Shown: positions 1-64,000 of the stretch, in pieces
How the letters are laid out: every line of letters begins with the position of its first letter
Numbering within the stretch: the first letter of the stretch is position 1
DNA from: Lysobacter sp. cf310
Lineage (GTDB): Bacteria > Pseudomonadota > Gammaproteobacteria > Xanthomonadales > Xanthomonadaceae
Reading direction: 5' to 3'
DNA length: 64,000 nucleotides
Assembly: GCF_900114355.1 (NCBI RefSeq)
Contig: NZ_FOSS01000004.1
Span: 26,238 to 90,237 of the forward strand
Position numbers and translations under genes: made by a program
Notes under the pieces: model-generated
Seen by the model: only the letters and a program-made list of their open reading frames with translations
What the model was told of the DNA's origin: nothing
Databases searched by the model: none

Positions 1-313
1 AGCAAGAGAAAGTGACCCGCATGCGCAGCAGGCGGAAGCCTTTGACTTTCGGCCAGAAAAGACGAAAGCAAAGCCAAAGCAAATCCTCCCCAACCCTCCT
101 TTTCCAAAGGAGGGAGCTAGGAGCAAGAGCTTGCTAGTGTTCAACCGTGCACGAACCTGTGGCTCGTAAGCCGCACGCCTTCACCCCTTTTTAAAGAAGG
201 GCGCCAGGAGCGAAAGAACGTGACGCATAGGCGCAGCAGACGAAAGCCGATGATGAGTCAGCGCCCATCCCGCGCACCAGTCGGATGCAGCCGGCCATAA
301 ACAAGCCCAGGCC
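1..313. other. Intergenic region with degenerate repeats
   Basis: No gene is supported here. Two related segments, at about 1-50 and 209-255, share the pattern AGCrAAAGAA/CGTGACsCATrsGCGCAGCAGrCGrAAGCC. Between them lies a palindrome (arms 94-101 and 107-114, CCCTCCTT/AAGGAGGG, loop TTCCA) that could form a hairpin about 200 nt downstream of cydB on the minus strand. No U-run follows it, so it is not called as a terminator. The region looks like interspersed non-coding repeat debris. Confidence 0.5.
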
Positions 314-1321
314 TCAGTGATACCCCGCATCCGCCGCGATCTTCCCCTTGAACACGCTATACGACCAATACGTGTAGCCCAGGATCGCCGGCAACAACAC
401 CACCAACCCCACCAAGACGAAGCCCTGCGACGAAGGCGGCGACGCCGCCTCCCAGATCGTCAACCCCGGCGGCACGATGTTCGGCCAAATACCCAACACC
501 AGCCCCGCGAAACCGAGCACGAAAAAGCACAGCGTCAACACGAACGGCGCCACATCGCGCCCCTCGCGCAACGCCGCCCGCCACAGCCCGAACGCATTGG
601 CCAACACCAACAGCGGCACCGGCGACAACCACAGGAAATTCGCGCCCTCGAACCAGCGCGCCATGATCCGCGAGTCCAGGAACGGCAGCCACGCGCTGAC
701 CAGCCCCATGAACACCACCACCACCAACACCAACGGCCGAGTGAGCGTGCGCGCGACCTGCTGCATGCGTCCCTCGGTCTTGAGAATCAGCCAGGTCGAA
801 CCCAACAGCGCATAGCCGAACACCACCGCCGCGCCGGTCAGCATCGAGAACGGACTGAACCACTCGAATGCGCCGCCGATGTACTTGCCGCCCTGCAGCG
901 GCATGCCCTCGACCAGCGCACCCAGAATCACCCCCTGCGCGAACGCGCACAACAGCGAACCCAAAGCGAACGCCGCGCCCCAGGCCGGCTTGGCGCGCGT
1001 CGCCTTGAAGCGGAACTCGAACGCCACGCCGCGGAACACCAGCGCGATCAGCATCAGCAGCACCGGCAGATACAGCGCCGACAGCACCACCGCATAAGCC
1101 TTGGGGAACGCCGCCAGCAGACCCGCGCCGCCCAGCACCAGCCAGGTCTCGTTGCCGTCCCAGATCGGCGCGGCGGTGTTCATCATGTGATCGAGCTGGC
1201 CCTCGTCCTCGGCGAACGGCGCCAGGATGCCCAGGCCGAGCACGAAGCCGTCCAGCAGCACGTACATCAGCACGCCGAAGCCGATCACTCCGAACCATAC
1301 GATTGGCAGCCAGTATTCCAT
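314..1321 (-). CDS. cydB: Cytochrome bd-type quinol oxidase subunit II (CIO-like CydB)
   Basis: This 335-residue protein is the second membrane subunit of a bd-type quinol:O2 oxidoreductase in the cytoplasmic membrane. It starts MEYWLPIVWF and shows eight or more hydrophobic segments; WDGNETWLV near residues 54-62 is the family signature. The length matches cyanide-insensitive-oxidase CioB (about 335 residues) better than E. coli CydB (379). The start at 1321 was chosen because the frame upstream is Arg-rich and not CydB-like. It lies downstream of cydA in the same operon with a 70-base gap. No CydX-type small subunit is evident after it. Confidence 0.95.
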   Translation of the reverse strand: MEYWLPIVWFGVIGFGVLMYVLLDGFVLGLGILAPFAEDEGQLDHMMNTAAPIWDGNETWLVLGGAGLLAAFPKAYAVVLSALYLPVLLMLIALVFRGVAFEFRFKATRAKPAWGAAFALGSLLCAFAQGVILGALVEGMPLQGGKYIGGAFEWFSPFSMLTGAAVVFGYALLGSTWLILKTEGRMQQVARTLTRPLVLVVVVFMGLVSAWLPFLDSRIMARWFEGANFLWLSPVPLLVLANAFGLWRAALREGRDVAPFVLTLCFFVLGFAGLVLGIWPNIVPPGLTIWEAASPPSSQGFVLVGLVVLLPAILGYTYWSYSVFKGKIAADAGYH

Positions 1322-1391
1322 CGTCCACCACCTTCTGCGTCGCTCCCGCCGCGGCGGGACTTCGTGAAGCGCGCGTACGGCGCGCCGGCGA

Positions 1392-2804
1392 TCACGCCTT
1401 GCTTTCGGACGGCTCGTCCGGCACCGACAACGGCCGTGCGGGCGTCTTCTCGCCCAGGCCTTGGCGCGGCGCCGGCTCATGCGGATGCGGGCCCTTGCGG
1501 ATCAACTTGATCAAGTAACCGATGCCCGCGCCGAACACGGTCAGGTAGGCCACCGCGAACACGATCAGCGAGGTCATCACGCTGCCGGCATTGACCGCGC
1601 TGACCGCATCGGCGGTGCGCAGCAAGCCGTAGATCACATAGGGCTGGCGCCCGATCTCGACCACGTACCAGCCGGCCAGGATCGCGACGAAGCCGCTCAG
1701 GGTCATCGCGCGCCAGCCGTTCAAGACCCAGCGCCCGAAGCCGCGGCCTTCGTAGAGTTGCTTGCGCTTCCACGCCCACAGCGAGGCCAGCACCAGCAGC
1801 AGCATAGCCACGCCCAGGCCGACCATGATGCGGAAGGCGTAGAACACCGGCTTCACCGGCGGACGTTCCTCCGGCGGCACCGATTTCAGCGGCTGGATCT
1901 CGCCGTCCAGGGTGTGGGTGAGGATCAGGCTGCCGAGTTTGGGGATCGCGATTTCGTAGTCGTTGCGCTCGGTACGCTCGTTGGGCACCGCGAACAGCAC
2001 CAGCGGCACGCCCTCGCCCTGGGGCTTGGCCTCCCAATGCGCTTCCATCGCCGCGACCTTGATCGGCTGATGTTCGCGCGCGTTGAGGCCATGCAGGTCG
2101 CCCACGTAGACCTGCGTCGGCACCGTGATCGCGGCGAACACCACCGCCGCCTTCAACATGCGCTTGGCGGCGTCGACGTGCACGCCGCGGCGCAGATAGC
2201 CCGCGCTGACGCCGCCGATCAGGAAGCAGGTGGTGATGAACGCCGCCAGCACCATGTGCGCGAGGCGGTACGGGAAGGACGGATTGAAGACGATCGCCCA
2301 CCAGCTGTCGGGTTCGAACACGCCCTCGACGATCTTGTAGCCGGCCGGCGTCTGCATCCAGCTGTTGGCCGAGATGATCCAGAACGTGGAGATCAAGGTG
2401 CCCAGCGCGACCATGCAGGTCGCAAGGAAATGCATCTTCTCCTCGACCCGATTCCAGCCGAACAGCATCACGCCCAGGAAGGTCGCTTCCAGGAAGAAGG
2501 CGGTGAGCACTTCGTAGGACAGCAGCGGGCCGAGGATATTGCCGGCTTGTTCGCTCAGCACGGCCCAATTGGTGCCGAACTGGAAGCTCATGACGATGCC
2601 GGACACCACGCCCATGCCGAAGGACACGGCGAAGATCTTGGTCCAGAAGAAGAACAGGTCGCGCCAGACGGTGTCGCGCGTGCGCAGCCAGCGCCATTCC
2701 AGGAACGCGAGCCAGCTCGCCAGTCCGATCGTGAAGGCCGGGAACAGGATGTGGAACGAAATCACGAACCCGAACTGGATACGCGACAGCATCAAAGCAT
2801 CCAC
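1392..2804 (-). CDS. cydA: Cytochrome bd-type quinol oxidase subunit I (CIO-like CydA)
   Basis: This 470-residue subunit carries the quinol site and the three hemes of a bd-type terminal oxidase, which reduces O2 to water without pumping protons. Visible ligand candidates are His18 (in SFHILFP), His183 (in YRLAHM) and the two conserved acidic residues Glu98 and Glu106 in [16 protein letters not shown]. The quinol-loop residues are kept in [10 protein letters not shown], but the loop is short, and with the total length this places it in the CIO/short-Q-loop subgroup. [13 protein letters not shown] near residue 385 is typical. First gene of the cydAB operon, divergent from the S9 peptidase. Confidence 0.96.
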
Positions 2805-2978
2805 GGCACGACTCCTGTCATGTCCCGCAATTGCAACGGGGCTTCAGATTCGCAGGGCCATTGTGCGCCGCGTCATCGGACCGGTAAAGCACCGTGACCC
2901 ATGGCCCAATCACGCAAACCATTGAGGCTGCTACCCTGCGTCAATTTGCCCACCCTAGACTTCCAACCAGGTCCGCCG

Positions 2979-5369
2979 ATGCGCCTAGTTCCGAACGCTC
3001 TGACCCTGTCGCTGGCCGCGCTGTTGCTCGCCCCCAGCGTCCACGCCCAAACGCCGATCACGCTCGCCCAGACCATGGCCGATCCCGACTGGATCGGGCC
3101 GCCGGTCGAACAGGCCTGGTGGGCCTGGGACGGGCAGCGCGTGCAGTACCAGCTCAAACGCGAGGGCGCCACGGTACGGGACACCTGGCAGCAGGGCACC
3201 GGCGCGAACGCGGTGGCCGCCAAGATCGACGGCGCCGCGCGTGCCGATCTCGACGCCGCGCAGCCGGTCTACGACGCGCAGCGCGCGCGCATGGCCTATG
3301 TGCGCAACGGCGATGTGTTCGTGCGCGATCTGCGCAGCGGCGCGCTGACCCAGGTCACGCGCAGCAACGACAAGGAATCGCGCCCGCAGTGGAGCCACGA
3401 CGGCAAGCTCGTGTTCCGCGTCGACAACAACTGGTATCTGTGGCGCGCCGGCCAGGGCGTGAGCCAGGCCGCGCAGCTCAAGGCCGAGAACGACCCGGCC
3501 AAGCCGCCCAAGGCCGACGACCTGCGCGAGCGCCAGCTCGCGACCATCCGCACGCTCAAGGACGATCGCGACAAGCGCGAGGCCGCGCGCGAGCAGGACG
3601 AAGCCTGGCGCCGTGCCGACAACAGCCGCGCGCCGGCGCCGGTCTATCTGGGCAGCGATGTCGAGATCGCCGACAGCGCGCTGTCGCCCGACGGTCGCTG
3701 GATGCTCGCGGTCACCCAGGCCAAGGGCGCCGATGCCGGCCAGGGCGGCAAGATGCCCAAGTACGTGACCGAATCGGGTTACGAGGAATTCGAGGAAGTG
3801 CGCACCCGCGTCGGCCGCAACGCGCCGCTGCCGCAGAAGCTGTGGCTGATCGACGTGGCCGCCGGCAAGTCGACCGAGCTCAAGTTCGACGGCCTGCCCG
3901 GCATCGGTGAGGACCCGCTCGCGGCGATGCGCAAGGCCGCCAAGAAGGACCCGCTCAAGGGCGACCGCGCGGTGCGCATCGAGACCGACGGCGACGGCAG
4001 CGGCCCGGCGATCCGCTGGAGCGACGACGGCCGCCAGGTCGCGGTGCTGGTGCGCGCGATCGACAACAAGGACCGCTGGCTGACCACGGTGGATCTGGCC
4101 AGGGCCGCGCTGGTGGTGCGCAACCGCGGCAACGACCCGGCCTGGGTCGGCTGGAACACCAGCGACTTCGGCTGGCTGCCGGCCGCGGGCAACGGCGACG
4201 CGGCGTTGTGGTGGGTGTCCGAGCAAAGCGGCTACGCGCATCTGTACGTGGGCGAAGGCAACGGCGCCGGACGCGCGCTCACCTCCGGACGTTGGGAAGT
4301 GTCCTCGCCGCAGGTCGGCGCCGACGGCCGCAGCTTCTACTTCGTCTGCAACCGCAAGTGGCCCGGCGACTACGAGGTCTGCGCGGTCGATCGCAACGGC
4401 GGCGCGGTGCGCGAAGTCACCGCCTTGAACGGCGTCGAGGATTTCACGCTCTCGCCCGACGGCAAGCGCCTGCTGCTGCGCTACTCGTCCAGCTACATGC
4501 CCGCGCAGCTGGCGGTGATCGGCAGCGACGGCGAAGGCCTGACCCAGCTCACCGACACCCGCAAGCCCGAATTCAAGAACCGCGAGTGGATCCAGCCCGA
4601 GTACGTGCAGGTACCGTCCAAGCACGGCGCCGGCACGATCTGGGGCAAGTTCTACGGGCCGAAGAACTACGAGCCGGGCAAGAAGTACCCGATCGTGATG
4701 TTCGTGCACGGCGCCGGCTACCTGCAGAACGTCACCGAGCGTTACCCGAACTACTTCCGCGAGCAGATGTTCCACAACCTGCTGGTGCAGCAGGGCTATG
4801 TGGTGCTGGACCTGGACTACCGCGCCAGCGCCGGCCTGGGCCGCGACTGGCGCACCGCGATCTACCGCCAGATGGGCCATCCGGAGCTCGAGGACTACCT
4901 GGACGGCCGCGACTGGCTGATCGCGAACAAGCAGGGCGACGGCGATCGCGCCGGCATCTACGGCGGCTCCTACGGCGGCTTCATGACCTTCATGGCGCTG
5001 TTCCGCGAACCCGGCAAGTTCAAGGCCGGCGCCGCGCTGCGCCCGGTCACCGACTGGTCGCAGTACAACCACGAGTACACCTCCAACATCCTCAACACGC
5101 CCGAGCTGGATCCGGAGGCCTACAAGAAGTCCTCGCCGATCGAGTACGCCGAAGGCCTGCAGGATCACCTGCTGATCGCGCACGGCATGATCGACGACAA
5201 CGTGTTCTTCAAGGACTCGGTGATGCTGTCGCAGCGCCTGATCGAGCTGCGCAAGGACAAGTGGGAACTCGCGCCCTACCCGATGGAGCGCCACGGCTTC
5301 ACCCATCCGGACAGCTGGTACGACGAGTACCGGCGGATTTACGAGTTGTTTGAGCGCAATCTCAAGTAA
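2979..5369 (+). CDS. Secreted S9-family (prolyl oligopeptidase type) serine peptidase
   Basis: This is a 796-residue exported peptidase with an N-terminal beta-propeller and a C-terminal alpha/beta hydrolase domain. The start at 2979 gives a clean signal peptide ending in SVHAQ; an in-frame ATG at 2901 would only add a non-signal extension. The catalytic triad is Ser664 in GGSYGGF, Asp740 in MIDDN and His772 in ERHGF. PD40-like blades occur at about residues 110-480. It probably cleaves peptides in the periplasm or outside the cell as part of nutrient acquisition. It stands alone, divergent from cydA. Exact specificity (dipeptidyl or acylaminoacyl) cannot be told from sequence alone. Confidence 0.93.
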   Translation: MRLVPNALTLSLAALLLAPSVHAQTPITLAQTMADPDWIGPPVEQAWWAWDGQRVQYQLKREGATVRDTWQQGTGANAVAAKIDGAARADLDAAQPVYDAQRARMAYVRNGDVFVRDLRSGALTQVTRSNDKESRPQWSHDGKLVFRVDNNWYLWRAGQGVSQAAQLKAENDPAKPPKADDLRERQLATIRTLKDDRDKREAAREQDEAWRRADNSRAPAPVYLGSDVEIADSALSPDGRWMLAVTQAKGADAGQGGKMPKYVTESGYEEFEEVRTRVGRNAPLPQKLWLIDVAAGKSTELKFDGLPGIGEDPLAAMRKAAKKDPLKGDRAVRIETDGDGSGPAIRWSDDGRQVAVLVRAIDNKDRWLTTVDLARAALVVRNRGNDPAWVGWNTSDFGWLPAAGNGDAALWWVSEQSGYAHLYVGEGNGAGRALTSGRWEVSSPQVGADGRSFYFVCNRKWPGDYEVCAVDRNGGAVREVTALNGVEDFTLSPDGKRLLLRYSSSYMPAQLAVIGSDGEGLTQLTDTRKPEFKNREWIQPEYVQVPSKHGAGTIWGKFYGPKNYEPGKKYPIVMFVHGAGYLQNVTERYPNYFREQMFHNLLVQQGYVVLDLDYRASAGLGRDWRTAIYRQMGHPELEDYLDGRDWLIANKQGDGDRAGIYGGSYGGFMTFMALFREPGKFKAGAALRPVTDWSQYNHEYTSNILNTPELDPEAYKKSSPIEYAEGLQDHLLIAHGMIDDNVFFKDSVMLSQRLIELRKDKWELAPYPMERHGFTHPDSWYDEYRRIYELFERNLK

Positions 5370-5468
5370 GACGGCATACGGAGCGCATGGCCAACGCTGT
5401 GCGCTCCGGTCGCCGGTGCCGAGTACCGGCTCTCGTACGGCAGGCGCGAAATCGATATCGTCGCCACC

Positions 5469-6593
5469 ATGATCGATACCGGCGCCATACAAGCCCGCTC
5501 ATCCTCCTGGTGCGTCGGCCGTAACGCGGCCTGGGCCGCGCTGGCGGGCGCGTGGGCCGCGCTGTGCCTGTCGCTGCCGCGATTGGGCTATGCGCTGCTG
5601 GACGAACCGGTACGCCGGCAGGCGCTCGCGCTGATGGACATGCCCGGCCGGGCGGTGGCGCGGTTCCTGTCGCTGCCCGCATGGCCGCCTTGGCTGACGC
5701 TGGTGCTGAGCGCCTTCGTCGCAGTCGCGGCCCTGGCCTTGGTTTGGCTGCTGGTGCTGCACTGGCTCGATCGCGATGAAGGTGCGCGCGCCTCGCTGCG
5801 CTGGTGCCTAGGTACCTTGCCGATGCTGGTGCTGTGGAGCCTGGGGCTGGCGGCCGCGCTCGGCGTGGCGATGCTGTTGTCGACGCTCCTGCAAACCGAT
5901 CACCTCTTGGCCATCTTGCTGCTGCCCATTGCTTATATGTTGTCCTTCCCGCTGTTTTGTCTGCGCCGCGACATCATCGCGCGCGCAGCGCCGCCGCTGG
6001 CCTGGCGACCCGGTTGGCCCGGCTGGCCGGCGATCGGCGTGGCCATTGCTTGCGGCTTTCTGGCGGCGATGGCCATGCACGCCGAGACGGCCTTGGTATC
6101 TGCATTGCCGGCCTTGGACTGGCCGGCCGCATTGGCCGGCTGGTTACTGCAATCGGTGGTGCTGACGGTCGGGGTACTGCTGTGGCTGCGGCATACGCGC
6201 TGGGCGCGGCTGCCGGCGAATCTGCGCGACGCGCTGCGCTGGGTCCGTCTGCGGCGCGGGTTCGCGGTGCAGTGGCTGGCCGCGGGCCTGCTCGTGTTCG
6301 TGCTCGCGCCGCCGCTGCTCGCCGTCGCCCTGGACGCGACCTTCTTTCTTCCCTCCATCGCACATATGCTCGACACGCATCAGGTCGCCCGGCCCCACGC
6401 CTTTACGGCCTGGGCCTGGTTCGGCGACGCGATAATGCAATATTGGTGGAGTGTCCTGGGCCTGCTGGTCCCATGGCTGGGCTTGACCGCCAGCGCGCGC
6501 AGCCTGATGCAGGTCGAAGACGCGCCTGCGGCGCAGACGAGCGCGAGCATCGCAGTGCCAGCATCGCCCGCAATCCGGAAGGAGCCGCCATGA
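5469..6593 (+). CDS. Multi-spanning membrane protein, unknown function
   Basis: A 374-residue protein with about eight predicted membrane helices (for example around residues 20-42, 62-85, 112-135, 140-158, 185-200, 225-245, 262-282 and 315-335). No catalytic motif was recognised. It ends in a polar tail, and its stop overlaps the start of the next gene (ATGA at 6590-6593), so the two are translationally coupled. It may belong to the group of uncharacterised DUF4013-like integral membrane proteins, but that is only a guess from its hydrophobic pattern. Confidence 0.8.
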   Translation: MIDTGAIQARSSSWCVGRNAAWAALAGAWAALCLSLPRLGYALLDEPVRRQALALMDMPGRAVARFLSLPAWPPWLTLVLSAFVAVAALALVWLLVLHWLDRDEGARASLRWCLGTLPMLVLWSLGLAAALGVAMLLSTLLQTDHLLAILLLPIAYMLSFPLFCLRRDIIARAAPPLAWRPGWPGWPAIGVAIACGFLAAMAMHAETALVSALPALDWPAALAGWLLQSVVLTVGVLLWLRHTRWARLPANLRDALRWVRLRRGFAVQWLAAGLLVFVLAPPLLAVALDATFFLPSIAHMLDTHQVARPHAFTAWAWFGDAIMQYWWSVLGLLVPWLGLTASARSLMQVEDAPAAQTSASIAVPASPAIRKEPP

Positions 6594-7273
6594 AGTACCG
6601 CCTGCCCCGCGGCGCGCTCGCCGCCCTCCTGCTGCTTCCCGCCTTGGCCATCGCCCAGGACGGCCGCGCCGCGAAGCCTGGTTATCAGGAGCAGGTCGCG
6701 TTGCGCAACTTCACCACCTCGCTGATGCGCGAGGCCATCGTCGCCGAGTGCCGCGCCAAAGGCTATGCCGGCATCGATCAGCTGCAGACGGCTTATCTGC
6801 AATGGCGCACGCCGCGCGAGGTCTCCATCGCCACCGGACAGGTCGCCGCGCTGAGCCGCTATCCGGATCTGGGCGGCAATGCGGCCGCGCAGCGCAGCAA
6901 CTTCCGCAAGCAGTTCGACAAGAGCCTGAAGCCGGGCATCGAGGCCAATCCCGCCGAGGCCTGTTCGGCGGCGCTGTCGACCTTCCTCAGCGGCCTGCCG
7001 ATTCCGTTCAGCGGCGACACCCGCACCTCGCAGGAACTGCGCTTCGACATCTACAAGCAGGCCATCGTGGCCGGCAGCGCGGCCAACGGCTGCCTGGAGT
7101 TCGACAGCATCGAAGGCAGCGTGCTGGAGACCTCCAAGACCGACGCCGGCGCCACCGAGCGCTGGCTGCTCAAGGGCTGCGGCAGCCAGGTCGCGCTGAC
7201 GGTCAAGCACCAGCCCGCGGCCAACGGCGGTTCCGATTTCGTCATCTCGGTCGCGCCCGCCACCCAGCCCTGA
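6590..7273 (+). CDS. Exported hypothetical protein with four cysteines
   Basis: A 227-residue protein with a signal peptide (MKYRLPRGALAALLLLPALA, cleavage near AIAQ). The mature part has four cysteines, in AECRAKG, EACSAAL, NGCLEFD and KGCGSQV, suggesting two periplasmic disulfides. No enzyme motif is visible. Its start overlaps the stop of the preceding membrane protein gene, so the pair probably act together at the cell envelope. Family not recognised. Confidence 0.8.
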   Translation: MKYRLPRGALAALLLLPALAIAQDGRAAKPGYQEQVALRNFTTSLMREAIVAECRAKGYAGIDQLQTAYLQWRTPREVSIATGQVAALSRYPDLGGNAAAQRSNFRKQFDKSLKPGIEANPAEACSAALSTFLSGLPIPFSGDTRTSQELRFDIYKQAIVAGSAANGCLEFDSIEGSVLETSKTDAGATERWLLKGCGSQVALTVKHQPAANGGSDFVISVAPATQP

Positions 7274-7342
7274 GGCGCACCGTGCCTGGCGGTTCGCCGG
7301 GCGGCATCGAGCGCGCGCACGCGGCCCGGTAGAATGCGCGCC

Positions 7343-8239
7343 ATGAGCGATTTCGACCGCGTACGCGACTATCTCACCGGCCTGCAGGACCGCATCTGCG
7401 CCGCCATCGAACAGGCCGACGGCGGCGCGCGCTTCGTCGAGGACGTCTGGCAACGCGCCGAGGGCGGCGGCGGACGCACCCGCATCCTGCGCGGCGGCAA
7501 GGTGTTCGAGCAGGCCGGGATCGGTTTCTCCGACGTCTCCGGCACCCAGCTGCCGCCGTCGGCGACCGCGGCACGCCCCGAGCTCGCCGGCGCGTCCTGG
7601 CGCGCGGTCGGGGTGTCGCTGGTGTTCCACCCGCACAACCCCTACCTGCCCACCACCCACGCCAACGTGCGCCACTTCCGCGCGATGCGCGACGGCGAAA
7701 CCGTGGCCTGGTGGTTCGGTGGCGGTTTCGACCTGACCCCGTTCTATCCCTTCGACGAAGACGTGCAGCACTGGCACCGCACCGCGCGCACGCTGTGCGA
7801 ACCCTACGGCGCGGAGCGCTACGCCGCGCACAAGCGCTGGTGCGACGAGTATTTCTTCCTCAAGCACCGCAACGAGACCCGCGGCGTCGGCGGCCTGTTC
7901 TTCGACGATCTGCACGACGACTTCGAGCGCGACTTCGCGTATCAGCGCGCGGTCGGCGACGGCTTCCTCGACGCCTACCTGCCCCTCGTCGAGCGCCGCC
8001 GCGACACGCCCTACGGCGACCGCGAGCGCCAGTTCCAGCTCTACCGACGCGGCCGCTACGTCGAATTCAACCTGGTCCTGGACCGCGGCACCCTGTTCGG
8101 CCTGCAGTCGGGCGGGCGCACCGAGTCGATCCTGATGAGCCTGCCGCCGCTGGTGCGCTGGGAGTACGGCTACGCGCCGGAGCCGGACAGCGCCGAGGCG
8201 CGCCTGGCGCAGTACCTGGTGCCGCGCGACTGGCTTTGA
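7343..8239 (+). CDS. hemF: Oxygen-dependent coproporphyrinogen-III oxidase
   Basis: HemF catalyses the O2-dependent double decarboxylation of coproporphyrinogen III to protoporphyrinogen IX in heme synthesis; it is a soluble dimer. The 298-residue product aligns with E. coli HemF from memory throughout: [34 protein letters not shown] with the active-site histidines, [33 protein letters not shown] and [13 protein letters not shown]. The second of two in-frame ATGs (7334, 7343) was chosen because family members begin near FDRVRDYL. hemB lies 47 kb away in the same window, so the heme genes are not clustered. Confidence 0.97.
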
Positions 8240-8245
8240 AGCAGG

Positions 8246-8314
8246 AGTGAGCGTAGAGGAGTGAGAAGTGAGCGAACGCCGCTCTTATTCACTGCTCACT
8301 CCTCTACGCTCACT
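8246..8314. terminator. 20-bp perfect inverted repeat between convergent genes
   Basis: Arms AGTGAGCGTAGAGGAGTGAG (8246-8265) and its exact complement (8295-8314) are separated by 29 bases. It fills the gap between hemF (+) and the DUF421 gene (-), and could end transcription from both sides. There is no clear U-run, so a repeat element or attenuating hairpin is equally possible. Confidence 0.55.
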
Positions 8315-8323
8315 TCTCGCCCA

Positions 8324-8818
8324 TCACCGCGGCGGCGCGTGTCCCTTCTCGCGACTCAAAATCGTGATGTGGCCGTTGGTCTCCAGCATCGCCAGGCCGA
8401 TCTCGTCGACCTCGGCGCAGTCGTTCTCGCGCATGGCCTTGTGGAAATCGGCGCGACTGACCAGCTCGCGCCGCAACACCTCGCGATAGACGTGGCCGTC
8501 GCGTGCCAACACCACCGGCACGCCCTCCAGCGCGCGCTCGAAGCGATCGCTGCGCGAGGTCAGGTAGCCGACGCCCCAGTTCAACAGCATCAGCGTCGCG
8601 GCCAGGATCAGGCCGCCGCCGACGGTGGTGTCGGTGCCTAGCAGCGCGTTCTGCACCGCGTTGCCCAGCAGCACGATCAGCAGCATGTCGAACGAGGTGA
8701 ACTGCCCCATCGTGCGCTTGCCCGACAAGCGGATCATCGCCAGCAGCACGAAGTAGACGACGCAGGCGCGCAGTACGTATTGCCACCACGGCATCGTCAG
8801 ATCGAAGGCGTCGGACAT
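8324..8818 (-). CDS. DUF421 (YetF-like) membrane protein
   Basis: A 164-residue protein with three N-terminal membrane helices (about residues 10-28, 40-60 and 68-85) followed by a soluble domain with the DUF421 features SGKRTMGQFTSFDMLLIVLLG and VLARDGHVYREVLRRELVSR. The family is widespread and includes B. subtilis YetF; the biochemical function is not established. The start at 8818 gives the usual short N terminus. It is convergent with hemF and lies downstream of the sRNA locus after polA. Confidence 0.88.
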   Translation of the reverse strand: MSDAFDLTMPWWQYVLRACVVYFVLLAMIRLSGKRTMGQFTSFDMLLIVLLGNAVQNALLGTDTTVGGGLILAATLMLLNWGVGYLTSRSDRFERALEGVPVVLARDGHVYREVLRRELVSRADFHKAMRENDCAEVDEIGLAMLETNGHITILSREKGHAPPR

Positions 8819-8995
8819 GGAGGCGGCTCCTGCTGGGCGATGGCGTTGGCGGGGATTGTGGCCGCTCCGCGTGCGCAACGCGTATGGCCCGCGCGCGGAC
8901 CGGGGCCGGCGGCATGCACGACCGCGGGCGAGACGCGGCGCGGTCGGCGCTGGCGATCGGGTCGCATGCGGGGCGCCGCGGTGTCGGCGGCACAA

Positions 8996-9119
8996 ATAAA
9001 AAGCCCCGCAGGCAGGGGGGGCCGGCGGGGCTGGTGGAGCGGGACCTGGGGAGGGGCCTTCGCTCCGGGATCACTCCAGGGGAGGGAGAGATCAGCGACA
9101 GACGTTGCATCTGTCGCGA
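8996..9119 (-). ncRNA. sX13: sX13-like small regulatory RNA downstream of polA
   Basis: On the minus strand, about 110 bases past the polA stop, the sequence folds as a series of perfect hairpins: 9117-9095 (8-bp stem GCGACAGA/TCTGTCGC), 9093-9069 (GATC...GATC stem, loop CTCCCCT), 9066-9036 (GGAGCG/CGCTCC stem, loop rich in CCCC) and a Rho-independent terminator 9032-9002 (AGCCCCGC/GCGGGGCT) followed by TTTTTATTT. The C-rich loops, about 115-120 nt size and position next to polA match what is known of the Xanthomonas sRNA sX13, an Hfq-independent regulator that acts through C-rich loops. No open reading frame occupies the segment. The 5' end is inferred. Confidence 0.75.
9002..9032 (-). terminator. 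Rho-independent terminator of the sRNA / polA transcript
   Basis: An 8-bp GC stem (AGCCCCGC/GCGGGGCT) with a C-rich loop is followed on the minus strand by TTTTTATTT. It ends the sX13-like RNA and any polA read-through. Confidence 0.85.
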
Positions 9120-9231
9120 CCTATATGACCACCTGGCACATGGATAGTTCGTGAAGATCGAAGTTAATAATTTGTTGGATTCAGGACCGATTCATGCTGC
9201 CAAACGCAGCAACGACGGGCTTTTCCGATTA

Positions 9232-12000
9232 TTAATGCGCCTCGTCCCAATTATCACCGACCCCGCTGTCGACGACGAGCGGCACCTTCAGTTCGGCCGC
9301 CCCGGACATCATCGCCCCAGCCTGGGCGACCAGGGTGTCGACGAAGCCGGCCTGGGTCTCGAACACCAGTTCGTCGTGCACCTGCAGGATCATCCGGGCC
9401 TGGCCGCCCTGCCCGGCCAGCCAGGCGTCGATGGCGATCATGGCGCGCTTGATGATGTCGGCGGCGGTGCCCTGCATGGGGGCGTTGATCGCGGCGCGCT
9501 CGGCGCCCGCACGCAGGCCCTGGTTGGAAGCCTTGATGTTCTCCAGGTACAGGCGGCGGCCGAACACGGTCTCGACATAGCCCTTCTCGCGCGCGTCCTG
9601 GCGGGTGCGCTCCATGAAGTCGCGCACGCCCGGGTAGCGGCTGAAATAGAGCGCGATGTAATCCTGGGCCTCGCCGCGGCCGATGCCGAGCTGGCGGGCC
9701 AGGCCGAACGCGCTCATGCCGTACATCAGGCCGAAGTTGATCGCCTTGGCGGCGCGGCGCTCGTTGCCGCTGACCTCGTCCATGGCCTTGCCGAACACTT
9801 CCGCGGCGGTGGCGCGGTGGATGTCGGCGCCGGACGCGAACGCGCGCAGCAGGCCTTCGTCCTCGGACAGGTGGGCCATGATCCGCAGCTCGATCTGCGA
9901 ATAGTCGCAGGCGACCAGCTTGCAGCCTTCCGGCGCGACGAAGGCGCGGCGGATGCGGCGGCCGTCCTCGGTGCGGATCGGAATGTTCTGCAGGTTGGGG
10001 TCGCTGGACGCCAGGCGCCCGGTCGCGGCGCCGGCCTGGTGATAGCTGGTGTGGACGCGGCCGGTGTCGGGATTGACGATCTCCGACAGCTTGTCGGTGT
10101 AGGTGCTGCGCAGCTTCGCCAGGCCGCGGTACTCGAGGATGATGCGCGGCAGCTCGTGCTGGTCGGCGATCGCCTCCAGCGCTTCCTCGTTGGTGCTGGG
10201 CTGGCCGGTCGGCGTCTTGATCAGCGCCGGCAGCTTGAGCTCGTCGAACAGCAGCGCCTGCAGCTGCTTGGGCGAGTCCAGGTTGAAGGTGCGCCCGGCC
10301 AGCTCGGTGGCTTTCTGCTGGGCCGCGAGCATGCGCTTGCCCAGGTCCTGCGACTGCCGGCGCAGCTCGTCGGCGTCGATCATCACGCCGTTGGCCTCGA
10401 TGCGCTCCAGCACCGGCACCAGCGGGATCTCGATGTCGCGGTAGACGCGCTCCAGCGCCGGCTCGGCGGCGAGCCTGGGTCCCAGCACGCGGTGCAGGCG
10501 CAGGGTCACGTCGGCGTCCTCGGCGGCATAGCGGGTGGCGTCGTCCAGCGCGACCTGCGAGAACGAGATCGCCTTGGCGCCCTTGCCGGTCACGTCCGAG
10601 TATTTGATGGTGTCGTAGCCCAGGTAACGCTTGGCCAGCGAGTCCATGTCGTGGCGGCTGGCGGTGGCGTTGTAGACGAAGCTCTCCAGCATGGTGTCGT
10701 CGGCGTAGCCGGCGATCTCGACGCCATGACGGCGCAGCACGTGCAGGTCGTACTTGCCGTGCTGGCCGAGCTTGCGCCGCGCCGGATCGGCGAACACCGG
10801 GCGCAGCGCGCCCAGCACCGACTCCATGGCCAGCTGCGCCGGCACGCCGGGGTAGTCGTGGCCGAGCGGGATGTACCAGGCGCGGCCAGGCTCGACCGCG
10901 AAGCTCAGGCCGACCAGGCGCGCGCGCATCGGGTCCAGCGAATCGGTCTCGCAGTCGAAGGCGAACTCGGCGGCGCCTTGCAGGGCCGCGACCAGCGCGT
11001 CCAGCTGCGCCGGCTCCACCACCGTCTCGTACTCGCCCTGGGCCGCGAGCGCGGCGTCGGGCGCCTCCGCGGGCGCGGACGAGCGCGCGTGACCGGCCGC
11101 GGTCGCGCGCAGGCCGGCGCGGTCGGCGGCAAGTTCGTTGTCGGCGTTGCCGGTGGCGCCCTCGAGCTCGCGCAGCGCCTGCTTGAAGCCGTAGCGCGCG
11201 TACAGCCGGCGCAGGTCGTCGGCGTGGCGCTCGCGCAGCGCCAGCTCGGCCGGGCCGCGTTCCAGGCCCACGTCGGTCTTGATCGTGGCCAGCTGGCGGT
11301 TCAGCGGCAGCCGCGCCAGCGCCGCGCGCAGGTTCTCGCCGATCTTGCCCTTGATCTGATCGGCATGCGCGATCACGCCGTCCAGGCTGTCGTATTCGGC
11401 CAGCCACTTGGCCGCGGTCTTGGGGCCGCACTTCTCGACGCCGGGGATGTTGTCGACGCTGTCGCCCATCAGCGACAGCAGGTCGATGACCTGGTTCGGG
11501 CGCACGCCGAACTTGGCGATCACGCTGTCGTCGGAGTCCATGCGGCTGCCGGTCATGGTGTTGACCAGGGCCACGCCGGGGCGCACCAGCTGGGCGAAGT
11601 CCTTGTCGCCGGTGGAGATGGTGACGTCGATGCCCTCGCCCGCGGCCTGCAGCGCCAGGGTGCCGATCACGTCGTCGGCCTCGACGCCGTCGATGCGCAG
11701 GATCGGAATGCCCAGCGCCTCGACGATCTCGCACATCGGCAGCACCTGCGCACGCAGGTCCTCGGGCATCGGCGGGCGATTGGCCTTGTACTGCGGGTCC
11801 AGATCGTCGCGGAAGGTCTTGCCGGGCGCGTCGACCACGAAGGCCACGTAGTCCGGGCGTTCGTTCAAGGTCGCGCGCAGCATGTTGACCACGCCGAACA
11901 GCGCGCCGGTGGGTTCGCCCGCATCGTTGCTCAGCGGCGGCAACGCATGGAAGGCACGGTAGAGATAGCTGGAGCCATCGATCAGGACGAGTCGTTTCAT
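9232..12000 (-). CDS. polA: DNA polymerase I
   Basis: This 922-residue enzyme does Okazaki-fragment processing and repair synthesis. It has all three domains: N-terminal 5'-3' exonuclease (starts MKRLVLIDGSSYLYRAF), a central 3'-5' proofreading domain with its acidic residues intact (FDCETDSLD, GKYDLHVL and AAEDADVTLRLH), and the polymerase domain with motif A (VACDYSQIELRI), motif B (RRAAKAINFGLMYG) and motif C (QVHDELVFE). The length is close to E. coli Pol I (928). The start at 12000 was picked by similarity. It is followed by an sRNA gene, a position also occupied by sRNAs next to polA in enterics and pseudomonads. Confidence 0.98.
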   Translation of the reverse strand: MKRLVLIDGSSYLYRAFHALPPLSNDAGEPTGALFGVVNMLRATLNERPDYVAFVVDAPGKTFRDDLDPQYKANRPPMPEDLRAQVLPMCEIVEALGIPILRIDGVEADDVIGTLALQAAGEGIDVTISTGDKDFAQLVRPGVALVNTMTGSRMDSDDSVIAKFGVRPNQVIDLLSLMGDSVDNIPGVEKCGPKTAAKWLAEYDSLDGVIAHADQIKGKIGENLRAALARLPLNRQLATIKTDVGLERGPAELALRERHADDLRRLYARYGFKQALRELEGATGNADNELAADRAGLRATAAGHARSSAPAEAPDAALAAQGEYETVVEPAQLDALVAALQGAAEFAFDCETDSLDPMRARLVGLSFAVEPGRAWYIPLGHDYPGVPAQLAMESVLGALRPVFADPARRKLGQHGKYDLHVLRRHGVEIAGYADDTMLESFVYNATASRHDMDSLAKRYLGYDTIKYSDVTGKGAKAISFSQVALDDATRYAAEDADVTLRLHRVLGPRLAAEPALERVYRDIEIPLVPVLERIEANGVMIDADELRRQSQDLGKRMLAAQQKATELAGRTFNLDSPKQLQALLFDELKLPALIKTPTGQPSTNEEALEAIADQHELPRIILEYRGLAKLRSTYTDKLSEIVNPDTGRVHTSYHQAGAATGRLASSDPNLQNIPIRTEDGRRIRRAFVAPEGCKLVACDYSQIELRIMAHLSEDEGLLRAFASGADIHRATAAEVFGKAMDEVSGNERRAAKAINFGLMYGMSAFGLARQLGIGRGEAQDYIALYFSRYPGVRDFMERTRQDAREKGYVETVFGRRLYLENIKASNQGLRAGAERAAINAPMQGTAADIIKRAMIAIDAWLAGQGGQARMILQVHDELVFETQAGFVDTLVAQAGAMMSGAAELKVPLVVDSGVGDNWDEAH

Positions 12001-12228
12001 GCGGGCGATTCTACGCCCGACGGTCGCGCCCGCCGCGAATGCGGAGGCTGCCGTCGGAAAGGAGCGCGGAAATCCACGCTTCGTGGCGATTCGGTTTGCA
12101 TCCCACACCCCCGCCGTCCTCCGGAAGGCCACCCCCTTAACTTAAGGAGGCACTTGCTCCGCTGCTTCGATGCGGCCGCTTCACGGCGGGCGGGGGTATC
12201 CTGAGGGCCTGGATTCCGGAGAACCGCC

Positions 12229-12528
12229 ATGCGCACCCTCACCGCATCGCTCGCCCTGCTGCTGCTCGCCCCCCTGGCCGGTTGCGCCACCATGGGCGGC
12301 GGCGACCCCACCGCCGACCTCAGCAACCCCGAGGTCACGCGCCGCGCCACCCAGGACGGCGACAGCGTCGAGGAGTACCGCGTGGCCGGCCAGCTGCGCG
12401 TGGTCAAGATCACCCCGCTGCGCGGACCGGTGTATTACCTGGTCGACAGCGACGGTGACGGCACCCTGGACAGCAGCAAGGGCGAGGGTCCGATCTCGCC
12501 GGTGCAGTACAAGCTGTTCAGCTGGTAA
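12229..12528 (+). CDS. DUF2782-like lipoprotein
   Basis: A 99-residue putative lipoprotein with a lipobox (APLAGC, Cys19). The mature part contains VEEYRVAGQLRVVKITP and GPVYYLVDSDGDGTLD, the pattern of the small DUF2782 family often found beside polA in gammaproteobacteria. It sits divergent from polA with a 228-base gap that shows no other gene. Function unknown. Confidence 0.85.
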   Translation: MRTLTASLALLLLAPLAGCATMGGGDPTADLSNPEVTRRATQDGDSVEEYRVAGQLRVVKITPLRGPVYYLVDSDGDGTLDSSKGEGPISPVQYKLFSW

Positions 12529-12542
12529 GCACGGCGGCGCCC

Positions 12543-12980
12543 ATGTCCGAACACGAGATCCGCATCCTCGGCGGCGAAGACGAACTGCGCGCGATCTGGC
12601 CGCTGGTATCGCAGCTGCGCCCGGAGTTCGACGAAGCGCGCTTCCTCGCCCAGATCCAACGCCAGATCGCCCAGGGCTGCCGCGTCACGGTGCTGTTCGA
12701 CGACGGCGGCGCGCCGCGCGCGTTCGCGTGCTGGCGGGTGCTGGAAATGCTCGCGGTCGGCCTGCACGTCTATGTCGACGACCTGGTCACCGATCAGAGC
12801 GTGCGCAGCCGCGGTTACGGCAAGGCCATGCTGGACTGGCTCAAGGCCGAGGCGCGGCGCCTGGGCTGCGCGCGCCTGCAGTTGGATTCGGGCACCCAGC
12901 GCCGCGACGCGCATGCCTTCTATCTGCGCGAAGGGCTGCGCATCGAGGCCTTCCATTTCGGGATCGCGCTGGACGAGTGA
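12543..12980 (+). CDS. GNAT-family N-acetyltransferase
   Basis: A 145-residue single-domain acetyltransferase. The acetyl-CoA pyrophosphate loop is RSRGYGKAML near residues 91-100, preceded by the strand VYVDDLVTD and followed by ARLQLDSGTQRRDAHAFYL, the usual motif B region. Substrate unknown. It lies 14 bases after the DUF2782 gene, probably co-transcribed with it. Confidence 0.9.
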   Translation: MSEHEIRILGGEDELRAIWPLVSQLRPEFDEARFLAQIQRQIAQGCRVTVLFDDGGAPRAFACWRVLEMLAVGLHVYVDDLVTDQSVRSRGYGKAMLDWLKAEARRLGCARLQLDSGTQRRDAHAFYLREGLRIEAFHFGIALDE

Positions 12981-13279
12981 GTCCCGGCGCTAGGCGACGC
13001 GGCGAACCGTCGCGCGCACCTGCTCAAGCCGATTGCAAGTTGGCTGGACGCGAGCGTCGCGTTCGGCGGCGGCACGCGCCGGCCTAGCGCGCGCCTGCGC
13101 CCGCGCGGCCGCCGTTCGTCGCCGGCTTGGCGCCGATCTGGAACGGCGCGCACAAACGACTTTGCCGATTCGGTGATTTCGGCGCGCGCGCCCGCGTTAA
13201 ATCTAGGCGCCGGCGTGGAACCGCTCGCGCCGGTCCGGCCTTGAAGGCCGGTTCCGATGTTCAACATGGAGGTTCATCG

Positions 13280-15001
13280 ATGCCTAGTCTGAAGCCGCGC
13301 AGTCTGTCTGCGCTGATCGCCCTTGCGCTGATCGCACCGGCCGCCAATGCGGCCCCCACCTGTCCCGCCAACGTCCTCGCCCAGCCGAAGACCAACCAGT
13401 TGTACGTGCTGTATCCGACCGTCACCACGCCGTTCCCGTCGATCGGTCCGTCCACCTCGGCGGCGCCGTTCAACGTCGCCGACCTGGATCCGGTGGTGGG
13501 CAGCACCACGACGCTGCGCAATCGCATCACCGATTTCATCGTCGACGATTACTGCGAGTTCAACGTCAAGATCAATCCGGTCACCACCCTGCCCGCCCCG
13601 ACGGAACCGCGCTGGCAGATCGTGGCGGTCGGCTCCGACACCGCCGGCAGTCTGTTCGGCCAGGCCCAGGCCGTGGACACCAACGACGCCGACCCGCAGG
13701 ACTACGCGCGGGTGTGGGCGAAGTCGTTCAAGGACACCTACGGCGCCGCCGGCCAGCCGCTCAACGGCATCGGCTCCACCCTGGAGCGCTGGTCCACCGC
13801 GATCGGCACCACCACCTCGCACGAAGCCGCGCACAACTACGGCGCCGCGCACGGCCACTCCGCGCCGCGACCGACCGAGGACGGGCAGAACTGGCACATC
13901 ATGGCGACCGGCTCGACCGGCCTGACCGGCGAGATGCGGGCCGCGCGCAATCGCCACTTCAGCGATACCGAGTACGAGATCCTCGGCCACAACGTCGGCC
14001 TCAACACCAAGACGTTGCACAACTGGGATTTCGTCAATCCCAACAACACCAACGCCAACAAGATGCGCATCAAGCTGCTCAGCACCAGCAACAGCCTGAG
14101 CATCAACTGGTGGTACAACGGTTCGGAAAGCCCCTGGCAGAACCCGACCGTCACCTACACCGGCGGCACCCAGAACTTCCAGGGCAACGTCTATTACGTG
14201 CACAACCTGGACTTCGCCACCGCCAAGCCCTGGAGCGGGCCGACCGCGGGCGTGGTGATGCCGGCCGCGCCGTTCCACACCGGCGCCAGTTTCGCCGGCG
14301 GCGCCAGCGTGATCGTGTTCGACGTGCAGTTGTTCAACGGCGCCACCCTGCTGCCGTTGGCGCCGCGCCTGGCCGGCTACGACGCCGGCGACATCGACGT
14401 CGCCAGCGGCGCGTTCAACCTGAACTTCTTCAACACCAACCCAGCCGCGGGCGCGCTGGAGCTGTCGGAAGTGCAGATCTTCCGTTCCCCGCGCATGCTC
14501 GACATCTCGGCGATGATGCGCAACGGCCGTCCGGTCGATATCCGCGGCCAACCCGTGGAGTTCTTCTCCAGCAGCATCATCCGCAAGCAGACCGTGGCCG
14601 AGCGCCTGCAGGTTCCGCTGGGCAAGATGACCGACCCACGCACCGTGGACATCGTCTACAAGCCCGAGGACTGCCCGCAGGGCGCCAAGGGCAAGCAGGG
14701 CCCGGGCGACCATGCCAGCAGCGAGATCAGGTACTGCCACAAGGGCAATGCGCTGAGTCTGTTCCCCAACACCTACACCTACCTGGTCGCCAACGTGATC
14801 GAACCCAATGCGACCTATTGGGATCCGCGTCTGCGCAAGTTCGTGCAGGGGCCGCAGCAGAACACCATCTACTACCAGGTGGGCGGCGTGGTGCCGGACC
14901 TCAACCGCAACGGCCAGGACGATCTGATCGACATCCGCACCGGCGTGTCCAAGGACGAGGACCGCAACGGCGTGCCGGACGACGCCCGGCCGGAGCAGTG
15001 A
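13280..15001 (+). CDS. Secreted metzincin-like zinc metalloprotease with C-terminal Ca-binding motifs
   Basis: A 573-residue exported protein starting at an ATG with a good GGAGG site (13268). The signal peptide ends near AANAA. The zinc site is HEAAHNYGAAH (His181, Glu182, His185, His191), which fits the metzincin consensus HExxHxxGxxH, and HIMATG (Met208) is a plausible Met-turn. A long beta-rich region follows. The C terminus carries two D-x-N/D-x-N-G-x-x-D elements (PDLNRNGQDDLID and DEDRNGVPDD) resembling calcium-binding EF-hand/thrombospondin type 3 loops. Probably an extracellular protease; the exact family is not recognised. Confidence 0.82.
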   Translation: MPSLKPRSLSALIALALIAPAANAAPTCPANVLAQPKTNQLYVLYPTVTTPFPSIGPSTSAAPFNVADLDPVVGSTTTLRNRITDFIVDDYCEFNVKINPVTTLPAPTEPRWQIVAVGSDTAGSLFGQAQAVDTNDADPQDYARVWAKSFKDTYGAAGQPLNGIGSTLERWSTAIGTTTSHEAAHNYGAAHGHSAPRPTEDGQNWHIMATGSTGLTGEMRAARNRHFSDTEYEILGHNVGLNTKTLHNWDFVNPNNTNANKMRIKLLSTSNSLSINWWYNGSESPWQNPTVTYTGGTQNFQGNVYYVHNLDFATAKPWSGPTAGVVMPAAPFHTGASFAGGASVIVFDVQLFNGATLLPLAPRLAGYDAGDIDVASGAFNLNFFNTNPAAGALELSEVQIFRSPRMLDISAMMRNGRPVDIRGQPVEFFSSSIIRKQTVAERLQVPLGKMTDPRTVDIVYKPEDCPQGAKGKQGPGDHASSEIRYCHKGNALSLFPNTYTYLVANVIEPNATYWDPRLRKFVQGPQQNTIYYQVGGVVPDLNRNGQDDLIDIRTGVSKDEDRNGVPDDARPEQ

Positions 15002-15027
15002 GGGTTTGAAGCGGTAGTGTCATCGTC

Positions 15028-15055
15028 GATGCGCCGGGCTCGGGCCCGGCGCATC
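15028..15055. terminator. Bidirectional hairpin terminator
   Basis: A perfect 12-bp stem (GATGCGCCGGGC / GCCCGGCGCATC) with a TCGG tetraloop sits in the 62-base gap between the metalloprotease gene (+) and uvrD (-). Confidence 0.75.
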
Positions 15056-15063
15056 GCATCGGC

Positions 15064-17241
15064 TCAGGCGGGTTGCAGGTTGGCGTAGGCCAGCACCAGC
15101 CATTTGCTGCCGGCGTCGTCGAAGTTGATCTGCACGCGCGCGTGCGCGCCGGTGCCTTCGTAGTCGGTCACGGTGCCGACGCCGAAACTGGCGTGGCGCA
15201 CCTGCGCGCCCAGCTTGACCGGCGGCGCCTCGATCGCGGCGTGGCCGTAGTCGCGGCGCGGCTGGTTGCCGAACACCGGACGCGAGACCTGCACCTTGGG
15301 CCGTACCTCATGCAGCAGCGACGGCGGGATCTCGCGCAGGAAGCGCGAGGGCACGCCGTACATGTCCATGCCGTGGATGCGCCGGGTCTCGGCGTAACTG
15401 AGCACCAGCTTCTGGCGCGCGCGGGTGATGCCCACGTAGGCCAGGCGGCGCTCCTCTTCCAGGCGTCCGGACTCCTCGGTGGAACGGTTGCTCGGGAACA
15501 GGCCCTCTTCCAGGCCGCCCAGGAACACCAACGGGAATTCCAGGCCCTTGGCGCTGTGCAGGGTCATCAGCTGGACGCCGTCGTCGCCGGCCTGGGCCTG
15601 GCCTTCGCCGGCCTCGAGCGCGGCGTAGCTGAGGAAGGCGATCAACTCCGGCATGGCCGCTGCATCGTCCTCGTCGCTGCGGGTGAAGCGCGAAGCCACC
15701 GAGACCAGTTCGTCCAGGTTGTCGGTGCGCGAATCGAGCTGGCCGCGCGATTCGTTGGCGTAATGCTCGCGCAGGCCCGAGCGCTGCAGGACGTGGTCGA
15801 TCTTCTCCGGCAGCGGCATCGAGACCAGCTCGGCCTCGAGTTCGTCGATCAGCTTGACGAAGCCGGCCAGCGCGTTGCGCGCGCGAGCGGCCAGCAGGCT
15901 CTCGCCCGCCATCCAGCGCGCCGCGACCCACAGCGGTGCGCCGTCGGCGCGCGCGCGCTTGCGCACTTCGTCCAGGGTGCGCTCGCCGATGCCGCGCGTG
16001 GGCGTGTTGACCGCGCGTTCGAAGGCGGCGTCGTCGGCGCGGTTGGCGACCAGGCGCAGGTAGGCCAGGGTGTCCTTGATTTCGGCGCGCTCGAAGAAGC
16101 GCTGACCGCCGTAGACGCGGTAAGGCACTTGTTCGGACAGCAAGGCTTCTTCGTAGGCGCGCGACTGCGCGTTGCTGCGATAGAGGATGGCGACGTCGCC
16201 GTGGCTGCCGCCGTCGCGCACCCATTGGCGCAGGCGCTCGACCACGAAGCGGGCCTCGTCCATTTCGTTGTAGGCCGCGTACAGGTCGATTGGCTCGCCC
16301 TGGCCGGTGTCGGTCCACAGCTTCTTGCCCAGGCGGTCCGGGTTGTGTGCGATCACCGCGTTGGCGGCTTCCAGGATGTTGGCGCTGGAGCGGTAATTCT
16401 GTTCCAGGCGGATGGTCTGGGCGCCGGGGAAGTCGCGCAGGAAGCGCTGCACGTTCTCGACCTTGGCGCCGCGCCAGCCGTAGATGGCCTGGTCGTCGTC
16501 GCCGACCACGAACACGTGGCCGCTGTCGCCGGCCAGCACGCGCACGAAGGCGTACTGGATGGCGTTGGTGTCCTGGAACTCGTCGACGAGGATCTCGCGG
16601 AAGCGGTGGCGGTAATGCGCAAGCAGGGCCGGGTTGTCGCGCAGCAGTTCGTGCGCGCGCAGCAGCAGCTCGGCGAAGTCGACCAGACCGGCGCGTTCGC
16701 AGCGCTCCTGATAGGCCTCGTAGGCGCGCCGCATCGCGTCGGCCCAGGGATCGGCGGCCGGCTGGATGTGCTCGGGGCGGCGGCCTTCGTCCTTCTGGGC
16801 GTTGATCCACCAGGCGATCTGGCGCGGCGGGAAACGCGCCTCGTCCAGCTCCAGCGACTGCACCACGCGCTTGACCAGGCGCAGCTGGTCGTCGCTGTCC
16901 AGGACCTGGAAGCCTTCCGGCAGCTTGGCGTCCTGCCAGTGCAGGCGCAGCAGGCGGTGGGCCAGGCCGTGGAAGGTGCCGATCCACATGCCGCGCGCGC
17001 CGTTGCGCAACTGCAGCTCGACGCGGTTGCGCATCTCGCCGGCGGCCTTGTTGGTGAAGGTGACCGCGAGGATGCCGTGGGTGGGCACGCCGAAGACTTC
17101 GTTGAGCCAGGCGATGCGGTGAGTGAGGACGCGGGTTTTGCCCGAGCCGGCGCCGGCCAGGACCAGATAGTGACCGGGGGCGGCCGATACGGCTTCGCGT
17201 TGGGCGGGATTGAGTGCGTCGAGCAGGTGCGATACGTCCAT
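15064..17241 (-). CDS. uvrD: DNA helicase II
   Basis: UvrD is the SF1A 3'-5' helicase that displaces strands in nucleotide excision and mismatch repair. The 725-residue product shows Walker A GAGSGKT at residues 30-36, motif II VDEFQDTN, the SF1 motif DDDQAIYGWRGA, motif IV QNYRSS and motif VI YVGITRARQKL. A C-terminal Tudor-like segment (VRHASFGVGTVTDYEG) is typical of UvrD/PcrA. Length matches E. coli UvrD (720). The ATG at 17241 was chosen because the sequence after it (MDVSHLLDALNPAQREAV) aligns with the family start. Confidence 0.97.
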   Translation of the reverse strand: MDVSHLLDALNPAQREAVSAAPGHYLVLAGAGSGKTRVLTHRIAWLNEVFGVPTHGILAVTFTNKAAGEMRNRVELQLRNGARGMWIGTFHGLAHRLLRLHWQDAKLPEGFQVLDSDDQLRLVKRVVQSLELDEARFPPRQIAWWINAQKDEGRRPEHIQPAADPWADAMRRAYEAYQERCERAGLVDFAELLLRAHELLRDNPALLAHYRHRFREILVDEFQDTNAIQYAFVRVLAGDSGHVFVVGDDDQAIYGWRGAKVENVQRFLRDFPGAQTIRLEQNYRSSANILEAANAVIAHNPDRLGKKLWTDTGQGEPIDLYAAYNEMDEARFVVERLRQWVRDGGSHGDVAILYRSNAQSRAYEEALLSEQVPYRVYGGQRFFERAEIKDTLAYLRLVANRADDAAFERAVNTPTRGIGERTLDEVRKRARADGAPLWVAARWMAGESLLAARARNALAGFVKLIDELEAELVSMPLPEKIDHVLQRSGLREHYANESRGQLDSRTDNLDELVSVASRFTRSDEDDAAAMPELIAFLSYAALEAGEGQAQAGDDGVQLMTLHSAKGLEFPLVFLGGLEEGLFPSNRSTEESGRLEEERRLAYVGITRARQKLVLSYAETRRIHGMDMYGVPSRFLREIPPSLLHEVRPKVQVSRPVFGNQPRRDYGHAAIEAPPVKLGAQVRHASFGVGTVTDYEGTGAHARVQINFDDAGSKWLVLAYANLQPA

Positions 17242-17295
17242 CGTCGTATTGTAGCGGCCGCACCCGCAGGAACCTTGCTCGGGCCTGGACATCCA

Positions 17296-18264
17296 ATGCG
17301 CATGCGCCTATTGCCCTGTCTGCTGCTGACCCTGTGCGCGCTCGCCGCGGCGGCCCCGCCCGCGCGCGCCGCCGACGACGCAGGCGCCGCGCGCACCCTG
17401 CGCAGCGGCGGCAACGCGCTGCAGGTCCGGGTGGAAGGCGTGTCCGACCCCGAGCGGGTGGCGCTGCTGCAGCGCTGGGCCGCCGAATGCGGGGACGCCG
17501 CGCTGACCGCGTTCGGGCGCTATCCGCTGCGCACCGCGCAGGTGCGGATCCGCGAGATCGACAGCCGCGACCCCAGCCCGGTGCCCTGGGGCCAGACCCG
17601 GCGCGACGACGGCGTGGCGGTGCTGCTGTTCGTGCGCCGCGACGCCAGCCTGGCGCAGCTGCGCGCCGACTGGACCGCGGTGCATGAGCTCTCGCACCTG
17701 TTCCACCCCTATCTGGGCCGCGAGGGCCGCTGGATGGCCGAAGGCCTGGCCAGCTACTACCAGAACGTGTTGCGCGCGCGCGCCGGCCTGCTGACCCAGG
17801 ACCAGGCCTGGCGCGCGCTGGACGCCGGCTTCGGGCGCGGCCGTCGGCTCGGCGCGGGCGCGGCCCTGGAGGAGCTGGGCCGCGGCGGCACCATGCGCGT
17901 GTATTGGGCCGGCGCGGCGTACTGGCTGGAAGCGGACCTGGCCTTGCGCCGCGAGCGCGGACTGGACCTGGACACGCTGTTGTCGCGCTACGCGCGCTGC
18001 TGCCTGGACGCGAGCGCCGACGACATGGACTCGGGTTCGCCGCAGGCGTTCGCGACCGAGCTCGATCGCCTCGGCGGCGACGGCGTGTTCATGCGGCTGT
18101 ACCGGCGTTATGCGCGCTCGCGCGAGTTTCCGGATTTGAGCGCCGCCTATGCCGCGTTGGGGCTGGAGGCCGATGGCGGCGTGCTGCGCTATTCGACGCG
18201 CGCCGATGCCTCGGGTTTGCGCAACGCGATCATGAGTCCGCGCAAGCCCGACGCGGCGCGCTGA
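17296..18264 (+). CDS. Exported HExxH putative metallopeptidase
   Basis: A 322-residue protein with a signal peptide (MRMRLLPCLLLTLCALAAAA, cleavage after ARAA). A gluzincin-like zinc motif is visible: His130, Glu131 and His134 in VHELSHLFHP, with Glu149 in WMAEGLASYYQ as third ligand. This is the arrangement of MA-clan peptidase-like proteins. No other domain is recognised. Divergent from uvrD with a gap of only 54 bases, so the two promoters must overlap. An alternative start at 17302 removes two residues. Confidence 0.82.
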   Translation: MRMRLLPCLLLTLCALAAAAPPARAADDAGAARTLRSGGNALQVRVEGVSDPERVALLQRWAAECGDAALTAFGRYPLRTAQVRIREIDSRDPSPVPWGQTRRDDGVAVLLFVRRDASLAQLRADWTAVHELSHLFHPYLGREGRWMAEGLASYYQNVLRARAGLLTQDQAWRALDAGFGRGRRLGAGAALEELGRGGTMRVYWAGAAYWLEADLALRRERGLDLDTLLSRYARCCLDASADDMDSGSPQAFATELDRLGGDGVFMRLYRRYARSREFPDLSAAYAALGLEADGGVLRYSTRADASGLRNAIMSPRKPDAAR

Positions 18265-18428
18265 AGCTGTCGGCCCGGTTCGGCGCATCGGCGCGTCCGG
18301 CGCTGCCGAACGCCGCGGCTCCGGTGATAGATTGCGACGGTACGCGTTAGGCCATGGATTCGGCAGAGACGCCGCTGGCTGCCGGAACCACTCAACCGCA
18401 TAGCGGCATCGGACAAGGAGTCTTACAG

Positions 18429-18659
18429 ATGCACAAGATCTTGCTTGGCGCGGCGATCGCGCTGATCGGCCTGGGAATGAGCTCCAGCGCGAATGCCTGG
18501 CCGCCGCCGACCGCGACCTGCGACGCCTCCAACGCGGGGGCGCAAACCGCCACCCCGTTCGGCTCCGGTTACATCGTCTGGGAATGCGACGGCAGCCAGT
18601 GGTACTTCATGCTGCAGTACGTCTGCGACTCGAACGGCAACAACTGCATCCCGCTGTGA
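18429..18659 (+). CDS. Small secreted four-cysteine protein
   Basis: A 76-residue product with a signal peptide ending SSANA and a mature part of about 53 residues containing four cysteines (TATC, WEC, YVC and NNC), so probably two disulfides. GGAG lies at a good distance before the ATG. No family is recognised. The peptide is rich in aromatic residues (WPPP, YIVWEC and SQWYFMLQY). Small disulfide-bonded exported peptides of this kind can be envelope-stress, inhibitor or toxin-like factors, but nothing in the sequence decides this. Confidence 0.72.
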   Translation: MHKILLGAAIALIGLGMSSSANAWPPPTATCDASNAGAQTATPFGSGYIVWECDGSQWYFMLQYVCDSNGNNCIPL

Positions 18660-18685
18660 TGCAGCGCGCTCCGAGCTAGAGCGCC

Positions 18686-18713
18686 GGACGCAGGGGCGAG
18701 CGCCTCTGCGTCC
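18686..18713. terminator. Hairpin between convergent genes
   Basis: A 12-bp stem (GGACGCAGGGGC paired with GCCTCTGCGTCC, one G-U pair) lies between the small secreted protein gene (+) and the UPF0114 gene (-). There is no U-run. Confidence 0.5.
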
Positions 18714-18769
18714 CCCCGCCCGTCGCGCGCCGCGGCGCGCGCGGGACCCGGCCGGCGCCCCTCGCCGGC

Positions 18770-19408
18770 TCAGTGCGCCGGCTTGGCCTTGGGCGCGTGC
18801 GCCATCAGCTTGTCGGTCATGGCGATGCCGATCGCCGAGACGATGAAGACCATGTGGATGATGGTCTGCCACATCACGCCGGTGGAGGTCGAAGTGGTGC
18901 ACTTGGCCACCACGTCCTTCATGCCCGCGGCGACCGCGTCGGCGGCCGCACGGCTGGCGTTGATCGCCTCCAGCGTGTTGCACATCGGCAGGCCCAGGTC
19001 GCCGGCGGCGATGAAGGTCTTGAGCAGGTGGATCGAGGAGATGCCGATGATCGCCATCGCCAGCTTGACCTTGAGCACCGAGGCGTTGACGTGGCTCAGC
19101 CACTCCGGCTGGTCCGGGTGCCCTTCCAGGCGCAGGCGCGAAACGAAGGTTTCGTAGCCGCCCACGATCACCATCACCAGCAGGTTGGAGATCATCACCA
19201 CGTCGATCAGGCCCAGCACGATCAGCATGATCCCCTGCTCGTTCAGGGTGTTGGCGCCGTGGATCAGGTGCCACAGTTCCTTGATGAACAAGAACACGTA
19301 GACGCCTTGGGCGACGATCAGGCCCAGGTACAACGGCAGCTGCAGCCAGCGCGAGCTGAAGATCAGCGCGGGCAGCGGATTGAGGCGTTCGGTACGCTCG
19401 ACGGTCAT
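18770..19408 (-). CDS. UPF0114 (YqhA-like) inner-membrane protein
   Basis: A 212-residue membrane protein with four helices at roughly residues 18-40, 58-78, 115-135 and 175-195. The segments FSSRWLQLPLYLGLIVAQ, NLLVMVIVGGYETFVSRL and LKVKLAMAIIGISSIHLLKTF match the UPF0114 family (E. coli YqhA), whose function is not established. The 212-residue length includes an extra loop with three cysteines compared with the 164-residue E. coli protein. Start at 19408 (MTVERTERLNPLP). Divergent from the GST gene. Confidence 0.9.
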   Translation of the reverse strand: MTVERTERLNPLPALIFSSRWLQLPLYLGLIVAQGVYVFLFIKELWHLIHGANTLNEQGIMLIVLGLIDVVMISNLLVMVIVGGYETFVSRLRLEGHPDQPEWLSHVNASVLKVKLAMAIIGISSIHLLKTFIAAGDLGLPMCNTLEAINASRAAADAVAAGMKDVVAKCTTSTSTGVMWQTIIHMVFIVSAIGIAMTDKLMAHAPKAKPAH

Positions 19409-19598
19409 GCGAGGGCCTGGCGGGCTGGTGTCAAAGGCCGCCCAGGGTAACGGCGCGCCCATGACCGCGCCAAGTCGCCGCCTGAACGAAGCGCCCCGCC
19501 AGCGCGGCCGCACGGCCGGAACGCGGCGTTCCCCACCGGCCGGGACCGCCGCCCGGCGCTGCGCTTACACTCGCCCTTCGTCCCCGCTCGGCCCGCCC

Positions 19599-23388
<3,790 letters not shown>

Positions 23389-23397
23389 GACGCAGGC

Positions 23398-23934
23398 TTA
23401 TCGGGAGCGACGGGCGACCGTATCCTCAACTGTCTGCACCAGCGCGGGGGCGGCGTCCAAACCGGCGACGTCGCGCATTGGCAATTCGGGCAGCTCGCTG
23501 TCGTCGACCCACTCGGCGTCGCGCGGATCGCTGACGCCACCGGTGATCGTGATGAACTCGAGCTCGGTCGGTTCGCATTCCACAGTCTCGGCGACCGGCA
23601 GCAAAGGCGCGGTGGCGACCGGCGTGGCGGAGGGTTCGATGGTCGTCGGCGCCAACAGCGACGGCGGATCAGCGGCGAACGCACCGCCCGACACCAAAGT
23701 CGCGGCGATCGCGATGCCGAAGCCGGCGCCGCGACGCAGCGGGGCCGGCCTGGGGACACGGTAGGACACGCAGATCGGCCCGAACGCCGCCTGCAGCAGC
23801 GTACGTCGCTCCGCCTCGCTCAAACCGTCCAGGGCATGCACCTGGGTCTTGCAATGGCCGCAGTAACCGTTCAAGCGACGCAGTTCGTCGATGCCGAGCG
23901 GGCAGGGCTGGTCGATCTTGGGTGCCAAGGCCAT
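23398..23934 (-). CDS. Zinc-ribbon-like membrane-anchored protein, copy 1
   Basis: A 178-residue protein with an N-terminal cytosolic cysteine module (Cys11 in PCPLG, Cys25 and Cys28 in YCGHCK, Cys55 in PICVSY), then a hydrophobic segment FGIAIAATLVSGGAFAA at about residues 71-87 that resembles an internal signal sequence, then a Pro/Ala/acidic tail. The module resembles the C-terminal or N-terminal cysteine modules with CxxC-k-x-V-h seen in many uncharacterised proteins, especially in Bacteroidetes; function unknown. Its neighbour at 23975-24526 is a clear paralogue with all four cysteines at identical positions. Confidence 0.78.
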   Translation of the reverse strand: MALAPKIDQPCPLGIDELRRLNGYCGHCKTQVHALDGLSEAERRTLLQAAFGPICVSYRVPRPAPLRRGAGFGIAIAATLVSGGAFAADPPSLLAPTTIEPSATPVATAPLLPVAETVECEPTELEFITITGGVSDPRDAEWVDDSELPELPMRDVAGLDAAPALVQTVEDTVARRSR

Positions 23935-23974
23935 GGCGAGCGTTCCTGCGAGGGTGGGATACGGTCGTTAACGG

Positions 23975-24526
23975 CTAACGCGTGGAAACGGGGTTGCCCT
24001 TGCGGTCGACGGCGTCGGCGCGATCGAGCGCAGCCGTCGCGTCGTCCAGCGCGGCGGCCTCGCGCATCGGCAGTTCGGGCAGATCGCTGTCGTCGACCCA
24101 GTGCGCGTCCTGCGGATCGCTGACGCCGCCCACCGTGATGAACTCCAGGCCCGGATCTTCTTCCTCGCAATTCTGGACCGGCGCGGGTTCCAGCAGGGGC
24201 GACGCGGCGGAAACAGGCGTGGCCTGCTCGCTCGCTGCGACGGGCAACAAGGAAGGCGGATCGGCCGCGAACGCGCCGCCGGAGACCAGGGTGGCCGCAA
24301 TCGCGATCCCGAAGCCGGCGCCGCGACGCGAGACGCTGCGGCGAGGCGTGCGGTAGGACACGCAAATCGAGCCTTCGGCCGAGCGCAGCAAGGCCCGGCG
24401 TTCGTCGTCGCTCATCGCATCCAGCGCATGCACGTGTTTGTCGCAGCGCCCGCAGTGGCCGTCCAGCCGGCGTTGCTCGTCGATGCCCAACGGACACGGC
24501 GAATCGATCTTCGGCACCTGAGCCAT
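23975..24526 (-). CDS. Zinc-ribbon-like membrane-anchored protein, copy 2
   Basis: A 183-residue paralogue of the downstream 23398-23934 gene. Cys11, Cys25, Cys28 and Cys55 are conserved, the hydrophobic segment RRGAGFGIAIAATLVSGGAF is identical, and both tails contain a xWVDDSxLPELPMR motif near residue 155. The conserved tail suggests the periplasmic part is also functional. Start at 24526, the family-like M-A-x-x-P-K-I-D. The two form a tandem duplication with a 40-base gap and are probably one operon. Family function not recognised. Confidence 0.78.
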   Translation of the reverse strand: MAQVPKIDSPCPLGIDEQRRLDGHCGRCDKHVHALDAMSDDERRALLRSAEGSICVSYRTPRRSVSRRGAGFGIAIAATLVSGGAFAADPPSLLPVAASEQATPVSAASPLLEPAPVQNCEEEDPGLEFITVGGVSDPQDAHWVDDSDLPELPMREAAALDDATAALDRADAVDRKGNPVSTR

Positions 24527-24638
24527 GGCATCCCCCTCTTTCCTGCGTTTTACCACGGCGCCTGCGCCCCGGCGTACCGCCTTGGCGCGAAGCCCAGGAC
24601 TGCGGATACTGCGTCCATACGCACTAGGGAATGTCCGC

Positions 24639-25157
24639 ATGTCCGTCGTCCCGCCGCCCCTGCCCCAGCGCGACTGGGCGCAACGCAATCGTCTGTGGCT
24701 GCTGCCGCTGCTGGCGGTGCTGTGCCTGGTGGTGCCGCTGGCCATCGTAGGCGGCGTGTTCTCGATGATCATGAAGGACATGAAGTCCCACCCTGCCTAC
24801 GTCGAAGCGGTGACGCGGGCGCGCAACGATCCCCAGGTCGCCGCCGCGCTGGGCAGGCCGATCGAGACCGGCATGTTCGTGATGGGCAGCGTCAGCGGCA
24901 AGGACCAAGGCCATGCCTATCTCGAGATCCCGCTGGTCGGCGCCAAGGCCGAAGCCAAGCTGACGGTGGCGGCGCTCAACGAGGGCAAGGGCTGGGAGTA
25001 CGCGACCATGCTGGTGCGGCTGGCGGACGGACGCGAGATTTCGCTGATCCCGACCACCGCGCCGGTCCTGGGCGAGTCGTCCGGCCCACCCGGCTGCGAC
25101 CGGCCCGCGTCCGATGCCGACGATTCCGAGGCTTCCGGCGACGCCGACGACGCCTGA
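24639..25157 (+). CDS. Coa1-like membrane protein
   Basis: A 172-residue protein with one membrane helix (about residues 18-42) and a domain of the cytochrome-oxidase-assembly-factor-1 type: SHPAYVEAVTRARNDPQVAAALG followed by beta strands (GHAYLEIPLVG, AKLTVAALNEGKGWEY). In bacteria this domain occurs in uncharacterised proteins, so an oxidase-assembly role is only a family-based possibility. An acidic tail of Asp/Ser/Ala follows. Start MSVVPPPLPQRDW; the upstream in-frame ATG at 24525 overlaps the divergent gene and is not preferred. Confidence 0.72.
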   Translation: MSVVPPPLPQRDWAQRNRLWLLPLLAVLCLVVPLAIVGGVFSMIMKDMKSHPAYVEAVTRARNDPQVAAALGRPIETGMFVMGSVSGKDQGHAYLEIPLVGAKAEAKLTVAALNEGKGWEYATMLVRLADGREISLIPTTAPVLGESSGPPGCDRPASDADDSEASGDADDA

Positions 25158-25241
25158 TTCGCGGTACGTGACCTACGGCGCATGCCCGCGCCGGGCTTGG
25201 GGCCTATGGTCGGCGGACCTCCCACCGGCCCTCCGTCGCCC

Positions 25242-27044
25242 ATGAAGACCCTCGCTCTCGCGATTTCCCTGGCGCTGCTCGCGCCGACCGCCGCGCTCGC
25301 CGCGCAGGCGGCCGCCAAACCCGCCGCTGCCGCCACGAAACCCGTACCGGCCTGGGTCACCACCAGCAACGGCTACGCCCAGATCCTGCTCAAGGCGCAG
25401 GGCGAGTTCGCGCCGGAGCAGATGTCGTTCTTCGGCGTGCCCGGCTTCGACGAGCGCGTCGCCGACCTCAAGCCCGATACCGGCAAGCGCTATCGCGCCA
25501 CCATCGCCCAGGCGCGCGAGGAGCTGCGCGGCAAGCTCCAGCTCGAGCGCAACCCGGACGTGCGCCAGGACCTGGAGATCATGATCGCCGCCGCCGATCA
25601 GAGCATCGCCGGCAGCGAGATCAACGAACGCCTGACCCTGCCGTGGAACGACGCGCCGCAGATGGTGTTCCAGGGCATGCAGGGCCTGCTGTCCGATCAG
25701 ACCCCGCCGGAGCGTCGCGCGCGCGCGCTGGCGCGCCTGAAGAACTACGTCGGCCAGGGCGCCGACGCCACGCCGATCACGGTGCTCGCGCGCCAGCGCT
25801 ACGAAGAGCGCGCGACCGATGCCGCCAAGCTGCGTCCGACCAAGCTGGAGGTCGAGCAGGCGCTGGGCAACGTCGAGACCTACGCGGCCGGCATCCGCAA
25901 GCTGTTCGAGAAGTACAAGATCGCCGACGCCGAGCCGGCGCTGAAGGCGATGGAGCAGCAGTTCAAGGACTACGCGGCCTGGGCGCGCGCCACCGTGCTG
26001 CCGCAGGCGCGCACCGACAACCGCCTGCCGCCGGAGCTGTACGCGTTCGGGCTCAAGCAGTACGGCATCGACGTCGACCCGCAGCTGCTGATCCGCCGCG
26101 CCCAGGTCGAGTTCATGGAAACCCGCGCGGCGATGCGCCAGCTCGCGCCGCTGGTCGCGCAGGCCAAGGGCTTGAGCGGCATCGACGGCCACGACTACGT
26201 CGCGGTCATCGGTGCGCTGAAGAAGAACAGCATCCCCAACGATCAGCTGGAAGCGCGCTACCGCACGGTGATCGACGCGATCGATCCGATCATCCGCAAG
26301 GAGAAGATCGTCGACGTACCGCAGCGCCCGATGGTGATGCGCCTGGGCAGCGAGGCCGAATCGGCGGCGCAGCCGGCACCGCATTTCCTGCCGGCGCCGC
26401 TGATCGGCAACACCGGCCAGCAGGGCCAGTTCGTGCTGCCGATCGCCGTGCCGAATCCCGACGGCAGCAGCCTGCACTACGACGACTTCAACTTCGACTC
26501 GGTGGCCTGGACCCTGTCCGCGCACGAGGGCCGTCCCGGCCACGAGCTGCAGTTCACCGCCATGGTCGAGCGCGGCATCTCGCTGGCGCGCACCATGTTC
26601 GCGTTCAACTCGGTCAACGTCGAAGGCTGGGCGCTGTACGCCGAAGCCGAGATGGTGCCGTACGAGCCGGTGGACGGTCAGCTGATCGCGCTGCAGTTCC
26701 GCCTGATGCGCGCCGCGCGCGCGATGCTGGACCCGATGCTCAACCTGGGCATGACCGACCGCGAAAGCGCGGGCAAGGTGCTGCGCGAGCAGGTCGGCCT
26801 GTCGCCGGCGATGACCAAGCAGGAACTGGACCGCTACACCTTCAACGCGCCCGGCCAGGCCGGCAGCTACTTCTACGGCTACAGCCGCATCCTCGAGCTG
26901 CGCATGGAAACCGAGCTGGCGCTGGGCGACAAGTTCGACCGCCTGGCGTTCAACAACTTCCTGCTCGACCAGGGCCTGCTGCCGCCGGACCAGCTGGCCA
27001 AGGCGGTGCGCGAGAACTTCGTGCCGGCACAGCGCAAGCGCTGA
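25242..27044 (+). CDS. Exported DUF885-family putative metallopeptidase
   Basis: A 600-residue exported protein with a signal peptide MKTLALAISLALLAPTAALA. The C-terminal DUF885 domain has a zinc-like motif HEGRPGHE (His428, Glu429, His434) and a following glutamate in VEGWALYAEAEM, the expected third ligand. Members of the family are predicted carboxypeptidase-like metallopeptidases. The start at 25242 was chosen for the signal peptide. Monocistronic, ending in a strong terminator at 27058-27090. Confidence 0.9.
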   Translation: MKTLALAISLALLAPTAALAAQAAAKPAAAATKPVPAWVTTSNGYAQILLKAQGEFAPEQMSFFGVPGFDERVADLKPDTGKRYRATIAQAREELRGKLQLERNPDVRQDLEIMIAAADQSIAGSEINERLTLPWNDAPQMVFQGMQGLLSDQTPPERRARALARLKNYVGQGADATPITVLARQRYEERATDAAKLRPTKLEVEQALGNVETYAAGIRKLFEKYKIADAEPALKAMEQQFKDYAAWARATVLPQARTDNRLPPELYAFGLKQYGIDVDPQLLIRRAQVEFMETRAAMRQLAPLVAQAKGLSGIDGHDYVAVIGALKKNSIPNDQLEARYRTVIDAIDPIIRKEKIVDVPQRPMVMRLGSEAESAAQPAPHFLPAPLIGNTGQQGQFVLPIAVPNPDGSSLHYDDFNFDSVAWTLSAHEGRPGHELQFTAMVERGISLARTMFAFNSVNVEGWALYAEAEMVPYEPVDGQLIALQFRLMRAARAMLDPMLNLGMTDRESAGKVLREQVGLSPAMTKQELDRYTFNAPGQAGSYFYGYSRILELRMETELALGDKFDRLAFNNFLLDQGLLPPDQLAKAVRENFVPAQRKR

Positions 27045-27057
27045 TCGGTCGCGAGCC

Positions 27058-27090
27058 ACAGGCCGCGGGAGCCCGTCTCCCGCGGCCTGT
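27058..27090 (+). terminator. Rho-independent terminator after the DUF885 gene
   Basis: A perfect 14-bp stem (ACAGGCCGCGGGAG / CTCCCGCGGCCTGT) with a 5-base loop is followed by TCGTTT on the plus strand. It lies 13 bases past the stop codon. Confidence 0.85.
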
Positions 27091-27135
27091 TCGTTTCAGG
27101 CCGTCGCGCACCGCCGCATGCGCTTGCGCGTCGGC

Positions 27136-29433
27136 TCAGTAATTCAAGGTCGGCGTCAGCAGATGCAGGCCGAACACGAAGCCGACCAGGAGCGTGCAGG
27201 CCAGCGCGATCAGGCCGGCGCCCAGGCGATGCCAACGGTCGCGCGGCGCGCGCCAGACCTGGATCGCGTTCGCGATCGCGAGCGCGGCGATCGGCAGCGA
27301 CAGCAGGGCCAGGCACTGGGCGAGGCGGATCCAGCCGTCCAGGCCGCCGTCGAGCAGGGCCATGTCGGCATCGGCGCGCGCCAGCAGCCATAGCCACAAA
27401 CCGGCCATGGCCAGGTTCGAGAGCAGGCCCAGCCGCGTCGCCAGGCGCAGGCGGCGCGCGCGCCGATCCAGGGCCAGGCGCTGGCCGTAGTGGCGACGCA
27501 GCAAAGCCGCCGACGGCCACAGCAGCGCCATCAGGGCATGCACCGCCAGCACGCCCAGCAACAAGGGCAGCGACCAACCCGCCGAACGCCAGGCCGGCAC
27601 CGGCTGCAGCCATACCGCCGGCGGATGCGCATCGCTGGCGACCGCGATCACCCGACCGCGATCGAGCTTCGCGGCCAGCAGCGCGTCGCCGTCGACCTCG
27701 CGCCAGACATAGGGCCGCACCTCGCGCCAGCGTCGCGGCCGATCGTCGGCGCCGCGCAGCGACGAGACCGTCAGGCTGCCGTCGTCGTGCAGCGCGATCC
27801 GGGTCTGCGACAGATAGCCGGCGAGCGCGAAGACGTTGTCGAACGAGCCGCGGCTGCTTTCGTAGCGGCCGACCAGTTGGCGGCCGTGCGTTGCGGCGCT
27901 GGCCAGGGTCGGCTCGGGTTTGCCCGCACGCGGGAAATAGCGCTGCTTGAAGCCGCGCACCACCTCGCGACGCAGCGCCGCCGCGCTCGCGGCCGGTCCG
28001 TCCACCGACACGAACAAGCCGACCTGCGACTGGGGAAACAGCAGCAGACTGCTCTGGAACGCCTCGGTGGCGCCGTCGTGACCGATCGTGAGCACACCGT
28101 TGTGGTCGTTGCGGAAGTAGCCCAGCGCCATCGCGTTCAAAGCCGGCAACGCGCGATACGCCGGCGCGTGCATGCGTCGCGCGGTGTCGGGCTGCAGCAG
28201 CACCGCTTCGCCCAGGCGGCCTTCGCCGAGCTGCATCAGCATGAAGCGCGCCATGTCATCGGCCGAGGCCGACAGGCCGCCCGCGGGCGCCGGATTGACC
28301 AGCTCGAACGCGCGCGCCGGCGCGTGGCGGCCGTCGCGGTAGGCGCCGGCCAGGTCCGGCGCCAGCGCCTTGGGCAGCGGCTGGCGGAAGCTGGAGCGGT
28401 ACATGCCCAAGGGGCGCAGCACTTCGGCCTCGATGTAATCCTCGTAGCGCTGACGGGTCACGCGCTCGATCACATAGCCGGCCAACGCGGCGCCGTAGTT
28501 GGAATAGGCCGGCACCTCGCCGGGCGCGAACACGCGCGCGGGCTGCACCGACTTGAGATAGCGCGCGTTGCCGCGCAGGGCGCGCGCATCGGCCGCGAAC
28601 AGATGCTTCAGCGATTCCTCGAAGCCCGCGGTGTGCGTCATCAGCTGGCGCATGGTCACCGGCCGGCCGCGGTAGGGCGGAATCTTGAAATCCAGGTAAC
28701 GGTTGATATCGGCGTCCAGGTCGATGCGGCCGCGTTCGACCTGCTGCATCACCGCGGTCCAGGTGAACAGCTTGGACACCGAGCCCGGACGGAACAGGGT
28801 GCGCGCCGGATCGACCGGGGTGCGGCGGGCGACATCGGCATAGCCGTAGCCCTTGCTCAGCAACAGGCGGCCGTCCTTGACCACGGACAAGGTCACGCCG
28901 GCGATGTCGCTGCGCGCGAGCGCGCTGCCGATCACACCGTCGAAGTAGGCCAGGGCGTCGGCGGCGTCGAGCTGCGGCGCGACGTCGGCCTGCAGCGCGA
29001 TGGCGTCGCCGGGCGCGAGCGCGACCGGATCGGCCAGGAATTCGGGCAAGGGGATCGGCGCTTCCTCTATCGGCGCGACCGCGAGCGCCTCGGCGCCCTC
29101 CGGGGCCGCGGCCGGATCGGCGGCCTCGGGCGCGACGGGCGGCGCCAGCGGCACGGCCTCGCTGCCGGCGCTGCGACTGGGCGCCACGCCGGGGCGCGGG
29201 GTTTCCTGCTCGAACACCACCGCGGCGGGATCGGCCGCAGCCGGCACCGGCTCGTCGGGCGCGGACGCGTCCGCCGGCGGCGGTACGGCGGCGGCTTGCG
29301 GCGGCGCGGCCTGCGCGGCGGCGGCCGGTGGGGCCGCGACGGCCGGCGGCGGCCGCAGCCCCGCGATCGCCAGCGCGAACACCAGCGAGCACAGGCCGAC
29401 CCGACCCATCAGCGACTCCAGCGACTTGGACAC
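27136..29433 (-). CDS. Beta-lactamase-fold serine hydrolase fused to a C-terminal membrane domain
   Basis: About 765 residues: a signal peptide (LCSLVFALAIAGL), an Ala/Pro-rich low-complexity linker of roughly 100 residues, a class C beta-lactamase/PBP-like domain with SVSK as the Ser-x-x-Lys motif and YSNYG as the Tyr-x-Asn motif, a beta-rich segment, and three or four C-terminal membrane helices. Such proteins usually act as D-amino-acid or peptide hydrolases or esterases at the cell envelope, and not as drug-destroying beta-lactamases. The GTG at 29433 has an AGGGGG site; an ATG at 29409 is also possible. Divergent from the XRE-cupin regulator. Confidence 0.88.
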   Translation of the reverse strand: MSKSLESLMGRVGLCSLVFALAIAGLRPPPAVAAPPAAAAQAAPPQAAAVPPPADASAPDEPVPAAADPAAVVFEQETPRPGVAPSRSAGSEAVPLAPPVAPEAADPAAAPEGAEALAVAPIEEAPIPLPEFLADPVALAPGDAIALQADVAPQLDAADALAYFDGVIGSALARSDIAGVTLSVVKDGRLLLSKGYGYADVARRTPVDPARTLFRPGSVSKLFTWTAVMQQVERGRIDLDADINRYLDFKIPPYRGRPVTMRQLMTHTAGFEESLKHLFAADARALRGNARYLKSVQPARVFAPGEVPAYSNYGAALAGYVIERVTRQRYEDYIEAEVLRPLGMYRSSFRQPLPKALAPDLAGAYRDGRHAPARAFELVNPAPAGGLSASADDMARFMLMQLGEGRLGEAVLLQPDTARRMHAPAYRALPALNAMALGYFRNDHNGVLTIGHDGATEAFQSSLLLFPQSQVGLFVSVDGPAASAAALRREVVRGFKQRYFPRAGKPEPTLASAATHGRQLVGRYESSRGSFDNVFALAGYLSQTRIALHDDGSLTVSSLRGADDRPRRWREVRPYVWREVDGDALLAAKLDRGRVIAVASDAHPPAVWLQPVPAWRSAGWSLPLLLGVLAVHALMALLWPSAALLRRHYGQRLALDRRARRLRLATRLGLLSNLAMAGLWLWLLARADADMALLDGGLDGWIRLAQCLALLSLPIAALAIANAIQVWRAPRDRWHRLGAGLIALACTLLVGFVFGLHLLTPTLNY

Positions 29434-29600
29434 CACGACACCCCCTGTGCCGCGATCGGCGGCGCGCCACATCCTAAGCGCCAGAGCCCGCCGCGACCGC
29501 GATTGCGGTAGGATTTTGCCATTACGGACAAACGTTCTCCAAAAGGAATGCGGTGCATGATCGCTTGGCAGGCCTCTCGTCTAGGCCCTAAAGTTCGGCC

Positions 29601-30344
29601 ATGACCTCGACTACACGCGCAGCACGCCCCAAGCGTGACCCGAAAGGCAGTGTCTCCGGCATCGCCTCGCAGCCGGGCGACACCCTGCGCGCCTTGCGCA
29701 CCCAGCGCGGCTGGACCCTGTCGGAACTCAGCGATCGCACCGGCCTGCCGATCTCGACCCTGTCCAAGGTCGAGAACAACCGCATGTCGCTGACCTACGA
29801 CAAGCTGACCCGCATCAGCCGCGGGCTCGAGATCGACATCGCCGATCTGTTCGGCTCGTCCTCGCAAGCTTCGGCGCCGCAGCAGGTGCCGACCGGACGG
29901 CGCAGCATCACCCGCGCCAACGAAGGCTTCGCGATCGACACCGACAACTACGGCCAGCGTTTTCCGGCCTCGGAGCTGCGCCAGAAGCGCTTCACCCCGA
30001 TCGTGGCCGAGATCCGCGCGCGCTCGCTGCAGGAGTTCGGCGAACTGATCCGCCACCCGGGCGAGGAATTCGCGCTGGTGCTGGAGGGCTCGCTGGAGCT
30101 GCACACCGACCTGTACGCGCCGGCGCGTCTGGAAGTGGGCGACTCGATCTACTTCGACAGCAACATGGGCCATGCCTATATCGCCGTCGGCGACGCGACC
30201 TGCCGCGTGCTGTCGGTGTGCACCGAATCGGAACCGCCCGAAAGCCTGCGCGCGACGTATCAGGCCGGCGCGAGCAACGCGCGCGGCCCGAGCGCCGCCA
30301 CCGCGAGCCGACCCGCGCCGACCCGGCGCCGCGCCGCCGGCTGA
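29601..30344 (+). CDS. XRE-family regulator with C-terminal cupin
   Basis: A 247-residue transcription factor. The N-terminal helix-turn-helix is at about residues 28-82 (LRTQRGWTLSELSDRTGLP, STLSKVENN) and a small-ligand-binding cupin lies at about 145-215 (PGEEFALVLEGSLELH, GDSIYFDSNMGHAYIA). The C-terminal tail is Ala/Arg-rich. Members of this HTH-cupin group (PuuR/SutR-like) typically respond to amines or amino-acid-derived metabolites. It is divergent from the serine hydrolase and may regulate it. Target and ligand unknown. Confidence 0.9.
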   Translation: MTSTTRAARPKRDPKGSVSGIASQPGDTLRALRTQRGWTLSELSDRTGLPISTLSKVENNRMSLTYDKLTRISRGLEIDIADLFGSSSQASAPQQVPTGRRSITRANEGFAIDTDNYGQRFPASELRQKRFTPIVAEIRARSLQEFGELIRHPGEEFALVLEGSLELHTDLYAPARLEVGDSIYFDSNMGHAYIAVGDATCRVLSVCTESEPPESLRATYQAGASNARGPSAATASRPAPTRRRAAG

Positions 30345-30541
30345 GCCGGCGCGTCGCGGTCGCGCGCCAGCGCCTCCGCCAATCCGATTCGCCCTGAAAA
30401 CAGCGCCGAATCGTGCGCGCGGCGGCTGGGTGCCGACTCGCTTTCTCGATCGGAAAACAGCCGCCGCAGCGTAAATCCTTGCCGCACCCCCCTACCTCGC
30501 GCAGCGCGACCGCGCGCCCAAAAGCGCAGACCCGACGCGGC

Positions 30542-31225
30542 TCAGCTCACCCGCGACAGCATGCGGCGATGGCCGATCAGGCGCGCCCAACGCGCGCCGA
30601 TATCGCTCATGCACACGTAGGCGGCCTCGCCGGCCAGGCGCAGCAGCATGCGCGGGCCCAGCTGCAATCGCGGCTCGGCCGCGCACAGTTCCCAGTCGAA
30701 ACCGAGCTGGCGCGCGAACAGCGCGCAGCGCGCGAGGTGATAGCGGCTGCTGAGCAAGGTCACCCGCGAGCGCATGCCGTCGCCCAGCAGATGGCGGGCG
30801 TTGCGCAGGTTCTGCAGGGTGTCGCGCGATTCGGCCTCCAGGCGCAGCGGCGCGTCCGGCGACAGGCCGCGCGCGAACAGGCCGCCGCGTGCGACCTCGG
30901 CTTCGCTGGGCTCGTCCGGCGCGCCGCCGCCCAGCAGCACCACGCTGGCCGGCGGACGCTCGCGCCACAGCGACACCGCGCGGTCCAGGCGCGCTTCGAA
31001 ATCGCGGTCGATGCGGCCGCGCGGCGCGTGCTTGCCGAACAGCAGCACGCATTCGCCGAGCTCGGGCTGGCAGGGCGCGTTGCGCGCGACCCGCAGCACG
31101 TGCACGAAGTAACCGACATAGACCAGGCCCGCGCTCAGCGCGCACACCGCCGTGGCGACCGCGCAGGCGTGCAGCACGTCGCGATCGCCGAACAGGGCCA
31201 GGCGGTGGGCGGTACGGCTGGACAT
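30542..31225 (-). CDS. DUF218 (YdcF/SanA-like) membrane-associated protein
   Basis: A 227-residue protein with an N-terminal membrane helix (about residues 20-42) and a DUF218 domain: VLLFGKHAPRGRIDRDFEARLDRAVSLW, VVLLGGG, SRDTLQNLRNARHLL and VTLLSSRYHLARC. The family (SanA/YdcF/ElyC) is linked to envelope integrity, with no firmly established reaction. It lies just upstream of the pigment cluster, divergent from the ketosynthase. Membership in the cluster is uncertain. Confidence 0.85.
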   Translation of the reverse strand: MSSRTAHRLALFGDRDVLHACAVATAVCALSAGLVYVGYFVHVLRVARNAPCQPELGECVLLFGKHAPRGRIDRDFEARLDRAVSLWRERPPASVVLLGGGAPDEPSEAEVARGGLFARGLSPDAPLRLEAESRDTLQNLRNARHLLGDGMRSRVTLLSSRYHLARCALFARQLGFDWELCAAEPRLQLGPRMLLRLAGEAAYVCMSDIGARWARLIGHRRMLSRVS

Positions 31226-31395
31226 GCGCGCAAGCGAAGGAATGACGGCGGGATGCGCAGTCTACGCCCCCGCCCGGGCGTCGCCGCGTGCCGTCGGCCC
31301 GCCCCGCCGCAAGCGCACAGCAAGCTGAACGCCGCGGCGTAATCGCTGCACGCCGCGCTGGCTATACTCCGGCCTCATCTCGCCCGGAGTCCTGC

Positions 31396-32607
31396 GTGTC
31401 GCTTGAGTCGTTGCCGCCCCCGCCCATGCCCGCGCTGGCGATCCGCGCGTACACCGCGACCACCGCCCTGGGCCGCGGTCGCGAGGCCCAGGCCCAGGCC
31501 CTGCGCGAACGCCGCGGCGGTCTGCGCCGCAACGACTTCGGGCCCGATCCGCTGGACTGCTGGATCGGCCGCGTCGACGGTCTGGAAACCCTGGCCCTGC
31601 CGGCCGAACTGGCCGACTGGGACTGCCGCAACAACCGCCTGGCCTGGCTGGCCCTGAACCAGGACGGCCTGCCCGAAGCCCTGGCCGCGCTGGTCGCGCG
31701 CCGCGGCGCCGAGCGCGTGGCGGTGGTGCTGGGCACCTCCACGGCCAGCATCGGCGCCACCGAGGACGCCTATACGCGCCTGGTCGACGGCCAGTTCCCC
31801 GCCGATCTGGCGCGCGCCGAAGTCCATCAGCCGCATTCGCTGGGCGGTTTCGTGCAGCGCGCCACCGGCCTGCGCGGCCCCTGCGTGACCGTGGCCACCG
31901 CCTGTTCGTCCAGCGCCAAGGTGTTCGCCCAGGCCGCGCGCCTGATCGCCACCGGTTACGCCGATGCGGCCCTGGTCGGCGGCGTCGACACCTTGTGCGG
32001 CAGCGTGCTGTTCGGCTTCAACTCGCTGCAGCTGGTCGCCAGCGAACCCTGCAAGCCCTTCGACGCCGCGCGCGTGGGCCTGTCGCTGGGCGAAGCGGGC
32101 GGCTACGCCCTGATCGAGCGCGTCGACGGCGACGACGCCGGCGCGCTGCAATTGCGCGGCTACGGCGAATCCAGCGACGCCCACCACATGTCCGCGCCGC
32201 ACCCGCAAGGCCTGGGCGCGCAGCTGGCGATGCGCGACGCGCTCGCGCGCGCCGGTATCGACGCGGGCCAGGTCGGCTATCTCAACCTGCATGGCACCGC
32301 CACGCCGGCCAACGACCAGGCCGAGGCGATCGCGGTGGCCGCGCTGTTCCCCGCCAGCCTGCACGCCAGCTCGACCAAGGGCTGGACCGGCCACACCCTG
32401 GGCGCGGCCGGGATCGTCGAATCGGCGATCGCGCTGCTGGCGCTGGAGCGCGGCGAATTGCCCGGCATCCTCAACAGCGTCGTGCCCGATCCGGCGTGCG
32501 GCCCGCAGATCCGTTTCGACAATGCGCACAGCCCGATCCGTTACGCGATGAACAACTCCTTCGGTTTCGGCGGCAACAACTGCTCGCTGGTGTTCGGCCG
32601 CGCATGA
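31396..32607 (+). CDS. Beta-ketoacyl-ACP synthase of the aryl-polyene cluster
   Basis: A 403-residue FabF-type ketosynthase that would extend the aryl-polyene chain with malonyl-ACP. The catalytic residues are Cys170 (TACSSS), His299 (HGTATPAND) and His333 (GHTLGAAG). The GTG at 31396 has GGAG seven bases upstream; an ATG at 31426 would give 393 residues. Followed at a four-base overlap by a shorter ketosynthase relative, as in other aryl-polyene loci, so the two may form a heterodimer. First gene of the KS-KS'-GT2-antiporter unit. Confidence 0.93.
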   Translation: MSLESLPPPPMPALAIRAYTATTALGRGREAQAQALRERRGGLRRNDFGPDPLDCWIGRVDGLETLALPAELADWDCRNNRLAWLALNQDGLPEALAALVARRGAERVAVVLGTSTASIGATEDAYTRLVDGQFPADLARAEVHQPHSLGGFVQRATGLRGPCVTVATACSSSAKVFAQAARLIATGYADAALVGGVDTLCGSVLFGFNSLQLVASEPCKPFDAARVGLSLGEAGGYALIERVDGDDAGALQLRGYGESSDAHHMSAPHPQGLGAQLAMRDALARAGIDAGQVGYLNLHGTATPANDQAEAIAVAALFPASLHASSTKGWTGHTLGAAGIVESAIALLALERGELPGILNSVVPDPACGPQIRFDNAHSPIRYAMNNSFGFGGNNCSLVFGRA

Positions 32608-33383
32608 CCGCCCTCGCCTACATCGAAGGCCTCGCCTATTGGAGCCGCGGCCTGCCCTCGTGGAGCGCGGCGCGCGACTACGCCGGCGGCGCCGAGGCGC
32701 TGGCCGACGCGCCCGCGCGGCCGTCGCCGCAGCTGCTGCCGGCCAACGAGCGCCGACGCGCGCCGGAAACCGTGGCGGTGGCGCTGGACGTCGCGCTCGC
32801 CGCCTGTCAGGCCGCGGGGCGCGACCCGGCCACGCTGGCCTCGGTGTTCGCCTCCGCGCACGGCGACCTGGCGATCACCGACTACATGTGCGCGACCCTG
32901 GCCGCGGATCCGCGCGCGATCTCGCCCACCCGCTTCCACAACTCGGTGCACAACGCCGCGGCCGGCTACTGGACCATCGGCGCCGGCTGCATGCGCGCCG
33001 CCACCGCGATCAGCGCCGAGCGGGCCAGCTTCGCCCAGGGCCTGATCGAGGCGATGGCGCAGTTGGGCGACGATGCCGAGGCGGTGCTGCTGGTGGGCTA
33101 CGACGGCGAAGCCAGCGGCGCGCTGGCCACGGTCGCGCCCAGCGTCGGCCTGCTCGGCGGTGCGCTGGTGCTGTCGCGCACGCCGCGCGCGGGCGCGGTG
33201 CGCATGCGTGCGCAGCTGCGCGACGGCGCGGCCGATGCCGGCGGCGCGCTCACGCGACGTTCGCAGGGCAATGCGATGGCGGCGATGCTGCCGCTGTTCG
33301 ACGCGCTGGCAGACGCGAGCGCGCGCGTGCGCCTGGCCGCGGGCGCCGGCCGCGTGCTGGAACTGGAGCTCGCCCATGACTGA
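32604..33383 (+). CDS. Ketosynthase-like partner (chain-length-factor type)
   Basis: A 259-residue protein of the short beta-ketoacyl synthase N-like type (ketoacyl-synt_2), overlapping the preceding ketosynthase by ATGA. It retains parts of the thiolase fold (SVFASAHGDLAITDYM, SPTRFHNSVHNAAAGYW) but no clear catalytic cysteine, so it is probably a structural partner of the preceding enzyme. Homologues are standard in aryl-polyene and xanthomonadin clusters. Confidence 0.88.
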   Translation: MTALAYIEGLAYWSRGLPSWSAARDYAGGAEALADAPARPSPQLLPANERRRAPETVAVALDVALAACQAAGRDPATLASVFASAHGDLAITDYMCATLAADPRAISPTRFHNSVHNAAAGYWTIGAGCMRAATAISAERASFAQGLIEAMAQLGDDAEAVLLVGYDGEASGALATVAPSVGLLGGALVLSRTPRAGAVRMRAQLRDGAADAGGALTRRSQGNAMAAMLPLFDALADASARVRLAAGAGRVLELELAHD

Positions 33384-34203
33384 GTCCGGGCGCCCGGAAC
33401 GCGACAGCATCGCGGTGGTGATCCCCGCGCTCAACGAATCCCTGCGCATCCGCGAGACCGTGCTCGGCGCGCTCGCGCATTGCCCGAACGTGATCGTGGT
33501 CGACGACGGCTCCGACGACGGCACCGCCGAATGCATCGCCGATCTGCCGGTGACCCTGCTGCGCCACCCGCAGCGCATGGGCAAGGGCGCGAGCCTGCGC
33601 GACGGTTTCCGCGAGGCGCTGCGGCGCGGCTATGCCGGCGTACTGACCATGGACGGCGACGGCCAGCACGACCCCGCCGATCTGCCGCGCCTGCTGGCCA
33701 GCGCGCAACGCCATCCGGGCTGCATCGTGATCGGCGCGCGTTTGCGCAAGCGCGCCTCGGCGCCGGTGTATCGGCGCCTGGCCAACGAATTCGGCGACTG
33801 GGGCATAGGCTGGGGCTGCGGCTACCGCATCGCCGACAGCCAGAGCGGCCAGCGCTATTACCCGGCGGCGGTGTGCGCGCTGGACCAGGTGCCCGGCGAG
33901 GACTTCGTGTTCGAGGCGCAGATCCTGATCTCGGCCGCGCGCCGGCTCGGCACCGGCGTGGTCTCGGTTCCGATCGAATCGCGCTATCAGCAGGCCGACA
34001 CCGAGGTGCGCTTCCGCAAGAGCCACTTCCGCCCGCTGCGCGATCTGTACCGCATCACCTCGCACGTGGTCGCCCAGGTCTGGGGCTACGGCGACGTGAT
34101 CGAGGAATACTGGCGCACCCGCGCGGCCGTGCCGGTGATCGACGACCCCAGCGGCGAATTCGCCGCCCGCCGCGAACGCGACCTGCCCGCCGAGCCGCGC
34201 TGA
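33376..34203 (+). CDS. GT2-family glycosyltransferase
   Basis: A 275-residue glycosyltransferase with the GT-A nucleotide-sugar signature: IPALNESLRIRE, VVDDGSDDGTAE and the DxD-type MDGDGQHDPADL. No membrane anchor is apparent. It overlaps the ketosynthase partner by eight bases. In enterobacterial aryl-polyene clusters a GT2 domain is fused to the acyltransferase (ApeJ-type); here it is separate. It probably glycosylates the pigment carrier lipid. Confidence 0.9.
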   Translation: MTESGRPERDSIAVVIPALNESLRIRETVLGALAHCPNVIVVDDGSDDGTAECIADLPVTLLRHPQRMGKGASLRDGFREALRRGYAGVLTMDGDGQHDPADLPRLLASAQRHPGCIVIGARLRKRASAPVYRRLANEFGDWGIGWGCGYRIADSQSGQRYYPAAVCALDQVPGEDFVFEAQILISAARRLGTGVVSVPIESRYQQADTEVRFRKSHFRPLRDLYRITSHVVAQVWGYGDVIEEYWRTRAAVPVIDDPSGEFAARRERDLPAEPR

Positions 34204-34238
34204 GCGCGCGAGCGCGTCCGACACCGGAAGCCGCACCG

Positions 34239-35489
34239 ATGACCCATACCCTGCTGCTGCAACTGCTGGTGATCCTGGTGGTGGCGCGCGCTTGCGGCGC
34301 GGTGCTGAAGCGCTTCGGCCAACCCGCGGTGGTCGGCGAGATGGCGGCCGGTTTCGTGCTCGGGCCGGTGGTGTTCGGCGCGGTGCTGCCCGAGGCGCAT
34401 GCGGCCTTGTTCGCGCCGGCCTCGCTGCCGGCATTGGGCTCGTTGTCGACCTTGGGGCTGGTGTTGTTCATGTTCATCGTCGGCGCCGAACTGCGCGCGC
34501 CCGACGGCGTGCGCGCGCAGTTGCGCGAGGCCGGCGCGGTCGGTCTGTTCGGCGTGCTGCTGCCGGTGATCCTGGGCATCGCGGTGTCGCCCTGGCTGCA
34601 TCCGCTGGCGCCGGCCGGCGTCGGCTTCTGGCCGTTCGCGCTGTTCATGGCCGCGGCGATGTCGATCACCGCTTTCCCGGTGATGGCGCGCATCCTCAAG
34701 GACCGCGGCCTCAGCCAGACCCGTCTGGGCCGGCTCGCGCTGGGCTCGGCCGCGATCGCCGACGTGTTCGCCTGGATCGTGCTGGCGCTGGTGGTGGCCC
34801 TGGTCGGCAGCGGCGAAGGCGTCTGGGGTTTCGCCAAGATCTGCATCGGCCTGCTGGCGCTGCTGGCCCTGGCCTTCGGCGTGCTCAAGCCCGCCTACGC
34901 GGCCCTGCTGCGCCGCTATGCGCCCGACGGCCATCCCTCGGTGGCGATGCTGGCCGCGCTGGTGATCGGCCTGCTCGCTTGCGCCGCGCTGACCGAATGG
35001 CTGGGCCTGCACGCGGTGTTCGGCGCCTTCGTGTTCGGCGCCTGCCTGCCGCGCGACGACCGTCTGCTGCGCACCCTGACCGAGCGCCTGGAATACGCGG
35101 CGGTGGTGATCCTGATGCCGATCTTCTTCGCCCTGGCCGGCCTCAACACCCGCGCCGAGGCCTTCGTCGGCGCCGGCCTGGGCGCCTTGGCGCTGATCCT
35201 GGTGGTGGCGGTGGCCGGCAAGATCGCCGGCGGCGCGCTGGGCGCGCGCATCGCCGGCTACGGCTGGCGCGACAGTCTGGCCACCGGCGCGCTGATGAAC
35301 GCGCGCGGGCTGATGGAACTGATCGTGATGAAGGTCGGCCTGGACGCGGGCCTGATCGGACCGGAACTGTTCACCATGCTGCTGGCGATGGCGATCGCGA
35401 CCACGGTGATGACCTCACCGCTGTTGAGCCTGTTCGCCGGTCGTGCGGCTAGCGCGGACGCGCCGCGCGCGCAGGGCACGCGGCGCTAG
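34239..35489 (+). CDS. CPA2-family cation/proton antiporter
   Basis: A 416-residue membrane protein with about 12 helices of the Na+/H+ exchanger (CPA2/KefB-like) fold: QPAVVGEMAAGFVLGPVVFG, LGLVLFMFIVGAEL, and ITAFPVMARILKDRGLSQTRLGRLALGSAAIADVFAWI broken here only for description of two adjacent helices. It lies 35 bases after the GT2 gene in the same unit. No regulatory C-terminal TrkA domain is present. Its place in a pigment operon may reflect a need for ion homeostasis or be incidental. Confidence 0.9.
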   Translation: MTHTLLLQLLVILVVARACGAVLKRFGQPAVVGEMAAGFVLGPVVFGAVLPEAHAALFAPASLPALGSLSTLGLVLFMFIVGAELRAPDGVRAQLREAGAVGLFGVLLPVILGIAVSPWLHPLAPAGVGFWPFALFMAAAMSITAFPVMARILKDRGLSQTRLGRLALGSAAIADVFAWIVLALVVALVGSGEGVWGFAKICIGLLALLALAFGVLKPAYAALLRRYAPDGHPSVAMLAALVIGLLACAALTEWLGLHAVFGAFVFGACLPRDDRLLRTLTERLEYAAVVILMPIFFALAGLNTRAEAFVGAGLGALALILVVAVAGKIAGGALGARIAGYGWRDSLATGALMNARGLMELIVMKVGLDAGLIGPELFTMLLAMAIATTVMTSPLLSLFAGRAASADAPRAQGTRR

Positions 35490-35499
35490 GACGCCAATC

Positions 35500-35991
35500 T
35501 CAGTTGCGCGGCGGCGCGGGCGGCGCGGGCGGCGGTGGCGCGGTCGGGCCCGGATCGCTGAGCGGCGGCGGATTGGCGACCCAGATCGCGACGCCGTGGC
35601 CGTACTTCTGACGCGGCGTGATGTCGATGCCGACGCCGCCGGAACTGAAGCTGCGACCGCCGTAACGGCCGCCACCGGCGCCGACGCTGACCCCGCCGCC
35701 GCCGTAGCCGTCCTCGGTGCCCTGGAACAGCACGCCGTTGGCGCCGAGCTTGGCGGCTTCGGTGCGCAGCTTGCCGATCACCGAGTTCATCTTGTTCTGT
35801 TCGCCGTAGGTGAACGCACCGCTGTTGCTCTGGAGCATGGCGATCTGCTCGTAGGAGCCCGGCGGCGGCGCGAAGTACACGCGCACCTGAGCCGGATCGA
35901 TCGGCGGCCGCGGCGAGCCGACCAGGACGTGCGAACTGGCGCAGGCGGCCAGCATCGGAATCAGCAGGGCGAGAGCGAGATGACGGCGCAT
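35500..35991 (-). CDS. Putative lipoprotein with glycine- and proline-rich tail
   Basis: A 163-residue product with a lipobox (MLAAC, Cys17). The core (ARVYF-type APPPGSYEQIAML, LRTEAAKLGANGVLFQG) resembles small DUF4156-like outer-membrane lipoproteins, but this is not certain. A Gly-rich stretch (YGGGGVSVGAGGGRYGG) and a Pro-rich C terminus follow. It is convergent with the antiporter (10-base gap) and downstream of the FabG-like gene, but a 113-base gap separates them, so it may not be part of the pigment operon. Confidence 0.7.
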   Translation of the reverse strand: MRRHLALALLIPMLAACASSHVLVGSPRPPIDPAQVRVYFAPPPGSYEQIAMLQSNSGAFTYGEQNKMNSVIGKLRTEAAKLGANGVLFQGTEDGYGGGGVSVGAGGGRYGGRSFSSGGVGIDITPRQKYGHGVAIWVANPPPLSDPGPTAPPPPAPPAPPRN

Positions 35992-36104
35992 GGCGCGACT
36001 CCGCGGGTGGACGGTTGCGGCCATGCTACCCCCGACCCGGTGAGGCGGGGTGACGGCGCGCCGAACGGGCGCGGCGGGCCGACGGGTGGAGCCGGCCTCG
36101 CGGC

Positions 36105-36845
36105 CTAGCCCATGCCGCCGTTGATCCCGATCACTTGGCCGTTGATGTAGCCGGCCGCATCCGAGCACAGGAAACCGACCAGGGCCGCGACCTCGTCCGG
36201 ACGGCCGGCGCGGCCGGCCGGCACCAGCTGGCGCAAGGTCTCGGGCGGAAACGCGTCGGCGGCCATGCGGCCTTCGATCACGCCCGGCGCGACCACGTTG
36301 ACGGTGATCCCGCGCGAGGCCATTTCGCGCGCCAGCGACATCGAGGCGCCGTGCAGGCCGGCCTTGGCCGCGGCGTAATTGGTCTGGCCGCGATTGCCCA
36401 GCACCGCCGCCACCGACGACACGCTCACGATGCGGCCCCAGCGCGTGCGCGCCATCGGCAGCAGCAGCGGCTGGGTCACGTGGAAGAAGCCGTGCAGCGA
36501 AATGTCGATCACGCGCTTCCACTGCGCATCGCTCATGCCGGCCATCGGCGCATCGTCGTGCACACCGGCGTTGTTGACCACGACCTGGATCGGGCCGTCG
36601 GCCAACAGCCCTTCGATCGCCGCGCGCGCGGCCTCGCCATCGGCGACATCGAAGACCACCGCCTGGGCGCTGCCGCCGGCCTCGCGGATCGCCGCGACCG
36701 TGGCCGCGGCGCGTTCGGAATTGGCGTTGGCGTGCACGATCACGTGCAGGCCGTCGGCGCCCAGGCGCGCGCAGATCGCCGCGCCGAGATCGCCGCTGCC
36801 GCCGGTGACCAGGGCGCGGCGGGCAGTGGAGGACGGCTGGCTCAT
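36105..36845 (-). CDS. 3-oxoacyl-ACP reductase (FabG-like) of the aryl-polyene cluster
   Basis: A 246-residue short-chain dehydrogenase that reduces the 3-oxo group after each chain extension. It has the nucleotide motif TGGSGDLG, VNNAGVH, catalytic Ser in SVSSVAAVLG, Tyr/Lys in YAAAKAG and the C-terminal NGQVIGINGG. It corresponds to ApeQ in aryl-polyene clusters. Start at 36845 (MSQPSSTARRALVTGG). Last pigment gene of the minus unit, 128 bases after the preceding gene. Confidence 0.92.
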   Translation of the reverse strand: MSQPSSTARRALVTGGSGDLGAAICARLGADGLHVIVHANANSERAAATVAAIREAGGSAQAVVFDVADGEAARAAIEGLLADGPIQVVVNNAGVHDDAPMAGMSDAQWKRVIDISLHGFFHVTQPLLLPMARTRWGRIVSVSSVAAVLGNRGQTNYAAAKAGLHGASMSLAREMASRGITVNVVAPGVIEGRMAADAFPPETLRQLVPAGRAGRPDEVAALVGFLCSDAAGYINGQVIGINGGMG

Positions 36846-36973
36846 GCGCAGGGCTCGCGGCGGCGGAAACCGCGATTGTCCCCGCAGCGCGGCTGCGGCG
36901 GAAGCGCCCTGCGCGGACATGGCGGCGTGCGCACTCGCGTCGCGACCGTGCCTGCGGCCCGGCGCGCGCCGGC

Positions 36974-37459
36974 TCAGTACGGCGCGAAGCCCTCCGGATA
37001 CGGCGGATCGCCGTCGTCGCCGTGGGTGTTCGCGGTCTGCGCCAGGGTCTGGGTGACGATCGCGCCGGTGTCGCTGCAGGCCAGCTGCTGGGTGCCTTCC
37101 CACACCGCCCAGTCCTCGCCGTTGCCGTCCAGCACCACGATCCAGAACTGCAGCGTGCGCTGCGCGTAAGGCTCCATCCGCATCGAGGGCGGATCCACGA
37201 AACTCAGCGTGACCGCGCCGCTGTCGTCCTGGCTCTCGTTCCAGCCGTTGAACACCGTCGACTGGCCGTGCACCAGCTGGAACAGGTCGGTCCAGGTGTC
37301 GGGTTCCATGCCCTCGACGTAGGGACGATCGGTGCGCTCGATCCAGTTCAGACGCGCGTTGTCGCGCTCTTCCAGGGCGATGCGCAGGGTGAAGCGATGG
37401 CCGAACTGGCCGTCGGCCTGGTACGGCTCCACGCTCAGCAATTCGAATTCGATGCTCAT
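36974..37459 (-). CDS. Unrecognised 161-residue protein within the pigment operon
   Basis: A soluble protein with no signal peptide or membrane helix. It has a beta-rich amphipathic character and several acidic, tryptophan-rich segments (LNWIERTDRPYVEG, TWTDLFQLVHGQSTVFNGWN, LQFWIVVLDGNGEDWAVWEG). No catalytic motif or family was recognised. It sits between the second dehydratase and the FabG-like reductase in the same direction, but is separated by 76 and 128 bases. It could be an inserted gene unrelated to pigment or a cluster-specific accessory factor. Confidence 0.75.
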   Translation of the reverse strand: MSIEFELLSVEPYQADGQFGHRFTLRIALEERDNARLNWIERTDRPYVEGMEPDTWTDLFQLVHGQSTVFNGWNESQDDSGAVTLSFVDPPSMRMEPYAQRTLQFWIVVLDGNGEDWAVWEGTQQLACSDTGAIVTQTLAQTANTHGDDGDPPYPEGFAPY

Positions 37460-37535
37460 GGCGGTTCTCCGGTAGCGGCGGCGCGGACGCGCGCGACATC
37501 TACCTGGAACGCGCCGCCGTCGGCGCTGTGAACGC

Positions 37536-37967
37536 TCAGTCCGGGCGCAGCATCACCGCGGCGCGGCCGGACGCTAGCAGGACGCCCTGGTGATGCAGGG
37601 CGAACTCGTACTGCCAGCTGTCGCCGGCGTCGACCAGCTTGCGTGCCTGCGCCTCGATCGCGCCGGCCAGATCGTCGATGCGCGCCACGCGCAGTTCGAC
37701 GCCGCGCAAGGCGACCAGCAAGCCCGGACGCGCGATCTCGCCGGCCGCGCGCGCGAGCAGTCCGCCGTGCACCGCCATCGCCTGCGCGCCGTACTCGCAC
37801 AGGTGCAGCGCGCGCAGGCGGTCGTGGCTGCGCAACGGATGGGTGGGATCGCGATGCCCGTGGCTGCGCAGACGAATGGCGTCGGCGTCCCAGTCCAACA
37901 CCTCCTCCCACAGGCACATCGTGCCCTGGTGCGGAATCAGCGCGGCGATCTGCTCACGGCTGCGCAT
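37536..37967 (-). CDS. Hotdog-fold 3-hydroxyacyl-ACP dehydratase-like protein (ApeP-type)
   Basis: A 143-residue hotdog protein. It starts MRSREQIAALIPHQGTMCL, where His13 matches the catalytic histidine of the FabA/FabZ fold, and Glu58 in LCEYGAQAM is the acidic partner. It would dehydrate the 3-hydroxyacyl intermediate to give the polyene double bonds. Matches the ApeP member of aryl-polyene clusters by position next to MMPL exporter and reductase. It overlaps the exporter gene by 14 bases. Confidence 0.87.
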   Translation of the reverse strand: MRSREQIAALIPHQGTMCLWEEVLDWDADAIRLRSHGHRDPTHPLRSHDRLRALHLCEYGAQAMAVHGGLLARAAGEIARPGLLVALRGVELRVARIDDLAGAIEAQARKLVDAGDSWQYEFALHHQGVLLASGRAAVMLRPD

Positions 37968-40299
37968 CGGCGCGCTCCCGCATCGTCGCCGGCTCGCGCA
38001 CGATCAACAGCGCGAGCACGAAGTTGAACGCCACGCCCAGCGCCACCGTGGCGCCGATCGCGCGCAGCACCGGGATCGACGAGGACGCCAGCAGCGCGAA
38101 CACCAGCAAGGTGGTCAGGCTGCAGACGATCACTGCGTGCAGGGTGCGCAGCTGTTCGGCGTAGTCGTCGCCGGCGTGGTCGAAGAACAGCGCGTAATCC
38201 AGGCCCAGGCCGGCGGCCAGGATCAGCGCGACCAAATGGAACAGATTGAGCTCGATGCCCAGCCCGCGCAGCACCGCCAGGATCAGCAGGGTGGTCAACG
38301 CCATCGGCGCCAGCACCCGCAGCACCCGCCGCGGCGAGCGCAGCGCGACCCACACCGTCAGCGCCAGCAGCACCGCCGCCAGGCCCAGGGCCAGCAGCAC
38401 GCGCCCGCGGTAGGCGGCGACCAGCGATTCGGAGGCCTGCTTGAGGTCCAGCAGCTGGGCGCCGTGCGCGGCGGCCACGCGCGCGACCGCGGCCGGATCG
38501 TTCAAGCCGTTCAACGAGACCAGCGCGGTGGCGTGGCCGGGACGCTGCAGCAAGAGGCCGGCGACGCTGGCCGCGAGCGGCGTGCCGTCCAGATCGGCGG
38601 CGATCAGCGGCGGTGCACTGCGCGCGGCGGCGACGTCGGCGGCGAAACCGGCGAAGGCGTCGGCACGGAACGGGCTATCGGCGACCGCGGCGGCCAGCGC
38701 CGTGTCCAGGGTCGCCGCGCCCGGCAGTTTGATCTGGCGCGCGCGCTGGGTGGCCGCGCTGGGCAGATAGCGCGCGGCGAGGTCGTAGCCGGCGATCGCG
38801 CCCTGCGCGCGCAAGGTTTGCAGCGCCGGCAGCAGGCGTTCGGACGCGCGCAGCGCGGCTTCGGCGTCGCCGGCCTCCAGCGCGATCACATAACGCACGT
38901 CGGGCGCGCCCAGCTCGCCGCGCAACTGCGCGTCGCGCGCGAGCGCGTCGGCCGGCACCGGGGTGAGCTTGGCCAGATCGTTCTGCCAGAACGCGCCCGG
39001 CGCCAGCCAGGCCACGCCCAGCGCGAGCGCGGCCAGCGCCAGCATCGCCGGTGCGCGCAGCCGCGGCAGCCGCGCCAGCGCCGCCCAGGCGCGCGCCAGC
39101 CAGGCCGAATCGGCGGCGTCGCGCGGCGAGGGATCGATCAGCGCCGGCAGCAGGAAGCGCGTGGTCAGCGCGGCCGTGCCCAGACCGACGATGGTGAACA
39201 CCGCCAGCTGCTTGAGCCCGTCCACGCCCGAGACCAGGAAGGTCAGATAGGCGATGCAGGTCGAGGCCACGCCGGTGCCCAGGGTCGGCCACAGCGCGCG
39301 CGCGCTGGCCCAGGGCGACAGGCCCGGCCGCTGATGGCTGAACAGATGGATCGGATAATCCTGAGCCACGCCGATCAAGGTGAAACCGAAGGCGACGGTG
39401 ATGCCGTGCACGCCATCGAACATCAGCGCGACCGCGCCCAGACCGGCCAGACCGGCGCTGGCCAGCGGCAGGCCGCCCAGCAGCGGCGCCTTCCAGCTGC
39501 GATAGGCCAGCCACAGCAGCAGCACGAACACCAGGCTGTCGATGGTGCCGATCAGGCTGGCCTCGCGCGCAGTGCGGCCGCCGATCTCGACCGAGAACGC
39601 GCCCGGCCCGCTCAGCGTGAGCTGCGCCTGGGATGCGCCGCGCGCCTGCGCGAAGGCGGCGCGGATCGCGTCCACCGCGGCCTGCTGGCCGGTGGGATCG
39701 AAGCCGGCCGCGCGCGTTTCCAGCGCCAGCAACGCCTCGCGGCCGGCGCGGTCGAACCAGACCCCGTGCAGGCGCTGCGGCGCGTTCGCCGGCTGCCAGG
39801 CCTCGGCCAGCTTCAGGGTTTCCAGGGTGGGATCGTTGGGCAGCAGCGGCTCCAGCATCGCCGAGGCCGGCGAGCCCAGGTCCTGCACGCGCGCCTGCAG
39901 CTCCTCGCCCAGATAGGCGGCGTCGAAGGCCTGCGTGTCCAAGGTCGGCGACAGCAGATAGCGATACGGGCGCAGGCGTTCGGGAATCGCGTCCAGGCCG
40001 AGGTCGGCGCCGTTGGCGACCAGCTTGAACTCCGGCTTGGCCGCGAGCGCGGCGCGCATCGCCTGCGACTGCGCGGCCAGCGCTTGCGGCGTGTCGCCGG
40101 CCAGCGCCACCAGCAGCAGCCGCGAACCCGGGCCTTCGCCGAGCTCGTCGATCAGCAGCTTCTGCGCGGGCGTGCGCGCGCTGGGCATGAAACGGCGCAG
40201 ATCGCCGCTAAGTTCCAGATGGCGGCTGATCGCCCAGCCCGCGAGCGCGAGCGCGGCCAGCCACAACAGCGCGAGGCCGAGACGGCGCGCTGGCGTCAT
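37954..40299 (-). CDS. MMPL-family exporter
   Basis: A 781-residue RND-superfamily (MMPL) transporter with two repeats of about six helices each separated by large periplasmic loops. Helix-rich segments occur at about residues 5-22, 245-400 and 620-765, and YPIHLFSHQRP and GLDYALFFDHAGDDY mark the two pore-helix regions. In aryl-polyene clusters this protein (ApeM-type) is thought to move the lipid-linked pigment from the inner membrane. Start at 40299 overlaps the stop of the LolA-like gene by four bases. Confidence 0.92.
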   Translation of the reverse strand: MTPARRLGLALLWLAALALAGWAISRHLELSGDLRRFMPSARTPAQKLLIDELGEGPGSRLLLVALAGDTPQALAAQSQAMRAALAAKPEFKLVANGADLGLDAIPERLRPYRYLLSPTLDTQAFDAAYLGEELQARVQDLGSPASAMLEPLLPNDPTLETLKLAEAWQPANAPQRLHGVWFDRAGREALLALETRAAGFDPTGQQAAVDAIRAAFAQARGASQAQLTLSGPGAFSVEIGGRTAREASLIGTIDSLVFVLLLWLAYRSWKAPLLGGLPLASAGLAGLGAVALMFDGVHGITVAFGFTLIGVAQDYPIHLFSHQRPGLSPWASARALWPTLGTGVASTCIAYLTFLVSGVDGLKQLAVFTIVGLGTAALTTRFLLPALIDPSPRDAADSAWLARAWAALARLPRLRAPAMLALAALALGVAWLAPGAFWQNDLAKLTPVPADALARDAQLRGELGAPDVRYVIALEAGDAEAALRASERLLPALQTLRAQGAIAGYDLAARYLPSAATQRARQIKLPGAATLDTALAAAVADSPFRADAFAGFAADVAAARSAPPLIAADLDGTPLAASVAGLLLQRPGHATALVSLNGLNDPAAVARVAAAHGAQLLDLKQASESLVAAYRGRVLLALGLAAVLLALTVWVALRSPRRVLRVLAPMALTTLLILAVLRGLGIELNLFHLVALILAAGLGLDYALFFDHAGDDYAEQLRTLHAVIVCSLTTLLVFALLASSSIPVLRAIGATVALGVAFNFVLALLIVREPATMRERADAQP

Positions 40300-41027
40300 C
40301 GCTGCGCGGCGCCGTGGCCGCGGCACAGCGCCGCGAGCTGGCTGGCGTCGGTGATGCTGGTCGCTTCGCGCGCGGCGCCGGCCAGCAAGGTGCGTTGCAG
40401 TTCGATGCCGCCGCTGGCGTCCGAACGCGCCGGGCGCGCCTCGATGCAACGCAGCTCGGCGCCGCGCCCGCGCAGGGTGATGCCCTGCAGCTTGGCCGCG
40501 ACCGCGCTGCTGCGCGGCGTGAGGGTCATGGTCCACTGCTGGCGCGTGCCTTCGGCGGCGACCAGGTACTGCTGCTCCAGGCGCTTGCGGTCGCCGGCCA
40601 GCAGGGCGCCGAAGCTGGCCTGCAGACCGGCCAGTTCCGGCGCGCGCGACAGCGAGAAGCTGCGCGCGGCCTTGCCGGCGCGCTGGATCTTCACTTCGCC
40701 GGCGCGGATGGTGGTGGTCTCGGCATAGGGCGCGCGCACCTCGCGCACCAGGGTGTCGTCTTCCAGGCGCTGGTACTCGCCGCTCAGGCGCAGCGGCGCC
40801 TTGAGCAGGGCCGAGCCGCGGATCTCGACGAAGGCGGTGCGCATCGACGCCGGCTGGGCCAGACGCGCCAGGATCCAGTCCGGGTCCACCGTGGCGCCGG
40901 GCGCGCTGGCCGCGGCCGGCTCAGGCGGAGCGGCGTACAGCGAGCCGGCGGCGCAGGCCAGCGCCAGCGCCCAGCCCCAGCGGCGCGGCCGGATCGTCCG
41001 GGGCGATGCCGTCGTGCGCAAGGCCAT
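40296..41027 (-). CDS. LolA-like outer-membrane lipid carrier
   Basis: A 243-residue exported protein with a signal peptide (about residues 15-34, WGWALALACAAGSLYA) and a LolA-like beta half-barrel: TAFVEIRGSALLKAPLRLSG, REVRAPYAETTTIRAG, QWTMTLTPRSSAVAAKLQGI. LolA-type proteins in aryl-polyene clusters are presumed to carry the lipidated pigment across the periplasm. It follows the acyltransferase gene with an overlap of 107 bases if both are taken at the starts given here; a later ATG is not apparent before the signal peptide. Confidence 0.85.
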   Translation of the reverse strand: MALRTTASPRTIRPRRWGWALALACAAGSLYAAPPEPAAASAPGATVDPDWILARLAQPASMRTAFVEIRGSALLKAPLRLSGEYQRLEDDTLVREVRAPYAETTTIRAGEVKIQRAGKAARSFSLSRAPELAGLQASFGALLAGDRKRLEQQYLVAAEGTRQQWTMTLTPRSSAVAAKLQGITLRGRGAELRCIEARPARSDASGGIELQRTLLAGAAREATSITDASQLAALCRGHGAAQR

Positions 41028-41967
41028 CGTGAGCGGTGCTGTCTTGCGCTGTGCTGTCTTGAACCGCGTCATCGGCATGCCAGAAGTCGTAGAAGTTGAA
41101 CCAGTTGTAGGGGGCGTCGCAGGCGTGGTGCTGCAGCCGCGCGGCATAGCGTTCGACCATCGTCGCCAGCACGCGCGCCCGATCCTGGCGCGCAATCGCC
41201 GATCCGTCGCTGAACGGCTCGAACACCAGATCGTAGCGGGCGCCGCCGCGGTACAGGCCGAAGGCCAGCAGCACCGGCGCCTTCAAGGTCGCGGCGACCA
41301 GCCAGGGCGCGAGCGGAAACGGCGCCGGCGCGCCCAGGAACGGCGTGCGCAGCCAGGGTTCGCCGGGACGCGCGCGATCGACCAGCAAGGCCACCAGCGC
41401 GCCCTCGTCCAGGGCCTGCTTCACCGCCAGCACGATCGCCGGGCCGTCCTGGCCGGCGTCGATCACGCCGGCGGCGATGCGCGGATCCAGCGAATCCAGC
41501 AACTGGGTCATGGCCGGGTTGTGCGACTTGTCGAACACCACCCGCACCTGCACCTCGGGCGCGCTGCGCGCGAGCACGCGCAGAGCCTCGAAGCTGCCCA
41601 GGTGGGAGCCGAAGATCAGCGCGCCGCCGCGCGCGTGCTGGGCGCGCAGCTCGTCCAGCCCGCTGACCCGCACGTCGAAGTAATGCATCTGCCCGCCGAG
41701 CATGAACAAGCGGTCGAGGATGGTCGCGGCGAAGGTGTGGATGTGGCGGGCGACGTCCCACAGGCCCGGCGCGCGATCCAGCGCGCGCGCCAGGTAGGCG
41801 CGCGAGGCGCGCCGTTCCGGGCCGCGCACCAGCACGAAGTAGGCGGTGATCGGGTACAGGCACAGCCGCGCCAGGCCGCGTCCGCCGTGGCGGGCGATCG
41901 CGCGCAGCACGCGCAGCGCGAACGGACTGCCGCCCTCGGGGCGCTGTTTCCAGTGCTCGCCGCTCAT
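40921..41967 (-). CDS. LpxL-like acyltransferase of the aryl-polyene cluster
   Basis: A 348-residue LPLAT-fold acyltransferase. The LpxL/HtrB-type signatures are LIFGSHLGSFEALRVLA (His of the HxxxxD-like motif) and ALLVDRARPGEPWLRTPFLG. It should transfer the polyene acyl chain onto a lipid carrier. The C terminus is extended by an Asp/Ala-rich repeat (DSTAQDSTAHDGLAHDGIA) and an Arg/Ala tail that runs over the start of the LolA-like gene by 107 bases. Four-base overlap with the preceding short hotdog gene. Confidence 0.88.
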   Translation of the reverse strand: MSGEHWKQRPEGGSPFALRVLRAIARHGGRGLARLCLYPITAYFVLVRGPERRASRAYLARALDRAPGLWDVARHIHTFAATILDRLFMLGGQMHYFDVRVSGLDELRAQHARGGALIFGSHLGSFEALRVLARSAPEVQVRVVFDKSHNPAMTQLLDSLDPRIAAGVIDAGQDGPAIVLAVKQALDEGALVALLVDRARPGEPWLRTPFLGAPAPFPLAPWLVAATLKAPVLLAFGLYRGGARYDLVFEPFSDGSAIARQDRARVLATMVERYAARLQHHACDAPYNWFNFYDFWHADDAVQDSTAQDSTAHDGLAHDGIAPDDPAAPLGLGAGAGLRRRLAVRRSA

Positions 41968-42251
41968 GCCGGCGCGTCCGCGACCACTTCGCCGCTGGCC
42001 AACAGGGTGTCGCCGCGCAGCACCCGGAAGCGCCAGCGCGGCGCGGCGCCGTCCAGCTCGATGCGCGCGGTCTGCTCGGGCAGCAGCGGCTGGGCGAACT
42101 TCACCTGCGGCAGGCGCAGCCCGTTCAGCGGACCGTACCCGGCCTCGATCGCGTCCAGCACCCGGTCCAGCACGACCACGCCCGGCACGACCGGTCGTCC
42201 GGGGAAATGCCCGGGCAGACTGGGATGATCGGCGGCGATGCGGAATTCCAT
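41964..42251 (-). CDS. Short FabZ/ApeI-type hotdog dehydratase
   Basis: A 95-residue FabA/FabZ-like protein containing the whole active-site block LPGHFPGRPVVPGVVVLDRV, with His15. It is short (FabZ is about 150 residues) but matches the compact ApeI-type dehydratases, which pair with a second hotdog protein such as the one at 37536-37967. ATGA overlap with the acyltransferase. In enterobacterial clusters a ligase gene lies just upstream of this one; here there are only 81 bases to the preceding gene. Confidence 0.87.
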   Translation of the reverse strand: MEFRIAADHPSLPGHFPGRPVVPGVVVLDRVLDAIEAGYGPLNGLRLPQVKFAQPLLPEQTARIELDGAAPRWRFRVLRGDTLLASGEVVADAPA

Positions 42252-42332
42252 GCGGGCGGGGTTCGACGGTGTTTCGGCCTGGGTGGGCGACAGGATAAGC
42301 CACCGGCCCGTGACGCCATGCCGATCCTGGCG

Positions 42333-43022
42333 TCAGTCGAACAGACTGCGCCAGAACGAAGGGCCCAACCCGCCCATGCGACGCAGGAAATCCCAGAAGT
42401 TGCGGTAGGGCCGGTCCTGGAACACGCGCTTGCGGAACTGGTACTCGCCGATGAAAAAACCGCCGACGATGCCGTAGTTGAGCAGGTTGGCGAACAGCGA
42501 CCACTGGTCCTGGCTGATCGCGATCGGCGGGGTCTGGCCCAGCCGCGCGAGCACGCCGCCGGGCACCGCGATCATCGCCAGGGCGGCGTTGGCCAGCGCC
42601 AGGCCGCCCAGCAGCCAGGCCCAGATCGCGGTGAGCTGGCGCGAGTAGCGGTAGACGTCGGCCGGCAGCTGGCTGGGCGTGCAGGTGTCCAGGGCGGCGA
42701 CGATGCGGGTGATCAGGCCCTCGCGCGGCGCGCGCAGGCTGCGCGCGAACCACCACGACAGGGCGCCGGTGAACAGCACCGGCGGGGTCAGCAGCAACAG
42801 CTGCGGATAGATCGTGTGGGCGATCGCGGCCAGTCCGGCCAGGATCGCCGCGAACAGCAGCCAGGCGCCCAGGCGCAGGTGCAGCAGGGCCTCGATCTGC
42901 ACGATCAGGGCCAGGTCAATCAGGGCGATCGCCGCCGGCCAGCCGCCGCCGTCGTGGCTGGCCCAGTGCGCCAGCAGGGGGTAGGCGATCGCCAGCAGCA
43001 GCCGCAGCACGGCGCCGGTCAT
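42333..43022 (-). CDS. COG4648-like membrane protein (ApeG-type)
   Basis: A 229-residue membrane protein with about five helices (residues 5-25, 30-50, 55-75, 80-98 and 145-165) and a conserved C terminus containing EYQFRKRVFQDRPYRNFWDF. This is the pattern of the uncharacterised COG4648 membrane protein found next to the acyl carrier protein in aryl-polyene clusters. Start at 43022. Function unknown; it follows the ACP gene by 46 bases. Confidence 0.87.
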   Translation of the reverse strand: MTGAVLRLLLAIAYPLLAHWASHDGGGWPAAIALIDLALIVQIEALLHLRLGAWLLFAAILAGLAAIAHTIYPQLLLLTPPVLFTGALSWWFARSLRAPREGLITRIVAALDTCTPSQLPADVYRYSRQLTAIWAWLLGGLALANAALAMIAVPGGVLARLGQTPPIAISQDQWSLFANLLNYGIVGGFFIGEYQFRKRVFQDRPYRNFWDFLRRMGGLGPSFWRSLFD

Positions 43023-43068
43023 GGCTGGACGGTCCGTGCGCGCGAGCGGCGGCCGGGCGCGGGCGCGC

Positions 43069-43338
43069 TCAGGCGGCCCGGCTTTGTTCGATGTGGGCCG
43101 ACAGCGCGCGCAGCGAGCCGAAGATGCGGCGGTTTTCCTCGCTGTCCGAGCGCAGCTGGAAGCCGTACTGCTTGGACACCGCCAGGGCCAGCTCCAGGGC
43201 GTCGATCGAGTCCAGGCCCAGCCCATCCCCGAACAACGCCGCCTCGGGGTCGATCTGGGCCGGATCGACGTCCTCCAGGTTCAGGCTTTCGACCAGGAGT
43301 TGCGCGAGTTCGCGTTCGGCGGGGTTCTGTTCGGACAT
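43069..43338 (-). CDS. Acyl carrier protein of the aryl-polyene cluster
   Basis: An 89-residue acyl carrier protein with the phosphopantetheine attachment serine in GLGLDSIDALEL (Ser44). It has acidic helix-2 character typical of ACPs and would hold the growing polyene. Only one ACP gene is visible, whereas enterobacterial aryl-polyene clusters carry two. First gene of the long minus unit; its promoter region (43339-43461) is shared with the divergent halogenase-like gene. Confidence 0.93.
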   Translation of the reverse strand: MSEQNPAERELAQLLVESLNLEDVDPAQIDPEAALFGDGLGLDSIDALELALAVSKQYGFQLRSDSEENRRIFGSLRALSAHIEQSRAA

Positions 43339-43461
43339 CGGGTCGATCCAACTACGGGCGGCAAGGTGCGCCACGATCCGGCATCGGGCGGCCGCGCGCA
43401 ACCGTCCCCAGGTCCGGTCCGACCCGGACAGCGATCACGAACGGCGAGCTATCATTCTCCG

Positions 43462-44853
43462 ATGAGCTCAACCATCCCCGCGCCCGGCCCCGCCGACGCC
43501 CCGCCGGACGCAAACCTGAACAGCCCCGCCTCCGCCCCGGAACTCAGCCCCGACGTCCTGGTCATCGGCGGCGGCCCCGCCGGCACCACCGCCGCGACCC
43601 TGCTCGCGCGCAAGGGTTGGAAGGTGCTGCTGCTGGAGAAGGACGCGCATCCGCGCTTCCACATCGGCGAATCGCTGCTGCCGATGAACCTGCCCATCCT
43701 CGAGCGCCTGGGGGTGCTCGAGCAGGTCAAGGCCATCGGCACCCACAAACCGGGCGCCGAGTTCCCGATCGACGAACGCAACTACAACACCTTCCGCTTC
43801 GAGCGCGCGCTGAATCCCAAGTTCGGCTACGCCTATCAGGTCAAGCGCGAGGAATTCGACCAGCTGCTGTTCCGCAACGCCCAGGCCAACGGCGTGGACG
43901 CGCGCGAGCGGGTCAAGGTCGAGAAGGTCGAGTTCGGCGCCGACGGCCGGCCGTCGCGGGTGCATGCGCGCGACGCCGACGGCGCCGCGCTGATCGTGCG
44001 CCCGCGCTACGTGGTCGACGGCAGCGGCCGCGACGCCTTCTTCGGCAGCCAGCTCAAGCTCAAGCAGAAGAACCCGCTGCACCAGTCGGCGGCGATCTTC
44101 AGCCACTTCACCGGCGTCGAGCGCCGCGACGGCGAGGACGCCGGCAACATCACCGTGCAGCGCTTCTCGCACGGCTGGATGTGGCTGATCCCGCTGCAGA
44201 AGGACGTGATGAGCGTCGGCGCGGTGTGCTTCCCCGAATACCTCAAGCAGCGCCGCGGCGAGACCGAGGCCTTCCTGATGAAGACTCTGGAGTCCGAGCC
44301 GCAGGTGTGGGCGCGTATGCAGGGCGCCCAGCGCGTCGGCGCGGTCCACGTCACCGGCAACTACTCCTACACCTGCACCCGGATGACCGGGCCGGGCTGG
44401 GTCATGGTCGGCGACGCCTACGCCTTCGTCGATCCGGTGTTCTCCTCCGGCGTCTACCTGGGCATGAACAGCGGCGAGCAGGCGGCCGACGTGGTGGACG
44501 GCGCGCTGCGCGATCCCGCGCGCGAGGCCGAGCTGCAGCGCGCGATGGTCAAGCGCCTCAAGCGCGGCCTCAAGCACTTCCAGTGGTTCATCTACCGCTT
44601 CACCACGCCGGTGATGCGCGCGCTGTTCAGCGCGCCGCGCAATTACTGGCAGGTCGAGCAGGCGGTGATCTCGATGTTGGCCGGCGACGTGTTCGACAAC
44701 CCGGCGGTGCTGCGCCGCCTGCGCATGTTCCGCTTCATCTACGCGATGACGGCGATCCGCATGGCGCCGCAGGCGCTGCGCGGCTGGTTGCGGCGCAAGC
44801 GCCAGGTCGGCGTGGATTTCCGCGGCGACACGCTGCAGCAGGGCAACCCGTGA
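43462..44853 (+). CDS. FAD-dependent halogenase-like oxidoreductase
   Basis: A 463-residue flavoprotein with a Rossmann FAD motif (VIGGGPAGTTAATLLARKG, residues 34-52), then FHIGESLLPMNLPILERLG, and the flavin-dependent halogenase signature W-x-W-x-I-P in GWMWLIP (Trp239, Trp241, Ile243, Pro244). A second conserved FAD region is GDAYAFVDPVFSSGV. Xanthomonadins are brominated aryl polyenes, so a role in pigment halogenation is a natural proposal but is not proven. It overlaps the chorismatase gene by four bases (GTGA). A non-halogenating monooxygenase role remains possible. Confidence 0.85.
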   Translation: MSSTIPAPGPADAPPDANLNSPASAPELSPDVLVIGGGPAGTTAATLLARKGWKVLLLEKDAHPRFHIGESLLPMNLPILERLGVLEQVKAIGTHKPGAEFPIDERNYNTFRFERALNPKFGYAYQVKREEFDQLLFRNAQANGVDARERVKVEKVEFGADGRPSRVHARDADGAALIVRPRYVVDGSGRDAFFGSQLKLKQKNPLHQSAAIFSHFTGVERRDGEDAGNITVQRFSHGWMWLIPLQKDVMSVGAVCFPEYLKQRRGETEAFLMKTLESEPQVWARMQGAQRVGAVHVTGNYSYTCTRMTGPGWVMVGDAYAFVDPVFSSGVYLGMNSGEQAADVVDGALRDPAREAELQRAMVKRLKRGLKHFQWFIYRFTTPVMRALFSAPRNYWQVEQAVISMLAGDVFDNPAVLRRLRMFRFIYAMTAIRMAPQALRGWLRRKRQVGVDFRGDTLQQGNP

Positions 44854-45869
44854 GCGCGGCCGCGACCGTGGTGGCCGCGACGCCGCGCTACAGCGTCGAC
44901 TACACCGACGCCACGCCCGTGCAGGCCCTGGCCGGCGACGACGTGCTGGCGGTGTTCGGCTTCGGCGCGAACGCCCCGCATCACGACGACCCGCGCTATC
45001 TGCGCGTGGCCCTGGAGCCCTACGGCGAGGCCAAGCTGGAAGTCTGGCGCGGCTCGGCGCCGGTGGCCTGCGGCCGCGACGGCGACCTGGCCTGGTCGGA
45101 GGACGGCGCGCTGCAGTTCGGCGCGCTGGAACTGGACGAACCGCCGGGCCTGCACGTCAACGACGGCATCGCCGCGGTCGCCGAGACCATCTACGCGCGC
45201 ATGATCGAGTTCACCCGCGCGCGCGGCTATCCGCATCTGCTGCGGATCTGGAACTACCTGGACGGCATCACCGTCGGCCAGGGCGACGCCGAGCGCTACC
45301 GCGTGTTCTGCGTCGGCCGCGCCGCCGGCCTGGGCGATTTCGAACCGGGCCAGCTGCCGGCCGCGACCGCGATCGGCAAGGTCAGCGAGGCCGGCGAAAC
45401 CCGCCGCCTGCTGGTGTACTGGCTGGCCTCGCGCACGCCCGGCACGCCGCTGGAGAACCCGCGCCAGATCAGCGCCTACCGTTACCCGCGCCAGTACGGC
45501 CCGCAACCGCCCAGCTTCGCGCGCGCGATGCTGCCGCCGCTGGGCAGCGCGATGCCGCTGCTGCTGTCGGGCACCGCGGCCATCGTCGGCCACGAGTCGC
45601 GCCACATTGATTCGGTCGACACCCAGCTCGACGAAACCCTGGCCAACTTCGACAGCCTGATCGCCGCCGCGCGCGCGCAACGGCCGTCGCTGCCGGCGCG
45701 CTTCGGCGCCGGCGCGCGTCTGAAGGTCTACGTGCGCGACCGCGAGGAAGTGCCGGCGGTGATGGCGGCGATGGACGCGCGCCTGCCCGGCATCCAGCGC
45801 ATCGTGCTGCAGGCGGCGGTATGCCGGCGCGAACTGCGCGTGGAAATCGACGGCGTCCACGACCTCTAA
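44850..45869 (+). CDS. xanB2: XanB2-like chorismatase / hydroxybenzoate synthase
   Basis: A 339-residue chorismatase (Hyg5/FkbO/XanB2 family) that splits chorismate into pyruvate and 3- or 4-hydroxybenzoate; XanB2 of Xanthomonas supplies the aryl head of xanthomonadin and the ubiquinone ring precursor. The signature LLLSGTAAIVGHESRH and the C-terminal ILQ-type block VLQAAVCRRELRVEIDG (Cys325) are characteristic; a cysteine at this position is associated with 3-hydroxybenzoate formers. It starts with GTG overlapping the halogenase-like stop, so the two are co-translated. Confidence 0.9.
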   Translation: MSAAATVVAATPRYSVDYTDATPVQALAGDDVLAVFGFGANAPHHDDPRYLRVALEPYGEAKLEVWRGSAPVACGRDGDLAWSEDGALQFGALELDEPPGLHVNDGIAAVAETIYARMIEFTRARGYPHLLRIWNYLDGITVGQGDAERYRVFCVGRAAGLGDFEPGQLPAATAIGKVSEAGETRRLLVYWLASRTPGTPLENPRQISAYRYPRQYGPQPPSFARAMLPPLGSAMPLLLSGTAAIVGHESRHIDSVDTQLDETLANFDSLIAAARAQRPSLPARFGAGARLKVYVRDREEVPAVMAAMDARLPGIQRIVLQAAVCRRELRVEIDGVHDL

Positions 45870-46038
45870 GCCTCGCCTACGCGGAACCGCAGGCGGCGGC
45901 GCGCCGAAGGCGAGCCGCCACCGCCGCTGTCCAGGCCGGCCAGGGGTGTCGAAAGACACCCCCTCCAGCTCTTGAATCCCGGCGATCCGGCAGCATCATG
46001 GGCTGGAGCGCATCCGCGCCCGCATGGGAGAACGCACG

Positions 46039-46287
46039 ATGGGATTGATCAGCCTGATTTGGGGCATCCTCGCGATGATCTGGATGGTGATCGCCCTGAT
46101 TCCGCTGCTGGGCTGGGGCAACTGGCTGCTGATCCCGTTCGCGGCGGTCGGCGCCATCATCGCCGCGATCGGCATCCTGTTCACGCGCGAGCAGAACCGC
46201 GGCCGCGCCAAGGCCGGCCTGGTGCTGAACGCCATCGTGATCGTGGTCGGCGTGATCCGCCTGTCGATGGGCGGCGGCATTATCTGA
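46039..46287 (+). CDS. Small two-helix membrane protein
   Basis: An 82-residue hydrophobic protein with two or three helices (GLISLIWGILAMIWMVIALI, WLLIPFAAVGAIIAAIGIL and VLNAIVIVVGVIRL). The ATG at 46039 is preferred over 46024 because GGAGAA lies just upstream of it. No known family identified. It is followed by a perfect inverted repeat and a convergent ABC gene. Confidence 0.72.
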   Translation: MGLISLIWGILAMIWMVIALIPLLGWGNWLLIPFAAVGAIIAAIGILFTREQNRGRAKAGLVLNAIVIVVGVIRLSMGGGII

Positions 46288-46363
46288 GTTCGCACGTAGC
46301 ACCGTGATCCGCACAGGGTGGTTTCGCAGCCGCCCTGTGCGATGCCGCGACGGCTTCAGCTTT

Positions 46364-46438
46364 GGGGTAGGAGCGGCGTAAGCCGCGACCACGTCGTAGC
46401 CGAAGGAGCGCGGTCGCGGCTTACGCCGCTCCTACCCC
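46364..46438. repeat. Perfect 27-bp inverted repeat, REP-like, acting as terminator
   Basis: Arms at 46364-46390 and 46412-46438 are perfect reverse complements over 27 bases. They begin GGGGTAGGAGCGGCGTAAGC and continue CGCGACC, with a 21-base loop. It lies in the convergent gap after the small membrane protein gene, and the second arm overlaps the stop end of the dual ABC ATPase gene. A second, imperfect member of the same family is at 61137-61230. This fits bacterial REP/BIME elements and could terminate both flanking transcripts. Confidence 0.8.
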
Positions 46439-47994
46439 ACAGCCGTCTTCGGCCGCGCCGCCAGCAACGCCTGTGTATGCGCATGCTTGGGCGCGCGCAG
46501 CACCTCGGCGGTCGCGCCGGTTTCGACGATGCGTCCGGCCTCGAGCACGGCGATGCGCTCGGCCACCGCGGCCGCCGCGGCCAGGTCGTGGGTCACGAAC
46601 AACAGCGCCAGGCCGCGCTCGCGCTTGAGCGCGGCCAGCAGGGCCAGGATCGCGCCGCGATGGTGCGCGTCCAGCGCCGACACCGCTTCGTCGCAGACCA
46701 GCAGCTCGGGATCGGTCGCCAGCGCGCGCGCGATCGCGATGCGCTGGCGTTGGCCGCCGGAGAACTGGTGGGGGTAGCGATCCAACATCGCCGCCTCCAG
46801 CCCGACCGCCTGCAACAACTCGCCGGCACGCGCGCGGCGCGCGGCCGCGTCGCCGCGCGCATGGATGCGCAGCGGCTCGGCGACGATCTCGGCCACGCGC
46901 ATGCGCGGATCCAACGAGGCGTAGGGGTCCTGGAACACCACGCCGGTGCGCGCGCGCAGCCGACGCAAGGCGCGCGGCGACGCGGCGTTCAGATCGATGC
47001 CGTCCAGCAGCACGCGGCCCTGCGCACCGCGCAAGAGCCGCAACAAGACGCGACCCAGCGTGCTCTTGCCGCTGCCGCTTTCGCCGACCAGGGCCAGACC
47101 CTCGCCGCGACGCAGCTCGATCGACACCGCGTCCAAGGCGGGGCGCGGCGCGCGCGGATACCGCATGCCCAGGCCCTCGCCGCGCAGCAACACCGGCGCA
47201 TCCGCGGCCAAGGGGTCGGCCGGTGCGGGCGCGATCGCATCGGCGGCCAGCAGCTCGCGGGTATAGGCGTGCTGCGGCGAGGCGAACACCGCCGCGGTAT
47301 CGCCGCGCTCCACCGCCTGCCCGCGTTGCAGCACCACCAGGCGCTGCGCGTAGGCGCCGACCAGCGGCAGGTCGTGGCTGATCAGCAGCAAGGCCAGGCC
47401 GTCCTCGCGCCGCAGCGTGTCGAGCAGATCCAGGATCTCGCGCGCGATGCGCGCATCCAGGGCCGAGGTCGGCTCGTCGGCGATCAACAGCCGGGGCCGC
47501 GTCGCCAGCGCCAACGCGATCGCGATGCGCTGGCGTTGGCCGCCGGAGAACTGATGCGGATAACGGCGCAACGCCGCGTCCGGATCGGGCAGCTGCACGC
47601 GCGTCAGCAGGCTGCGCGCCTCGTCCTGGGCGGCGTCGCGCGCCAGGCCGCGCACCAGTCGCAGCGTTTCCAGCAGCTGGCTGCCGACGCTGCGCAGCGG
47701 ATGCAGGGCGGCCAACGGATCCTGCGGCACCCAGGCCAGCACGCGCCCGCGCAGCGCCGCATGCGCGCGCGAACCCAGCGCGACCGTCTCGCCGTCCACG
47801 CTCAGCCGGCCTTCGCCGCGCAGACCCGGCGGCAGCAGGCCCAGCAACGACAGCGCGCTCAGGCTCTTGCCGCTGCCGCTTTCGCCGACCACGCCCAGGC
47901 AGGCGCCGGCCTGCAACTCCAGATCCAGGGGGCCGAGCAGGCGACGCGCGCCGGTGTCCACGGTCAGCGCCTGCAGCGCCAGGGTCGCGCTCAT
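46432..47994 (-). CDS. Oligopeptide-type ABC transporter, fused dual ATPase (YejF/DppDF-like)
   Basis: A 520-residue ATPase containing two complete nucleotide-binding domains in one chain. The first has Walker A GESGSGKS near residue 40, signature FSGGQRQRIA and Walker B LLIADEPTSALD; the second has GESGSGKSTLGR, FSGGQRQRIA and LLVCDEAVSALD. This is the YejF-type arrangement that powers peptide or nickel import permeases. The start at 47994 overlaps the permease stop by four bases. No substrate-binding protein or second permease is adjacent. Confidence 0.9.
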   Translation of the reverse strand: MSATLALQALTVDTGARRLLGPLDLELQAGACLGVVGESGSGKSLSALSLLGLLPPGLRGEGRLSVDGETVALGSRAHAALRGRVLAWVPQDPLAALHPLRSVGSQLLETLRLVRGLARDAAQDEARSLLTRVQLPDPDAALRRYPHQFSGGQRQRIAIALALATRPRLLIADEPTSALDARIAREILDLLDTLRREDGLALLLISHDLPLVGAYAQRLVVLQRGQAVERGDTAAVFASPQHAYTRELLAADAIAPAPADPLAADAPVLLRGEGLGMRYPRAPRPALDAVSIELRRGEGLALVGESGSGKSTLGRVLLRLLRGAQGRVLLDGIDLNAASPRALRRLRARTGVVFQDPYASLDPRMRVAEIVAEPLRIHARGDAAARRARAGELLQAVGLEAAMLDRYPHQFSGGQRQRIAIARALATDPELLVCDEAVSALDAHHRGAILALLAALKRERGLALLFVTHDLAAAAAVAERIAVLEAGRIVETGATAEVLRAPKHAHTQALLAARPKTAVG

Positions 47995-48830
47995 GCGGCC
48001 GCGGCCTCGTGGTCGCCGCGCACGTCCAGCCAGTCGCGCAGGCCGTCGCCGAGGAACTGGAAGGTGGCCAGGGTCGCGACCAGAAAACCGGCCGGGAACA
48101 GCAGGGTCCAGGGCGCGCTGTCGAGCTCCTGTACGCCCTCCGACAGCAAGGTGCCCCAACTGGCCGAGGGTTCGTCCACCGACAGGCCGAGGAAGCCCAG
48201 GAAGCTCTCGACCAGGATCGCCTGCGGCAGGATCAGGCCCAGATAGACGAAGGCCAGCGGCAGCAGGTTGGGCAGCACGTGCCAGCGCAGGCGCTGGCCG
48301 AACGCGGCGCCGGCGGCCTGGGCGGCCAGCACGAACGGCGCCTCGCGCAGGCGCGCGGCCTCGGCGCGCATCACCCGCGCCAGGTCGATCCAGACATAGC
48401 CGCCGATCGCGGCCAGCAGCAGGCCCAATGAGCGCTCGAACAGGGTCAGCAGCAGGATCACCACCAGCAGGAAGGGCAGCGCCGAGAACACGTCGAGCAC
48501 GCGCAGCAGCGCGCGCTCGACGCGGCCGCCGGCGAGCCCGGCGATGGCGCCATAGCCCAGCCCGATCGCCAGCGCGACCACGCTGGCGAGCAGGCCGATG
48601 GTCAGCGACAGACGCCCGCCGGCCAGGGTGCGCGCGTACACGTCGCGGCCGATCGCGTCGGTGCCGAACCAGTGCCCGGCCGTGCCGGGCGCGACCGACA
48701 GGGCCTCCCAATCGGGCGTATGCGGGTCGTAGGCGCTGAGCCAGGGACCCAGCCAGCACAGCGCGGCCAGCACCGCCAGCGCGATCAGGCAGGCGCGGGC
48801 CACGGGCGGGAGGGGTCGCAGGGATCGCAT
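47991..48830 (-). CDS. Oligopeptide-type ABC permease (OppC/DppC-like)
   Basis: A 279-residue inner-membrane permease with six helices and the N-terminal OppC/DppC extension. The FGTDAIGRDVYARTLAGGR block and the EAA-type segment EAAR-like ALREAPFVLAAQAAGA are recognisable. It is coupled to the fused ATPase gene. The usual partner permease (OppB/DppB) and the binding protein (OppA) are not next to it; upstream are an Rrf2 gene and a divergent promoter. Confidence 0.9.
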   Translation of the reverse strand: MRSLRPLPPVARACLIALAVLAALCWLGPWLSAYDPHTPDWEALSVAPGTAGHWFGTDAIGRDVYARTLAGGRLSLTIGLLASVVALAIGLGYGAIAGLAGGRVERALLRVLDVFSALPFLLVVILLLTLFERSLGLLLAAIGGYVWIDLARVMRAEAARLREAPFVLAAQAAGAAFGQRLRWHVLPNLLPLAFVYLGLILPQAILVESFLGFLGLSVDEPSASWGTLLSEGVQELDSAPWTLLFPAGFLVATLATFQFLGDGLRDWLDVRGDHEAAAA

Positions 48831-48945
48831 GCGCGCATCCTAACGGGCACATGCCGCCTGGGCATATGCAGATGACGCATCGCCTTTTCCGTCGTGGCGG
48901 CCTTTGCGGCCTTATTCCCTACATGGCGAATAGGAAATGCTGACG

Positions 48946-49380
48946 ATGAAGGCGAAATACGCACTGCGCGCGATGTGCGCGCTGGCGCGCGCCGACGACG
49001 GCCGGCTGCAAGCCCGGGCGATCGCCGAACACAGCCGCACGCCGGAAAAATTCCTGGAATCGATCCTGGTCGACCTGCGCGAGGCCGGTTTCATCCACAG
49101 CCGCCGCGGCCAGAAGGGCGGGCATGCGCTCGCACGCCCGGCCGAGCAGATCCGCGTGGGCGACCTGATCCGCGCCATCGACGGGCCGCTGGCGCCGGTG
49201 CGCTGCGCCAGCGTCAGCGCCTACCGCGCCTGCGCCGATTGCCCGGACCCGGCGCAGTGCGAACTGCGCGCGCTGATGCGCGAAGCGCGCGACGCCCTGT
49301 CGCGGGTGCTGGACGGTTGCAGCCTGGGCGAGCTCGCGCGCGGCCAGGGCGCCGCGCTGCTGACCGGAGACGCGGCATGA
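48946..49380 (+). CDS. Rrf2-family regulator with cysteine cluster
   Basis: A 144-residue winged-helix regulator of the Rrf2 family. MKAKYALRAMCALAR is the usual start; the ATG at 48946 is preferred over 48937 because AGGAA precedes it. The C-terminal half has four cysteines at 87, 96, 99 and 105 (RCASVSAYRACADCPDPAQC), a possible iron-sulfur or redox-sensing site. It precedes a DUF2292 gene and a sulfate-uptake operon, so it is probably a sulfur-status regulator like CymR, but the pattern differs from IscR. Confidence 0.9.
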   Translation: MKAKYALRAMCALARADDGRLQARAIAEHSRTPEKFLESILVDLREAGFIHSRRGQKGGHALARPAEQIRVGDLIRAIDGPLAPVRCASVSAYRACADCPDPAQCELRALMREARDALSRVLDGCSLGELARGQGAALLTGDAA

Positions 49381-49595
49381 ACGCGGCCCGGCGCAAATCG
49401 CGCGCAGCGTCCGCGCCCGAGTTCGAACCCGCGGTCAACATCGTCAACCTCAGCGACAGCGAGTTCGCGGTGCTGACCGCGCTGCGCGAGATCGGTTACG
49501 GTCAGGTGGAAGTGGTGGTGCACGGCTCGCAGATCGTGCAGATCACGCGCAGCGAGCGCGTGCGCGTGGAAGAGCCGCGGGGCCGGCCGCTGTGA
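49377..49595 (+). CDS. DUF2292 (YezD-like) small protein
   Basis: A 72-residue protein with the YezD/DUF2292 core LTALREIGYGQVEVVVHGSQIVQITRSERVR. These small proteins occur next to cysteine and sulfate genes and may be nucleic-acid- or effector-binding. It overlaps the Rrf2 gene by ATGA and precedes the porin and sulfate-transport genes, supporting a sulfur-starvation role. Confidence 0.85.
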   Translation: MNAARRKSRAASAPEFEPAVNIVNLSDSEFAVLTALREIGYGQVEVVVHGSQIVQITRSERVRVEEPRGRPL

Positions 49596-49734
49596 GCGCC
49601 CCGCGTTCGCGCCGGTACGCGCGCCGCTGCCGAGGCTCGCGTTGTCGACGCCCGCTTCCGGCTTCGACGGATTGAGGCCCTCCGCCGCGCACGCCCTACT
49701 CTCTCTCCCACCTACTCATTCCAAGGAACCCGCC

Positions 49735-51195
49735 ATGCCCCATCGACATCGGCGAGCTGGCACCGCGACCGCCTCCCCCGCCCGCCTGCTGGGCGCGCTG
49801 GCCTGCGCGCTGGCCCTGCCCGCGCAGGCGCAGTCCTCCGGCGTCAGCGTCGAAGACCTGGCGCGCCGCCTGCAGGCGATCGAACAACGCCTGGGCACCG
49901 CGCCCACCGACGCCGGCACCGCCGCGGTCGATCCGGCCGACCTCGACCAGCGCCTGCGCGTGATCGAGCGCAAGCTGGAACTGCAGGCCGAAGCCGAAAG
50001 CGCGCGCGTGGCCTCCACGCCCGTGGTGACGTTGAGCGCGGCCAAGGGCCTGTCGGTGAAATCGGCGCCGCCCGGCGATCTGGAGATCAAGTTCCGCGGC
50101 CTCATCCAGGCCGACGGCCGCTTCTTCATCGACGACCAGCGCGTGCCGCAGAACGACACCTTCCTGTTCCGCCGCGTCGAGCCCACCATCGAAGGCACCT
50201 GGGGCTCGCTGTTCGCGTTCCGCCTCGGCGCCCAGTTGGCCGGCGACAGCGCCACCGTCAACGACGCCTATGTCGACGTGCGCTTCAGCCCGCGCGCGAC
50301 CGTGCGCGTGGGCCGCTACAAGGTGCCGCTGGGCCTGGAGCGCCTGCAGTCCAGCAGCGCCGGCGCGATGGTCGAGGGCGGCTTCGCCAGCGAGCTCGCG
50401 CCGGTGCGCGATCTGGGCGTGCAGCTGCAGGGCGAATTCGCCGACGGCGCGGTCAGCTACGCGGTGGGCGCCTTCAACGGCGCGCCCGACGGCCGCGACG
50501 GCGCCACCACCAATCCCGACAACGAGTTCGAACTGATCGGCCGCGTGTTCGTGGAGCCGTGGAAGAACAGCGGCGGCGTCCTGTCCGGCCTGGGCTTCGG
50601 CGTCGGCGCCAGTCAGGGCGACAAGCGCGGCACCGGCAACAATTTCCTGCCGCGCTACCGCACGCCCGGGCAGGCGCAGTTCTTCAACTACCGCAGCACC
50701 GTGGTCGCCGACGGCGAGCACACGCGCTGGTCGCCGCAGGCTTATTACTACCGCAACCGCCTGGGCCTGCTCGGCGAATACATCCGCTCGCGCCAGGAAC
50801 TACTGCTGCCGGCCAGCGGCGCGCGCGCCGCGCTCGATCACGACGCCTGGCAGCTCACCGCCGGCTGGGTGCTCACCGGCGAGGACGCCAGCTACAAGGG
50901 CGTGGTCAAGCCCAGCCAGCCGTTCACGCCCGGGGGCGACGGTTGGGGCGCGTTCGAACTGGTCGCGCGCTACGGCCGTCTGGACATCGACGACGACGCC
51001 TTCCCGCGCTACGCCGATCCGGGCGCGGTCGCGTCCGAGGCCAGCAGCTGGGGCCTGGGTCTGAACTGGTACCTGACCAGCAACTTCAAGCTGGTCGCCA
51101 ACTACACCCAGACCGACTTCGAGGGCGGCGCGCCGGCCGGCGCCGATCGCGAAGACGAAAAGGCTTTCTTCACGCGGGCGCAATTCTCCTTCTGA
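49735..51195 (+). CDS. OprO/OprP-like outer-membrane porin
   Basis: A 486-residue outer-membrane porin. The signal peptide ends near ALPAQAQ; an N-terminal coiled coil (VEDLARRLQAIEQRL and DLDQRLRVIERKL, residues about 35-85) and a beta-barrel of phosphate-selective porin type follow, with FRRVEPTIEGTWG and a C-terminal phenylalanine (AQFSF). Family members are trimeric anion channels specific for phosphate or pyrophosphate. Here the position in front of sbp-cysTWA suggests uptake of sulfate or organosulfur anions. RBS AAGGAA before the ATG. Confidence 0.92.
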   Translation: MPHRHRRAGTATASPARLLGALACALALPAQAQSSGVSVEDLARRLQAIEQRLGTAPTDAGTAAVDPADLDQRLRVIERKLELQAEAESARVASTPVVTLSAAKGLSVKSAPPGDLEIKFRGLIQADGRFFIDDQRVPQNDTFLFRRVEPTIEGTWGSLFAFRLGAQLAGDSATVNDAYVDVRFSPRATVRVGRYKVPLGLERLQSSSAGAMVEGGFASELAPVRDLGVQLQGEFADGAVSYAVGAFNGAPDGRDGATTNPDNEFELIGRVFVEPWKNSGGVLSGLGFGVGASQGDKRGTGNNFLPRYRTPGQAQFFNYRSTVVADGEHTRWSPQAYYYRNRLGLLGEYIRSRQELLLPASGARAALDHDAWQLTAGWVLTGEDASYKGVVKPSQPFTPGGDGWGAFELVARYGRLDIDDDAFPRYADPGAVASEASSWGLGLNWYLTSNFKLVANYTQTDFEGGAPAGADREDEKAFFTRAQFSF

Positions 51196-51251
51196 GCATG
51201 CTCCTCACCGGCGCCTAGACCGCGCCCGTCACGACGCAAAGAGATCCCCAC

Positions 51252-52256
51252 ATGAAAACCCTACTCTCCTCCCTCGTCGTCGCCCTGTCCCTGGTCACCG
51301 GCTCGGCCGTGGCCAAGGACGTGGAACTGCTCAACGTCTCCTACGATCCGACTCGCGAGTTCTACGCCGAGGTCAACACCGCCTTCGCCGCGCAGTGGAA
51401 ACAAGAGACCGGCGAAACCCTGAAGATCCGCGCCTCGCACGGCGGCTCCGGCAAGCAGGCGCGCTCGGTGATCGACGGCCTGGAAGCCGACGTGGTCACC
51501 CTGGCGCTGGCCGCCGACATCGACGCCATCGCCACCAACGGCAAGCTGCTGCCGAGCAACTGGCAGTCGCGCTTGCCGCACCAGAGCTCGCCCTACACCT
51601 CGACCATCGTGTTCCTGGTGCGCAAGGGCAATCCCAAGGGCGTGCGCGACTGGGGCGACCTGGTCAAGCCGGGCGTGGCGGTGATCACGCCCAACCCCAA
51701 GACCTCCGGCGGCGCGCGTTGGAACTACCTCGCGGCCTGGGCCTGGGCCTCGCAGCAGTACCGCGACGGCGGCAAGGTCGTCGACTACCTCACCCGTTTG
51801 TTCAAGAACGTGCCCGTGCTGGACACTGGCGCGCGCGGCTCCACCACCACCTTCGTCGAGCGCGGCATCGGCGACGTGCTGCTGGCCTGGGAGAACGAAG
51901 CCCTGCTGACCCTGGACGAGCCCGGCAACCGCGGCAAGTACGAGATCGTCGTGCCCAGCCTGAGCATCAAGGCCGAACCGCCGGTGGCCTGGGTCGACAA
52001 GAACGTGGCCAAGCACGGCACCCGCAAGCAGGCCGAGGCCTATCTGCGTTTCCTCTACACGCCGCAAGGCCAGCGCCTGGCCGCCAAGCACCACTACCGC
52101 CCGGCCGAGCCGGACAAGGTGCCGGCCGCCGAGCTGAGCCAGTTCGCCCAGGTCAAGCAGGTGACGATCGACGGCGCCTTCGGCGGTTGGAAGAAGGCGC
52201 AGGCGGAGCATTTCGCCGACGGCGGGTTCTTCGATCGGATTTATCAGCCGAAGTGA
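51252..52256 (+). CDS. sbp: Periplasmic sulfate-binding protein
   Basis: A 334-residue substrate-binding protein for the sulfate/thiosulfate ABC transporter. The signal peptide ends SAVAK. Sulfate-binding signatures are visible: [35 protein letters not shown] and [16 protein letters not shown]. It lies 56 bases after the porin and 162 bases before cysT; the CysTWA transporter must receive sulfate from it. Confidence 0.96.
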
Positions 52257-52332
52257 GTTTTGGGCGGTGGCAGGGGTTCGATCGAATCGCCGGGCGTGGC
52301 GATGCGCCCAAGACGATCGAACCCTCGTCACC

Positions 52333-52364
52333 GTCATTCCACGTAAGCGCTTCGCGGGAATGAC
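52333..52364. repeat. Short inverted repeat between sbp and cysT
   Basis: GTCATTCC (52333-52340) and GGAATGAC (52357-52364) flank a 16-base loop. It resembles degenerate intergenic repeat sequence of the GTCATTCC...GGAATGAC type and may attenuate transcription between sbp and cysT. Confidence 0.5.
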
Positions 52365-52418
52365 AAGTAAGCCAGCGCGCACAAGCGCATACGAAAACGG
52401 AGCCAGCAACCCGACCCC

Positions 52419-53288
52419 ATGAGCACCATCGCCCTCCCACCCCTAACCGCCTCGCGCTGGCGACGCCCCCTGCCGGGCTTCGGCCTCAGCATCGGCCTGG
52501 GCCTGGCCTGGCTGAGCCTGGTGGTGCTGCTGCCGCTGGCGGCGCTGACCATCCGCGCCGCCGGGCTGGGCGCGGAGGGCTGGTTGCGCGCGGTGCAGGA
52601 TCCGCGCGTGCAGGCCGCGCTCAAGCTCAGTTTCGGCGCCGCGTTCGCGGCCTCGGTGCTGGCCTTGTTCGCCGGCGCGCTGATCGCCTGGGTGCTGGTG
52701 CGTTACCGCTTCCCGGGCCGGCGCCTGCTCGACGCCCTGGTCGATCTGCCGTTCGCGCTGCCGACCGCGGTGGCCGGCATCGCCCTGACCGCGATCTATT
52801 CCTCCAACGGCTGGGTCGGGCGCTGGCTGGAACCGGCCGGGTTCAAGATCGCCTACGCGCCGGCCGGCATCGTGATCGCGCTGGTGTTCATCGGCCTGCC
52901 GTTCGCGGTGCGCACGGTGCAACCGGTGCTGGAAGCGCTGGGGCGCGAACAGGAGGAAGCCGCCGCCTCGCTGGGCGCTTCGCGCCTGACCACGCTGCGC
53001 CGGGTGATCCTGCCCGAGCTGCTGCCGGCGCTGCTGACCGGCTTCTCGCTCGCGTTCGCGCGCGGGCTGGGCGAGTACGGCTCGGTGATCTTCATCGCCG
53101 GCAACCTGCCCTACAAGACCGAAATCGCGCCGCTGCTGATCACGATCCGGCTGGAGGAATACGACTACAACGGCGCGATCGCGATCGCCGCGCTGCTGCT
53201 GGCGGCGTCCTTCGTCTGCCTGCTGGCGATCAACGCGATTCCGTCGCTGTTCGCGCACGAACGCCGGGAGCGCCGCCATGGCCCGTGA
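52419..53288 (+). CDS. cysT: Sulfate ABC transporter permease CysT (CysU)
   Basis: A 289-residue inner-membrane permease with six helices of the sulfate/molybdate permease family. Visible motifs include DLPFALPTAVAGIALT and the EAA loop EEAAASLGASRLTTLRRVILPEL. It pairs with CysW. The 3' end overlaps cysW by 11 bases, showing an operon. Confidence 0.96.
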   Translation: MSTIALPPLTASRWRRPLPGFGLSIGLGLAWLSLVVLLPLAALTIRAAGLGAEGWLRAVQDPRVQAALKLSFGAAFAASVLALFAGALIAWVLVRYRFPGRRLLDALVDLPFALPTAVAGIALTAIYSSNGWVGRWLEPAGFKIAYAPAGIVIALVFIGLPFAVRTVQPVLEALGREQEEAAASLGASRLTTLRRVILPELLPALLTGFSLAFARGLGEYGSVIFIAGNLPYKTEIAPLLITIRLEEYDYNGAIAIAALLLAASFVCLLAINAIPSLFAHERRERRHGP

Positions 53289-54129
53289 GCGCGACGACCT
53301 GCAGGAACCGGCGTGGCTGCGCTGGCTGCTGATCGTGTCGGCGGTGCTGGTGATGGCGCTGCTGGTGGTGATGCCCTTGCTGATGGTGCTGGGCGCGGCC
53401 TTCGCCAAGGGCGTCGGGGTGTGGTTCGCCGCGCTCAAGGAACCCGACGCGGTCGCCGCGCTCAAGCTGACCTTGTTCACCGCCGCGATCGTGATTCCGC
53501 TCAACGCGGTGTTCGGCGTGTTCACCGCCTGGGCGGTCACCCGTTTCGAGTTCGCCGGCAAGCGCGTGCTGCTGGCCCTGATCGATCTGCCGTTCGCGGT
53601 CTCGCCGGTGGTGGCGGGCCTGTGCCTGGTGCTGCTGTTCGGCTCGCACGGCTGGTTCGCCGAGCTGCTGGCGCAGTACGACATCAAGATCCTGTTCGCG
53701 CGCCCCGGCATCGTGCTGGCGACGCTGTTCATCACCTTCCCCTTCGTGGTGCGCGAGCTGATCCCGCTGATGCAGCAGCAGGGCGCCGACGAGGAACTGG
53801 CCGCGCGCTCGCTGGGCGCCGGCGCCTGGACCATGTTCCGCCGCGTGACCCTGCCCAACATCAAATGGGGCCTGCTGTACGGCGTGCTGCTGTGCGGCGC
53901 GCGCGCGATGGGCGAGTTCGGCGCGGTGTCGGTGGTGTCCGGCCATATTCGCGGCCTGACCAACACCCTGCCGCTGCACATCGAGATCCTCTACAACGAA
54001 TTCGACAGCACCGCGGCCTTCGCGGCCGCGTCGCTGCTGGCCGGCCTGGCCCTGGTCACGCTGGTGATCAAGTTCTGGCTGGAAGCGCGTCACGGCGACG
54101 CCCTGGCGCAATCACACAGGCGGCATTGA
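53278..54129 (+). CDS. cysW: Sulfate ABC transporter permease CysW
   Basis: A 283-residue permease with six helices, partner of CysT. It shows DLPFAVSPVVAGLCLVLLFG and the EAA-type segment EELAARSLGAGAWTMFRRV-like block that docks with the CysA ATPase. Overlaps cysT by 11 bases and is followed immediately by cysA. Confidence 0.96.
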   Translation: MARERDDLQEPAWLRWLLIVSAVLVMALLVVMPLLMVLGAAFAKGVGVWFAALKEPDAVAALKLTLFTAAIVIPLNAVFGVFTAWAVTRFEFAGKRVLLALIDLPFAVSPVVAGLCLVLLFGSHGWFAELLAQYDIKILFARPGIVLATLFITFPFVVRELIPLMQQQGADEELAARSLGAGAWTMFRRVTLPNIKWGLLYGVLLCGARAMGEFGAVSVVSGHIRGLTNTLPLHIEILYNEFDSTAAFAAASLLAGLALVTLVIKFWLEARHGDALAQSHRRH

Positions 54130-54274
54130 TATGAATCTCATCGCTACAAACCAGGCAAGAGCGAACGATCCCGCGCTGTGGCGTCCGGCGGACCTGGACG
54201 CGGCCTTGCCGGTCGAGGTCGTGCCTTCACCGGCCTTGCGTCATGATGGCCGCAGAACGGTTCAGGGCAAGGGC

Positions 54275-55318
54275 ATGGACCTGCACATCCAGGGCATCGG
54301 CAAGCAGTACGCGAACGTCGCCGCGCTGGACGCGGTCGACCTCGACATCGCGTCGGGCGAGCTGGTCGCCTTGCTGGGTCCCTCGGGCTCCGGCAAAACC
54401 ACCCTGCTGCGCGTGATCGCGGGCCTCCTGCATCCCGACAGCGGCCGGCTGCTGTTCGGCGACGAGGACGCGACGCGGCTGAGCCTGCGCGAGCGCAACG
54501 TCGGCTTCGTGTTCCAGCATTACGCGCTGTTCAAGCACATGACCGTGGCCGAGAACATCGCCTTCGGCCTGCGCAGCCGCCCGCGCAAGCGGCGCCCCGA
54601 CAAAGCCACGATCGCGCGCCGGGTGCAGGAGCTGTTGAGCCTGATCCAGTTGCCGGAGCTCGGCGGCCGCTATCCCGAGCAGCTGTCGGGCGGTCAGAAG
54701 CAGCGCGTCGCGCTGGCGCGCGCGCTCGCGATCGATCCCACCGTGCTGCTGCTGGACGAGCCCTTCGGCGCGCTCGACGCCAAGGTCCGGGTCGAGCTGC
54801 GGCGCTGGCTGCGGCGTCTGCACGAGCAGACCGGGCAGACCACGCTGTTCGTCACCCACGATCAGGAAGAGGCGCTGGAGCTGGCCGACCGCGTCGTCGT
54901 GCTGCGCGACGGCCGCATCGAGCAGGTCGGCACGCCGGAGCAGATCTATCGCGAGCCGGCATCGGCCTACGTGTTCGATTTCATCGGTCGCGCCAACACC
55001 CTGGAAGGCCGGGTCGAGCGCGGCCAGTTCGGGATCGACGGCCACGCCCTGCGCCTGCCGGCCGACGGCGTCGCCGACGGCGCGGCCAAGCTGTATCTGC
55101 GTCCGCACGACCTGGCCCTGACCGCCGCCGGCGACGGACTGTCCGCACGCGTGCTGGCGCTGCACCGCCTGGCCGACCGCATCACCGTGGAGCTGCAGCT
55201 GGACGGTCAGGCGCGCGCGCTGGAACTGGACCTGGTGGCGACGCCGGATGCGGTGGTGCCGACGATCGGCGGAACGGTCGGGGTGCAGCCGCTGCGGTAT
55301 CGGGTGTATCCGGCGTAA
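54275..55318 (+). CDS. cysA: Sulfate ABC transporter ATP-binding protein CysA
   Basis: A 347-residue ATPase that drives sulfate/thiosulfate import. Walker A is GPSGSGKTT, signature LSGGQKQRVALARAL, Walker B LLLDEPFGALD, followed by a C-terminal TOBE-like regulatory domain (LYLRPHDLALT). The start at 54275 gives the usual CysA beginning (MDLHIQGIGKQY). An in-frame ATG at 54131, one base after the cysW stop, would add 48 residues that do not look like CysA; which is used is unresolved. Confidence 0.94.
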   Translation: MDLHIQGIGKQYANVAALDAVDLDIASGELVALLGPSGSGKTTLLRVIAGLLHPDSGRLLFGDEDATRLSLRERNVGFVFQHYALFKHMTVAENIAFGLRSRPRKRRPDKATIARRVQELLSLIQLPELGGRYPEQLSGGQKQRVALARALAIDPTVLLLDEPFGALDAKVRVELRRWLRRLHEQTGQTTLFVTHDQEEALELADRVVVLRDGRIEQVGTPEQIYREPASAYVFDFIGRANTLEGRVERGQFGIDGHALRLPADGVADGAAKLYLRPHDLALTAAGDGLSARVLALHRLADRITVELQLDGQARALELDLVATPDAVVPTIGGTVGVQPLRYRVYPA

Positions 55319-55444
55319 GCCGCCTCTATCCCTTCTCTCCAGGCCGCTCCCACTCCCGCGTGCGGCGACCGAAGGAGTGCAGCGCGGAGGTGCCCGAAGG
55401 GCGGATGAGGGCAGCGGTCGAGGTCGGAGTTGCGCGCCTGCGGC

Positions 55445-55473
55445 GCCCCTCACCGCGCAAGCGCGAGAGGGGC
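55445..55473. repeat. Hairpin-forming repeat between cysA and hemB
   Basis: GCCCCTC (55445-55451) and GAGGGGC (55467-55473) enclose a nested GCGC-rich palindrome. The 255-base gap between cysA and hemB holds no gene. It is a repeat of the GCCCCTCACC type common in intergenic regions of these genomes; termination of cysA transcription is possible but there is no U-run. Confidence 0.45.
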
Positions 55474-55564
55474 TGAAAGCGCCATCCCGCCCTGCCGTTG
55501 CTCCGGTATGACAAAACGTCCCACCCGCCCCTCCAGCGCGCGACGCACGCGCGGCCGGGAGTAA

Positions 55565-56566
<1,002 letters not shown>

Positions 56567-56617
56567 CCGGCGCGGACCGCGATGCGGTTCGCTGCGCTCA
56601 CCGCGTCCTACGGTGAC

Positions 56618-56646
56618 GGTCGCGAGGCTCGTCGAGCCTCGCGACC
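56618..56646. terminator. Hairpin between hemB and the convergent small gene
   Basis: GGTCGCGAGGCTC and its complement GAGCCTCGCGACC form a 13-bp perfect stem with a GTC loop. It lies 51 bases after the hemB stop in the convergent gap. Confidence 0.7.
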
Positions 56647-56653
56647 GCTTGCA

Positions 56654-56950
56654 TCAGTACGCCCTGAACGTGCAGAACTGCACGATGGTGTTGCTGGGAT
56701 CCAGATTGCTGAGTTGCGCTTCGCAACCCTCTCGCGTCGGTGCGCTGATATGCGAGAACATTTGGACGTAACCGCCGGTACTTCTGTTCCATTGCATCCA
56801 GGTTACCGTGGCTTCCCACACGCCTTCGTCGAGCACGACCGGCGGTTCCAGCGGCGGGCGCGGCCCGCCGACCTGCGTGGCATTGAGCGGCAAGGCAACG
56901 ACCAACAACAACGAAGAAAGCAGCAGACTGACTTTGCGATCCATACGCAT
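56654..56950 (-). CDS. Small exported hypothetical protein
   Basis: A 98-residue protein with a signal peptide ending near LNAT, and a mature part with two cysteines (REGCEAQL, QFCTFRAY). AGGA lies seven bases before the ATG. No family recognised. It lies at the left edge of a lower-G+C stretch and its upstream region carries two palindromic decamers. Confidence 0.7.
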   Translation of the reverse strand: MRMDRKVSLLLSSLLLVVALPLNATQVGGPRPPLEPPVVLDEGVWEATVTWMQWNRSTGGYVQMFSHISAPTREGCEAQLSNLDPSNTIVQFCTFRAY

Positions 56951-57401
56951 GGTGAATTCCTTTTTTTCGCTACGTCATGTAGCTCGCGCAGATAAGCAAG
57001 CCGCGTTGCGCGCTGTCACGGGCTTTCGGATGCCCGGCGACTCGGAACAGACCGACGGAATTTATCGATAATTCATCGAAACACTTTAAAAACAGGTGTT
57101 TCTAGCAATTGCTTGCAAACCCTTATCGATAACATTCGGATCGCCGATCTCGGAAAACTATGTCTGTCATGGCTTCGCAGGATGCGGTGAACTAATGGTG
57201 AACCGAACCACTGCATCGCACCAAAGTCAATATATCTGGTCGAGAGGCGCAGCGAATGCAACGCGGCCCTCTTCTCACCGCTAGCGGCGCGAATCGTTGA
57301 TCTCGATCAAAGGCTTCCCGCGTCGACCGCATCCTGTCCGACTCAGCGATTGACATGCAATGTGCTGGCTACCGACATCACTCGAAACAGCTCGACGCTG
57401 C
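56951..57401. other. Gene-free region with two palindromic decamers
   Basis: No supported gene in 451 bases; short frames at 57073-57261 and 57096-57284 lack coding character. It is less G+C-rich than the genome. The palindrome TTATCGATAA occurs twice, at 57062-57071 and 57123-57132, 61 bases apart, and an AAACAC/GTGTTT inverted repeat lies between them (57079-57101). These could be operator or attachment features of the neighbouring genes. Confidence 0.55.
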
Positions 57402-58235
57402 TTAGTTGTTCGCCTGCTCCATCTTCTGAACCGCTGCATTCATTGCTGAGTCCATGCGCAAAATATTGTCGGCGGCCTGTCGCCTAAAATCACCAACATC
57501 TCCATCCAGATCAAGCTCCTGTCGTATAGCCACCATTACAGGAGCTTGAACCTCTGCAATTCGCTTCAATATCGGCATCAGGCTCTTCGTCAACTCAAAG
57601 TGCATTGCCGTTTGTTGATCTCTCAATGTAAGACGTGCTTGCGAATGCTTATTTGCCTGTTCTTGGCTGAACTCAAAGGAGCGCTGCAGAGCCTCATACA
57701 CAGCGGATTCTGTCCTAGCAGACTCCCTGAATTGCGTTATGGCAGTGAGTACCCGCCTGGATTCTTCGACATATCGAGCATACGCCTCGTCAGCGATAGC
57801 TATGTCGGCTTGAACATCGTGAATAGGCTGAACTATCCCAATCATCTCTAATAAAACTTCGCCGTAGGTTGTTACTAGCTCTCCCACCAAACGAGCCGTG
57901 CTCGCATTTGAGACCAACTGAAGCTTTGCTGCAACCACAAAGAAGTCCTGGAATCCTTCGGAAAAATTGCTCTTTGTCGGATCAATTTGAGACAAAGTCC
58001 CCATCTTGTGACTGGCCCTTACGAACTCCTCGACGGCCGTCAAATAGACTTCTCGGCGCAGTACTGCGTTGCGATCTTTTTGTTTCTCATTCGCATCATG
58101 GCCAAGCTGTCTAACTAAGCGACGAGTGTTGCTCCAATTGGAGAGCATCACGCCACCAAGAGTGATAACGGAAGCGATTACTCCTGACCAAATTACGTCA
58201 GGAACGGCTGCGATCCAGTCAAGTAGGGTTTCCAT
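57402..58235 (-). CDS. Coiled-coil membrane-anchored hypothetical protein in a low-G+C islet
   Basis: A 277-residue protein with an N-terminal membrane helix (about residues 12-33) followed by a long charged helical region likely to form coiled coils. No domain recognised. The gene is much poorer in G+C than its neighbours (about half by eye, with many A/T third positions), so it was probably acquired horizontally. It may be an accessory or defence factor, but nothing in the sequence supports a specific function. Its stop is followed by the 451-base gene-free region. Confidence 0.82.
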   Translation of the reverse strand: METLLDWIAAVPDVIWSGVIASVITLGGVMLSNWSNTRRLVRQLGHDANEKQKDRNAVLRREVYLTAVEEFVRASHKMGTLSQIDPTKSNFSEGFQDFFVVAAKLQLVSNASTARLVGELVTTYGEVLLEMIGIVQPIHDVQADIAIADEAYARYVEESRRVLTAITQFRESARTESAVYEALQRSFEFSQEQANKHSQARLTLRDQQTAMHFELTKSLMPILKRIAEVQAPVMVAIRQELDLDGDVGDFRRQAADNILRMDSAMNAAVQKMEQANN

Positions 58236-58256
58236 TCGGCTGACCTCCTAGGCCCT

Positions 58257-59171
58257 TCAGCGCACGGCACTCTCTATGCAACCGTCCTGTCCCGTCGCCG
58301 CCGGCGCCTTCATGCGATAGAGGTCCAGCTTGCCGGCCTTGGGCGATTTGGCGCTGCCGGTGACCAGCAGCTCGCCGGGCTTGTTCCAGTCGATCGCCGG
58401 GCCCAGGGTGGTGCCGTCCTCGCCGTTGAACGACAGCGCCAGCGGCGTGGCGGCGGCGTACTTCGCGCCGTCGCACTGGGCCAGGTAGAGCCGGATCGGC
58501 TGCTGCTCCGCGTCTTGCGAGCGCGCGAACACGATCGCGCGACCGTCGCCCAGCCAGGCCGCGTCGAATTCGTCGGCGGCGGTGTTCACGCCCGCCACCG
58601 GCTTGGGATCGACATAGGCCTTGCCGTTCCAGGTCGCGACGAACAGGTCGTGGCGGCCGGCGCCGCCGAAGCTGTTGCTGGCGAACAGCAGGTGACGGCC
58701 GTCGCGGCTGGGCGTGGGCGCCCATTCGTCGCCGCGACCGTTCACGCCCGCGCCCAGATGTTCGACCGGTCCGAAGCCGCCGTCGGCGAGCAGCGGCGCG
58801 CGGTACAGATCGTCGCCGCCGCGGCCGCCGGGGCGATTGGAGAAGAAGTACAGCCAGCGGCCGTCGGCGCTGAAGGCCGGGTCGAATTCCTTGGCGCCGG
58901 TGTTCACGGACAGCGGTGCCGGGTCCTGCCAGCGCCCCTGTTTCAGGCTGGCCTGCCACAGGTCCCAGCCGCCCGCGCCGCCGGGGCGGTCGGTGCTGCC
59001 CCAGACGATGCGCTTCCCGTCGGCGCTCACGCTAGCGCGCACCTCGGAGTGAGGGGTGGACACCACCCCCATGCCCTCGATGCCGAACTCCGACAGAAAG
59101 CCCGACGCGGGCATGGCCAGCAGCAGGCCGGAGAGTAGACTGAGGCCAGACCAGGCCGCGGCGCGCCGCAT
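58257..59171 (-). CDS. Exported PD40/TolB-like beta-propeller protein
   Basis: A 304-residue exported protein with a signal peptide (LSLLSGLLLAMPASG) and four or five PD40-type repeats: RASVSADGKRIVWGSTDRPGG, EFDPAFSADGRWLYFFSNRPG, EWAPTPSRDGRHLLFASN, and EFDAAWLGDGRAIVFARS, resembling the TolB and WD40-like beta-propeller. It may bind peptides or envelope polymers. The start at 59171 has a GGGAGA site. Divergent from aroE with a 50-base gap. Confidence 0.87.
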   Translation of the reverse strand: MRRAAAWSGLSLLSGLLLAMPASGFLSEFGIEGMGVVSTPHSEVRASVSADGKRIVWGSTDRPGGAGGWDLWQASLKQGRWQDPAPLSVNTGAKEFDPAFSADGRWLYFFSNRPGGRGGDDLYRAPLLADGGFGPVEHLGAGVNGRGDEWAPTPSRDGRHLLFASNSFGGAGRHDLFVATWNGKAYVDPKPVAGVNTAADEFDAAWLGDGRAIVFARSQDAEQQPIRLYLAQCDGAKYAAATPLALSFNGEDGTTLGPAIDWNKPGELLVTGSAKSPKAGKLDLYRMKAPAATGQDGCIESAVR

Positions 59172-59221
59172 AGTGCGTCTCCCTTGAATATTCCCCATCA
59201 GCATCACCAACGAGGCTGCCC

Positions 59222-60067
59222 ATGTCCATTCCACGTTTTGCGGTGATCGGCCACCCGGTGGCGCACTCGCTGTCGCCGCGGATCCACGCCGCATTCGGAC
59301 GCCAGCTCGGGATCGCCTTGGAATACGTCGCCATCGACGCCGCGCCGGAGCAGTTCGACGCCTTGCTGGCCGAGTTCGCCGCCGAAGGCGGGCTGGGCGC
59401 CAACATCACCCTGCCGCACAAGACCCGTGCGGCCGGCATCTGCACCCATCTCAGCGAACGCGCGCGCCGTGCCGGCGCCGCCAACACCCTGATCCGCAGC
59501 GCCACCGGCTGGGAAGGCGACAACACCGACGGCGTCGGCCTGGTGCGCGACCTCACCGAGCGTCACGGCCTGGACCTGCGCGAACGCCGCACCCTGCTGA
59601 TCGGCGCCGGCGGCGCCGCGCGCGGCGTGGCACCGGCCCTGCTCGACGCCGGCATCGGCGACCTCTACATCGTCAACCGCACCCCGGAGCGCGCCGACGC
59701 CCTGGCCGACGCGCTGGGCCAGCCCGGCCGCGTGCATCCGCGTTATCTCAAGGACGCGATGGCGCTGGGCGCGTTCGACCTGATCGTCAACGCGACCTCG
59801 GCCGCGCGCGATGCGGAGCTGCCCACGCTGTCGATGGGCCTGGTCACGCCGCGCACCGCGGCGGTGGACCTGAGCTACGGCGAAGTCGCGATCCCGTTCC
59901 TGGCCTGGGCCAAGGCGGCCGGCGCGCACGACCGCATCGACGGCCTGGGCATGCTGGTCGAACAGGCCGCGGAGAGCTTCGAGCGCTGGCATCGCGTGCG
60001 TCCGGAAACCGACGCCGTATACGCGGCCCTGCGCGAACGCGACGACGCCCTGGTCACCGCCGACTGA
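59222..60067 (+). CDS. aroE: Shikimate dehydrogenase
   Basis: AroE reduces 3-dehydroshikimate to shikimate with NADPH in aromatic amino acid and chorismate synthesis. The 281-residue product shows the shikimate-binding [14 protein letters not shown], the catalytic lysine in NITLPHKT, the substrate aspartate in GDNTDGVGL and the nucleotide motif GAGGAARGV. Chorismate made downstream also feeds the XanB2-like enzyme at 44850-45869, though the genes are 13 kb apart. Confidence 0.97.
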
Positions 60068-60134
60068 TCCGCCGCGCACGGCGTGCGGCCGCGGCGCGGC
60101 CGTGTCGACGTGCGAGCACGCAACGGGAACGACC

Positions 60135-60482
60135 ATGGATTCCAACGCTCTGTTCGCCATGCTGCTGGGCCCCGTGCTGTACGCCACGCCGCATCTGCTG
60201 GTGTGCACGGTCGGCCTGGTGCTGTGCCTGATGCGTCGCCCCGCGTTGGGCGCGGCCGGCACCTACGCCAGCGCGGGCTTCGGCTTGTTCATCTTCGGCT
60301 CGCTGCTGGGCTTGGGCGGCCATGCCTGGCTGTTGTGGATGCGCCAGAACGGCGATCCCTCGGCGGCCTCCATCGCGATGAGCATGGGCATGTTCAGTGC
60401 GTTCGCCACCTTGCTGCACACGATCGCGATGGGGCTGCTGATCGCCGCGATCCTGGTGCGGCGGCCGACGCGGGCGGCCTGA
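60135..60482 (+). CDS. Small multi-helix membrane protein
   Basis: A 115-residue protein with three or four membrane helices (residues about 8-28, 42-62 and 80-108). No known domain. The ATG at 60135 is preferred; an earlier ATG at 60102 adds a polar N terminus. It lies between aroE and the DUF952 gene in the same direction. Confidence 0.7.
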   Translation: MDSNALFAMLLGPVLYATPHLLVCTVGLVLCLMRRPALGAAGTYASAGFGLFIFGSLLGLGGHAWLLWMRQNGDPSAASIAMSMGMFSAFATLLHTIAMGLLIAAILVRRPTRAA

Positions 60483-60515
60483 GCGCGGCCGAACACGCCG
60501 CATCCGATTGAAGCC

Positions 60516-60860
60516 ATGTCGAACCCCAGCCACCACGACGCGACGCGTCCGCACACCGTCTACCACTTCGCCGATCCGGCCGATTGGGCGCGCGCGCAGG
60601 ACACCGGCGCGTACCGCAATCCAGGCCTGCAGCGCGAAGGCTTCCTGCACTGCGCTACCGCCGCGCAACTGGCGGGCGTGATCGAACGCCATCAGCGCGG
60701 ACGCGGCGCTTTGGTCCTCTTGCACCTCGATGCGTTCGCGCTCGGCGACGCCTTGCGCTACGACCTCAGCCCTCGCAGCGGCGAAGCTTATCCGCATGTC
60801 TACGGGCCGATCCCGCTGACGGCGGTGCGCGCGGCCGAACCGTTCCAGGCGCCGCAGTGA
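60516..60860 (+). CDS. DUF952 protein
   Basis: A 114-residue protein of the DUF952 family, with [28 protein letters not shown] and [16 protein letters not shown] as signature blocks. The fold is related to ADP-ribosyltransferases but function is unknown. Its stop overlaps the GTG of the next gene (GTGA at 60857-60860). Confidence 0.87.
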
Positions 60861-61153
60861 GCGCGCTGAGCTGCCGCAGCGGCTGCGCGGCCTGCTGCAC
60901 CGCGCCCTCGATCGCCTCGCCCATTCCCGGCATGCCGCACGGCAAACCCGCCGGCATGCCCTGCGTGCAGTTGGACGATCAGCTGCGCTGCCGTTTGTTC
61001 GGCCGGCCCGAACGGCCCGCGTTCTGCGCCTCGCTGCGGCCGTCGGCCGACATGTGCGGCGCCAGTCGCAGCGAAGCGATGGCGCTGCTGTCGGCCCTGG
61101 AGCGTGCCACCCAGCCCGACGCGGCGTCGCCGCCTGCTGTGGGAGCGCCGTAA
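60857..61153 (+). CDS. YkgJ-family CxxCxxCC-like cysteine cluster protein
   Basis: A 98-residue protein containing the cysteine-cluster pattern CRSGCAACC near the N terminus and further cysteines in [11 protein letters not shown] and [12 protein letters not shown], as in the zinc/iron-binding YkgJ-type family. It starts with GTG overlapping the DUF952 stop. Its 3' end overlaps the REP-like repeat at 61137-61230. Confidence 0.83.
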
Positions 61154-61230
61154 GTCGCGATCGAACTCCACCCGGATTCGACGATTCGCTTGCGCGTCTA
61201 GCTCCAATCGCGACTTGCGTCGCCCCACAG
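61137..61230. repeat. REP-like imperfect inverted repeat between convergent genes
   Basis: Arm CTGTGGGAGCGCCGTAAGTC (61137-61156, continuing to GCGAT at 61161) faces ATCGCGACTTGCGTCGCCCC (61207-61226, ending ACAG at 61230), with two mismatches and one indel. It shares its core with the perfect repeat at 46364-46438. It lies in the convergent gap between the YkgJ-like gene and the DUF58 gene. Confidence 0.72.
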
Positions 61231-61283
61231 GTGCTGGCGACGCGAACGCGGAGTATGAGCGCGGCACCGAGGTGGCGCGGCCG

Positions 61284-62633
61284 TTACAACAAGCCGTCGC
61301 GCTTCACCGCCAGATACTTCTCCACCAGCGACGCGGCCAGCTGATCGCAGGACACGTCCAGCACCATCACGCCGTGGTTGCGCAGGGCGTCGTGGGCTGC
61401 GGCGCGCTGTTCCAGGTATTGCGCGGTGGCGCCGGCGCGGATCGCGTCGCGCAGGTCGTGGACCTCGTCGGACAATGCGGTGTCCAGCGAGTCCTCGCGC
61501 AACGACGCCACGCAGACCAGGTGGCGCTTGCGCAGCATCTGCACCGCGGTCAGCACGTCGTCCATGTCCTCGTCGCGCAGGTTGGTGACCAGCATCACCA
61601 GCGCACGCCGGCGCTGGCGCAGCGACAGCTCGGTGGCGGCGGCTAGGAAGTCGGTGGCTACGGGCTGCGGCTGCAGCGCGTAGCTCGCGCGCAGCAGGCT
61701 GTCGATCGCGCCCACGCCGCGGCGCGGCGGCACCCAGGCCGTGGCGCCGCCGCTGGCGAGCAGCCCGACCGCATCGCCCTGGCGCAAGGCCAGATAGGCC
61801 ACCACCAGCGCGGCGTCGAGCACGTGGTCGAAGTGCGACAACTCGCCGTCGCGCGCGAGCAGGCGCCGGCCGGTGTCCAGCATCAACACCAGCTGCTGGT
61901 TGCGCTCGTCCTGGTACTCGCGCGAGATCAGCCGGCGCGCACGCGCGGTCGCCTTCCAGTCGATCTGGCGCAGGCTGTCGCCGACGCGGTACTCGCGCAT
62001 CTGGTGAAAGTCGGTGCCTTCGCCGCGGCGGCGCTTGAGGTGCGCGCCGACCAGCCGCGAGGCCTGTTCGGCGCTGAACATCGCGAACTTGGCCAGCGGC
62101 GCGAAATTGGGGAACACCCGCACCGGCTGCGCGGCGCCGGCCACGCGCGAGTGCCACCACAGCCGCCACGGCGAATGCAGGCGCAGCTGCACGCCTTCGA
62201 AGGCGAAATCGCCGCGCGCGTTGGCGCGCAGGCGGTAATCGATGCTGCTGCTCTCGCCGCGACGCAGGGTCAGGCGGCGCGGCAGTCCCTGCATCGACCA
62301 ACCGCCCGGGTGCAGGTCGAACACATCCAGCGGCTGCCGGCGCGCATCGGCGTCCAGGGTCAGGCTGACCTCGCGCTCCAGGCCGATCGGCCAGGTGTCG
62401 GGCATGCGCCGCTGCACGCGCGGGGTCGCCGCCAGGCTCACGCGCCAGGCATCGAACAAGGCGATCGCGGCCAACGCCGCACCGGCGATCCACCAGGCGC
62501 GCGTCGGCACCCAGCCGATGCTCGCGGCCAGGCCGAACGCGCCCCACAGCACCAGCAGCGCCAGCAAGGCCGGCGCCGGCCGCGGCAGACTGCGCGCGGG
62601 CGTGGCGGGGACCGGTGCGACGACGGCGCTCAT
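61284..62633 (-). CDS. DUF58-domain protein of the MoxR operon
   Basis: A 449-residue protein with two N-terminal helices and the DUF58 signature REYRVGDSLRQIDWKATAR, followed by a VWA-like region (QLVLMLDTGR). DUF58 proteins are partners of MoxR ATPases and are thought to act in envelope stress or in assembly of complexes. The start at 62633 overlaps the moxR stop by four bases. Confidence 0.9.
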   Translation of the reverse strand: MSAVVAPVPATPARSLPRPAPALLALLVLWGAFGLAASIGWVPTRAWWIAGAALAAIALFDAWRVSLAATPRVQRRMPDTWPIGLEREVSLTLDADARRQPLDVFDLHPGGWSMQGLPRRLTLRRGESSSIDYRLRANARGDFAFEGVQLRLHSPWRLWWHSRVAGAAQPVRVFPNFAPLAKFAMFSAEQASRLVGAHLKRRRGEGTDFHQMREYRVGDSLRQIDWKATARARRLISREYQDERNQQLVLMLDTGRRLLARDGELSHFDHVLDAALVVAYLALRQGDAVGLLASGGATAWVPPRRGVGAIDSLLRASYALQPQPVATDFLAAATELSLRQRRRALVMLVTNLRDEDMDDVLTAVQMLRKRHLVCVASLREDSLDTALSDEVHDLRDAIRAGATAQYLEQRAAAHDALRNHGVMVLDVSCDQLAASLVEKYLAVKRDGLL

Positions 62634-63619
62634 TGCCGCGGCGCTTCGACCTTGGCCAGCAGGGCGTGCAGCACGTCGTCGGGCGACTGGCCCTCGATCT
62701 GCATTTCCGGCGCCAGCGCGATGCGGTGGCGCAGCGCCGGCTTGGCGATCTCGCGCACGTCGTCGGGGGTGGCGAAGTCGCGGCCCGACAGCACCGCCTG
62801 CGCGCGCGCCGCGCGCACCAGCGCCAGGCTGCCGCGCGGGCCCGCGCCGAGGGCGATGCCCGCCCATTCGCGGGTGGTCGCGGCGATGCGCACGGCGTAA
62901 TCGATCACCGCGTCGTCGACCGTGATCAGGGAGGTGCCGTGCTGCATGGCCACGATCTCTTCCGGCCCGAGCACGCGCTGCACCTGCGACAGGTCGAAGT
63001 CCGAGGCGCTACGGCCCTGGCTGACCGCGGTCACCATGCGCTTCTCGTCGGCGCGGCTGGGATAGCCGATCAGCACCTTGAGCAGGAAACGGTCGAGCTG
63101 GGCTTCCGGCAGCGGGTAGGTGCCTTCCTGCTCGACCGGGTTCTGCGTGGCCAGGGTCAGGAACGGCGGCGCCAGTTCGAAACTGTGGCCTTCGATGGTG
63201 ACCTGCAGCTCCTGCATCGCCTCCAGCAACGCCGACTGGGTCTTGGCCGGGGCGCGATTGATTTCGTCGGCGAGCAGCAGGTTGGTGAACACCGGGCCGC
63301 GGCGGATGTTGAAGCTCTCGGTCTTGGGATCGTAGACCGCGTGGCCGCTGATGTCGCTGGGCATCAGGTCGGGCGTGAACTGCACGCGCGCGTAGCCGCA
63401 ATCCAGCGCCTTGGACAGGGCGCGCACCAGCAGGGTCTTGCCCAGGCCGGGCACGCCTTCGATCAGGGCGTGGCCGCCGGCGAGCAGGGCGATCAGGATC
63501 TGATCCAGCGCTTCGGCCTGGCCGATGAAGGCCTTGCCGACCTCGTCGCGCACGGCGGCGGCGCGTTGCGCCAGTTCGGTACCGGTGATCGGTGCGGGCA
63601 CGTTCGCGGGCGTGGTCAT
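62630..63619 (-). CDS. MoxR-family AAA+ ATPase
   Basis: A 329-residue AAA+ chaperone-like ATPase. Walker A is GVPGLGKT, Walker B LLADEINRAPAKTQSALLEAMQE, sensor region ATQNPVEQEGTYPLPEAQLDRF. MoxR ATPases act with VWA/DUF58 partners. The start at 63619 overlaps the DUF4350 stop by four bases, giving a DUF4350-moxR-DUF58 operon. Confidence 0.95.
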   Translation of the reverse strand: MTTPANVPAPITGTELAQRAAAVRDEVGKAFIGQAEALDQILIALLAGGHALIEGVPGLGKTLLVRALSKALDCGYARVQFTPDLMPSDISGHAVYDPKTESFNIRRGPVFTNLLLADEINRAPAKTQSALLEAMQELQVTIEGHSFELAPPFLTLATQNPVEQEGTYPLPEAQLDRFLLKVLIGYPSRADEKRMVTAVSQGRSASDFDLSQVQRVLGPEEIVAMQHGTSLITVDDAVIDYAVRIAATTREWAGIALGAGPRGSLALVRAARAQAVLSGRDFATPDDVREIAKPALRHRIALAPEMQIEGQSPDDVLHALLAKVEAPRQ

Positions 63620-64000
63620 AGCGAGTTTCTCAGTCGGATCAAAGTGGCGATGCGGGAACGGAACGCGGCGTGATCGCGCGCGACCGGCGTGGCCAGCGCT
63701 TCGCGGATTTCCGCGGGCGTCAGCTTGAAACGTTCGGCCAGCAGGGCCGCCTGCGGCTCGCCGTCGAGCGCGGCGGCCTGCGGATCGCGGCGGCGCAGAC
63801 GCAGCAGGAAGGCAGTGCGCACGGCCGCGTGCAGCAGATGGCCGTAGCCGTAGCGGTAGGCGTGTTCGCCGCTGGCCAGCACGTGCTCGAGCAAGGAGCG
63901 GCGCTCGCTGGCAGGCGACGGCAGCGGCGGCCCGAAGCGCTGCGCGCGCCGCCACAGCCACAGCAACAGGGCCAGCAGCATCGGACCCCAGGCCATCCAG
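63616..64000 (-). CDS. DUF4350-like protein, C-terminal part (runs off the window)
   Basis: The C-terminal 120-odd residues of a protein extending beyond position 64000. A membrane helix (LLALLLWLWRRAQRFGPPLP) is followed by ERRSLLEHVLASGEHAYRYG and a helical tail, the C-terminal pattern of DUF4350 proteins that accompany MoxR and DUF58. The true N terminus is outside the window. Confidence 0.75.
   Translation of the reverse strand, partial: WMAWGPMLLALLLWLWRRAQRFGPPLPSPASERRSLLEHVLASGEHAYRYGYGHLLHAAVRTAFLLRLRRRDPQAAALDGEPQAALLAERFKLTPAEIREALATPVARDHAAFRSRIATLIRLRNSL

Follow-up and report, generated by a model that had tools for sequence, protein, structure and literature searches.

Xanthomonadin-type aryl-polyene cluster of Lysobacter sp. 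cf310: the starter-loading ligase is very probably encoded on the same contig, outside the cluster

In E. coli and other Enterobacteria, the aryl-polyene genes follow the order ApeG (COG4648), ApeH (acyl-ACP synthetase) and ApeI, as given in Table 1 of PMC8253772, and that source assigns to ApeH the transfer of an aryl acid to the acyl carrier protein (ACP). In Azoarcus sp. BH72 the order is arcS (dehydratase), arcT (ligase), arcU (hypothetical protein) and arcV (ACP); according to PMC3949708, ArcT adenylates 3-hydroxybenzoic acid in vitro, is termed a homologue of the Xanthomonas protein Xcc4015 and also took benzoic acids modified at position 4. Xcc4015 (pigA site) is the Xanthomonas 3-hydroxybenzoate:ACP ligase, and knock-out of this AMP-ligase gives white cells, as stated in PMC6391268. 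That it adjoins xanB2 (Xcc4014) can be read from the locus numbers given in PMC3949708 and from the Xanthomonas loci that we compared. The name XanA2, which the original prediction on this DNA used for the Xanthomonas ligase, was not found together with xanthomonadin in the open-access papers searched. As for the carrier protein, the xanthomonadin ACP of X. campestris is activated by an Sfp-type phosphopantetheinyl transferase (PPTase) whose gene lies outside the cluster (PMC9813960, citing Chen 2022). In Lysobacter, PMC3691225 deals with the yellow pigment cluster of L. enzymogenes OH11 (ORF1-ORF17) and describes no AMP ligase in it; ORF10, after initial matches to acyl-CoA synthetases, was reclassified as LolA-like, and cells mutated in it kept their yellow colour. 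Deletion of the chorismatase gene left about 10% of the pigment (same source), so that some starter comes from elsewhere.

The window analysed here, i.e. the whole 64-kb stretch of Lysobacter sp. cf310 DNA (C7:26238-90237), carries a cluster with the same kind of gene content as that of L. enzymogenes OH11. Its features are, in window coordinates:

31426-32607, + strand: ketosynthase (KS) of the aryl-polyene type II PKS (PF00109/PF02801), corresponding to ORF17 of L. enzymogenes as described in the paper
32604-33383, + strand: chain-length-factor-like (CLF-like) partner (PF13723, family search), counterpart of ORF16 and our co-occurrence marker
33376-34203, + strand: glycosyltransferase family 2 (PF00535)
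34251-35489, + strand: Na/H exchanger-like protein (PF00999)
36105-36845, - strand: ketoreductase (KR), FabG-like (PF00106/PF13561)
37536-37967, - strand: putative second dehydratase (ApeP-like), so called from its position alone; no Pfam or NCBIfam family at 0.001
37954-40299, - strand: MMPL/RND-type exporter (PF03176)
40296-40982, - strand: LolA-like carrier (PF19574)
40921-41967, - strand: acyltransferase of the lipid-A acyltransferase type (PF03279)
41964-42251, - strand: ApeI-like dehydratase (PF07977)
42252-42332, no strand: intergenic gap of 81 bp between the preceding and the following ORF; a ligase gene occupies the equivalent place in E. coli and Azoarcus
42333-43022, - strand: ApeG/COG4648-like membrane protein, labelled as in the original prediction; no Pfam or NCBIfam family
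43069-43338, - strand: ACP, presumed 3-hydroxybenzoate acceptor (PF00550; NF006617 above cut-off)
43462-44853, + strand: FAD-dependent halogenase-like protein (PF04820 above cut-off; NCBIfam halogenase model far below cut-off)
44850-45869, + strand: XanB2-like (FkbO/Hyg5-like) chorismatase, presumed 3-hydroxybenzoate source (PF21168 above cut-off; TIGR04444 201.8 bits, under its cut-off of 325)

One locus unites KS and CLF-like protein, ACP, KR, dehydratase, chorismatase, exporter and LolA-like protein, which is the gene content of a xanthomonadin-type cluster. The identity of the ACP, already proposed in the original prediction, is confirmed by its two family matches. The halogenase-like gene is located between the ACP and chorismatase genes; the L. 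enzymogenes cluster, in contrast, is without a halogenase according to PMC3691225. The pigment of cf310 may be halogenated, as it is in Xanthomonas.

According to the original prediction, the cluster has no aryl-activating ligase where one would be expected, and much of what this claim relied on is borne out. The enterobacterial order that served as its premise is correct (PMC8253772, Table 1); by their ORF ends, the COG4648-like and ApeI-like genes are indeed 81 bp apart, and the claimed lack of any adenylate-forming enzyme between 30.5 and 46 kb holds for all 64 kb: of the 14 PF00501 matches in the 4.73-Mb genome, none falls in the window. An adenylation domain overlooked inside the cluster, which the same prediction had considered, is thereby ruled out. 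The expectation itself fared less well: true as the absence is of the window, a ligase between these two genes is the order of Enterobacteria and Azoarcus, and the xanthomonadin-type clusters of our comparison are arranged otherwise. Among the best 80 of 529 loci, the named loci with the cluster next to the ligase have the ligase adjoining the chorismatase, not COG4648/ApeI. An ApeH-type cluster from the family (genome G117) shows the other order, with the ligase 37 bp from a weak COG4648 match, followed by an ApeI match. The short gap is nothing special for the lineage, because the Xanthomonas ligase adjoins the chorismatase instead and because a relative, G045, has a gap of about 71 bp (by match edges) with no ligase within. 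In the Xanthomonas loci showing both genes (21/21), the COG4648-like and ApeI-like genes stand 810-820 bp apart; two of the proteins encoded in between were tested, and both are PF01553 acyltransferases (genes at L087:16089-16865 and L076:15057-15833). The best matches to this Xanthomonas protein in the cf310 genome have 29-38% identity. The equivalent place in cf310 is thus simply empty, and the PF01553 acyltransferase step of pigment making may differ between cf310 and Xanthomonas.

The original prediction had proposed a search of the rest of the genome for a XanA2/ApeH homologue, and this search was successful. The ligase and its divergent neighbour are found on the same contig:

C7:98982-100343 (L015:8982-10343), - strand: stand-alone adenylate-forming protein of 453 amino acids
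C7:100529-101137 (L015:10529-11137), + strand: PPTase (PF01648), divergent from the ligase

The ligase gene lies 8.7 kb beyond the end of the window, 26.9 kb (26 881 bp) from the chorismatase gene and 29.7 kb from the COG4648-like gene. Its product scores 70.2 bits with PF00501 (cut-off 29.9), and in 30/30 orthologues the following are invariant: TSGSTG (145-150), G286, T288, E289, D334, R349 and K438, which we take to be the catalytic motifs of the adenylate-forming superfamily. With 97% identity, the ligase of Lysobacter sp. Root916 is the closest one from a named genome, and the cf310 genome itself is most like Lysobacter. When modelled (mean pLDDT 86.8, pTM 0.75), this Root916 protein superimposes almost from end to end on MenE (TM-score 0.75), benzoate-CoA ligase, EntE and other superfamily members; among the 50 matches listed, identity to superfamily structures is 15-23%. 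Within the ligase family, identity is 51-100% (66-71% to the Xanthomonas loci), and the next relatives among the matches listed reach at most 37%, except for a 55-residue fragment in G030 (49%). The tree gives one family, to which the Xanthomonas ligase belongs, with few arrangement changes, though it was built by a quick method and has several long branches that meet. Judged from sequence, the protein is the orthologue of the Xanthomonas xanB2-adjacent ligase; X. campestris is absent from the 80 loci kept, so that the link to Xcc4015 is made through the position beside xanB2 in other Xanthomonas. Of the ApeH-type relatives, which are of the same superfamily, the three that were translated form a separate branch and are longer (559-575 amino acids versus 453).

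Could another AMP-binding protein of cf310 do the loading? The other 13 PF00501 matches are FadD, acetyl-CoA synthetase, PrpE, OleC and nine adenylation domains in NRPS or NRPS/PKS proteins, eight labelled by NCBIfam and five, all multidomain, by Pfam alone. None of the 13 bears an aryl-ligase label, and HbdA, the 3-hydroxybenzoate-CoA ligase model (cut-off 1000 bits), was among the best 25 families of the eight proteins scanned only for acetyl-CoA synthetase (187.6 bits) and propionyl-CoA synthetase (150.4 bits). As loaders, FadD, Acs, PrpE, OleC and the NRPS domains were considered and provisionally set aside since each is labelled otherwise, the nine multidomain ones on their label.

We then have, very probably, an aryl-polyene cluster of the xanthomonadin type, with its starter-loading ligase kept on the same contig but outside the cluster (C7:98982-100343). 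This is directly supported by the existence of the ligase, its place, its conserved residues, its fold (through the 97% identical orthologue), its orthology, and the fact that it is present or lost along with the PKS, to which we turn below. Characterised homologues suggest what the substrate is, which ACP accepts it and in what order the steps occur; by this analogy the chorismatase (44850-45869) would make 3-hydroxybenzoate, a PPTase would convert the cluster ACP (43069-43338) to its holo form, and the remote 453-amino-acid ligase would adenylate 3-hydroxybenzoate and transfer it to this ACP, after which the KS/CLF pair, the KR and the dehydratases would extend the loaded starter. Since ArcT in vitro accepts benzoic acids modified at position 4, some other acid, e.g. 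4-hydroxybenzoate, could be what the ligase naturally uses. As in Xanthomonas, the genome that encodes the ligase also encodes KS/CLF, ACP and chorismatase as its partners; the place is unlike, the ligase gene being far from the chorismatase gene and divergent from the PPTase gene. The Azoarcus pathway likewise has a XanB2-type chorismatase, and its ligase resembles ours by the authors' description of Xcc4015 homology; unlike here, arcT is inside the cluster, between the dehydratase gene and the hypothetical-protein gene next to the ACP gene. Neither adjacency to xanB2, usual but not defining in Xanthomonas, nor the place between COG4648 and ApeI genes typical of ApeH is found in cf310.

The distribution of the ligase was studied in 149 genomes of the family, presence being defined as at least 51% identity. 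It is present in 99 of them and almost always goes together with the CLF-like protein: 96 genomes have both, 49 neither, and only four are discordant, i.e. an agreement of 145/149; with the COG4648-like protein it is 147/149. The discordant genomes are fragmented assemblies: in three, fragments were not counted as present (of the CLF-like protein at contig ends in G007 and G141, of the ligase in G030), and the remaining one, G014, consists of 710 contigs and has a completeness of 82%. In the five genera with both states, ligase and CLF-like protein go together in every genome, though for one of these genera (g22) the two genomes without both genes are just 75-76% complete. An ApeH-type ligase (30-37% identity) is found in a further 22 genomes, in 22/22 at 2.1-2.6 kb from a weak CLF match; these carry another cluster type with its own ligase.

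Where the PKS block has been lost, the ligase has gone too, from a separate locus. G052, G057 and G078 are without the PKS block and without the ligase between XthA and PPTase, and keep chorismatase (66-71% identity) and PPTase. In them the PKS genes are gone between the chorismatase gene and the homologue of the window's 25173-27059 gene, with a glycosyltransferase or Na/H exchanger gene also left; on the far side, G052 and G078 have homologues of the window's 49642-52256 genes, and the G057 stretch stops at the chorismatase gene. At the ligase locus of these three genomes and of G005, the order reads XthA, 551-935 bp, PPTase, RsmG, ParA, ParB: the ligase is absent and its neighbours stay. 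Chorismatase also provides a ubiquinone precursor and PPTase serves other carrier proteins; the ligase, unlike them, is apparently without wider uses. This paired loss is the strongest evidence tying the ligase to the pigment. G005, G057 and G078 have an ApeH-type ligase instead, and G052 has no ligase match whatsoever. In G078 and G057 (L153, L154, L156; G078:C8, G057:C2), an ApeH-type cluster with its own ligase is seen on the chorismatase contig, 13-20 kb away; such a cluster may have taken over from the lost xanthomonadin-type PKS.

The original prediction left the choice between a ligase encoded elsewhere and a different route of loading. The former is strongly supported by the orthologue on the same contig, and we found nothing to support the latter. 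A route without a dedicated aryl:ACP ligase, in which aryl-CoA made by some other CoA ligase is taken directly by the ketosynthase or an acyltransferase, would suit a cluster that contains no ligase and has an acyltransferase-type protein; it is extremely improbable given that no aryl-CoA ligase label is found among the remaining AMP-binding proteins (eight scanned with NCBIfam, five with Pfam alone) and that an orthologous dedicated ligase agrees with the CLF-like protein in nearly all genomes. Such a route is moreover unnecessary, because this ligase exists and follows the PKS. One may also suppose that the ligase is a bystander, belonging to the PPTase-rsmG-parAB neighbourhood with another role, and that its link with the pigment is one of shared ancestry only. 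Its distance of 27 kb, its single-gene position between XthA and PPTase, and a neighbourhood that changes little all speak in favour of this. We nevertheless hold it to be highly improbable: the ligase vanishes with the PKS in 5/5 mixed genera, including genomes that keep the neighbours on both sides, and in Xanthomonas it adjoins the chorismatase gene and its knock-out is white.

The location of the ligase outside the cluster is lineage-wide. In 70 of the 99 ligase-bearing genomes it is divergent from a PPTase gene, in 21 it lies near the chorismatase gene, in five only near the CLF-like gene and in three near none of these ("beside" meaning <1 kb, <3.2 kb and <4 kb, respectively, between match edges, not start codons; PPTase matches <45% identity were excluded, and one ligase place was kept per genome, G024 having two). 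The class is uniform among the sampled genomes of each genus, and the PPTase class comprises 25 of the 38 ligase-bearing genera sampled. In this class the spacing between match edges is 56-344 bp (median 128); in cf310 it is 185 bp between the listed start codons. The chorismatase gene is within 60 kb in 46 of the 70. Among the named loci (best 80 of 529), 49 have the ligase beside the PPTase and 30 have it at most 2.9 kb from the chorismatase, while L114 (Xanthomonas populi) alone has neither nearby; 44 of the 49 also show RsmG, ParA and ParB, and three (L071, L077, L091) have the chorismatase 4.8-9.2 kb away too. The pairing of ligase and PPTase may be mere synteny in a slowly changing neighbourhood. 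A PPTase dedicated to the pigment is not supported: of the 50 genomes that have no ligase, 20 contain PPTase relatives of at least 45% identity. The corresponding chorismatase figure, 17/50, is a lower bound, as matches were kept down to that in G100 and those in G094 and G120 and weaker ones were dropped. In the whole cf310 genome there are two PF01648 proteins, C7:100529-101137 and C6:933147-933443. The only pointer to the in-cluster place as the older state would be the gene order of the ApeH-type clusters and of Azoarcus.

We found no description of the split arrangement in the open-access papers searched. L. enzymogenes ATCC 29487 (L056) has the orthologous ligase beside the PPTase gene, and no cluster gene within 10 kb of it, save for a glycosyltransferase match of 29%. 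The split pathway seen in this strain would explain why the published OH11 cluster is without a ligase.

Common control of ligase and cluster is unsupported. The divergent region L015:10344-10528 contains, on the PPTase side, a box AGCGTAAGCTAAA that is conserved in 8/8 aligned Lysobacter sequences; it has no match in the window at ≤2 mismatches, and a sigma-70 scan of the divergent region found no consensus promoter. A co-regulated ligase just outside the window, as the original prediction had envisaged, is thus half found: the gene is there, but no shared motif. A conserved ATG is present upstream of the listed PPTase start, which suggests that the PPTase protein may begin a few codons earlier than listed. 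At this point we may only speculate that ligase and PPTase form a two-gene priming unit, whose shared divergent control region would govern, separately from the PKS operons, the conversion of the pigment ACP to its holo form as well as its loading with the aryl starter. We regard this as unlikely; if true, the start of pigment making could be switched without touching elongation, and throughout the lineage a type II PKS would be divided between one locus for priming and another for elongation.

The observation at the 81-bp gap is real, its cause is ordinary, and the arrangement is mildly new: a known ligase is kept outside the cluster. What looked like a gap in the pigment pathway of Lysobacter and its relatives is thereby closed. 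In Xanthomonadaceae the ligase is often to be sought outside the cluster, in 70 of 99 cases beside a PPTase gene, and genome mining based on clusters would count such clusters as incomplete. That ligase and PKS are lost together, although they lie at different loci, serves as a natural test of the link between them.
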